Shown here: positions 1 through 39,144 of the stretch, in pieces
Position numbering within the stretch: the stretch's first letter is position 1
How the letters are laid out: each line of letters opens with the position of its first letter
Assembly (NCBI GenBank): GCA_031267575.1
Contig: JAIRYN010000025.1
Coordinates: 1-39,144 of the forward strand
From: Synergistaceae bacterium
GTDB lineage: Bacteria; Synergistota; Synergistia; Synergistales; Aminobacteriaceae
Reading direction: 5' to 3'
DNA length: 39,144 nt
Made by a program: the position numbers and the translations under genes
Notes under the pieces: model-generated
The model's database searches: none
What the model was told of the DNA's origin: nothing
The model's input: only the letters and a program-made list of their open reading frames with translations

Positions 1-132
1 CCAGTTCTTTCAAGAGCTTTAAAACAACCTTTAAATCATAGTGAATTAAAGCAAAAAGCCTAAAGTTAGAATAGTGAAAATTAAAATAGTGAAAACCAGT
101 TCTTTCAAGAGCTTTAAAAGCTTTAAAACAAC
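1..132. repeat. Imperfect direct repeat flanking a small dispersed repeat
   Basis: A ~28-bp sequence beginning CCAGTTCTTTCAAGAGCTTT occurs at 1-28 and again from 96. The second copy carries an extra AGCTTTAAA-type duplication. Between them (about 38-79) is an AT-rich segment that recurs in degenerate form at 11374-11416. No gene is visible in 1-205; this is the region downstream of ridA. Confidence 0.7.
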
Positions 133-205
133 AAAGGGGTTATGCTCTTGGGAAAATAAAGCCCCATAAAACACAAACCCCTTCGATAATCGCTGGGCTC
201 GACTT

Positions 206-586
206 CTATCCTTTCCAGGCAGTAACCTCGATTTCGACCTGAGCGCCCCTCGGTAGCTCTTTGACGGCGATAAAAGAGCGTGCCGGAGGAGTCTCCGCGA
301 AATATCGAGCGTAAATTCCGTTGATTGAAGCGAAATTTTCGATGTTCGTAACAAAAACCGTCGTCTTGACGACCTGTTGCATCGTGAATCCCGCTCCCTC
401 GATGATGTTTTTGACGTTTTCCAAAACGAGTTTCGCCTGCTCCTCAATGGTTCCCGTCAACAACTGCCCCGTTTTAGGGTCGAGAGGAATCTGCCCCGAC
501 GCGAAAAGAAAATCTCCCGCCTGAACCGCTTGACTGTAGGGGCCGATAGCCGCCGGAGCCTTGTCCACTGAAACGATCTTTTTCAT
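206..586 (-). CDS. ridA: RidA family reactive intermediate (enamine/imine) deaminase
   Basis: A small cytosolic protein of 126 residues, the usual length of the RidA/YjgF/UK114 family. These trimers hydrolyse reactive enamine/imine intermediates such as 2-aminoacrylate made by PLP enzymes. The N-terminus (MKKIVSVDKAPAAIGPYSQA) and the segments FASGQIPLDP, QVVKTTVFV and ARSFIAVKELPRGAQVEIE match family signatures, including the conserved arginine before SFIAV and the late glutamate. The start at 586 is preferred because conserved sequence begins there and an AGAGGG-like ribosome site lies about 10 bases upstream. A longer reading would run into the spacer after eno. It lies 22 bp downstream of eno on the same strand and is probably co-transcribed with it. 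Confidence 0.93.
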   Translation of the reverse strand: MKKIVSVDKAPAAIGPYSQAVQAGDFLFASGQIPLDPKTGQLLTGTIEEQAKLVLENVKNIIEGAGFTMQQVVKTTVFVTNIENFASINGIYARYFAETPPARSFIAVKELPRGAQVEIEVTAWKG

Positions 587-608
587 TAGAAAAAGCCCTC
601 TGGCCTCA

Positions 609-1983
<1,375 letters not shown>

Positions 1984-2008
1984 GGCAAAAGCTAAATTTT
2001 TATTTATG

Positions 2009-2284
2009 TCACCAAGGGCGCTTGTCCACCGAGACCTGACGCTCTTCTTCCACATCGTAGGCCACGCTCCCAGGGCGCTTCAAAAGCTGTTCGTCAGCGC
2101 ATAGAACTTTTACCTTCAAGACCTTAGCCATATAAGCCACCTCCACCACGCACCCTTCCGTCACCTCGGACGAAGATTTGCACACTCGACCGTCGATTCG
2201 CACAGCGCCAATCTCGATCATCTCCTGAGCCACGGTTCGGCGTTTTACCAGGCGCGCGTATTTCAAAAATTTGTCGACTCGCAT
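2009..2284 (-). CDS. S4-domain RNA-binding protein (RqcP/Hsp15-like)
   Basis: A 91-residue basic protein made almost entirely of one S4 RNA-binding domain: MRVDKFLKYARLVKRRTVAQEM, then IGAVRIDGRVCKSSSEV. Proteins of this size and pattern belong to the Hsp15/RqcP (YabO/YlmH-type S4) group. They bind 50S subunits carrying stalled nascent chains and support ribosome-associated quality control. The assignment to RqcP rather than Hsp15 is inference from size. ATG at 2284 follows a GAGGT-like ribosome site. Its C-terminal third is acidic and less conserved. It is upstream of eno in the same direction, separated by about 95 bp that hold the eno leader repeat. Confidence 0.8.
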   Translation of the reverse strand: MRVDKFLKYARLVKRRTVAQEMIEIGAVRIDGRVCKSSSEVTEGCVVEVAYMAKVLKVKVLCADEQLLKRPGSVAYDVEEERQVSVDKRPW

Positions 2285-2416
2285 CAAAGCACCTCGTTCA
2301 CGCGCATTTTCTACGCAAAAATCTTTGTCGACCGGGTGCGTTAGTTAAAACCGTTGGTTAAAACTTTGGCCCGACTCTTGATTTTAATTATAGACCTAAT
2401 TTGAGGGTTTGGACGG

Positions 2417-3361
2417 TTACTCGCTTTGTTCCTTTCTCCGATCTTTGTGTAATCTCCATAGCAGGAAACAATTTTCTACAAAAGGCTCCACTTTGCCCAA
2501 TTCCGAGAGGTATGTCAAGTGCGCCGATATAGAAGAGAGGTTCAAGAGCAGGTGCGCGGCGTCCATCTCCAGCCCGTTGGAGACGCCAACGTGAGATAAA
2601 ATTTCCTCACGGGTTAGGGGTCTCTCCGAGTCCATCAGGGTTTTTTCCACAGCGTCGGAAATCCAGGCGAGTCCCTTTCTGTTGTGTTGCACCAGCTCTC
2701 TTACATCTTGAGTCGCCGGCGCGTGGCAGGGTACAAACCATTGGGCTTCAGCCTTCTCGATCACGTCCAGGGTCTTGTAGGCGCTCATCACGTCCAGCAT
2801 CACGCAAAAACGATACTTGGCGAGAATACCAGGATCGAAGAGGGCATCGGCCAAGAAGAAAACCCCGTCCAACGTCTTCACCCCAATCATGTCGAGGTAG
2901 TGTCCAGGGAGCGGCACCGCCACCAAAGCTGTATCTTCTATCGGGTTAGCCTCCAAAGACTCGAAAGGCCCAATGAAGGTTACCTTAGAAGCTTTGGCCT
3001 CGATAAATTTTCCGCGAATATCTTTGAACGGCCAAGCTGCCCAGAGGAACAGCGGTTCCAACGAGGGCCTTTCCGTGAGCGTCCCCTCGACGCGCGTCGC
3101 CCAGACCTGACAGCCCGTGCGTTTCTGAATAAATGCGTTGGCCCCGATGTGGTCGGCGTTGGAATGCGTGTTCACGATGGCTCGAAGGGGTACTCCTTTC
3201 CTTTCTTCATTCAATAATTTCAAGAGTTTTCGTCCTTGGTCGTCGTCCAAGCCAGTGTCGATCAAGTAGCCTTGCCCATTCTCTTCGTAATAACCGATAT
3301 TGACGCGACCCGGAATATACCACGTGTGTTCCCCCAGTTGCTTCAGTTCCAAAACATTCAC
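2417..3361 (-). CDS. Metallo-beta-lactamase-fold metallohydrolase
   Basis: About 314 residues. The N-terminal part is a metallo-beta-lactamase fold: GYLIDTGLDDDQGRK, then NTHSNADHIGAN (the HxHxDH metal motif reduced to HSNADH), a later Asp-rich turn at DGVFFLADALFDPG, and FVPCHAP. Two metal ions and hydrolysis of a thioester or ester are typical for the family, but the substrate is unknown. The C-terminal ~90 residues look like a winged-helix/BLACT-type extension. The open frame starts at a GTG directly against an AGGAAG sequence. A TTG three codons later has better spacing and may be the true start. No partner gene indicates the pathway. Confidence 0.8.
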   Translation of the reverse strand: MNVLELKQLGEHTWYIPGRVNIGYYEENGQGYLIDTGLDDDQGRKLLKLLNEERKGVPLRAIVNTHSNADHIGANAFIQKRTGCQVWATRVEGTLTERPSLEPLFLWAAWPFKDIRGKFIEAKASKVTFIGPFESLEANPIEDTALVAVPLPGHYLDMIGVKTLDGVFFLADALFDPGILAKYRFCVMLDVMSAYKTLDVIEKAEAQWFVPCHAPATQDVRELVQHNRKGLAWISDAVEKTLMDSERPLTREEILSHVGVSNGLEMDAAHLLLNLSSISAHLTYLSELGKVEPFVENCFLLWRLHKDRRKEQSE

Positions 3362-3415
3362 CTTCCTAAATTCAAGTTCCTTAACTTCAAGCTCAGGGAG
3401 ACAGAGTCCGTTGGT

Positions 3416-3466
3416 AAAAAAACTAAGCGGCTCGTACAGCTCATTCGTCGCTGGTTCTCTGCTTAT
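3416..3466 (+). repeat. Dispersed ~50-bp repeat, copy 1
   Basis: This intergenic stretch closely matches 9884-9934 at the start of the ABC ATPase gene; both share TTCGTCGCTGG and TCTCTGCTTAT. By eye roughly four in five positions agree. The rest of 3362-3675 holds no convincing gene. Confidence 0.75.
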
Positions 3467-3675
3467 TGGTCCCTGCGGGATCCTCGAGGGGTTGCGGGGT
3501 GCGTACAGGAGCGTTCAGATAATTTCACAGATCTTTTTGCCGTATTTGCTTGGAAGTACCTTAATATTAGCCGAAAACAGCCTGTAAAGTTGGGTGAGAA
3601 ACTTAGGGAAAAACGTGTGTTCTCCCAGTATTGGCCCCTCTAAAACCTTCCTGATACCTTTCCATTGAAACCGTT

Positions 3676-5184
3676 CTAATGTCTTTCCATATGTCTTTCC
3701 ATATATCTTTCCATTAGAGCTACCGTCTCCACGTGGACCGTTTGAGGAAACATGTCGAAAACCCGTAACGATTTCAGGCGATAACCGCCTTCTCTCAAAA
3801 ATTTTGTGTCCCGCGCCAGGGTAGCGGGGTTGCAGGATACGTACAGAACATGCTGAGGTTCAAACTCCAGAATTTTGTCCAAAACGGCGCGCTCACACCC
3901 GCTTCGAGGTGGATCTAACACCACGAGGTCATATCCTCCAGGTAGAGACGCATGGCCATACGCTGGCAGATCCCGTAGCACGTTCTCCGCCCTTCCCTCG
4001 ACAACATTGACGTTGGATATTCCATTGTTCTTCAGGTTCCGCACCATCAGCTCAGCAGCCCCGCGCCACTCCTCCACGGCCGTCACCGACCCCAATCCCG
4101 CAAGATAGCAGGTCAAGGAGCCCACGCCGCTGTAAAGCTCCAGAATGCGGAGCGTTTCGGGCTTCTCGTCCTGAACCAAAGCTCGCACGTAACGATAAAG
4201 TTTGGCCGCCTGTTCGACGTTGATCTGGAAGAATGAGGATGTGTCGTAAGCGAGAGTCCACTCGTCTAGACGTTCACCAATGAGACCGCTCCCTTTTATC
4301 GCCTCGGTCCGGTCTCCGAGAATGACGTTGCCAGGCTGCGAGTTGTGGTTCAGGGTCAGGGTCGTGATCTCCTTCAGAGGCCGGCATAGCCCGGCGATAC
4401 TCTTCATGCTCTGGGCATTCAGGCGTCCGGCGACGACGAGGGAAACCAGCGTCTCCCCCGTGTGGAGCCCCGCCCTCAAGACCAGGTGACGCAGCCCCCC
4501 GCTCCGAACCAAGCCGGGTTCCGCATGAGCCCGTTCATCGTACACGTCTAACGCTAAGCTCGGTAGCTCTTTTTGCAATAGGCTAAAAAGCCTGTTCAGT
4601 GGAGCGGCGTTGACCGGACATGTCTCCAAGGGTACCAGCCAATGGCTGCCCGTTTCATAATAGCCAGCGATGGGTTTTCCCTTGATCTTGCGGATGGGGA
4701 ACGATGCTTTATTGCGGTATTCCCATTGCCGCGAGCTAGGTATGCACTGAAGACCGGAATCACAACTGGAATCGGGGTCGGAATCGAGGGAAAGATTTCG
4801 GAGGTCGAAGCCTCCGAGGCGTGTCATCGCGTCTCGTACCAGGTCGGCTTTGATCTCTAATTGGAGTTCGTAAGAGGCGTGTTGGAGCTGGCATCCTCCA
4901 CAAGTCCCAAAAACGGGACATGCCGGTCGGACTCTGCGGGGATTGCTTGCTTTCACGCGGATGACGCGCGCCAGAGAAAAGTCCTTTTTGCGCTTCGTGA
5001 CCTCCGCCTCCACTACTTCGCCAGGCAAAGCGCCTTCGACGAAAATGACTCCCTCTCGAGTGCGCGCGATGCCGCTGCCATCGCTGGATATCCTGTCAAT
5101 CATCAATTCCACAGTCGGCCCTATAGTCGGCTCTATGGCGTCCTTTGTTTTCTTCGACTCTTGCATTCGTTTCGCGTCTCGCAT
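3676..5184 (-). CDS. rlmD: 23S rRNA (uracil-5-)-methyltransferase, RlmD/RumA family
   Basis: A SAM-dependent RNA m5U methyltransferase of 502 residues. The order is a TRAM domain (about residues 25-80), iron-sulfur-type cysteines in CPVFGTCGGCQLQHASY (about 88-104), a central substrate region, and a Rossmann methyltransferase domain. The latter has ILELYSGVGSLTCYLA (SAM binding), VVLDPPRSGCERAV, and YVSCNPATLARD with the catalytic Cys. Which uridine is modified (U747 or U1939) cannot be told from sequence. The last 12 residues are MERY/MERH repeats produced by a 12-bp tandem duplication. ATG 5184 follows a G-rich stretch; a second in-frame ATG seven codons on is also possible. Confidence 0.92.
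   Translation of the reverse strand: MRDAKRMQESKKTKDAIEPTIGPTVELMIDRISSDGSGIARTREGVIFVEGALPGEVVEAEVTKRKKDFSLARVIRVKASNPRRVRPACPVFGTCGGCQLQHASYELQLEIKADLVRDAMTRLGGFDLRNLSLDSDPDSSCDSGLQCIPSSRQWEYRNKASFPIRKIKGKPIAGYYETGSHWLVPLETCPVNAAPLNRLFSLLQKELPSLALDVYDERAHAEPGLVRSGGLRHLVLRAGLHTGETLVSLVVAGRLNAQSMKSIAGLCRPLKEITTLTLNHNSQPGNVILGDRTEAIKGSGLIGERLDEWTLAYDTSSFFQINVEQAAKLYRYVRALVQDEKPETLRILELYSGVGSLTCYLAGLGSVTAVEEWRGAAELMVRNLKNNGISNVNVVEGRAENVLRDLPAYGHASLPGGYDLVVLDPPRSGCERAVLDKILEFEPQHVLYVSCNPATLARDTKFLREGGYRLKSLRVFDMFPQTVHVETVALMERYMERHMERH
3679..3714. repeat. Three tandem 12-bp units at the 3' end of rlmD
   Basis: ATGTCTTTCCAT-type units repeat with a 12-bp period inside the end of the rRNA methyltransferase gene. 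They add the MERY-MERH-MERH tail in frame. Confidence 0.9.
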
Positions 5185-5238
5185 CTTACAGGCCCCCCAA
5201 AAAATCCACTCTCGAAAACATCATACCTCAAAATACTG

Positions 5239-5293
5239 CAAAGCCTTTTCAACAACAACAAAGCCTTTTCAACAACAAAGCCTTTTCAACAAC
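5239..5293. repeat. Three tandem ~17-20 bp units upstream of rlmD
   Basis: The unit AAAGCCTTTTCAACAACAA recurs three times with slightly variable spacing. It lies between the kdsD terminator and the rlmD start, in the probable rlmD promoter/leader. Apart from this repeat and the terminator, I see nothing in 5185-5476. Confidence 0.88.
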
Positions 5294-5321
5294 TCATAAA
5301 CGGCGCCGCGCGCACAAAAAT

Positions 5322-5347
5322 ACCCGGCAGGAGGTTAGCTGTCGGGT
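5322..5347 (-). terminator. Rho-independent terminator after kdsD
   Basis: A 9-bp stem, ACCCGGCAG at 5322-5330 with CTGTCGGGT at 5339-5347 (one G-U pair), has an 8-base loop. Read on the minus strand it is followed by ATTTTTGTG, a short T-tract. It lies about 130 bp beyond the kdsD stop and would end the kdsA-kdsD transcript. Confidence 0.75.
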
Positions 5348-5476
5348 TTGGAATTAAAAATCCCTGTCGCCGTCATAGGCATACAGGAGAACATTTCTTA
5401 TCTTATTCGGTAAAAAAGGGCGTCAGTTCACCAAGAAAAGCAGCAGATCTCGCTTTTCTTTCATCACGCGAGTCCA

Positions 5477-6544
5477 TCACGCGAGCCCTTTTTCGAGTAG
5501 CTCGTACAGGTGAACCATCCCTAAAGGGACTTTCCCCCCCGTCTCCACGACGATCAACACGCTGATCTGGCGTTCTTGCATGATCCTGACGGCATCAACG
5601 GCTAATCGCTCCGGCTCGATCATGCTGGGAGCACGGGTCATGAAAGCCTCGATCCGTTGGTTGAGGGCCTCCACTCCATTCCGCTCGAGCAGTCGGCGCA
5701 AGTCCCCGTCTGTGAAAATGCCTTCCAACTCTCCTATCTCCCCCACAACGCAGGTAGCGCCATATTTTTTGTCCGTTATCTCGAACAGGGCGTCTTGCAC
5801 CGAAACATCTTTCCTCACTTTCGGAAGCTGATTCGGAGAGCCCATCACGTCGGCAACCCGCGTCAACAGGCGGCGTCCCAAGGTTCCCCCTGGATGGAAC
5901 GCGGCGAAATCCTCCTTGCGTAGCCCGCGCAGCCGAGTCACCATACCGGCGAGCGCGTCGCCGAGCACCAGTTGCAGCGTCGTGCTACTGGTGGGGGCCA
6001 GGCCCAGAGGGTCCGCCTCGGACGACACCCCCGCGTCTATGACGATGTCCGCGTGTTTCGCGAGAGGAGAATCCGCATTTCCTGTCACCGCGATCGTCAA
6101 GGCCCCCAACCGCTTGAAGTGGGGCAACACTGCCAGCACCTCCGCCGTGCTACCGCTGTTACTGAGGAAAAGAGCCACGTCTTCGCGGCGAACCATGCCC
6201 AGATCTCCGTGAACCCCTTCCGCGGCGTGGAGAAAAAAGGACGGTGTTCCCAAAGAGGCCAGGGTCGCGGCGATTTTACGCCCGATATGGCCAGACTTGC
6301 CCATGCCGATGACGACAACCCGCCCCCGACACTGGTAGACGGCGCGCGCCGCCCGCACCAGCTCCGGTCCGATCCTGTCCGCCGCCCGTGTCAGCTCGGC
6401 AGCCTCGTCCAGAATGACGCTTCTCGCGGTTTGTATCAACGACTCATCACCACAGGAAACTCCCTCTCGCTCCCAGGGTAAATCAACGTCACCTATTCGC
6501 TCTTTGCCATCCATTTGCCCTTTGCCATCCATTTGCCCTTTCAT
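5477..6544 (-). CDS. kdsD: Arabinose-5-phosphate isomerase (KdsD/KpsF/GutQ family)
   Basis: Converts ribulose-5-phosphate to arabinose-5-phosphate, the first step of Kdo synthesis for lipopolysaccharide. The 355 residues hold an N-terminal SIS sugar-isomerase domain (about 40-190) with VVIGMGKSGHIGRKIAATLASLGTPS in part, HGDLGM, FLSNSGSTAEVL and DPLGLAPTSSTT. Two CBS domains follow (about 220-350). Next to kdsA, 56 bp upstream in the same direction, it forms a Kdo operon. The N-terminal ~17 residues contain a duplicated KGQMDG segment from an 18-bp tandem repeat. Conserved family sequence begins later, so the first in-frame ATG (6544) is only one of several possible starts. Confidence 0.94.
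   Translation of the reverse strand: MKGQMDGKGQMDGKERIGDVDLPWEREGVSCGDESLIQTARSVILDEAAELTRAADRIGPELVRAARAVYQCRGRVVVIGMGKSGHIGRKIAATLASLGTPSFFLHAAEGVHGDLGMVRREDVALFLSNSGSTAEVLAVLPHFKRLGALTIAVTGNADSPLAKHADIVIDAGVSSEADPLGLAPTSSTTLQLVLGDALAGMVTRLRGLRKEDFAAFHPGGTLGRRLLTRVADVMGSPNQLPKVRKDVSVQDALFEITDKKYGATCVVGEIGELEGIFTDGDLRRLLERNGVEALNQRIEAFMTRAPSMIEPERLAVDAVRIMQERQISVLIVVETGGKVPLGMVHLYELLEKGLA
6503..6541. repeat. Two 18-bp tandem units at the start of kdsD
   Basis: TTTGCCATCCATTTGCCC occurs at 6503-6520 and 6521-6538. On the coding strand each copy carries an AAAGGG tract followed closely by ATG, so the duplication multiplies possible start sites in frame. Confidence 0.9.
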
Positions 6545-6570
6545 GAAGATCTCCTGTACATCTTTTCTTC

Positions 6571-6612
6571 ATTATTCTATTATTTCACTATATTATTCTA
6601 TTATTTCACTAT
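6571..6612. repeat. Two perfect 21-bp tandem units over the kdsA stop codon
   Basis: Units of 21 bp, ATTATTCTATTATTTCACTA plus T, lie at 6571-6591 and 6592-6612. The second covers the end of kdsA, including its TAA. Similar AATAGTGAAA motifs recur in 70-95. Confidence 0.9.
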
Positions 6613-7470
6613 TTTATTTCGCGCTTCGTGTATCATCAGCACTTGATCCAAGAAATCGCCCATCTCCGCTAGCGGGATCATATTAGGACCATCGCTTTGA
6701 GCCGCGTCGGGACAGGGATGCGTCTCGACGAAAAGCACGTCGATACCCACAGCCGTCGCCGCCCGGGCTAAAGGCAACGCCATTGATCGATCCCCCCCGC
6801 TGGACCCGCCCAACCCCCCCGGCTTCTGGACACTGTGCGTCGCGTCGAAGACCACAGGACAACCCAGCGCCCGCATCGTCACCAAGGACTGCATGTCCAC
6901 CACCAACTGATGATAGCCCATCGTCGTCCCCCGCTCGCAGAGCAACACACGGCTGTTGCCCGCTTCCCGGCACTTGTTCACCACATTCGCCATATCCTCG
7001 GGAGCGAGGAATTGAGCTTTTTTGATATGTAAGATTTTGCCCGTCGCCGCGGCGCTTACCAGTAGATCCGTTTGACGACACAAAAACGCCGGGATCTGTA
7101 TGACGTCCACCACCGCGCTCACGTCTTCCGCCTGCCACGGCTCGTGAATGTCCGTCACCACGGGAACGCTCAGCTCCGTCTTGATCCGCGCGAGCTGCTC
7201 TAGGCCTTTGACAATGCCCGGACCGCGCCAAGAAGCCATCGACGTTCGGTTGGCCTTGTCGAAAGACGCCTTGAAAATATAGTGGACCCCTCGCGCCGCG
7301 CAGACGTTTTTCATTGTCCGAGCGATCTTCAAACCGAGATCCAGGCTTTCCAGAGAACAGGGGCCCGCCATTAGCGTCAGCTTTCCGTCGCCGACGGTAA
7401 AATCACCTATTCGATAGTTCGCGTCGAGCCCGTTCCTTTCGTTCATATTCATCCGATCCTTCATGTTCAT
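6601..7470 (-). CDS. kdsA: 3-deoxy-8-phosphooctulonate (Kdo-8-P) synthase
   Basis: Condenses phosphoenolpyruvate with arabinose-5-phosphate to make Kdo-8-phosphate, the committed step for the LPS inner core. A TIM-barrel aldolase of about 280-289 residues. Motifs seen are [83 protein letters not shown] and [12 protein letters not shown]. The Asn/Cys pattern that separates metal-dependent from metal-independent forms was not resolved. The ribosome site and ATG are duplicated (ATG at 7470 and 7452, each after a GGATCGG-like sequence), so translation may begin at either. It leads the kdsA-kdsD operon. Confidence 0.96.
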
Positions 7471-7479
7471 CCGATCCTT
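7448..7479. repeat. 18-bp tandem duplication of the kdsA ribosome site and start codon
   Basis: TTCATCCGATCCTT occurs at 7448-7461 and 7466-7479 (period 18). Each copy, read on the minus strand, contains AAGGATCGG followed immediately by ATG, in frame with kdsA. Confidence 0.88.
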
Positions 7480-7582
7480 TCAACGTACTAGTTAGTTTAT
7501 TCAGATTATTATATGTAATTCCACTATGTAACTTCTCTATTGTGGAAGTTATTATACCTTCGGTCGCGGTGGCGATGACTGT

Positions 7583-7588
7583 TATAAT
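7583..7588 (+). promoter_or_regulatory. Possible -10 box for the exporter operon
   Basis: A TATAAT lies 34 bases upstream of the ATG of the gene at 7622, within the divergent spacer between kdsA and that gene. No good -35 element is seen, so this is tentative. A second TATAAT-like sequence reading the other way (around 7550) could serve kdsA. Confidence 0.35.
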
Positions 7589-7621
7589 TATGATAAGCGA
7601 TCTACAAAGGAGCAAAACGTC

Positions 7622-8629
7622 ATGGCGGACAATCAGGAGTGGAGCACGCAAACACGAAAGGAACAAAATGTTTCGACACCACCCGATGCAGCGACGCGCG
7701 TAGAGGGCTCGCCAGCGGAAAATCCATTCTATAACAATGAAGCGCCCCAATTCTACGGCGCTCTTAAAGGTTATTTCTATACCCCTAAGCGGGGCGACAT
7801 TTGGGGCGCCTTTTGTTTTGTATTTAATGTAAGCACTGGCGAAGGTCTGACGAACGTTTTTTGGGTAACGCGCCAACTGGAGGTTCCCTTCATTGACGTG
7901 AACATGGGATGGAGGGAACTCAGTAACGCCATCTCCAACATGGGTGTTTACGAAAAAAGCGTGGGAGATCAGTTGAACAGCGTCATGCTCGAAATTTTTA
8001 CCGTTTCCGCTCGAAAAGAACTGAATCATGATCTCGGCTCGGCGCAGCGTTTAGTGTCTCTTTCCACGGAGCTGCGCCATCATTTTGAACGTACGGCTCA
8101 CTACTTCCTCGAATTCACCATAGCGTTCGAGTCCCTATCTCGCCAAGATCTGGTAGATGCTGGGGTACTGCCGGAAAGTGCAGAAGAGTCCGCCGGTGTT
8201 TCCCAATTCGAAGAAAAAGGAAAATCTTTGACCGGAACTCTGATCACCTGCTTGCCCGTTATTGACCCGACGCGTGGCATTCCCGTTTCTGAACTCAGAC
8301 CCGGCGATGTGCTGGAGGTCAAAATGCAAGGAGGTGTAGGCGCGGGGGACATGATTCAAAAATACCTGACCTCCACGCACCAAGACGCGGCGTTCCCTGT
8401 GTTGTCCGTCGAGAGAAAAAACGACTCAAAGACCTATATTTTTTTAGACATCAACGACGAAATCGAGGGCCTGATCACCGTCACCAAAGACCTTCGTCTA
8501 CGTAGACTGGTACAGGGAGCTTCTACCAACAAAACGATGATCATCAATGTGGACAATATCATCTTTTTCGGAACCCTGATTATGGCTGCCATTATGATAT
8601 TGCTCGTCATCCGGTTTTTGATTTTTTAA
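7622..8629 (+). CDS. Conserved-looking tail-anchored protein of unknown function
   Basis: I do not recognise a family. The 335 residues comprise a polar, low-complexity first 35 residues, a mixed globular region with aromatic-rich strands (YGALKGYFYTPKRGDIWGAF), a helical middle, and a second globular part (LTGTLITCLPVIDPTRGIPV, then ELRPGDVLEVKM). A single strongly hydrophobic segment closes the protein (IIFFGTLIMAAIMILLVIRF, about residues 312-331). With no signal peptide this predicts a C-tail-anchored inner-membrane protein with its bulk in the cytoplasm. AAAGGAG precedes the ATG by about 9 bases. It is followed 63 bp later by the MacA-like adaptor, so a link to that exporter is inferred from position only. 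Confidence 0.75.
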   Translation: MADNQEWSTQTRKEQNVSTPPDAATRVEGSPAENPFYNNEAPQFYGALKGYFYTPKRGDIWGAFCFVFNVSTGEGLTNVFWVTRQLEVPFIDVNMGWRELSNAISNMGVYEKSVGDQLNSVMLEIFTVSARKELNHDLGSAQRLVSLSTELRHHFERTAHYFLEFTIAFESLSRQDLVDAGVLPESAEESAGVSQFEEKGKSLTGTLITCLPVIDPTRGIPVSELRPGDVLEVKMQGGVGAGDMIQKYLTSTHQDAAFPVLSVERKNDSKTYIFLDINDEIEGLITVTKDLRLRRLVQGASTNKTMIINVDNIIFFGTLIMAAIMILLVIRFLIF

Positions 8630-8692
8630 TCTTTCCCTCTTAAATTAAGTTTAAATAAGTTCAAATGTTTACGGGAGGCATAACGCGTTGAT

Positions 8693-9874
8693 ATGAAAAA
8701 ATTTTTTGTTCTGACCCTCATTCTCGCCGTTGGATGGGGGATATGGTACGCCTTTTTCAGAAAAGTTCCTGTAATCTACGAGCTGCGCACGGAAAAGGTC
8801 GACAGCGGAGACATTACGGCTACGGTCACGGCAAGCGGCAAGCTCAACGCTGTGTCCGTGGTGGAAGTGGGCACCCAAGTATCGGGCACCATTCAGGAAA
8901 TTTACGTGGACTACAACTCTCCCGTAAAAGAAGGGCAGTTGATCGCCCAGTTGGACCCAGCGGTTTTGCGGTCGCAATTGATCGAAAGCCGAGCCAACTT
9001 AGAGGTCGCCGAGGCGGGAGTGGGAAGCGCCCAAGCCTCTTTGATCGACTCTGAGCGAAAGCTAAAGCGTAATCAGGAACTCTACGCGCGCAAATTGATC
9101 TCACAAAGCGAGTTGGAGGGGTCCCAAACCGACGTACTGCTCAAGCGGGCCCAGCTGCGGGAAAGCAAAGCGCGAGTCACTCAAGCAAAAGCCGCTGTGG
9201 AACGCGCGGAGACCAACTTGGATTTCACTCGTATCACCTCGCCCATAGACGGGGTCATTGTTTCTCGCCAAGTGGACGTAGGGCAAACGGTAGCGGCCAG
9301 TTTTCAAACCCCCACGCTTTTTAGCATAGCGAGAGACCTGACGCGAATGCAGATCGACACCAGCGTGGACGAGGCGGATATCGGCCGCGTCGCCAAAGGA
9401 CAGGACGTGGATTTTCACGTGGATGCCTTTCCCGAAGAACTTTTCATCGGCAAAGTCGTTCAGGTTCGCATCGCCCCGACAACCACGGATAACGTTGTTA
9501 CTTATACCGTCGTCATCCACGTGGACAACAACGATCTTCGCTTGAAGCCGGGCATGACCGCCAACGTATCCGTCAAAACCGACAAACGTCAGGACGTGTT
9601 GAGGATCCCAGCGGCGGCCTTACGCTTTAGACCTCCCCAGGATCTATTGGGGGCGTTGTCCATCGCCTCCGAAGACAGGCGGCAAAGGACTTCGAGCCTG
9701 AACGCAGGAAACGTTTGGGTTGTTCACGACAACCAATTGGGCCATAGAGTTTTTGTGCAGACGGGTATCACCGACAGTAGCCGGATCGAACTCGTTTCGG
9801 GTGACCTTAGGAACGGCGACGAGCTGGCTGTCGCGGCCATCGCTCCCAGCACGGGACAGCGAGTTCTCTTCTAG
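8693..9874 (+). CDS. MacA-like periplasmic adaptor (HlyD/RND membrane-fusion family)
   Basis: A 393-residue adaptor that would link an inner-membrane ABC transporter to an outer-membrane channel. The N-terminal hydrophobic segment FFVLTLILAVGWGIWYAFF serves as a membrane anchor. It is followed by a lipoyl half (VGTQVSGTIQEIYVDYNSPV, KEGQLIAQLDP), a long alpha-hairpin (about residues 95-190, heptad-rich), and the second lipoyl half with the family motif RITSPIDGVIVSRQVDVGQTV. Beta-barrel and membrane-proximal domains come last. These features are characteristic of MacA. GGGAGG lies about 14 bases before the ATG. The ATPase gene starts five bases after the stop, so they are translationally close partners. 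Confidence 0.9.
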   Translation: MKKFFVLTLILAVGWGIWYAFFRKVPVIYELRTEKVDSGDITATVTASGKLNAVSVVEVGTQVSGTIQEIYVDYNSPVKEGQLIAQLDPAVLRSQLIESRANLEVAEAGVGSAQASLIDSERKLKRNQELYARKLISQSELEGSQTDVLLKRAQLRESKARVTQAKAAVERAETNLDFTRITSPIDGVIVSRQVDVGQTVAASFQTPTLFSIARDLTRMQIDTSVDEADIGRVAKGQDVDFHVDAFPEELFIGKVVQVRIAPTTTDNVVTYTVVIHVDNNDLRLKPGMTANVSVKTDKRQDVLRIPAAALRFRPPQDLLGALSIASEDRRQRTSSLNAGNVWVVHDNQLGHRVFVQTGITDSSRIELVSGDLRNGDELAVAAIAPSTGQRVLF

Positions 9875-9878
9875 TAGA

Positions 9879-10658
9879 ATGGAGAAGAAACTAAACGATT
9901 CGCACAGCTCCTTCGTCGCTGGCTCTCTGCTTATGCTGGAATCGGCATCTTCGATCTTCAACGAAAGGACCTTGATCGAGGTTTGCGGCCTGGTCAAGAT
10001 TTACCGCACGGGAGAGATGACCCTGCGGGCTTTGGATGATGTGTCTTTTTCCGTGAAGGCGGGAGAGTTCGTTTGTGTGATGGGACCCTCCGGCTCTGGC
10101 AAATCCACCATGATGAACATCCTGGGATGCCTCGACGTTCCCTCCCAGGGACGCTATATTCTGGACGGCGTCGATATCAAAAAACAAAATCGCTCGGAGC
10201 TGGCCCGGATACGAAACCGCAAGCTAGGCTTCGTTTTTCAGGGATTCAACCTTTTGCCTCGCGCCAACGCCATCGAAAATGTGGAGCTGCCGCTTCTGTA
10301 TCGCAACATTCCGTCTCGGGAACGCCACAAGGCCGCTCTTGCCGCCCTTGAACGCGTAGGACTGGGAAACAGAGCGAGTCACAAGCCCAATCAGATGAGC
10401 GGGGGCCAGCAACAACGCGTGGCCATCGCTCGAGCGCTGGTAGGCAAGGCTTCGGTTATTTTAGCCGACGAGCCCACGGGAAACCTGGACACGAAAACCA
10501 GCGAGGAGATCATGCGCCTTTTTTCGGACCTGAACCAAGAGGGCATTACTGTCGTTCTGGTAACCCACGAGCCAGACATTGCTTTGTGGGGTAGTAGAAC
10601 TTTGCGATTTCTCGACGGCAGACTTGTTGCCGACGAAAAATCGGTGGAGTCTAATTGA
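9879..10658 (+). CDS. MacB/LolD-like ABC transporter ATPase
   Basis: The ATP-binding subunit of a MacB-type exporter. Seen are Walker A GPSGSGKSTMMN, Q-loop FVFQGFNLLP, signature QMSGGQQQRVAIARAL, Walker B VILADEPTGNLD and the H-loop in LVTHEP. The family normally starts near LIEVCGLVKIYRTGE. The ~29 residues before this are encoded by a dispersed repeat (9884-9934), so the true start may be ATG 9933 or a near-cognate codon instead of ATG 9879. Unlike MacB, which fuses ATPase and permease, this protein stops after the ATPase domain. No separate permease gene follows; tRNA-Leu lies 44 bp downstream. The transporter is therefore incomplete here. Confidence 0.88.
   Translation: MEKKLNDSHSSFVAGSLLMLESASSIFNERTLIEVCGLVKIYRTGEMTLRALDDVSFSVKAGEFVCVMGPSGSGKSTMMNILGCLDVPSQGRYILDGVDIKKQNRSELARIRNRKLGFVFQGFNLLPRANAIENVELPLLYRNIPSRERHKAALAALERVGLGNRASHKPNQMSGGQQQRVAIARALVGKASVILADEPTGNLDTKTSEEIMRLFSDLNQEGITVVLVTHEPDIALWGSRTLRFLDGRLVADEKSVESN
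9884..9934 (+). repeat. Dispersed ~50-bp repeat, copy 2, at the ABC ATPase start
   Basis: Matches 3416-3466. Here the repeat is read in frame as an N-terminal extension (SSFVAGSLL) of the ABC ATPase, placed between the adaptor stop and the conserved ATPase domain. Confidence 0.75.
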
Positions 10659-10702
10659 CGTATCTGGACATACCCAGTAGAATTTAAAGCATGACATTCA
10701 AC

Positions 10703-10787
10703 GCGAGGGTGGCGGAACTGGTAGACGCGCCAGACTTAGGATCTGGTACTTTTGGGTGTAGGGGTTCGAGTCCCCTCCTTCGCACCA
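10703..10787 (+). tRNA. tRNA-Leu (anticodon UAG)
   Basis: An 85-base class II tRNA. The acceptor strand GCGAGGG pairs with CCTTCGC (one G-U), and the D-loop contains GGTAGAC. The anticodon stem CCAGA/TCTGG encloses loop CTTAGGA (anticodon TAG in DNA). A long variable arm precedes the T arm GGGGTTCGAGTCCCC. Discriminator A and an encoded CCA end the gene. Its 3' part is copied at 18095-18111, as for an integration site. Confidence 0.96.
10764..10780 (+). repeat. Putative attachment-site half (tRNA-Leu 3' part)
   Basis: GTTCGAGTCCCCTCCTT, 17 bp within the T arm and acceptor of tRNA-Leu, recurs exactly and in the same orientation at 18095-18111. Duplication of a tRNA 3' segment is the usual trace of integrase-mediated insertion. 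Confidence 0.7.
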
Positions 10788-10817
10788 AAAACAAATTCAA
10801 ACCGATTGATTCAAGTA

Positions 10818-10850
10818 TAAAAACTCCGTTTAAAACGGAGTTTTTGCTTT
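10818..10850 (+). terminator. Rho-independent terminator after tRNA-Leu
   Basis: A perfect stem AAAACTCCGTTT / AAACGGAGTTTT with a one-base loop (at least 10 bp after loop opening), followed by TTGCTTTT. It lies about 30 bases after the tRNA and is nearly symmetric, so it could also work on the other strand. Confidence 0.88.
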
Positions 10851-10859
10851 TCAAAAGTC

Positions 10860-11524
10860 TACCTGAGTATGCCCCAAGATGCTAAAATCTATTTGTGAGT
10901 TGTGCACAGACTAGTACACATTGAGAGTTTTATTGCTTATGTGTACAAAAATTATGAACTCAGGTCTGAACTGATGGGAATCGTTACGTGTTGTGACGTC
11001 AATGCGCTCCAATTGGGTGCTTAGATTTAGAAAGGGATACAAGTGGCTTTGGCTGAACTTCAAATACGTCACATTGTATTTCCCCCTCCCATGCCTCGAA
11101 TTTCAAACGAGGATAATTACCACGATGCGGTTAAGCATCGAAGTAGGAATATAATAAAAATGGACTGAAAAATTTAACCCTTTGGTGTCACTATAAGGAG
11201 ATGTATCGAATATGTGGACTCTGCTTATCAGGTGGATTTTTCTTTATTTCGTTTTATCTTCCATGCTACGCTTTGCGGCCTTGCGTGTCCCGATTGTACG
11301 GAATATTTCTATTTGACAACCTTTGATGCGGTGGAGAAATGGGTACGCTCTCATTTCCCACCGCTCACATTGTATAGTGAATCAAGATAAAAGGCCTGAA
11401 GTTAGAATAGTAAAAAGCCAGCATATCAAGGCATTTATGTGAAAAACATTTATGATTCTTAAATTAATTCGCTATACTCATGATAGACTTTCTTCAAAAA
11501 AAAGCCCAGGCATGCGGCGAGAAT
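10860..11524. other. Intergenic region at the left edge of the putative island
   Basis: No convincing gene. A bulged hairpin at 11328-11364 (GCGGTGG-GAAATG pairing with CATTTCCCACCGC) has no T-tract and is probably not a simple terminator. A copy of the AT-rich dispersed repeat from 38-79 lies at 11374-11416. A hydrophobic 34-codon reading begins at ATG 11212 after AAGGAG, but nothing supports it as a gene. Confidence 0.5.
11374..11416 (+). repeat. AT-rich dispersed repeat, copy 2
   Basis: ATAGTGAATCAAGATAAAAG, then a segment with GAAGTTAGAATAGT, corresponds to 38-79 (ATAGTGAATTAAAGCAAAAA, AAAGTTAGAATAGT). Sequence after both copies also keeps a weak CCAG...TCAAG resemblance. Confidence 0.65.
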
Positions 11525-13078
11525 TCATTGTGGCGCAGCCACAAAATATCCCCAGACTCGTTCCTCATTCCCCGGGCAGAGAAAAATTTCCTCTGACGGA
11601 TGGCGATGAATCAAAAGATTCTCATAGGGGTTTTGAGAGCTTCCATCGCATGCACCATGTAAAACATCCTTATCTCTGACACCCACGTGAAAGATGTCCA
11701 TACTGGCTTCTATTCCCAGGAGATAATCATGAAACCCACCCCCCGGAACGCCAGGGTTAACATGAGACCACTCGGTGTGGGTGTATGTCGCATTCGTCAA
11801 CTCGCTGCTGCTATACGGAGGCGTATAGGAAAAATCTCTTGCCATTTGAGGGTCACCGTCAAACGGTAGAATACACTCTCCGTTGCCATAGATTTTGAAG
11901 TTGATTGCGTAAAACAAAAACCACTGTTTCCCCCATCCAGGGAGGGAGAAGTTATTGTAAAGAGTACAGCCCTTTTGCGCAATCGTTTTCAACGTCGCCG
12001 AATGAGTCAAATTACTTCTGAATCGATCAGGTAATCTCATTTCTTGTCCTTTAAATACATCTAAATCGTGCATAAAGCCAGCCAGGTCTTTGTAACGCCG
12101 CTGCAAATGTAGTTGCTCTTGCAAAGTGACGGCTGCAGGAATTATCAGGGATCTGAGCCATAGAAAAATGTCCTCTGTAAATTGTACATAATCCTCCCAT
12201 AAACGATCAAATTCATCGTTAAATTCTTCTTTAATCAAGTCGATAAGCAAGAAAAGGAACCAGGGGGCGTTTGGCCGTTTCCTTATGTCTTGCAAAACGT
12301 TATTGAAAACGTCCATCACCTTCTGCCGTTCGTTCACGCTCGTGCAATCACTTTGCAGCTGTTCGATATAGGATTGTACAGTCGGGGAATTAAGGTTTGC
12401 GGCAATTGGTTCATGACCCTTCAAGACATCCTTCAGGACCTGCCAGTAATTTCTGTTCATCAAAAACGCTTGCTCCCTGGAGTTCTCGGACGCCATACCG
12501 TTCCAACTTCCCAGGTTATTGTTCTGCAAGGCATTGTACAGATAGCGCCAGTAACGTTCAAGTTGTTGACGGAACGCGAATGTTACTATGCCCACTGGGT
12601 TCATATTCATAAAAAGCAACGTTTTCGCCACCGCAGCAGTAACTGCTGCATCTTGCACAAGCGGTTTAGCAGGGGTAAATTGCAGATAAGCATTATTAAT
12701 TTCGCCCATTTCTATAGTCAGGGCGTTGTCTTTTTGAATCGTAAAGTTATTGTACGCTCGTGGGTCTGGATTAAAATGCCCCGCCAGGTTTAGCCGTAAT
12801 TCTCCATGGAAAGCCTGACGAGAAAACATAATTTGGTCGATATTCCAGGCCAGCCGCCATTGAGTGCCATCACGCACCAATATTTGACGATTCGCGGCGG
12901 GCAAACACAATTTATCGCACCATTGATTGAGTCGAATGTCCAACGCATGCAACCCAGCGGCAGCGCTTGGGTCGCTAACAACATCTATCCATCCGCTGTC
13001 GGCGAGAGCAACACCGCTCATTCTGATGGTCAGCGTCCCCACAGCAGCCCCATACTGCGCCAGGCCCAGAAGCAACAA
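11525..13078 (-). CDS. Unrecognised 517-residue protein of the putative island
   Basis: I do not recognise this protein. It lacks an obvious signal peptide. An N-terminal part rich in strands (GTLTIRMSGVALADSGWIDV) is followed by a helical middle (about residues 180-350) with many Trp, Asn and Gln. The C-terminal third is aromatic and Gly/His rich (HTEWSHVNPGVPGGGFHDYL, IEASMDIFHVGVRDKDVLHG, HRHPSEEIFLCPGNEERVWG). The only start codons are TTGs at 13078 and just after. Plausible coding sequence (ALSQDEANW) continues upstream to a TAA at 13115-13117 without a standard start, so the N-terminus may be cut or use a rare codon. It faces a broken gene on the other strand, with which it overlaps at about 13100. 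Confidence 0.65.
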   Translation of the reverse strand: MLLLGLAQYGAAVGTLTIRMSGVALADSGWIDVVSDPSAAAGLHALDIRLNQWCDKLCLPAANRQILVRDGTQWRLAWNIDQIMFSRQAFHGELRLNLAGHFNPDPRAYNNFTIQKDNALTIEMGEINNAYLQFTPAKPLVQDAAVTAAVAKTLLFMNMNPVGIVTFAFRQQLERYWRYLYNALQNNNLGSWNGMASENSREQAFLMNRNYWQVLKDVLKGHEPIAANLNSPTVQSYIEQLQSDCTSVNERQKVMDVFNNVLQDIRKRPNAPWFLFLLIDLIKEEFNDEFDRLWEDYVQFTEDIFLWLRSLIIPAAVTLQEQLHLQRRYKDLAGFMHDLDVFKGQEMRLPDRFRSNLTHSATLKTIAQKGCTLYNNFSLPGWGKQWFLFYAINFKIYGNGECILPFDGDPQMARDFSYTPPYSSSELTNATYTHTEWSHVNPGVPGGGFHDYLLGIEASMDIFHVGVRDKDVLHGACDGSSQNPYENLLIHRHPSEEIFLCPGNEERVWGYFVAAPQ

Positions 13079-13128
13079 CCAATTCGCTTCATCCTGACTG
13101 AGGGCAATTTCATGTTAGTCTTGCGGGG

Positions 13129-13389
13129 GTGTTTGATATTAGCCTGGCCGAGGGCGCAGCAAAAGGACTACTTGCGATGATAGTTTCAAGCATAATTGGT
13201 GCAAATGTAGCCAGAGTAGCATCTCAAGTTCTTATTGGATGGATTCCGATCATTGGAAATGCAGTTAATACAACGACGGCGGCGGGGATTACCGAAATGG
13301 TGGGTTGGCTGGCTGTTGAACATTTTTATAATGAGCACCATCAAACGGAGGCTAATTCCAGGGTAGAGGCATCCAAGGCCAAAAGGTAA
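13129..13389 (+). pseudogene. Remnant of a membrane-associated protein, DUF697/GTPase C-terminus-like
   Basis: An 86-residue reading from a GTG; open frame extends back only to 13102. It is almost entirely two hydrophobic helices (LLAMIVSSIIGANVARVAS, LIGWIPIIGNAVNTTTAAGI) followed by TEMVGWLAVEHFYNE and a polar tail. The IPIIGNAVN turn resembles the C-terminal membrane region of bacterial Era-like GTPases with DUF697, which is a tentative likeness. No ribosome site is seen and the N-terminal domain is missing, so I treat it as the surviving 3' end of a larger gene cut at about 13100 where the opposite-strand gene begins. Confidence 0.45.
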
Positions 13390-13536
13390 CAGGCGAATAT
13401 GTCCATATCCCAAGGAGGCTAATCTTTCTGCCTTCTCGTATGTAGAGTGCAGCTTACGATTCAGGTAATTCTACATTCCCGAAAATTAGGTACCTTCGCA
13501 TCTTGGTATCGATCCAGTTATAGCAACGAGTTCGAT

Positions 13537-13954
13537 CTAGACAACGAAATCTAGACAACGAAATCGAGAGAAAAGTTGTTGTTGCAACGATTTATGGAAA
13601 ACTGCGTCCAAATCAACATAAGGTATTTTCGACGCATTTATTGCATCTAAATTCACTGATACCAATGTATTTACATTGAAAACTTCGTTGCGAAAGTTGA
13701 GATACATCAAATAAAAGACGGCCCAACCATTCAAACACCATTACTTTCTTCCGTTTTAGATGGTTCCTCCCGTTCAATGTGAATTTGCATATACAAGCGG
13801 TCAAGTATTATTTTCATTTCAGAAGATGTTTTTTCATTAATAGCAAATACGATTTATCGTTTATTTCTATTGTTAATGTACGAACATCATCAAAAGAAAA
13901 ACGGTTGTTATTTACGAATTTAAATATATTTTTTACATTGTCGAAAAATTCCAT
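13537..13954 (-). pseudogene. Frameshifted small gene of unknown function
   Basis: A GAGGAG ribosome site 8 bases before ATG 13954 opens a good reading (MEFFDNVKNIFKFVNNNRFS, then DDVRTLTIEINDKSYLL). It stops at 13814 after 46 codons. Coding-like sequence continues in another frame (TSSEMKIILDRLYMQIHIER), then in a third (NLDAINASKIPYVDLDAVFH) to a stop at 13537. The simplest view is one gene of about 135 codons broken by two or more frameshifts. A 14-bp tandem duplication (ATCTAGACAACGAA at 13535-13562) sits at its 3' end. I cannot name a family. Confidence 0.5.
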
Positions 13955-14160
13955 TATATAAACTCCTCTGTATAAACGAATAAAGTTTCCGCCCTCTCTC
14001 GGGTTCTTATTCTCCGATTATATGCTGAAAAATGATTTTTACGCAGACGCTTAATATTTTCCTCATGTTACCCTCTGTCAAATATCGCCCCGAACTCTGA
14101 ACGCTATACTATAATTAAGAAGCAGAGTGTCAATGGGAACAAGGAAGAGAGGTTTAGTTA
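13955..14160. other. Spacer upstream of the Psp-like cluster
   Basis: No gene is seen. TATAAT at 14110-14115 could be a -10 element for the Psp-like cluster, but no matching -35 was found at the usual distance. Confidence 0.35.
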
Positions 14161-14355
14161 TTGGATATCAGCAATATTGTGGAAAAATTGTGGACTACTG
14201 GAATAACGAATATTGCCGTTTTGTCGCTGGTTTCATATCAGGCTTACCGAGCCATCCGTACGGCGTGTTGTTAGGGGGTAGCGGGGCTGTTATTGATTCT
14301 TGGCTGTCTGCTATTGATTGATTTCAATGCCAGCACTGTCCGTGCACAAAGATAG
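14161..14355 (+). pseudogene. Small membrane protein gene with an in-frame TAG
   Basis: From TTG 14161 (after GAAGAGAGG) the frame reads LDISNIVEKLWTTGITNIAV, then LSLVSYQAYRAIRTACC. It meets TAG at 14272-14274 and continues in the same frame as GVAGLLLILGCLLLIDFNAS to a second TAG at 14353. Both halves look like membrane-protein sequence, and the second half is a clear transmembrane segment. It ends 15 bp before pspA. A 64-codon two-helix protein broken by one nonsense change fits best. A functional 37-residue product ending at the first TAG is the alternative. Confidence 0.5.
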
Positions 14356-14370
14356 AAGGGAGAAACGATT

Positions 14371-15075
14371 ATGGGAATATTGAGCAGGTTTACAGACATC
14401 ATGAGCGCGAACATCAATTCACTTCTTTCCAAAGTGGAGGCGAGCAACGCGGATAAGTTGCTGGAAAAATATATCAAGGACGCGAAGGATAACGTCGCCC
14501 AAGTGAAGGCGGAGGCGACCGCGGTGATCGCCGAAGAAACAGGGCTAGCTCGCAAGCTGGCCGACAATGAGGCGGAGTGCAAGAAGTACGAGAACTACGC
14601 CGCGGCCGCCGTCAAAAAAGGCAACGACGACGACGCCAGAAAGTTTTTGACTCATAAGAATCATCTGGAATCCGAAAGAGCGAACTTATCCACCCTATAC
14701 GCTCGTGCCAAAGACAACAGCGGGAAGATGAGGCAACTGCTGAAAAAACTGACTGACGACATCTATGCCGCGGAGAGCAAGCTGGGCGAGCTGAAGCGGA
14801 ATTTGGCCGTGGCGCAGCAGCAGGAGAAGCTGAACAAATTCGACGAAAAGTTCGGCAGTAGCCCCTTGAGCGGCGTGGACAGCTTGTTCGACGCGGTGCA
14901 GAAGCGGGTGGATGCTGCGGACGCCGCCGCGACTCTCGACAAAGAGTTCGTCAAAGGAGCGCGGGAAGTCGAGGATTTAGCGAAAAAATACGACGCGGCC
15001 ACTCAGGAGGCCAAGGTTGATCTGGTGGAAGACCAGCTCGCCGCGTTGAAAGCCAGCCTCGGAAAACAATCGTAA
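14371..15075 (+). CDS. pspA: PspA/IM30 family membrane-stress protein
   Basis: A 234-residue, almost wholly alpha-helical coiled-coil protein. The start MGILSRFTDIMSANINSLLS and the segment SNADKLLEKYIKDAKDNVAQ are typical of PspA/IM30/Vipp1, ESCRT-III-like proteins that assemble on the inner face of the cytoplasmic membrane and stabilise it. Heptads run through most of residues 25-160; the C-terminal part (LDKEFVKGAREVEDLAKKYD) is family-like. AAGGGAG precedes the ATG. Genes downstream in the same direction encode a zinc-ribbon membrane protein and an SPFH protein, as in the Bacillus subtilis ydjF-ydjI operon. A membrane-anchored PspA assembly, rather than the pspBC regulatory type, is therefore likely. 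Confidence 0.93.
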   Translation: MGILSRFTDIMSANINSLLSKVEASNADKLLEKYIKDAKDNVAQVKAEATAVIAEETGLARKLADNEAECKKYENYAAAAVKKGNDDDARKFLTHKNHLESERANLSTLYARAKDNSGKMRQLLKKLTDDIYAAESKLGELKRNLAVAQQQEKLNKFDEKFGSSPLSGVDSLFDAVQKRVDAADAAATLDKEFVKGAREVEDLAKKYDAATQEAKVDLVEDQLAALKASLGKQS

Positions 15076-15106
15076 GCGAGCCCGGAAAAAACGCGGAGGG
15101 GACAAG

Positions 15107-16168
15107 ATGACAACAGAGGTTCATATCAATACCGAAACGTTCATATGCCAATCCTGTGGAGGCACTATGAAGTTCGACATCAAAAAGCAGGTATTCGCGT
15201 GCTCGGCATGCGGTAACGAGTACGACTTGCAGACGCTCTCCGACACTGTCAAGGAAAACGATTTCAGCTCATACCTGGAGCGCGAAAGGGCGACTATCCC
15301 GTTTCAGGGAATGGCGGTGGTTACCTGCCGACAGTGCGGCATGGAGATATCTTTTTCCGATGCGCAATTTTCGGCCACCTGCCCCATGTGCGGCTCCACT
15401 CAGGTCGCCGTGTCGAAGCAAAGCGCAGGGATTCCGCCGGACGGCGTCATTCCGTTCAAAATCGACAAACAAGACGCGCAGCAAAGGTTTAGGGCATGGG
15501 TAAAAAGCCGCTGGTTTGCCCCCAACGATTTCAAAAACAGATATTCCGAGGGCGGACTGGCCGGCTTGTTTCTTCCGTTTTGGACATACGACGCCTACGC
15601 CGTCTCCCGTTATAAAGGAAGGGGCGGAAGAGACAGGAGGGAGAAGGGCAGAGACGGCAAGGATAGAATCGTGACGGACTGGTATCCGGTGAGCGGCGTT
15701 GTGAGCGCCTCCTTTGACGACATACAAATTTGCGCCTCCCACAAGGAGGAGAACGTCGAAGGGATACTGCCTTACGGCACCACCACCAATACGAAACCTT
15801 TTTCAATCGGCTATCTCTCGGGTTACTACGCGGAAGTCTACAAAATAAAGGCGGACGCGGGCTTCGAGAGCGCGAAAAACATCATGGAGAATAAGCTGCG
15901 GAGCTTGGCGGCGAGGGACATCAAAAGGCAATATGACAGGGCGGACGTGCGGTCGCTGATCACGAAGTATTCTAACGTGACCTACAAACACGTGCTCCTC
16001 CCCCTTTGGAGTTCTGCTTTTGGTTACAAGGGAAAGACCTATAACTACGTTATCAACGGCGAAACCGGCAAAGTCAGCGGCAGCAGGCCCTACTCCGCGA
16101 TCAAAATCACGCTGGCAGCCCTCGGGGTTGTGGCGGTCGTTGCCGCCTGGTACATGATGACGCATTGA
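15107..16168 (+). CDS. Zinc-ribbon membrane protein (YdjG-like)
   Basis: A 353-residue protein with two N-terminal zinc ribbons: CQSCGGTMKFDIKKQVFACS with ACG (about residues 14-37), and CRQCGMEISFSDAQFSATCP with MCG (about 66-89). These resemble TFIIB-type ribbons. A soluble middle follows (FRAWVKSRWFAPNDF, LFLPFWTYDAYAVSRYKGRG, IQICASHKE). One hydrophobic segment at the extreme C-terminus (ITLAALGVVAVVAAWYMM) implies a tail-anchored protein with ribbons in the cytoplasm. It starts 32 bp after pspA with a GGAGGGG ribosome site. By analogy with B. subtilis YdjG it may recruit PspA to the membrane; this rests on gene order and domains, not identity values. Confidence 0.82.
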   Translation: MTTEVHINTETFICQSCGGTMKFDIKKQVFACSACGNEYDLQTLSDTVKENDFSSYLERERATIPFQGMAVVTCRQCGMEISFSDAQFSATCPMCGSTQVAVSKQSAGIPPDGVIPFKIDKQDAQQRFRAWVKSRWFAPNDFKNRYSEGGLAGLFLPFWTYDAYAVSRYKGRGGRDRREKGRDGKDRIVTDWYPVSGVVSASFDDIQICASHKEENVEGILPYGTTTNTKPFSIGYLSGYYAEVYKIKADAGFESAKNIMENKLRSLAARDIKRQYDRADVRSLITKYSNVTYKHVLLPLWSSAFGYKGKTYNYVINGETGKVSGSRPYSAIKITLAALGVVAVVAAWYMMTH

Positions 16169-16213
16169 TAGGCACAAAGGTAATATAAGATTATATATAG
16201 AGGTGAACGGTAA

Positions 16214-17185
16214 ATGGCGTGGTTTGGACAAGGGAAGGACACTATCGAGTGGGAAGAATTCAGGGACGACGTTTTGTTCTACAAATGGCCCGCCAATGAG
16301 ATAAAAAAAGGGTCGAAACTCATCATACGCGCGGGGCAGAACGCGATATTTTACGCCAATGGGGCAATCGAGGGCATATTCAAGGACGAGGGAAATTTTG
16401 ACGTGGAGACGCAGATCACCCCGTTCCTCTCCACGATGAAAGGCGTTTTCTCGCTAAGGTCAGACACGGGGATGAGGGCGGAGATCTATTTTGTCAACGC
16501 GAAACAGTTTTTGCTTCCCTGGGGAACGAGGCAGCGCATCATGATTCCGACGCCGGAAGTGCCTTCGGGAATTCCCGTGGGCTGCCACGGGAATTTGGTT
16601 GTGGAGTTTCGCGACTACCTGACCTTTATCAAAAAAGTGGCGGGTGTTAAATCCACCTATTCGCTGGACGAGATCTCCGAGCGCATAATGGGCAACCTGA
16701 ATCCCATCATCGCCGAATGTATCCTGGGCGGAGAGCAGCAGCTCGGTATGAACGCGCTGGTGGCCTTGCAGGCAAGCAGCCGCACCCTTGGCAAAAAAAT
16801 GATGGCGGAACTTGATCAGGAGCTTTTTGACATCGGCCTTGGAGTGGCGGACCTGGACATCCTCGCCATCAACTATCCCAAGGAAGTTCAGGCAATGGCC
16901 GAAAAGGTGGCGGCGCAAGCCTTTGTGGGCGACGTCGGCAAGTACGCGGCCATCTCTATGGCGGACAGCATGGGCAAGGGGGGCGTAGGCGGCGTAGCGT
17001 CCGATATGGCGCAAATGGCGATGGGTATGCAGATGGGGCAGCAGATGAGCCAGCAGGCGATGAACCATATGCGGCCGCCTATGCAACAGCAGCAGCCCAC
17101 GCCGACGGGAGACAAGTTCTGCCCTAAGTGCAGAAAAATGGTCACTTCCAACTTTTGCCCGGACTGCGGCACGCAAACTGTTTAA
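16214..17185 (+). CDS. SPFH-domain protein with C-terminal zinc ribbon (YdjI-like)
   Basis: A 323-residue protein of the SPFH/virion-core-like group. The N-terminal region (GKDTIEWEEFRDDVLFYKWP, KKGSKLIIRAGQNAIFYANG) is followed by the SPFH/band-7-like core (to about residue 200) and a helical stretch (KEVQAMAEKVAAQAFVGDVG). A Met/Gln/Gly-rich linker (MGMQMGQQMSQQAMNHM) leads to a final double CxxC zinc ribbon (FCPKCRKMVTSNFCPDCG). Such proteins oligomerise at membrane microdomains. AGAGGTG precedes the ATG, 45 bp after the zinc-ribbon membrane gene. In B. subtilis, YdjI acts with PspA (YdjF) and YdjG; the same co-operation is inferred here. Confidence 0.88.
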   Translation: MAWFGQGKDTIEWEEFRDDVLFYKWPANEIKKGSKLIIRAGQNAIFYANGAIEGIFKDEGNFDVETQITPFLSTMKGVFSLRSDTGMRAEIYFVNAKQFLLPWGTRQRIMIPTPEVPSGIPVGCHGNLVVEFRDYLTFIKKVAGVKSTYSLDEISERIMGNLNPIIAECILGGEQQLGMNALVALQASSRTLGKKMMAELDQELFDIGLGVADLDILAINYPKEVQAMAEKVAAQAFVGDVGKYAAISMADSMGKGGVGGVASDMAQMAMGMQMGQQMSQQAMNHMRPPMQQQQPTPTGDKFCPKCRKMVTSNFCPDCGTQTV

Positions 17186-17243
17186 AAAGCGGCGACTTGG
17201 TATAATACGAATCGCGCAGAAAGAGGGAAGGAGCTAAACGGAG

Positions 17244-17843
17244 ATGTCCACGACTTAAAAAGCGTACTGTTCGTGGTGTGGAAAACTTTCCGAGCATATA
17301 CTGGTTGAGACAAATTATCTCAGCCGCAACGAATCCTGGTGCGCGGAATGCGGTCAAAGGACGGTGAGATGTATAGCGTTTGGGTGTTCCAACATGGCGA
17401 AATACGCGCCGGAGTATTCCGGAAAAGACTCCATTTTGAGTTCCGGTTACGAAGGCGTTTCGAACTGGTTCAAGGGGGATTATTATTGCAGAGAGCATGA
17501 CGGTAGCATCGCGGATTTTAGCAAACTGAACGATACCCTCGACGATCTGAAAAACTACAAAGAAATGTTCGAGCGCAGATGCACGAATTTGAAATCTATT
17601 ACCGCTGTAGGCGCTTTTGCCTTCGCGTCGGTCGCGATAATTACTCCAGTTTCTTGGCTGGCCGCGCCAAAATTGGCGGCTTGGCTAGGCTCTATGGGGT
17701 TGCTGGGGGCGGCGTCCACGGGAACTGCCATCTCCACGTTGCATGGCGCCGCTTTGATCAGCGCGTCGCTTGCCGCGATCGGGCCGGGAGGTATGGCCGG
17801 AGGTAACATGTCTCTTGAATCATTTGGGTTCTGTAGAGACTGA
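17244..17843 (+). pseudogene. Zinc-ribbon membrane protein gene with a nonsense codon 5
   Basis: A TATAAT (17201-17206) and a GGAAGGAG ribosome site precede ATG 17244. The frame reads Met-Ser-Thr-Thr-stop (TAA 17256-17258) and then stays open for 195 codons. It encodes a zinc ribbon (YCSWCGKLSEHILVE, WCAECGQRTVRCIA), a Cys/His region (YYCREHDGS), a short coiled coil, and a hydrophobic Ala/Gly-rich segment (ITAVGAFAFASVAIITPVSW and after). Each expected zinc ligand is kept, so the TAA (one base from AAA) looks recent. The end (MSLESFGFCRD) departs from the Gly-rich pattern and probably marks a deletion junction near 17810. It extends the Psp-like cluster as its fourth member. Confidence 0.7.
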
Positions 17844-17985
17844 AATTTTTATTGCCAGTTTATTGAAAGACCCGTTTGACTATACAACTTGGCAACGTGA
17901 GCATTTTGCAGATGTTTCTCTGGAAGATTTCAATAGACAAGCGATACAATGTGACAAAGGACATCCTTTTTCTCCGCAAGTATAG
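17812..17985 (+). pseudogene. Gene fragment joined to the broken zinc-ribbon gene
   Basis: In a different frame from the preceding gene, codons read LNHLGSVETEIFIASLLKDP, then FDYTTWQREHFADVSLEDFN, then RQAIQCDKGHPFSPQV and a stop. The composition and even hydrophobic pattern look like real coding sequence. There is no start or ribosome site, so this is probably the 3' end of another gene fused at about 17812. I do not recognise the family. Confidence 0.4.
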
Positions 17986-18220
17986 AACGAGGTTGGCTGG
18001 AACCAATGTCATAAATTTTAGCTGCACACAATTTTGCACACGTGACAAAACAATATCTCCCAAAACCCCGATTGTCAAACCGTTTACCATACTTGTTCGA
18101 GTCCCCTCCTTTTCTTTGATGGGATAGACGCGGCTTCATTTGGGGTCATTGAAGGCGCGTTGTCCGTTTTTTGTTTGCTCGCTCTATTGAAGATTCCTTG
18201 GTTAAGGATGCTTTCTTGCA
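17986..18220. other. Spacer with the distal attachment-like repeat
   Basis: No gene is seen. It contains the 17-bp tRNA-Leu copy (18095-18111) and ends at the IS607-type element. Confidence 0.5.
18095..18111 (+). repeat. Putative distal attachment site (17-bp tRNA-Leu copy)
   Basis: GTTCGAGTCCCCTCCTT, identical to 10764-10780 and in the same orientation, but with no tRNA fold around it. The two copies bracket about 7.3 kb of accessory and broken genes. Confidence 0.7.
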
Positions 18221-18271
18221 GGAGATAGCTTCTAGCTTTACTAATTAGAATATAAGGTGTAATATGATGTT

Positions 18272-18830
18272 ATGGATAAGATATATAGTTCGAGGTAAGC
18301 GGCAGAATTTCTTGGCGTCAAAGTAAAAACTCTACAGAAGTGAGATAGGAAAGTGAGACAGGGAGGATCAATTAAAACCCACTTCACGAAGTAAAATAAA
18401 TCGGAGGATTTATATCGAGAACCAATTAAGAGATTTTCTGTGTTTGAAGTCGGAAGATTCTCGTGTCAGAGTCGTTGCGTATTGTCGGGTTTCCAGCCGA
18501 GCTCAGAAGCCCGACTTAAGAAATCAGTAAACAGTTACTGAATAATATTGCGGCGAATTGGGGCTACGAGATGTCGAGTTTATTTGCGAAGTTGGTAGTG
18601 ATCTAATCGGTTTCGAGTGGTTTGAGCGCTTTATTAAAGATCATTTTTGTGAGCTAAAAATTTGGGACAGCAAGGAATTGAGTCCAGAGTAAGAAATGAT
18701 CCAGGATTTAATGACGATAGTTCATTGTTTTAGCTCAAGGTTATATGGGTTACGAAACTACAAAAAATCCTTAAAGGAGGCGCTGGAACATGATTATAGC
18801 TTACAAGACAGAAATAGATCCAGTGTCTGA
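18272..18830 (+). pseudogene. tnpA: IS607-type TnpA serine recombinase, broken
   Basis: From ATG 18272 the frame shows a MerR-like helix-turn-helix start (MDKIYSSR, stop, AAEFLGVKVKTLQK, stop). Later come VRVVAYCRVSSRAQKP, the serine recombinase active-site motif with Arg and Ser, and IVHCFSSRLYGLRNYKKSLK near the end, all typical of IS607 TnpA. TAA at 18296 and TGA at 18341 correspond to CAA and TGG in the copy at 37643-38191, so they are point nonsense mutations. A further local duplication and at least one frameshift lie in the middle. The end overlaps the tnpB start, as usual in this family. No functional protein is possible. Confidence 0.8.
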
Positions 18831-19848
18831 GCAGATTGAGAAGATATCTCGAACTATCGGCGTTTGTCGTTTCGTGTATAACCTATTTATAGCCACGAAC
18901 CAGCAAAACTACAAAGGGGGTAAAAAGTATTTTAACGTTTATGCTTTTTCTAAGTGGCTGAACAATGATTATCGCGAGCTTCATTTTGAAAACTCATGGA
19001 TTCGAGAAGTGTCCTCAAAAGCTGTAAAGCAGACTATTATCAATGCTGACTTAGCTTGCAAACGGTTTTTCAAGATGAAGAAAGGATTTCCAAAATTTAA
19101 GAGGAAACATGATAGCGACACCGGCTTTTACGTTCCTCGTAACAACGTGCCTCGTAACAATGAAAAGGACACGGAAGCGCGGCAGCATCGAATCAAGATA
19201 CCCACCCTAGGCTGGGTAAAGCTGAAAGAGTATGGGTATATACCTGTTGGGCTATCCGATGGAATAGGTGTTGATTTAGGTATTAAAGAAACAGCTACCG
19301 TTTCTAACCATCAGGTTTTTAGCAATATCAACAAAACATCCAGAGTTAAGAAATTAAAACGCAGGCTTAAACGAGAACAATGTAAATTTTTTCGAAAAAT
19401 TAATTATAGAAAGAAGGTGAAACCTGCTACTGTAAAATTTACGAACCTAGATGAACAGCGTATCAAAGTCCAGAAAGCCTACTACAGACTTGATTGTGTA
19501 AGAAAAGACTATATCAACAAAATAGTCTGTGCGCTGGTGATGACCAAGCCAGCCTATATCACAATCGAGGACCTCAATATTCTTGGAATGATGAAAAATA
19601 AGCATCTCTCACATCTCTCAAAGGCTATAGCGGAACAGAATTTTTACTGTTTTGAAACCAAGCTGTCTGAGAAATGCAAGAGACACAACATAGAGCTTCG
19701 AGCTGCTGACCGATTTTTTCCCTCATCTTTTTTCCTTCATCTTTTTTCCCTCATCTTTTTTCCCTCATCGAAGATGTGCTCGAATTGTGGGGCTATAAAG
19801 TGGGGTTTAAAGAAGGACTTGAAACAAGGATTTGAAACAAGGCTTTGA
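18790..19848 (+). pseudogene. tnpB: TnpB RNA-guided nuclease gene, degenerate
   Basis: The N-terminus (IAYKTEIDPVSEQIEKISRT), CRFVYNLFIATNQQNY, DGIGVDLGIKETATVSN (RuvC Asp), YITIEDLNILGMMKNK (RuvC Glu) and ADRFFPSS...KMCSNCG (zinc finger) identify TnpB, ancestor of Cas12. Defects: sequence between GYIPVG and GIGVDLGIK, where the second half of the nucleic-acid-binding barrel should be, is missing. Four copies of a 14-bp unit insert 14 residues before the zinc finger. A second tandem duplication near 19818-19849 shifts the frame, separating the last part (GDRVYICQEYGLKIDRYMNA) and its Asp. One zinc-finger Cys has become Tyr there. An inactive relic. Confidence 0.85.
19714..19769. repeat. Four tandem 14-bp units inside tnpB
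   Basis: TTTTTTCCCTCATC occurs at 19714, 19728 (one change), 19742 and 19756. Three extra copies add 42 bp, which preserves the reading frame although one or two extra copies would not. Confidence 0.92.
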
Positions 19849-20110
19849 AGCTCGGCGACCGTGTCTATATCTGCCAAGAATACGGGTTAAAAATAGACCG
19901 CTATATGAATGCGGTTATGAACCTAAAACATTGTAAACACTATAAAGTAGTGAATGCTATGTACTGTGGGCTACACGGGAATTTAAGCCTTTGGACTTCC
20001 GAACAAACTTGAATAGCTTTGGCGAAAGAGGGAAGGATGAAGAAGGATGAAGAAGGAAAAATCTGGACTATTACACTTTTGTGTAGGTTTTCAGTAGCAG
20101 AGAAACCGAG

Positions 20111-21460
20111 ATGTTCGATATCGCAATTGTAGGTGGAGGCCCTGGCGGTTACGTGGCCGCTATCAGGGCAGCGCAAATGGGCGCTTCATGCGTCTTGTTC
20201 GAAGCGGACGAAGTTGGGGGTGTGTGCCTGAATCGAGGTTGCATTCCGACGAAAACTTTTATCAGGAGCGCTCAGGTGCTGAATATGATAAAGCGTTCCA
20301 GGATCTATGGAATTGATATCGCCGAAGTCAAGCTTGACTATCCGCGAGTACTCGAAAGAAAACAAAACGTTGTGAAGCAGCTCACCCGAGGAGTCGCGGG
20401 GCTGCTGAAAAAGAACGGTGTCACGCTTGTCAGGCAGCGCGCGGAAATAGTATCGTCCAGCGAGATAAAAACCGAGAGTGAGACCCATCAGGTGAAGAAT
20501 ATCATCCTTGCCACTGGTTCAAAACCCGCCGTGCCACCTATTCCGGGAATAGAACATGCCGTGGACAGCGATTACGTATTGAGTATGAAATCTCTGCCCC
20601 AATCAGTCGCGATTATCGGAGGCGGCGTTATAGGCGTGGAGTTTGCTACTTATTTGGCGTCGTTCGGCGTAAAAGTGACCATTGTGGAGATGCTACCCGA
20701 TATCATCGCCGCCGCGGACGGAGACGTTGTTTCAGTGACCGCCAAGATGCTCAAATCTCTGGGGGTGGTGGTCTGGACCAAGGCGAAGGTCGTTTCGATC
20801 GATGCCGGTGGCCTGACGTTCCAGAACAGCGAAGGCGCCGAGCAAAGACTGGACGCGGAAATGGTTCTCTGCGCTTCCGGGAGATCGCCGAACACGGACA
20901 GAGACGCATTGGACAAACTGGGCATCCAGCATGTGAAAGGGGCAATTGAAACCGACGACCACATGCGTACGAACGTAGAAAACATTTACGCCATCGGCGA
21001 CGTCAACGGAAAATGGATGTTGGCCCATACGGCAAGCGCTGAGGGCATCGTCGCGGTGGAAAATATTCTTGGAAAAAATTCGACGATGCGTTATGACCTT
21101 ATCCCGCAGTGCATTTATACTATGCCTGAGATCGCGTGGGTGGGGCTGACGGAAAAGCAGGCGAAAGAAAAGAGCATCGCCTACAAAAAAGGTGTTTTTC
21201 CGATGATGGCCAACGGCAAATCCCTGATAGAAGGAGAAACCGCCGGTATGGTCAAATTGCTGGCCTCGGAATCTGGCGAGCTGATTGGCGGGCATATCGT
21301 GTGCACTCACGCCACCGACATGATCGCGGAGATCGTCTTGGCCATACAGATGAAAGGCGCCGCGCATGACGTCGCAAGGACCATCCACGCGCACCCGACC
21401 GTCTCAGAAACAGTCATGGAAGCCGCCGAAGCCCTTATGGGCAAGGCGATCCATATCTAA
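20111..21460 (+). CDS. lpdA: Dihydrolipoamide dehydrogenase
   Basis: A flavoprotein that reoxidises the dihydrolipoyl arm of 2-oxoacid dehydrogenase or glycine-cleavage complexes with NAD+. The 449 residues are slightly short, as in several anaerobe forms. Motifs: FAD-binding IVGGGPGGYVAAIRAAQMG, redox-active VGGVCLNRGCIPTKT, NAD-binding IIGGGVIGVEFATYLASFG, second FAD motif NIYAIGDVNGKWMLAHTA, and dimer-interface HAHPTVSETV with the catalytic His. No E1/E2 or gcv genes are nearby, but an lplA-like remnant follows, consistent with a former lipoate-related pair. The IS607 relic ends just before the start codon, so the native promoter is probably lost or replaced. Confidence 0.95.
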   Translation: MFDIAIVGGGPGGYVAAIRAAQMGASCVLFEADEVGGVCLNRGCIPTKTFIRSAQVLNMIKRSRIYGIDIAEVKLDYPRVLERKQNVVKQLTRGVAGLLKKNGVTLVRQRAEIVSSSEIKTESETHQVKNIILATGSKPAVPPIPGIEHAVDSDYVLSMKSLPQSVAIIGGGVIGVEFATYLASFGVKVTIVEMLPDIIAAADGDVVSVTAKMLKSLGVVVWTKAKVVSIDAGGLTFQNSEGAEQRLDAEMVLCASGRSPNTDRDALDKLGIQHVKGAIETDDHMRTNVENIYAIGDVNGKWMLAHTASAEGIVAVENILGKNSTMRYDLIPQCIYTMPEIAWVGLTEKQAKEKSIAYKKGVFPMMANGKSLIEGETAGMVKLLASESGELIGGHIVCTHATDMIAEIVLAIQMKGAAHDVARTIHAHPTVSETVMEAAEALMGKAIHI

Positions 21461-21461
21461 A

Positions 21462-21698
21462 AATCAAGGGCGACAACTTCTTGATACATCGAACCGCAAT
21501 CGACCGACGCGGCGTTCCAGTGATGGCGGCGCTATTTTCACCGACAGGGAGACTCTGCTTTATTCGTCCATACAGCCTTTTAGCAAAAGAGACGAGCCGG
21601 AGCGGAGCCTGCGCGTTGCAGCCGAGTCGGTCATTTCCTGGGTTGGGAGTCTATGTGTTCAGTGGGAGCGCTTGACTTGTGAGGCACCTAGACTGTAA
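21462..21698 (+). pseudogene. lplA: Lipoate-protein ligase A fragment
   Basis: Immediately after the lpdA stop, one frame reads PTRRSSDGGAIFTDRETLLY, then SSIQPFSKRDEPERSLRVAA and ESVISWVGSL. This matches the lipoate/octanoate transferase motif RR-S-GGGA-hydrophobic-F, with the first Gly of the triple changed to Asp. There is no start codon or N-terminal part, and homology ends where IS200/IS605-like sequence begins. A remnant of a lipoate attachment gene beside lpdA makes functional sense. Identification is by motif only. Confidence 0.55.
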
Positions 21699-21699
21699 G

Positions 21700-21930
21700 G
21701 CCTTAGATCCTTAAAAAGACCCGACGAGGGCTTGGACGGCGGAAGGCAGTTACCGCGAGATGCGGGGCGGAACACGACCGGGATATCAATCGGGATATCA
21801 AGGCGGCTGTAAATATTCTCAGAGTGGGGGCATCCACTCTTAAACTTAAAGGAGAAGACGTAAGATCGGTTTCAGTCGGTTGTCTTTGTCGATCTTAGAA
21901 TCCCACAACTTTAGTCGTGGGAGTATGTCA
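21700..21930 (+). mobile_element. IS200/IS605-type 3' remnant 1 (tnpB end and right-end hairpin)
   Basis: The frame from 21761 reads CGAEHDRDIN-RDIKAAVNIL, then RVGASTLKLKGEDVRSVSVG and a stop at 21896. This is the TnpB C-terminus (zinc-finger CG, RuvC DRDIN-AAVN). A tandem duplication of CGGGATATCAA has inserted Asn-Arg-Asp-Ile. The right-end hairpin CCCACAACT/TTAGTCGTGGG (21902-21921, one mismatch) and terminal TATGTCAA follow. Upstream of 21761 the TnpB reading is lost. Confidence 0.75.
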
Positions 21931-22176
21931 AAGATACTTCACTAAATATCCACTAAGTTCATCTCGCTGTTCACTGTTCATTTTCTCGAAGCGCGAGTTT
22001 ATTTTGATATATAAATTTTTCATGTTTCAGTCTGCTTTCTAGAATCGCAAATTCATATCGTTACGCAGGTCATTTACGGCTTTTTCTGTCCGTGTTTCAA
22101 ATTTTTCGCGGCTTTTTTCTTCGGAAACAGCCGCGTCCACGTAGCATATCTCACTTTCAAATCGCTTTTTGTCCAT
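21928..22176 (-). pseudogene. Small coiled-coil protein gene with in-frame stops
   Basis: An excellent AAAGGAGG ribosome site precedes ATG 22176. The frame reads MDKKRFESEICYVDAAVSEE, then KSREKFETRTEKAVNDLRND and MNLRF to TAG at 22039 (45 residues). In the same frame beyond the stop are KAD, a TGA, NMKNLYIKINSRFEKMNSEQ and RDELSGYLVKYL, ending at 21928 in the right end of the IS remnant. The charged heptad pattern (NSRFEKMNSEQRDE) suggests one 80-residue coiled-coil protein broken by two stops. A functional 45-residue product is possible. It is divergent from the serine recombinase gene. Confidence 0.5.
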
Positions 22177-22291
22177 TGGCCAATGCCTCCTTTCAGGAAA
22201 ATTGTAACGTCGGTCATTATCCATTATCTCATCGTTGATTCGGTATAATATTCTGTCTTTACAGTATTTTACATTTTACGCTTCATTGTAG

Positions 22292-23050
<759 letters not shown>

Positions 23051-23080
23051 ATGAGAAAGCCAACGGCTTCAGCTGTTGTT

Positions 23081-23108
23081 GGATGAGATTGGATGAGATT
23101 GGATGAGA
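23081..23108. repeat. Three tandem 10-bp units
   Basis: GGATGAGATT is repeated at 23081, 23091 and 23101 (last copy GGATGAGA), in the spacer after the recombinase gene. Confidence 0.9.
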
Positions 23109-23113
23109 ATCGC

Positions 23114-23139
23114 AACGCCGCCGTTGGCGGCGTTTGTTT
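23114..23139 (+). terminator. Hairpin terminator after the recombinase gene
   Basis: Perfect 9-bp stem AACGCCGCC/GGCGGCGTT with a GTT loop, followed by TGTTTTGT. It lies about 130 bp beyond the recombinase stop and would protect the following region from read-through. Confidence 0.65.
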
Positions 23140-23198
23140 TGTATTTGATTTCTTGCCATATGTCTACTTTCATGCTAAACTCTTTTTATGGCTTATCA

Positions 23199-23398
23199 AT
23201 GCGAGATGCAGGGCGGAACACGACCGGGATATTAATTAATGTAGCTGTAAATATTCTCAGAGTGGGGGCATCCACTCTTAAAGTGGTGGGCATCCACTCT
23301 TAAATAAAGAAGAAGACGTAAGACGTAAGACCAGTTTCAGTCGGCTGTCTTTGTCGATCTTAGAATCCCATGACTTTAGTCGTGGGGGTATGTCAATT
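23199..23398 (+). mobile_element. IS200/IS605-type 3' remnant 2
   Basis: Related to 21761-21930: it contains GCGGAACACGACCGGGATAT, CTGTAAATATTCTCAGAGTG and GGCATCCACTCTTA. The right-end hairpin is CCCATGACTTTAGTCGTGGG (23367-23386), then TATGTCAA. The TnpB reading is frameshifted at the DRDIN motif, and GGGCATCCACTCTTAAA is duplicated in tandem. It ends four bases before the stop of the radical SAM gene on the other strand. Confidence 0.75.
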
Positions 23399-23402
23399 AT
23401 TA

Positions 23403-25139
23403 TTAGTCAAGTAAATCTTTAATCGTTACGATTCGTTTTACCGACGGATACAAGTCGTCAATCATCATGGTAATTTCGCTCAACACGGTTGACTTGAACT
23501 GTGGAAAAGCGTAAAGCACAGTCTCGATTTGATTATCCTCTATAACTTGTGGGAGTAATGTCGGTTTGCCCGTAATTTCAAATACGCCCTTGCTGTGCAC
23601 CTCGTGGGGGTTGACGTTTACGAGAAACGTATTCGGGTGCGCGACAAACTCCGGCGATATTCTGTTCAGCATTTCCGCGACTGTCAGAATTATCGGCCAA
23701 ACGGCGACTTTACCCGACACACATAAGTCCGTCAGTTTTTTCGCGACGACGCTGAAATCAAGGGCTTCAATGTCGACGTCTATTCCCGCGCCGTACAGCC
23801 ACTGGAATAACTCGACGTTGACGACCATATCCCAGTATTCTTTGTCGGGTATTTTGCTGACGTTAATCTGCATACGATTGTCTTTGAGGTACTTTACAGG
23901 GTCGCTTATTATTCCGCGCTTGATTGCGGTTTTGTACAAATGGCTGCCGGGGAATGTGTATATCCATAAAAGATAGATAGTCCAATTCTGATGTGCTTTC
24001 CACCAGTTGAGCGAATGAACAATCGTCTCGCGGGTCTCTTCCAAATCGCCGAAAATGATGTTGCCGCGCGCCCACAAGCCCACTTGTTTTGCCGCATCAA
24101 ACGCCGCATCTATTTGCTCGACAGTGATATTCTTGCGCATACTTTTGAGAATCGAGTTGTCCGCGCTTTCCACTCCAAAAAGTATCATGGAACAACCCGC
24201 GTCTTTCAACCTTGAAAGTATTTCGACAGAAACAGTATCGACGCGGGTTTGAGCCCCCCAAGTCAAGTTATACGGTTTGATTCTCTCGCAAAATCCGGTT
24301 ATGAATTCCGCGTTGCCGATAAATAATTCGTCTGCAAATGTAAAATGGGTAAGTTTGTATTTTGCAATCAGCCAATCAAGTTCCTCAAATACATTGTCAA
24401 GCGAACGGCGGCGGTATTTTTTGCCGCTTGAATGAAAACAAAACGTGCAGTTGTATGGGCAACTGCGGCTGATCGCGACATTTGCCGCTATAGTTGCAAA
24501 ACGGTCCGAACTATATAAGCCGTCGCGCACCAAAAGTTCAAATTCAAAACCGTCATAATTGGGGAACGGCAGACAATCAAGATTAGCAATCTCGCCTCGG
24601 GTGGGGAGGACGCCAGACTTTGTCGCAACGCCGCAGATTCTCGCGCTATCCGCGTTTGTTTCAATCGCGTACGCCAATTCGTTGACGGTTATCTCGCCCT
24701 CGCCGATAACGCCGTAGTCGGCGGTCTCGAACGCTTGCATCGCAACGAGCGGGTCGGCGGTTATTATCCCGCCGCCACATATTGTGACTATATCTGTATC
24801 AACCGACTTTGCCGTATCGAAAATTTCTTTTAATATTGCGTACTGTCCGCTCAGTCCGCCGGACAAAACGACATCTATACTGTTGTCGATTATAAAATTT
24901 CGCAAATGTTCAAGATGATTTTGTTTATAGTTGAGATTGAGCGTGAACACGTTACGGCCGCTCGCTTTCAGTGCGGACGACACTATACAAAGCCCATACG
25001 GAAATGGATATGATATATCATCGCGTTCAGCCATTCGCGGCATCACAATCAAATAGTTCAGCCGCTTGCCGTCAGGGCTGGGCAGCTTAATTATGTCGAG
25101 GAACTCCTGTGTAACATGCTCTGGCATATTTTCAGTCAT
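23403..25139 (-). CDS. B12-binding-type radical SAM protein
   Basis: About 578 residues. The N-terminal part is a cobalamin-binding-like Rossmann domain (YPFPYGLCIVSSALKASGRN, VVLSGGLSGQYAILKEIFDT, TICGGGIITADPLVAM, DYGVIGEGEITVNELAYAIE) without the DxHxxG His loop, as in base-off members such as BchE/HpnP-type proteins. The radical SAM core has ISRSCPYNCTFCF with the CxxxCxxC cluster (about residue 220), then GVESADNSILKSMRK and RGNIIFGDLEETRE. The ~200-residue C-terminal part is unrecognised. Reaction unknown; methylation or ring chemistry is typical of the class. ATG 25139 has GGGAG seven bases upstream. It is last in the operon, and its 5' end is duplicated at 27740. Confidence 0.88.
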   Translation of the reverse strand: MTENMPEHVTQEFLDIIKLPSPDGKRLNYLIVMPRMAERDDISYPFPYGLCIVSSALKASGRNVFTLNLNYKQNHLEHLRNFIIDNSIDVVLSGGLSGQYAILKEIFDTAKSVDTDIVTICGGGIITADPLVAMQAFETADYGVIGEGEITVNELAYAIETNADSARICGVATKSGVLPTRGEIANLDCLPFPNYDGFEFELLVRDGLYSSDRFATIAANVAISRSCPYNCTFCFHSSGKKYRRRSLDNVFEELDWLIAKYKLTHFTFADELFIGNAEFITGFCERIKPYNLTWGAQTRVDTVSVEILSRLKDAGCSMILFGVESADNSILKSMRKNITVEQIDAAFDAAKQVGLWARGNIIFGDLEETRETIVHSLNWWKAHQNWTIYLLWIYTFPGSHLYKTAIKRGIISDPVKYLKDNRMQINVSKIPDKEYWDMVVNVELFQWLYGAGIDVDIEALDFSVVAKKLTDLCVSGKVAVWPIILTVAEMLNRISPEFVAHPNTFLVNVNPHEVHSKGVFEITGKPTLLPQVIEDNQIETVLYAFPQFKSTVLSEITMMIDDLYPSVKRIVTIKDLLD

Positions 25140-25227
25140 AATGATTCTCCCATTCTTGAAATCAGAACTTTCCGCTTGTCGTCCAAAACTCCATCTCATT
25201 TGAACAATCGTCCGGGGCGCAACAGTT

Positions 25228-26259
25228 CTAGCATTTCGGACGCGTTTTGTATCCGCCGCGAAATAGTATTTTTTCTCCGAATAAATTGATAAGTTTGTTG
25301 CTGTATTGATCCAAATAGTCAGCGTCGTGCGTACCGTAATCCGGCAAATTGCAGGCAGCGCAGCACTTGTTTTGCCATCTGCCGCCAATTTGCAGCCGTA
25401 GGAATTCACGGCGCGTGTTGCCATTCCAAATCTCGCCGAAACTCTCGCGCAGGATATTGCCGAAGATCACGGGAGCTTCGAGCGCACAGCAACCGCCGAC
25501 ATCGCCGTTAGGCATAATCATCACCATATAGAATGGCATAGCGCAAATGTTGACGCTCATCGCCTTTTGACCCGTGTCTTTACGGAGCGTCAAGTCCCCG
25601 CCGAGTGTGTCGTAGTCAATCAGTCGCATAGCCGGGCTTAAATGTTCTATAGCCGCCGTATCGCTTATGCCGTCAAAGATTTTGTGGAATTTTCCTTCGC
25701 CGTTCTGCTCATCAAGGGCGATGTCTATAATCTTGACATATAAGTCGGTCTCACACTTTTGTAGGTAAAAATATTCAATATTGCTGACAAATTTATCAAA
25801 GTCAACATCAAACCCGCACACGCGCTTATACGCGTCTGCGTCGCATCCTTGCAGTGAAATCCGCATACGGTCAAGACCCGAGTTAATCAGCGTGTCCGAC
25901 ATTTCGCGTGTCAGCAGACTGCCGTTAGTCACAATCTCAACGCGCTCCGCGATATTCTGCTGTTTCGCGAGTTTGACCATATCAGCAATTCGCGGATGCG
26001 CCAGCGGTTCTCCATAACCCGCGAAAATGAGCGCTTTCAGGGGTACGGGTAGTTTGGCGAATTCGTTTACGGCGCATTCATACGTCTCAAACGGCATAGT
26101 CTGCTTGACAAAATCCATCTTGCAAAGCTGCTCCGCTGAGAGACTATGCACGCAGTAGTTACAGCGAAAGTTGCAATAGTACGACTGAAAAATATGCACC
26201 GACATCGGGGAGGCAAGTGGCAGTTGGTCAATCAGCGGTGTGCGGGCTGGTATACTCAT
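25228..26259 (-). CDS. Radical SAM protein with SPASM-like C-terminus
   Basis: A 343-residue radical SAM enzyme. The cluster motif is YYCNFRCNYCVHS (about residues 28-40), with AGYGEPLAHPRIADMVKLAK, VEIVTNGSLLTREMSD and LDRMRISLQGCDADAYKRVC. The C-terminal region has SPASM-type cysteines (NICAMPFYMVMIMPNGDVGG, CCALE, FGNILRESFGEIWNG, then CCAACNLPDYGTHDADYLD). These bind auxiliary Fe-S clusters and occur in peptide-, sugar- and alcohol-modifying enzymes. The start codon overlaps the glycosyltransferase stop (ATGA), so the two are translationally coupled. The B12-type radical SAM gene starts 88 bp further on. Substrate is unknown; a sugar or glycan is suggested by the neighbour. Confidence 0.9.
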   Translation of the reverse strand: MSIPARTPLIDQLPLASPMSVHIFQSYYCNFRCNYCVHSLSAEQLCKMDFVKQTMPFETYECAVNEFAKLPVPLKALIFAGYGEPLAHPRIADMVKLAKQQNIAERVEIVTNGSLLTREMSDTLINSGLDRMRISLQGCDADAYKRVCGFDVDFDKFVSNIEYFYLQKCETDLYVKIIDIALDEQNGEGKFHKIFDGISDTAAIEHLSPAMRLIDYDTLGGDLTLRKDTGQKAMSVNICAMPFYMVMIMPNGDVGGCCALEAPVIFGNILRESFGEIWNGNTRREFLRLQIGGRWQNKCCAACNLPDYGTHDADYLDQYSNKLINLFGEKILFRGGYKTRPKC

Positions 26260-27335
26260 AACGTAATCTCCTTGGAAAGAGAGATGGGAAGAGATTTGGA
26301 AAGAGATTTAGAAAGAGATTTAGAAAGAGGCAAGCGTTTCAAAATTTCATCTAATGCATTTTGATAAGAGCGGAAATTAGTGTCTTTGTCAAAGTCGAGA
26401 GAACGTTTGCGCGCGTTGTTTCCATAACGAACCCTTGTTTGCTCGCTTTGGCGCAATGAAAAAAGTGCTTTTGCATATTCACCCGCACTTCCAATAAGCA
26501 TACCGTTCACTTCGTGTTCAACGTGCCATTTCCCGACGGGTTCTTTCGACATAACTATTGGCAATCCGACAGCCATGGCTTCAAGAACGGCATTGTCTGT
26601 CGTTGCGAATGAATCCGGCTGCAACAGATATCCAAACACGTCAAACTCCCGTAGAACGCGGTACACATCATCTACCCAGCCCGTAAACGTTACGTTCGGG
26701 TGAACAATTTTCCCGTCGGATGCCCCGACCATAACGAACCGCGCGTTCGGGATTAACTTGACGGCCGTGTCGACATAATCGAGAAAATCGTGCGGCAACT
26801 TCTTGTAGGTCGGGGATCCTACATATCCGATTACAAATCCGCCGCTGTGCAGGGAATAATCTGTCTTCGGTTCAATCTCTGTTGGATCAAAGTCGCCGAA
26901 GCCATAGACAAGTGTTGACTTGCCGCGAAATTCCGGCAACGCCAACGTCGCTGGCGTGCTCACCATAATATGGTCTGCGCGGTCACGAATATCGTCCGGC
27001 ATTTTAGGCCCGACAACGTCGTTGTTGTGATACCACAGGAACAGTCTGCGGTCTTGCGGAAATCTGCGAATCAAATCATTGACCCTGTCGATAGCGTAAC
27101 TGTCAAAATAACTGACGACAACCGCGTCTGCTTTGTCAATCGCAGAGTCTGAATCAGCGCTCCCAAGTACAGAAACACCCGCCGTCTTGCACCGCTCAAT
27201 ATGATGAAACTTGCGCGGTTCATCAAGTAATAATACACTGTAATTATCGCCCGCCTGCTGCCCAAGACGCGCAATTCCCGAAACCGCCTTACCCACGCCG
27301 CCGCCCATATGCGGGATTATATGCAACACATTCAT
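26256..27335 (-). CDS. Glycosyltransferase, GT4-like (GT-B fold)
   Basis: A 359-residue transferase with the two Rossmann lobes of GT-B enzymes. The N-terminus MNVLHIIPHMGGGVGKAVSG is a typical GT4 acceptor lobe. The C-terminal lobe has GGFVIGYVGSPTYKKLPHDF, ARFVMVGAS, VTFTGWVDDVYRVLREFDVF and DNAVLEAMAVGLPIVMS, with the nucleotide-sugar-binding Glu pair region. The protein ends in repeated SKSL units made by a 12-bp tandem duplication at 26286-26330. Both borders overlap by 4 bp: ATGA with an epimerase-like remnant upstream and with the SPASM gene downstream. It probably acts on a surface polysaccharide or small glycoside at the inner membrane; donor and acceptor are not predictable. Confidence 0.9.
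   Translation of the reverse strand: MNVLHIIPHMGGGVGKAVSGIARLGQQAGDNYSVLLLDEPRKFHHIERCKTAGVSVLGSADSDSAIDKADAVVVSYFDSYAIDRVNDLIRRFPQDRRLFLWYHNNDVVGPKMPDDIRDRADHIMVSTPATLALPEFRGKSTLVYGFGDFDPTEIEPKTDYSLHSGGFVIGYVGSPTYKKLPHDFLDYVDTAVKLIPNARFVMVGASDGKIVHPNVTFTGWVDDVYRVLREFDVFGYLLQPDSFATTDNAVLEAMAVGLPIVMSKEPVGKWHVEHEVNGMLIGSAGEYAKALFSLRQSEQTRVRYGNNARKRSLDFDKDTNFRSYQNALDEILKRLPLSKSLSKSLSKSLPISLSKEITL
26286..26330. repeat. Near-fourfold 12-bp tandem repeat at the glycosyltransferase 3' end
   Basis: GGAAAGAGATTT-type units recur with a 12-bp period (26286, 26298, 26310, partial at 26322), giving the SKSL-SKSL-SKSL tail in frame. Confidence 0.9.
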
Positions 27336-27430
27336 ACGCCGTTCAGCCCTTTCGCTATGTTCTTAACCGCTTGTTCGAATCCAATTGTCGGCACAAAGCC
27401 AGTTTTAAGTATCATCTGTGAACTTGCTCA
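27332..27430 (-). pseudogene. 3' remnant of an NAD-dependent sugar epimerase/dehydratase
   Basis: Ending in an ATGA overlap with the glycosyltransferase, the frame reads SSQMILKTGFVPTIGFEQAV, then KNIAKGLNGV. This is like the C-terminal signature of extended SDR sugar epimerases (residue pair Gly-Phe/Trp-x-Pro, then a helix). Upstream, after an in-frame TGA at about 27433, MPFDSRD is still readable through the left inverted-repeat arm. The rest of the gene is gone. It shows that the operon once began with a nucleotide-sugar epimerase. Assignment by motif only. Confidence 0.55.
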
Positions 27431-27437
27431 ATCGCGA

Positions 27438-27463
27438 CTATCAAAAGGCATACTTTTTGACAG
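27438..27463 (-). repeat. Recombinase-site-like inverted repeat, left arm
   Basis: On the minus strand this 26-bp site reads CTGTCAAAAAGTATG then CCTTTTGATAG. Its inner 23 bp are exactly complementary to 27569-27591. It is quasi-palindromic around a central AT and its half-site resembles the TTATCAAAAA half of Hin recombination sites. Confidence 0.6.
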
Positions 27464-27513
27464 GCGCTTTAACACTAACCAACAACAGCAAAATAGCTAA
27501 ATTTTAACTAAGT

Positions 27514-27522
27514 ATTATACCA
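27514..27522 (-). promoter_or_regulatory. Extended -10 promoter-like sequence between inverted repeats
   Basis: On the minus strand the sequence ATGGTATAAT provides TATAAT preceded by TGG, an extended -10. The -35 region is poor. It points toward the epimerase remnant, glycosyltransferase and radical SAM genes. Being placed between inverted repeats, it would change direction if the segment inverted. Confidence 0.5.
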
Positions 27523-27565
27523 TAATTATCCCAAAATTTCGAGTTCAAATTTCAATTCTAGGGCT

Positions 27566-27591
27566 TTATCAAAAAGTATGCCTTTTGATAG
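27566..27591 (+). repeat. Recombinase-site-like inverted repeat, right arm
   Basis: Reads TTATCAAAAAGTATG then CCTTTTGATAG; 26 bp with ATCAAAA and TTTTGAT arms around AGTATGCC. It is the inverse of 27438-27463 over 23 perfect bases, 105 bp away. Confidence 0.6.
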
Positions 27592-27700
27592 CTACTTTGG
27601 CATTAATCAACAACAGTTGCTTAACAAGCAACTTCCTCAGATGATTAAATTGCGTCGGATAACAACCTTGCCAGACGCTGCGAGATAATCAGCAATGGCA

Positions 27701-27727
27701 GTTTGCTCACGAGAGTTTGCTCACGAG
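27701..27727. repeat. Two tandem 14-bp units upstream of the radical SAM remnant
   Basis: GTTTGCTCACGAGA occurs at 27701 and again from 27715 (last base differs), a few bases upstream of the ATG at 27740. Confidence 0.85.
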
Positions 27728-27739
27728 GGAATATTCAGA

Positions 27740-28081
27740 ATGACTGAAAATATGCCAGAGCATATTACACAGGAGTTCCTCGACATCATCAAGCTGCCCA
27801 GCCCTGACGGCAAGCGGCTGAACTATTTGATTGTGATGCCGCGAATGGTTAAGCGTAATGATATGTCATATCCGTTTGCGTATGGGCTTTGTATAGTGTC
27901 ATCCGCGCTGAAAGCGAGCGGCCGTAACGTGTTCATGCTCAATCTCCACTATAAACACAATTATCTTGAACATTTGCGAAATTTTATCATCGACAACAGT
28001 ATAAATGTCGTTTTGTCCGGCGGACTGAGCGGACAGTACGCAATATTAAAAGAGGAAACAAACGATAGAAGAAACAAATGA
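27740..28081 (+). pseudogene. Truncated second copy of the B12-type radical SAM gene (5' part)
   Basis: MTENMPEHITQEFLDIIKLP and the next ~85 codons closely match the start of the gene at 25139, with about ten substitutions (for example MVKRNDMSYPFAYG for MAERDDISYPFPYG). Identity stops after YAILKE, near 28053. The rest is low-complexity repeat (GAAACAAA/GATAGA) up to a stop at 28081. Only the N-terminal half of the B12-like domain remains and the catalytic core is absent. It lies head-to-head with the intact operon, on the far side of the promoter-like block. Confidence 0.85.
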
Positions 28082-28113
28082 TAGAGGTGATAGAGGAAAC
28101 AAACCGAGCGCGA

Positions 28114-28923
28114 TCAACACCTGCACAGCCTCGAAGCCGACAGGACGACCAGGTTGGCTGCCACGACGCTGGCTCCCGTGGGCAGGTTCAGAACAAAAGA
28201 CGCAACCATTCCGGCCAGAAAGCAAAAGACCGAAACCGCTACCGACGCCGCCACCAAACCCTTGAAGCTCTTAGCAAGTTTTCGTGCCGTGACCGCCGGC
28301 ATGATAATCAAACTCGAAATCAAAAGAGTCCCCATCATGCGCATTCCCAAGACCACTGTCAAGGCGGTTAGAAAGGAAATTAAAAACTGATACCGGGTCA
28401 CATCAATCCCCAAAGTCCGGGCGTAGTCTTCGTTGTACACGATCAAAAAAAGGCGGTTGTAAAACAGTACGAACAGCCCAATGACAAATACCGCTAAGAC
28501 AACACTCAAAACCACGTCCTCTCGTGTCATGGCAAGAATGCTGCCAAACATATAGTTATAGACGTCCACGTTGAGCCCCCGCGTCAGAGTCGTCACGATG
28601 ATTCCGGCAGCAAGTGCCCCCGAAGAGGCGATACCAATGGCCACGTCACCTCCAAAGCGCTTTCTCTGGCTGACGAACATGATGACAAAGGACGCAGCGA
28701 TCACCAAGGGTGTGGAGACGTAAAGAGGCGGCAGCCCTAAAGCCAACGCAATGGAGAGTGCCGCGAACCCCACCTCGGACAAGCCGTGTCCTATGAGTGA
28801 GTAGCGCTTCAGCACCAAAACGACACCCAGGGCCGACGCGCAAAGAGAAACCAAAAGTCCCACCGCCAACCCCCTCATTACGAAGGGATAAGACAACAGC
28901 TCAAAAAATTCTTTCCAACTCAT
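28114..28923 (-). CDS. znuB: Zinc/manganese ABC transporter permease (ZnuB family)
   Basis: A 269-residue integral membrane protein of the ABC-3 metal permease family, with about eight hydrophobic segments. Landmarks are ALGVVLVLKRYSLIGHGLSE, VGFAALSIALALG, VAIGIASSGALAAGIIVTTL, VYNYMFGSILAMT, YARTLGIDVTRYQFLISFLT and MMGTLLISSLIIMPAVTARK. Partner ATPase ZnuC lies upstream in the same direction, separated by 156 bp holding a 17-bp tandem repeat. No periplasmic binding protein gene is in the window, so the system is incomplete locally. Zinc versus manganese cannot be decided from sequence alone. The truncated radical SAM copy ends 32 bp beyond its stop. Confidence 0.9.
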   Translation of the reverse strand: MSWKEFFELLSYPFVMRGLAVGLLVSLCASALGVVLVLKRYSLIGHGLSEVGFAALSIALALGLPPLYVSTPLVIAASFVIMFVSQRKRFGGDVAIGIASSGALAAGIIVTTLTRGLNVDVYNYMFGSILAMTREDVVLSVVLAVFVIGLFVLFYNRLFLIVYNEDYARTLGIDVTRYQFLISFLTALTVVLGMRMMGTLLISSLIIMPAVTARKLAKSFKGLVAASVAVSVFCFLAGMVASFVLNLPTGASVVAANLVVLSASRLCRC

Positions 28924-28927
28924 CGAC

Positions 28928-28960
28928 TCGAAATATTCCCCCTTTCGAAATATTCCCCCT
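28928..28960. repeat. Two tandem 16-17 bp units upstream of znuB
   Basis: TCGAAATATTCCCCCT occurs at 28928-28943 and 28945-28960, immediately before the znuB start codon, over its ribosome-binding region (GGGGGAATATTTCGA on the coding strand). Confidence 0.9.
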
Positions 28961-29079
28961 TAGCAAGGTTGGTGGACACGCAACATATCTCTATATGTAG
29001 TATAACATTTGGCTTAGTTGCGGGGTTGGAAATTTAGCAACCGTGAATAGCGCTATTAAAATTCTGGAAAAGAAGCTAA

Positions 29080-29745
29080 TCAGTCTGGGGCCCAGGAACT
29101 GGCGCCCCCCAGGAAAAGCAGCTTACGAGCCAACACCGCCACCCTGTCGGCGTAGGTCTTGACGTCGTCGAGATCGTGAGAAACCATCACCACCGTTACC
29201 TTCCGCTGACGATTCCAATCGGCGAGCATGGCGTAAAAAGCCTTTTTCGCGTTCGCGTCAAGTCCCGCGCAGGGCTCGTCCAGAAAAAGCAACGCGGGAT
29301 TGCGGCACATAGCGCGAGCGAGCAACGCCCTTTGCCTTTGTCCGCCCGAAAGCTCCCCGATCTGGCAGGAACCCAGAGCCTCGATTCCGAAAAACGACAG
29401 AGCCTCATCCGCTGCGCGGCGATCTTCTTTTGTGTAAAAAGGGAGCCTCCAGCCTGTTTTCTGGGTTCCGGTCAGGACAATTTCCCGCACAGTGGCGGGA
29501 AAGTCCCGGTCAGCCGTCTCAGACTGAGGAACGTAAGATATCCGCTCTCTTTCCACAGAAAAAACGGCGGTTCCTTTGGCCAGAGGTATCAACCCCAAAA
29601 TCCCCTTGATCAAGGTGCTTTTGCCCGAACCATTGGCTCCCACCACACAAAAAAATTCCCCCTCCTCCACTTTGAAGGAAATATCCTCCAGGGCCAGAAC
29701 GGAGCCATAGGAGACAGAAAGATTCTCGACCGTCAAAACTGGCAT
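29080..29745 (-). CDS. znuC: Zinc/manganese ABC transporter ATPase (ZnuC family)
   Basis: The ATP-binding subunit partnering ZnuB. About 221 residues: MPVLTVENLSVSYGSVLALE, Walker A VVGANGSGKSTLIKG, Q-loop ISYVPQSE, signature IGELSGGQRQRALLARAM, Walker B PALLFLDEPCAGLD and H-loop VVMVSHDLDD. The last strand and tail are shorter than usual (LLFLGGASSWAPD). The start at 29745 is chosen because homology begins there. A 16-bp duplication places a second ATG-CCA-GTT just upstream, which runs into TGA after three codons (29750-29761). The ribosome region overlaps the gpsA stop, so znuC is coupled to gpsA. Confidence 0.9.
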   Translation of the reverse strand: MPVLTVENLSVSYGSVLALEDISFKVEEGEFFCVVGANGSGKSTLIKGILGLIPLAKGTAVFSVERERISYVPQSETADRDFPATVREIVLTGTQKTGWRLPFYTKEDRRAADEALSFFGIEALGSCQIGELSGGQRQRALLARAMCRNPALLFLDEPCAGLDANAKKAFYAMLADWNRQRKVTVVMVSHDLDDVKTYADRVAVLARKLLFLGGASSWAPD

Positions 29746-29767
29746 CGTTTCAAACTGGCATCGTTTC
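29736..29767. repeat. 16-bp tandem duplication of the znuC start
   Basis: AAACTGGCATCGTTTC occurs at 29736-29751 and 29752-29767. The upstream copy creates a three-codon reading frame (Met-Pro-Val-stop) directly in front of znuC. Confidence 0.88.
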
Positions 29768-30818
29768 AAACGGAGGTGGCCGGGTCAGAGTCGTCGGTGG
29801 GCCATAATTCCGAAGCGTGCCGCTCCGGCTTCGGCTCTCGAAAAAGCAGCTTCTCCAGTACTTGTTCAATGGACGCTCCCTCGTAAAGAACATCGTGAAC
29901 ACCCTCGGCGATGGGCAGTTCAATATGGACCCTTCTTCCATAAGCCACCAAAGCCTTGACGGTGTGGACGCCCTCCACCACTTGCCCGATTTCCGCGACG
30001 GCCTCCTCCACGTTCAGCCCCCGTCCGATGGCGAGTCCCAAGCGCAGGTTGCGGGAATGACGACTGTAGCAGGTGGCCATCAGATCTCCCACCCCAGCCA
30101 GTCCCGCCAGGGTTAGGGGTGAAGCGCCGAGGGCCACACCCAGTCGTGTGATCTCCGCTAGCCCGCGGGTAGCCAGGGCGGCTTTCGCGTTGTCTCCGAA
30201 GTTCAGGGCCTCGGCAACGCCCATAGCAACGGCAATGACGTTCTTGACGGCGCCTCCTAGCTCGATTCCCGTCAGATCGTCGCTTGTGTAGACCCGAAAA
30301 TGAGGGCTGTTTAAAATCATCTGCCATTCTTGGGCGGTAGTGTGGGAGCGGGAGGCGATCACAACGGCAGTGGGCAGGTCGCGGACGACCTCTTCGGCGT
30401 GACTGGGGCCCGAAAGGGCGCTGTAAGAGATGTTCGGCAACACCTCCTCCATGATCTGGTATGGCAACTTGCCCGACGCAATCTCGATTCCCTTACTCAG
30501 GTTCAAAAACTTTTTTTCTTCAAGTTTTAGAGTAAACTCCAAGGGAACCAAACGCAGAAGGACATCTCTTAGACTCTGGGCGGGAAGAGCCAGGATGGTA
30601 TTTTTCCCGAAAGCGATGGCACTTTCAAGATCGGTATCGGCTCGAACCTCCTCCCGCAATCGACATTCCTTCAGATAACGAGGGTTTGCGCGCTTGACAT
30701 TGATCGTTTCCGCCTGAGTAGCGCTACGGCACCAAAGTCGGACGTCATTTCCTAGTTTGGCCACATGATTCGCCAGGGCTGTTCCGAAACTCCCAGCCCC
30801 CAGTATAGTCAAATTCAT
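29766..30818 (-). CDS. gpsA: Glycerol-3-phosphate dehydrogenase [NAD(P)+]
   Basis: Reduces dihydroxyacetone phosphate to sn-glycerol-3-phosphate for phospholipid synthesis; cytosolic. At 350 residues it is normal length. Features: N-terminal nucleotide-binding MNLTILGAGSFGTALANHVA, RRANPRY-like substrate loop (KRANPRYLKECRL), LSKGIEIASGKLPYQIMEEV, SGPSHAEEVVRDLPTAVVIA, ELGGAVKNVIAVAMGVAEAL with the catalytic Lys, LAGVGDLMATCYSRHSRNLR and GVHTVKAL. The C-terminal ~20 residues are variable. It follows the nfeD-like gene by 35 bp in the same direction and overlaps the znuC leader. Confidence 0.96.
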   Translation of the reverse strand: MNLTILGAGSFGTALANHVAKLGNDVRLWCRSATQAETINVKRANPRYLKECRLREEVRADTDLESAIAFGKNTILALPAQSLRDVLLRLVPLEFTLKLEEKKFLNLSKGIEIASGKLPYQIMEEVLPNISYSALSGPSHAEEVVRDLPTAVVIASRSHTTAQEWQMILNSPHFRVYTSDDLTGIELGGAVKNVIAVAMGVAEALNFGDNAKAALATRGLAEITRLGVALGASPLTLAGLAGVGDLMATCYSRHSRNLRLGLAIGRGLNVEEAVAEIGQVVEGVHTVKALVAYGRRVHIELPIAEGVHDVLYEGASIEQVLEKLLFREPKPERHASELWPTDDSDPATSV

Positions 30819-30853
30819 GATTCTATCCCTATTCTATCTTTCTTCTCTTAAGA

Positions 30854-32191
30854 TCAGGCTTCGGATTCTTTCGCGCCTATGATCAGGATGATACCCTCCG
30901 TGGCCAACACCAAGGCAGCGGCGCCTCGACGCAAGTGCTTTCCCTCGGCCCTCGCTTTCCAGACTTCCCCATGACATTTGACCATACCCTCCGGTACCAA
31001 GTCCTCCGTGATTTCCACGTCGAGGCCGACCAAGCCCTCCTTCCCCGTGCTGACCTTGGCCCGCAGGCTCTTGGCGATCATTAAGGCAAAAACCGTGAAA
31101 CAGACCCCTAGGGTAATCGCCATACCGGCGATGACCCCCAAGGAAATGCTCAATAGTTCGCTGCCTGGGGCTCGAAACAGGAACATCCCCCCTGCCACCA
31201 GAACAGCGATACCCAGAAGACTCAAAAGCCCCGTGCCACCTATGAACAGGTCGATGCCCATCACAATGACGCCCGCGACCACCAAAGCAACACCTGCCCA
31301 GTTGAAGGGCAACATTTTAAGGCCGATACTGCCCAGAAGCAGCATAACAGCTCCCGTGGTTCCCAAGACAAAACCGCCAGGGGTAATGATCTCATAAAAG
31401 AGAGCCAACAATCCGCCCGCGAGTAGGAGGTAGGCAATGTCCGGGCTGGACAGGAACTGAATGAATTGCTCCCGGAAATTCATTTCCAGGTTTTCGACCG
31501 TCTCCGAGAATTGTACCGCCATCATCCGCTGCCCGTCTCCCACGACGGAACGCCCACGGGAGGCGGATAGCAACGCGGGCAGGTCATCGGCGATGATATC
31601 GATAACGTTTTCCTCCAGGGCTTCATGAGCGGTCAAGGAAAGGCTCTCCAAAACCATTTGCTGGGCAACCTCCGCATTGCGACCGTGATGATTGGCTAGA
31701 GCCCGCATTTGAGTTGTGAGGTCGTTGAGTACCTTCGTTCTCATGTCCCCTTCCGGGACGTCGCCGCCGGAAACCACCACAGGGTGAGCCGCGCCCACGT
31801 TGGAGCCCGATGCCATCGCGGCGATGTGGGAGGCTTGCATCATGAAGGCGCCGGCCGAGGCTGCCCTTCCTCCTGGTGGCACCCACATAACCACAGGAAC
31901 CCTGGAGCCCAAAATCGCTTGAGTGATACCTCGCGTAGCCTCTACGAGGCCCCCTGGCGTGTCCAGTTTAAAGACAATTAATCCAGCTTTCTCGTCCTCG
32001 GCCTGTTGGACCACCTTTGCGACAAACTGCTCCATTTGGACGCTCACCGTGCCGGTCAGAGGGGCTACGAGCACCTTTCCCGCCGTTCTCTGCTCCGGCT
32101 CTGCCCCAAGCCCCGCGGCCTGGGCGACAGCGCAAAAAAACAAAACCCAAACCAAAACAACTGCTCCAACGGCCGTGCAAACGCGCCTCAT
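30854..32191 (-). CDS. NfeD-family membrane serine protease (ClpP class)
   Basis: A 445-residue long-form NfeD protein. A signal peptide (MRRVCTAVGAVVLVWVLFFC, then AVAQAAG) leads to a periplasmic ClpP/crotonase-fold protease domain. This has LIVFKLDTPGGLVEATRGI, the catalytic Ser in GGRAASAGAFMMQASHIAAM, and GSNVGAAHPV. Four or five transmembrane helices follow (about residues 245-375), then a C-terminal OB-fold NfeD domain (EGLVGLDVEITEDLVPEGMV). Family members cleave hydrophobic stomatin-like partners; no stomatin gene is adjacent. It lies between radA and gpsA, all on the minus strand. Confidence 0.92.
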   Translation of the reverse strand: MRRVCTAVGAVVLVWVLFFCAVAQAAGLGAEPEQRTAGKVLVAPLTGTVSVQMEQFVAKVVQQAEDEKAGLIVFKLDTPGGLVEATRGITQAILGSRVPVVMWVPPGGRAASAGAFMMQASHIAAMASGSNVGAAHPVVVSGGDVPEGDMRTKVLNDLTTQMRALANHHGRNAEVAQQMVLESLSLTAHEALEENVIDIIADDLPALLSASRGRSVVGDGQRMMAVQFSETVENLEMNFREQFIQFLSSPDIAYLLLAGGLLALFYEIITPGGFVLGTTGAVMLLLGSIGLKMLPFNWAGVALVVAGVIVMGIDLFIGGTGLLSLLGIAVLVAGGMFLFRAPGSELLSISLGVIAGMAITLGVCFTVFALMIAKSLRAKVSTGKEGLVGLDVEITEDLVPEGMVKCHGEVWKARAEGKHLRRGAAALVLATEGIILIIGAKESEA

Positions 32192-32277
32192 GCCAATTCC
32201 TCCTTAAAAATATCAACAATAAGCCAATTTTTCTTAACAATTTTTCTTAACGGGATCAGGCCCTGCAGTTTTGTATT

Positions 32278-33663
32278 TTAAACTTCGAACACGTTGTTCA
32301 GGGTATCTTTCAAATTGTCCACCCGCCGAATCTCCAGAGAAGATCCCAGAGAAGATCCACTGGAAAAACCAGAGGAGGGAAACCCTTCCTTTTCTTTGGC
32401 GCTAACCAGAGCGCGCTTAAGGCCTAATCGCTCCGCCTCCCTCAACCTCGCCGCTAAATGTGTGACGGGGCGCACCTCTCCCGCCAGGCCCACCTCGCCC
32501 AAATAACAACAATCACCCCTCAAGGGCTTGTCCCTCAGGGCGGAGGCCAGTGAGAGGCAGGCGGCCAAGTCCGCCGAGGGGTCCTGAATCGACAAGCCTC
32601 CCGCGATATTCAAGTAAAGGTCGTAGCCGCTACAGAGAATTCCCGCCCGTTTTTCCAGCACAGCCGCCAGCAGTTGAAAGCGATTCAATTCCATACCCCG
32701 GGACGTGCGCTTGGGGTAAGGAAAAGCCGTGGGGGTCGCCAGGGTTTGTACCTCGGCAATCAACGGGGTAGAGCCTTCCATCGCGACGGTCATCGCTACC
32801 CCCGGCACAGTGGCGTCAGCTCGGTTCCAATAAAGCCCGCTTTTGTCCTTCACAGCCGCCAGGCCGTTTTCTTTCATCTCGAAAATCCCTAGCTCGTCCG
32901 TGTTGCCGTAGCGGTTTTTCATCGCTCGCAACATCCGATACGAGGAATAGCCCTCTCCCGAAAAAGTCAACACTGTGTCCACCATATGCTCCAGCAACAT
33001 GGGACCGGCGAGCCTGCCGTCTTTGGTGATATGTCCCACCAGCACCGCTGGAACGTTGATACTCCGGGCCACATCCACGACCAACTGAGCCACAGCCCGA
33101 ACTTGATTCGGCGTTCCCGGCCACCCTGTTTCCCCAGGAGCCCTCGTGGCCTGGACACTGTCCAAGATAAAAAGGCCGATGCTTCGAGATTTTAAGTTCG
33201 AGAGCGCGTCTTCTAGGTCTCCGCCGCAATACAAAAGCAACTCCTTTGACGCTACGCCTAGACGTGACGCCCGGAGCGCCACTTGGGCAGAGGACTCTTC
33301 GCCCGAAATATAGAGCACGGGTGTCCCTCCCAAAGCCACTTGACCTCCCGCCTGAAGGAGGAGGGTGGATTTGCCGATCCCCGGCTGTCCTCCGATTAGA
33401 ACCGTTCCTCCCGGAACCAATCCGCCGCCCAATACCCGATCCAGCTCCCCAATGCCCGAGGAGAGACGTTGGGGTGGTGTGACGGAGACGGAACTGACTA
33501 CTTCGACCTTGGAACGTTCTCCGACAGGATATCTCGACCGGGGAACGGGCTCCACGGCTTCCAACGTGCCCCATTGCCCGCAAGACATGCATTTCCCCGT
33601 TCGCGTGACGGTCGCAAATCCGCAATGACTGCAAACATAACGCACTGGATCTTCTTTGATCAA
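32278..33663 (-). CDS. radA: DNA repair protein RadA
   Basis: A RecA-like ATPase that drives branch migration in recombination. Domains in order: zinc finger (YVCSHCGF, GKCMSCGQW), RecA core with Walker A GGQPGIGKSTLLLQAG and ISGEESSAQVALRA, the RadA-specific MKNRYGNTDELGIFEM, and a Lon-like C-terminal domain (DLYLNIAGGLSIQDPSADLA, LGEVGLAGEVRPV). I place the start at TTG 33663, preceded by CGGAGG at good spacing (reading MIKEDPVRYVC). The upstream TTG at 33681 is possible. Near the C-terminus a 12-bp tandem duplication (32335-32358) adds a Gly-Ser-Ser-Leu repeat. Full length relative to the family. Confidence 0.95.
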   Translation of the reverse strand: MIKEDPVRYVCSHCGFATVTRTGKCMSCGQWGTLEAVEPVPRSRYPVGERSKVEVVSSVSVTPPQRLSSGIGELDRVLGGGLVPGGTVLIGGQPGIGKSTLLLQAGGQVALGGTPVLYISGEESSAQVALRASRLGVASKELLLYCGGDLEDALSNLKSRSIGLFILDSVQATRAPGETGWPGTPNQVRAVAQLVVDVARSINVPAVLVGHITKDGRLAGPMLLEHMVDTVLTFSGEGYSSYRMLRAMKNRYGNTDELGIFEMKENGLAAVKDKSGLYWNRADATVPGVAMTVAMEGSTPLIAEVQTLATPTAFPYPKRTSRGMELNRFQLLAAVLEKRAGILCSGYDLYLNIAGGLSIQDPSADLAACLSLASALRDKPLRGDCCYLGEVGLAGEVRPVTHLAARLREAERLGLKRALVSAKEKEGFPSSGFSSGSSLGSSLEIRRVDNLKDTLNNVFEV

Positions 33664-33832
33664 AGCGAACCTCCGAGCCAAGAGCGGGCAAATCTCCGCC
33701 CGTCATTTAAATCAAGAAGCCCCATCGTCTTTCGACGCGAGGGTAACTTCCGACGTCATTATACCCCAGCCTTTCTTCACTTTCCGCGCGGGATTCCGGC
33801 GTATCTCGCAGAAAAATTTTCCTCATGGAGGG

Positions 33833-33838
33833 TATAAT
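33833..33838 (+). promoter_or_regulatory. -10 box of the hypA-hypB-pcrA-coaE transcript
   Basis: TATAAT 46 bases upstream of the hypA start, in the 220-bp divergent spacer shared with radA. The -35 region is not clear. It is the only good -10 in the spacer for this strand. Confidence 0.45.
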
Positions 33839-33883
33839 ACAATATTATGTGAAAAGTTATTTTTGGAGAACAGAGGCTTCGTT

Positions 33884-34240
33884 ATGCACGAACTGTCGCT
33901 TGCAGAGGCAATCAACAAAACCGTCAAAGAGTTATGCGCGCGCTCCGAATGGGTACGAGTACGACGCATTGTCCTGAAAGTCGGTCACATGCGCCAAGTT
34001 GACGCGGAGCTGTTGTCTTTTGCCTTCGACGTGGTTGCCAAAGGAACGGTGTCCGAGGGAGCGGAGTTGTCCATCCTAGAGTTACCTATCGTTTTTCGAT
34101 GTCACGCCTGCGGCAAGGCCATCGGCGGCGAGGGGACGACTTTCGCGTGCACAAACTGCGGCAGCACCAACGTTGAATTGCTTTCGGGCATGGAACTGAC
34201 GATAGAGTCCATGGAAGTGGAGAGCCAGCAAGTTTTATAG
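33884..34240 (+). CDS. hypA: Hydrogenase nickel-incorporation protein HypA
   Basis: A 118-residue nickel chaperone. It begins MHELSLAEAI with the Ni-binding His2 and has the zinc site CHACGKAIGGEGTTFACTNC (two CxxC pairs about 18 residues apart). GHMRQVDAELLSFAFDVVAK replaces the usual VGELSGV-type strand. It hands nickel to the hydrogenase large subunit with HypB. TTGGAG precedes the ATG at about 13 bases. hypB follows 73 bp later. No hydrogenase structural or hypCDEF genes are in the window. Confidence 0.93.
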   Translation: MHELSLAEAINKTVKELCARSEWVRVRRIVLKVGHMRQVDAELLSFAFDVVAKGTVSEGAELSILELPIVFRCHACGKAIGGEGTTFACTNCGSTNVELLSGMELTIESMEVESQQVL

Positions 34241-34313
34241 TGAATTTATGGGCATTTTGCGCGCAAGAAAACGCGCGTGAAAGAAAACGCGAAAGAGAAA
34301 AGGGATCGTAAAG

Positions 34314-34979
34314 ATGAGCGAAATCGTGACGATACAACAAGCCGTTATGGCGGAGGATGAGAAGTACGCCTTTCGCGTCCGAGAGTCCATGAGGGAGAAA
34401 AAAATCCTGGCGGTCAATATCATCGGTTCCCCAGGCTGCGGTAAAACCACGCTGCTGGAGGCGATGGCTTCCAGAACCGATTTTTCCTTCGCGGTGATTG
34501 AAGGAGATCTGGAAACCTCCCGAGACGCGGAACGACTGGCTACCGCCAAGATCAAGGCTCTGCAAATCAACACGAAGGGCCTCTGCCACCTGGAGGCCCA
34601 CGTGGTCGAAAAAGCCCTTTCCTCCCTGGACATTGATTCCTTGGATGTTCTCTTCATTGAGAACGTAGGAAATTTGGTCTGTCCCGCGGAGTTTGACCTG
34701 GGAGAGGACTTCAAGGTGGCCGTCTCTAGCACGCCCGAGGGCGCAGATAAACCCCTCAAGTACCCTATGCTTTTCGCCCAGGCGAAGGCGGTTCTTTTGA
34801 CAAAGATGGACCTGTTGCCTTACATTAGATTCGACAAAGAAATGTTCCTGCGGGACGTGCGGTCTCTCAACCCCAAAGCTCCCGTCATCGAACTGGACCT
34901 ACTCTCCGGAACGGGTATAGAGAAATGGGTGTCTTTCCTTTCTGAACGACTTCGGGAGAAACGCGCCCATGCCGTCTGA
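34314..34979 (+). CDS. hypB: Hydrogenase nickel-incorporation GTPase HypB
   Basis: A SIMIBI-class GTPase that drives nickel insertion with HypA. 221 residues: Walker A NIIGSPGCGKTTLLEA, AVIEGDLETSRDAERL, metal-site Cys-His in QINTKGLCHLEAHVVEKAL, IENVGNLVCPAEFDLGE, KVAVSSTPEGADKPLKYP and guanine-recognition TKMDLLPYI. The N-terminal His-rich nickel-store seen in some HypBs is missing. Its last 11 bases overlap the pcrA start in another frame, so hypB and pcrA are co-translated. Confidence 0.95.
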   Translation: MSEIVTIQQAVMAEDEKYAFRVRESMREKKILAVNIIGSPGCGKTTLLEAMASRTDFSFAVIEGDLETSRDAERLATAKIKALQINTKGLCHLEAHVVEKALSSLDIDSLDVLFIENVGNLVCPAEFDLGEDFKVAVSSTPEGADKPLKYPMLFAQAKAVLLTKMDLLPYIRFDKEMFLRDVRSLNPKAPVIELDLLSGTGIEKWVSFLSERLREKRAHAV

Positions 34980-37062
34980 CGCTCTTTCGGGAAACGCCCT
35001 CTTCGGATCCTCCACCGGATCCTCCACCGGATCCTCCACTGGAGACGAGATTTTATTGAAGTTGGCTCCACGTCAGAGAGAGGCCGTGACCTATGTGGAC
35101 GGGCCTCTTTTGGTTTTGGCTGGAGCGGGAAGCGGCAAGACTCGCGTGTTGACCCACAAAGTGGCCTGGCTGATCGCCGAACGCCACGCGGCTCCCTGGC
35201 AGATTCTGGCTGTCACCTTCACCAACAAGGCCGCGGGAGAAATGCGAGAGCGGGTCGCGGCCTTGGCCCCCAATGGTGCGGACACGGTGCAAATCAGCAC
35301 GTTCCATTCCTTCGGTCTGCGCTTTCTCTTCCGCAACAAAGAAGAAGCGGAGAAAATCCGAATCCGGCCGGGGTTCGCCATTTTCGACCGGAGCGATAGC
35401 CGAGCATTGGTTAAACAAATTCTCGAAGGCGCCCGTATCAACGCAAAGGACGTGGAGCCAGCTTCCGTGCTGGACGCCATTTCCCGAGAGAAATCGGCCT
35501 GGTCGCCTGGGGCACGGAGTTCGACATTGGAGGGGCTTTACCTGGACGTCTATCGCCAGTATCAGGAACAGTTACGGGAGCAGAACGCGGTGGATTTCGA
35601 CGATCTGATGATCGCCCCGCTTCAAATGCTATCTACGGATTCAGACCTGCGAGCCCGGGAACAGAAGCGAATCAAGTGGCTCTTGGTGGATGAGTACCAA
35701 GACGTCAACAAACCCCAGTATCTGTTGTTGCGTTACTTGGTGGGCGACGATTGCCGGATCATGGTGGTGGGCGACCCCGACCAGTCGATCTATGGCTGGC
35801 GGGGAGCGGACGTGAGGATGATTCTGAACTTCGAGCGGGATTTTCAAGCTCAAAACGACACGAGCAAAGCCCATGTGGTGGTGCTGGACGAAAACTACCG
35901 CTCCAGCGGCAACATTTTGGGAGCGGCTAACTCATTGATCCGTAATAACTCCGCCCGTTGGGAAAAGAACCTGAAAACGGTCCGGGGCGACGGGGAAAAA
36001 GTCTACAATTTATTGGCGAACGGTGACTTTCAGGAAGCGGAGTTCATCACAGCGGAAATCGAGCGATTGCGTGTCAACCATGGTTACGCCTACGGAGATA
36101 TCGCCATTTTGTATCGCCAGAACGCTATGAGCCGCCTTTACGAACAAAAGCTCCTGGAGATGGGGATCCCCTACCGAGTGGTGCGTGGCGTGGCCTTTTA
36201 CGAACGCAAAGAGGTACGCGACGTTCTGGCCGTTCTGAAACTGGCGATCAATCCAGGAGACCTAAGCGCTCTGGAGCGGAACGCCGGCCTTCTGGTGAAG
36301 GGCTTAGGGCCTAAAAAAATGTTGGAGTACGCCACGTGGTTTCGAGAGTCGTGGGGAATTTTGCCAGATGCCACGGCGGTAGACTTCTGGAAAGCCCTGG
36401 CGCGGGGATCCTGTCCAATCAAAGGGCAAGTGGGACAGGCGCTGGCGACCTTGGGGGACCGTATGACGAGGCTTCTTTCGGTATCGAGCGACGTGGGCGC
36501 GACGATTGATTACATTCTGGTTTCTATGGGCTACGAGGACCTGTTGCGTCAGAAAAACCCCGACGACTGGGAGGACCGGCTCGATAATGTCATGGAACTG
36601 CGCTCCATCGTTCCTTCCGGTGGCGATCTGGCCGAGGCGTTGGCCGAGGCCGCCCTCTTCACCGACGCGGATAAAAACGACCCCGACGAACGGCGCGTGG
36701 TCAATCTTTTGACACTCCACGCGGCCAAGGGGCTCGAGTTTCCCGTAGTGTTCCTGGTGGGGTTGGAGGAAGACGTGTTTCCCAACTACCGTGCTCAGAA
36801 CGACCCCTCTCAAATGGAAGAAGAGCGCCGACTCTGTTACGTGGGAATGACCAGAGCGGAAGAACGTCTCTACCTGACGGCCGCGCGGAGCAGGCGTCTT
36901 TACGGCGCCACATACGAAAAAGGGTTCTCCCGATTTTTATTCGAAACCGCGGACTCCTACATGCTCGTGGATGACAGAGGAGGTGAAGCGCGCCGCGATG
37001 AGAGACGCGACAAATATGAAAGATACGGTTATGGCTATAACCGGCGACGTTGGGGCCGGTAA
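34969..37062 (+). CDS. pcrA: UvrD/PcrA-type ATP-dependent DNA helicase
   Basis: A superfamily 1A 3'-5' helicase for nucleotide-excision and replication repair. 697 residues with all motifs visible: Q motif LAPRQREAVTY, Walker A LAGAGSGKTRVLTHKV, TFTNKAAGEMRERV, STFHSFGLRFLF, Walker B LLVDEYQDVNKPQ, VVGDPDQSIYGWRGAD, LDENYRSSGNI, LLTLHAAKGLEFPVVFLVG and EEERRLCYVGMTRAEERLYL. The basic C-tail (DERRDKYERYGYGYNRRRWG) stands where PcrA has its RNA-polymerase-binding tail. The N-terminal leader contains three GSST units from a perfect 12-bp triplication. Start ATG 34969 overlaps hypB; the stop overlaps coaE. Confidence 0.95.
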   Translation: MPSDALSGNALFGSSTGSSTGSSTGDEILLKLAPRQREAVTYVDGPLLVLAGAGSGKTRVLTHKVAWLIAERHAAPWQILAVTFTNKAAGEMRERVAALAPNGADTVQISTFHSFGLRFLFRNKEEAEKIRIRPGFAIFDRSDSRALVKQILEGARINAKDVEPASVLDAISREKSAWSPGARSSTLEGLYLDVYRQYQEQLREQNAVDFDDLMIAPLQMLSTDSDLRAREQKRIKWLLVDEYQDVNKPQYLLLRYLVGDDCRIMVVGDPDQSIYGWRGADVRMILNFERDFQAQNDTSKAHVVVLDENYRSSGNILGAANSLIRNNSARWEKNLKTVRGDGEKVYNLLANGDFQEAEFITAEIERLRVNHGYAYGDIAILYRQNAMSRLYEQKLLEMGIPYRVVRGVAFYERKEVRDVLAVLKLAINPGDLSALERNAGLLVKGLGPKKMLEYATWFRESWGILPDATAVDFWKALARGSCPIKGQVGQALATLGDRMTRLLSVSSDVGATIDYILVSMGYEDLLRQKNPDDWEDRLDNVMELRSIVPSGGDLAEALAEAALFTDADKNDPDERRVVNLLTLHAAKGLEFPVVFLVGLEEDVFPNYRAQNDPSQMEEERRLCYVGMTRAEERLYLTAARSRRLYGATYEKGFSRFLFETADSYMLVDDRGGEARRDERRDKYERYGYGYNRRRWGR
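35005..35040. repeat. Three tandem 12-bp units in the pcrA 5' end
   Basis: GGATCCTCCACC at 35005, 35017 and 35029 (last base T). Each copy adds Gly-Ser-Ser-Thr in frame ahead of the helicase domain. Confidence 0.95.
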
Positions 37063-37657
37063 GTCCACGGTCGCGAAGCTCTTCGAGTCATTGGGCGGCT
37101 ACTTGATCGACGCCGATCAGGTGGTGGCTGAACTGTGGCGGACTTCCCAGCTAACGGCGGCGGCGGTGGGGCGATGGGGCGAGAACATCCTGGACGAAAA
37201 GGGACATGTCATTCACGCATTGGTTGCCGAGCGCGTTTTTGCCGACCAAGTGGAGTACGACTGGCTGATGGGGTTTATCCATCCCCTCGTTCGAGTGGAG
37301 CTTGAAGGGCGGGTCCGCCGCTTACGAGAGAACGACCAGGGTTGGAACGACCAGGATTGGATCGTAGTCGAAATACCGCTTCTATTCGAGACGGGCGTCG
37401 CGCCCTGGGTTACGACCAAAGTATTTGTTACGGCCCCAAGGGAGACGCGGTTGGAGCGATGCCGCGCGCGAGGCTGGGACGATGCTGAGATGAGAAAGCG
37501 GGAGAGCTTTTTTCTGCCCTCTCAGGAGCGTATCGCCCGGTCGGATTACGTCATTTGCAACGACAGCGATATCGACGCCTTGAAAAAGGCCGTGACGGAA
37601 ATTTATTCGAAAAGAAACAGGCGACGGGATGCGTTCTTAGTAGGAGATTGCTTCTAG
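36998..37657 (+). CDS. coaE: Dephospho-CoA kinase with IS-derived C-terminus
   Basis: Last step of coenzyme A synthesis: phosphorylates the 3'-OH of dephospho-CoA. About 219 residues: P-loop AITGDVGAGKSTVAKLFESL, IDADQVVAELW, FIHPLVRVELEGRV, VVEIPLLFETG and a lid-type segment CRARGWDDAEMRKRESFFLP. ATG 36998 is favoured because GAGGAGGTG lies about 12 bases upstream; it overlaps the pcrA end. A 15-bp duplication in the middle gives NDQGW-NDQDW. The final codons (GGA-GAT-TGC-TTC-TAG) belong to the left end of the IS607 relic at 37643, so the native tail was replaced by a few residues, probably without loss of function. Confidence 0.92.
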   Translation: MRDATNMKDTVMAITGDVGAGKSTVAKLFESLGGYLIDADQVVAELWRTSQLTAAAVGRWGENILDEKGHVIHALVAERVFADQVEYDWLMGFIHPLVRVELEGRVRRLRENDQGWNDQDWIVVEIPLLFETGVAPWVTTKVFVTAPRETRLERCRARGWDDAEMRKRESFFLPSQERIARSDYVICNDSDIDALKKAVTEIYSKRNRRRDAFLVGDCF

Positions 37658-38191
37658 ATTTACTAATTAAGACATAAAGTGTAATATGGTGTTATAGATA
37701 AGATATATAGATAAGATATATAAATAAGATATATAGTTCGAGGCAAACGGCAGAATTTCTTGGCGTCAAAGTAAAAATTCTACAGAAGTGGGACAGGGAG
37801 GATAAATTAAAACTCATAAATTAATTATAGAAAGAAGGTGAAACCTGCTACTGTAAAATTCGCGAACCTAGACAAACAGCGTATCAAAGTCCAGAAAGCC
37901 TACTACAGACTTGATTGTGTAAGAAAAGACTATATCAACAAAATAGCCTCCACGCTGGTGAGGACCAATCCAGTCTATATCACAATCGAAGACCTTAATA
38001 TTCTTGGAATAATGAAAAACAAGCGTCTCTCAAAGGCTACATGCTATATACCGTGGACTACACGGGAATTTAAGCCTTTGGACTTCTGTACAAACTTGAG
38101 TAGCTTTGGCGAAAGAGGGAAGGATGAAGAGGGAAGGATGAAGAAGGAAAAATCTGGACTATTGCACATTTGTGTTGGTTTTCAGTAGCAG
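37643..38191 (+). mobile_element. Deleted IS607-type element, copy B
   Basis: Shares both ends with 18221-20100. It keeps the tnpA start region, where the codons are CAA and TGG in place of the stops of copy A (SSRQTAEFLGVKVKILQKWD). It then jumps by deletion to the middle of tnpB (KKVKPATVKFANLDKQRIKV, YITIEDLNILGIMKNKRLSK) and again to the right end. A 14-bp tandem repeat (ATAGATAAGATATA type, about 37694-37734) sits over the tnpA start. It lies between coaE, whose stop codon it supplies, and the DHH gene. Confidence 0.85.
37694..37734. repeat. Near-threefold 14-bp tandem repeat in IS607 copy B
   Basis: ATAGATAAGATATA-like units recur at a 14-bp period where copy A has a single ATGGATAAGATATATAG, destroying the tnpA start. 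Confidence 0.85.
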
Positions 38192-38201
38192 GAATCGTAA
38201 A

Positions 38202-38912
38202 TTGCATCTGATAACGAGTCATCTCAACACGGATTTCGACTCCCTGGCCAGCATGATCGCGGCGTGGAAACTCTACCCCGACGCCGTCATCTGCCCTCCT
38301 GGCTCCATGACCCGCCATGTTAAAGATTTCGTAAACCACTGCGGGCATCTGTGGAACCTCCAAAAACCGAGCAAGATTCCCATCGATCAAGTAACTTTGA
38401 TGGTAGTGGTGGACGCGCGTTTCAGGTCGCGCATCGGTCCTTTTGCCGCCTTAGCTGGGCGGCAGGATGTAGAGGTACATATTTACGACCATCACCCTCC
38501 CACGATCGACGACATTCCGGCGAATAAAATGGTGTACGAACCCCTTGGCGCCGCGGTGACTCTTCTCGTGGAGCTGTTGTGGAAGAAACGGCTGGAGATC
38601 TCCCCGGAAGAGGCGACTCTTTTCGCCATAGGGATCTACGCCGATACGGGAGCTTTGACCTATGAGGCAACCACCGAGCGAGACATCTTAGCTATAGCGC
38701 GACTCCGCCAGATGGGCGCTGATATGTCGAAGATTCTATCGAGGCTGGATATCTTCATGCCGGGGAACGACCACAAACTTCTGGACGCAATGGTGGAAAA
38801 CGCTTCGGAAAGCTATATCAACGGCGCGAAGGTTATTTTTTCCTGGGCGCAATCGGAGGAGTACATTGAGGGTGTCTCCATCTTCGTGAACAAACTAAAG
38901 GTAACAATATAG
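38202..38912 (+). pseudogene. DHH-domain gene, 3'-truncated (DHH-CBS-nucleotidyltransferase type)
   Basis: From TTG 38202 the frame reads LHLITSHLNTDFDSLASMIA, AWKLYPDAVICPPGSM and MVVVDARFRSRIGP. It continues with VEVHIYDHHPPTIDDIPANK, YEPLGAAVTLLVELLW, LFAIGIYADTGALTYEATTE and RLDIFMPGNDHKLLDAMVEN. This is a DHH phosphoesterase domain (NTDFDSLAS, DHHPP, GIYADTG). In several phyla, proteins starting this way continue with CBS repeats and a CCA-adding/poly(A) polymerase domain (family knowledge). Here the reading ends at about residue 237 with KLKVTI, so everything after the DHH region is absent. The IS607 relic ends 10 bases before the start. Confidence 0.7.
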
Positions 38913-39144
38913 TCTTTGCAGAAATATCTATTCGAGTGGATATTTCGAGTGGATATTTATGAAACGTACTATAAAGCCTTCCATACTCTGTGAAGAGTAT
39001 GCAGGATCAGGTGAAATTCCTGGTTATGAACTTATTTAATTGCTGGCAATCCCTAAAGCTCGAAGAACCACAGCGTAGAGATGAAAGAAGCTCAGGCGCG
39101 AAGGTGACGAAAGTAGAAAAAATCTTCGAGATGGCGCACGAGGC
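38913..39144. other. Unassigned sequence at the window end
   Basis: Two 13-bp tandem units (TTCGAGTGGATAT at 38931 and 38944) follow the truncated gene. ATG 38959 opens a 26-codon reading (MKRTIKPSILCEEYAGSGEI) without support. No gene is recognised. The expected CBS/nucleotidyltransferase sequence is not seen. Confidence 0.45.

Follow-up and report, generated by a model that had tools for sequence, protein, structure and literature searches.

The question raised by positions 27438-27591 of the window, i.e., the whole 39,144-nucleotide stretch of Synergistaceae DNA analysed here, is whether a promoter enclosed by two inverted repeats can be flipped and, if so, by which enzyme. We consider it very probable that a family of invertible promoters is dispersed over the genome, that this sequence is one of its switches, and that the serine recombinase encoded at 22334-22984 works them in trans. 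At the sequence level, this answer is supported by the sites themselves, their copy number, core compatibility and spacing, the opposite orientations of duplicated loci, and the linkage and co-occurrence of the sites with one recombinase clade.

The 23-base inverted repeat of the original prediction was found exactly where it had been placed, with perfect complementarity between 27438-27460 and 27569-27591. No other inverted pair in the 39-kb window had a 16-nt seed and a separation of up to 300 bp, and none appeared in 60 windows simulated under a first-order Markov model. Each arm sits within a near-palindromic 24-mer of the form TATCAAAA-N8-TTTTGATA, with few deviations, and the AT centre that had been claimed for both sites was confirmed; the half-site TATCAAAA is one that we take to resemble hix. 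The hix-like sequence TTATCAAAAA, which had been assigned to the outer half, is actually the inner half of the right-hand site. The gap between the two 24-mers of the window switch is 104 bp, and the predicted element, measured from core to core, spans 128 bp rather than the ~105 bp first proposed. The features of the switch are as follows.

27438..27463, no strand: predicted left recombination site (24-mer 27439-27462; core dinucleotide AT 27450-27451)
27451..27578, no strand: predicted invertible segment, 128 bp core to core (reversed relative to the homologous flank of C65/L009; 128 bp is also the spacing of 10 of the 12 own-genome pairs)
27514..27542, minus strand: predicted extended -10 promoter (TGGTATAAT at 27522-27514; weak -35 TCGAAA at 27542-27537)
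27566..27591, no strand: predicted right recombination site (24-mer 27567-27590; core AT 27578-27579)
27592..27616, no strand: remnant of a second promoter-segment copy (direct-repeat family D1; abuts the right site on its outside; close match to the start of the L015 segment)

The last of these features accounts for the direct-orientation match of the flanks, which had been raised as a caution; being the remnant of a second promoter copy, it is no argument against an invertible element. The minus-strand promoter proposed to lie between the repeats and to face the operon was recovered by a promoter scan as TCGAAA-17-TATAAT with an upstream TG, scoring 10/12, and ATGGTATAAT is read on the minus strand at 27523-27514. 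The -10 element is kept in nearly all copies of the cassette. In its present orientation the predicted promoter points left, into a glycosyltransferase operon (the ON orientation), and the genes on either side are listed below.

23403..25424, minus strand: B12-binding radical SAM protein, third gene (domain annotation)
25228..26259, minus strand: radical SAM/SPASM protein, second gene (domain annotation)
26256..27335, minus strand: glycosyltransferase group 1, first gene downstream of the promoter (Pfam PF13692, PF00534)
27695..28081, plus strand: truncated copy of the radical SAM gene, which would face the promoter after inversion

An Rfam search of positions 22000-28500 returned no RNA families. 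Elsewhere in the window, two ORFs (18790-19848 and 37838-38188) share closely similar stretches and look, by eye, like TnpB-type transposases.

A search of the organism's own genome (2.76 Mb in 76 contigs) revealed many further copies of the cassette, with 69-94% identity. A search with the site pattern identified 27 complete sites, compared with 0 for a reversed-pattern control. These formed 12 complete pairs, spaced by 128 bp in ten cases, 127 bp in one and 138 bp in one. Together with the ends of C53 and C51, where the contig stops just past the start of the second site, and with C5 and the solo site of C49, the family comprises ~16 loci. Two classes of core were distinguished, i.e., GT facing AC at nine loci and palindromic AT at seven, the window included. 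The solo site of C49 (L022:389-412) has an AT core and is flanked by an ATP-grasp gene on one side and a recombinase remnant on the other; it is what a deletion between two palindromic-core sites would leave. Beside most own-genome sites, and at some loci on both sides, we also observed a conserved flank of ~30 nt which, read outward, is GTCGCGATTGG.CGAGTTCACAGACGATA (e.g., 27407-27437 in the window).

Segment orientation was compared between duplicated loci. C65 (L009) is a duplicate of the window locus, its left flank being colinear at 90.6% over 1011 bp; colinearity runs 51 bp into the site, after which a 155-bp segment aligns in reverse at 93.5%. Among ten informative loci the segment lies five times in each orientation, the two orientations being found between paralogous loci of a fragmented draft genome and not at one locus in one population. 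Whichever way the segment lies, one and the same end of it carries the variant inner half-site (TTTTTGACA or TTTTTGCTA) at every one of these loci. The inner half-site therefore travels with the segment, which places the exchange at the core. All 50 pairs collected from own, family and public loci were inverted, with complementary cores in 46 and palindromic AT cores in four. A further 14 pairs, three of them repeats of earlier ones, came from a later sample of 30 recombinase loci, taken from the order to which genome G083 belongs, and these too were all inverted. Among the resulting 64 tabulated pairs, in which a few loci are counted twice, there were no direct and no core-mismatched pairs.

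Contig ends were also considered. An assembly k of 119 was derived from 16 contig ends shared over exactly 119 nt. Contig C5 ends directly after the core AT of its site even though its flank is unique in the genome, as expected if the reads hold two continuations; other causes of a contig end are possible. The ends of C51 and C53 fit only in part with recombination at the core and were given no weight; that of C51 also does not fully match what a simple coexistence of two orientations would predict. Both ends of the 118.8-kb contig C73 run outward into the same 119 nt, starting inside a site (L012:1-119 and the last 119 nt of L013). A 118-kb inversion between sites and a duplicated flank explain these ends equally well, so we did not use them as evidence.

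The window holds a candidate for the enzyme, together with traces of a switch of its own.

22334..22984, plus strand: serine recombinase, candidate trans-acting invertase (Resolvase domain PF00239, 4e-30; the genome's only intact homologue)
22945..22969, no strand: decayed recombination site at the 3' end of the recombinase gene (by comparison with intact relatives)
22977..23039, plus strand: decayed promoter segment downstream of the recombinase gene (matching the promoter core at 84%)

The recombinase is small and consists of a Resolvase catalytic domain and a C-terminal DNA-binding domain. Over both parts, a profile and a predicted model (pLDDT 79, pTM 0.50) align with gamma-delta, Sin and Gin. 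By sequence, Hin and Gin are not its closest relatives, a point against the favoured reading; the DNA-invertase entries 4m6f and 3uj3 reach 72-73 bits, less than gamma-delta (100 bits) and Sin (135.5 bits). With 46.9 bits against a cut-off of 272 for NCBIfam NF009949 (Mpi), the protein falls outside the Mpi family, and searches of an open-access library yielded no papers describing its clade.

Two kinds of evidence, i.e., linkage and co-occurrence, suggest that this recombinase would catalyse inversion of the cassettes. Among relatives, the gene stops within or right at one of two paired sites. A site was also located between -60 and +600 nt from the gene end in 43 of 80 public homologues, most of which come from gut Clostridia, and sites at the recombinase 3' end recur across phyla. 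In a sample of 61 genomes from the family and order, a recombinase homologue at a level of at least 67% was present in nine of the ten site-bearing genomes vs none of the 51 without sites (p 6e-10). The nearest named relatives are Synergistaceae metagenome-assembled genomes (recombinase identity 77-89%), whose isolate names suggest an origin in termite guts. When 25 genomes with recombinase-linked sites were searched, most had one or two pairs, and expansions besides that of the own genome were seen in G065 and G074. The latter, a member of the Clostridia, carries 13 AT-class sites (locus L079), with complete pairs 137 bp apart, and represents a second, independent expansion. A survey of a defined human gut community reported few invertible promoters per Clostridia genome (median 3), the Clostridia motifs being left unnamed (PMC11892184).

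At four dispersed own-genome loci (C51, C17, C53 and C49), a degenerate 3' end of the recombinase gene lies directly against one site. Because of these remnants, the regulon seems to have grown by the copying of a recombinase-plus-switch unit followed by loss of the extra recombinases.

Alternatively, the switches might be fossils, i.e., once-invertible promoters in which inversion has stopped, for example through silencing of the recombinase, so that orientations are now frozen. In keeping with such an outcome, the recombinase's own linked switch in the window has decayed, the segments of L021 and L020 have diverged, and the other recombinase copies in the genome are pseudogenes. However, the sites are near-perfect palindromes at ~16 loci, 10 of the 12 spacings are unchanged, the recombinase ORF is intact with its conserved residues kept, and the C5 contig stops exactly at the core despite its unique flank. 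We therefore regard frozen switches as improbable and infer that the family is presently active.

The spacing of the sites carries a further signal. Across 38 pairs, spacings cluster at ~127, 137, 147, 157, 166 and 177 bp, with a best period of 10.25 bp (R 0.71) that was equalled in 0 of 20000 blurred null draws. Eleven new pairs obtained later had the same period and phase (p 2e-4); because relatedness among the sequences limits their independence, these phase p-values are indicative. Most simply, the two sites would have to lie on one face of a short loop. Searches of an open-access library yielded no description of helical phasing of short invertible promoters.

These properties bear on two further readings. 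The first is a 154-bp non-autonomous element of the MITE type, spread by transposition and bearing its promoter incidentally, and the cassette is indeed short, multicopy, dispersed through the genome and bounded by terminal inverted repeats. Yet each end is a full palindromic site of two halves and no simple terminus; the outside flanks share homology from locus to locus, those of L011, L012 and L018 being mirrored (inverted), the opposite of target duplication. No direct target-site duplication was seen by eye at the own-genome loci, and exact spacing, core compatibility and helical phase would have no role in such an element, which makes this reading very improbable. Scarcely credible is the second, in which the palindromes are operators occupied in phase by a repressor or nucleoid protein, around a segment that never inverts: palindromes around a promoter and helical phasing fit looping repression, but wherever the cores are not palindromic the two of a pair complement each other, duplicated flanks enclose segments of differing orientation, and sites occur at the recombinase gene 3' end across phyla. 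The simple duplication history that the original prediction had held in reserve partly describes the spread of the loci, but leaves the orientation, core and spacing data unexplained. An invertible promoter with serine-invertase-type sites, as first suggested, is the best reading of the ~16 loci, their opposite orientations, the co-occurrence with the recombinase and the compatible inverted cores.

In the invertible-promoter reading, recombinase dimers would bind both palindromic 26-bp sites, which would pair on the same helical face across a loop of ~128 bp. Cutting at the central dinucleotide, rotation and religation would then flip the segment. In the present orientation the promoter would read left, with the glycosyltransferase/radical-SAM operon ON; once flipped, it would read into the dead-end truncated gene, leaving the operon OFF.

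It is also conceivable, if on balance doubtful, that inversion within a minimal short loop needs the same helical face and that the GT/AC and palindromic AT classes never cross-recombine, so that one recombinase would serve two separable sub-regulons. Sites of the AT class, to which the window and the flagellin locus described below belong, could also delete or exchange segments, and such events would have produced the C49 solo site and the tandem remnant at 27592-27616. Two ideas can be tested from here, namely that inversion depends on helical phase when the segment is shorter than ~200 bp, and that the targets of one recombinase are divided into separate groups by their core dinucleotide.

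The cassettes have mainly glycosyltransferase, radical-SAM, flippase and ATP-grasp genes as neighbours. An obvious surface gene was found on one side at only 5 to 8 of the ~16 loci, some targets being lost at contig ends. The promoter faces its genes (ON) in the window, at the C53 end (glycosyltransferase remnant and FkbM methyltransferase) and at the inner C51 locus (FrhB-like protein and flippase). It faces away (OFF) at C65 (glycosyltransferase-radical SAM), C17 (glycosyltransferase 2), and C62 and C17b (TupA-like ATP-grasp). At C53b the cassette is OFF toward a GHMP kinase and its promoter currently faces glyQ (L020:6708-7096); this gene, recognised by eye as that of the glycyl-tRNA synthetase alpha chain, is a housekeeping gene that a flip might affect. 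At the end of C5, an AT-class site (L023:6769-6781) lies ~365 bp upstream of a gene for an 843-aa flagellin (L023:3873-6404), one of five flagellin-type genes, which suggests that this flagellin is probably phase-variable. The copies outside the window would switch other surface-glycan genes and probably this one flagellin, giving combinatorial phase variation of the surface. As the sites are easy to recognise, such switches should be findable in many draft genomes.

The closest functional parallel is the Mpi regulon of Bacteroides fragilis, in which one serine recombinase acts on 13 scattered invertible regions, seven of them surface polysaccharide promoters (PMC4747536). Here, too, there is one intact recombinase and ~16 dispersed predicted invertible promoters on which it would act, with surface genes prominent among the neighbours. 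Unlike the Mpi system, however, the present one belongs to a different phylum, its recombinase is only distantly related to Mpi (46.9 bits vs 272 for NF009949), a local switch linked to the recombinase persists in relatives, and the dispersal has left pseudogene remnants behind. If our reading is correct, global phase variation by a single invertase extends beyond Bacteroides to the Synergistaceae. It would also have a stepwise origin, in which a local unit of recombinase and neighbouring switch, common in gut Clostridia and seen in most of those sampled, was duplicated, left pseudogene stubs and became a trans-acting, Mpi-like regulon run by one gene. Tsr19/BF2766 of B. fragilis, a tyrosine recombinase that lies beside one invertible promoter and flips a distant one too (PMC4747536), is similarly intermediate between a local and a global switch, although its chemistry and sites differ from those of the serine type found here.

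With Hin/hix of Salmonella, in which a serine recombinase acting on 26-bp sites inverts ~1 kb under the regulation of a Fis-bound enhancer (PMC3798978), the present system shares the type of recombinase, 26-bp sites with a two-base core and, by prediction, a flipped promoter that controls surface structures. It differs in that its 128-bp segment has little room inside for an enhancer and in that many loci would be served by a recombinase encoded outside the segment, whereas the Hin gene lies inside its own. The Sin and gamma-delta resolvases are the closest solved structures in sequence and fold; they resolve directly repeated sites with the help of accessory sites, whereas all site pairs here are inverted. 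The kind of system is known; what is new is the recombinase clade, the sites with two classes of core and the phased short loop.
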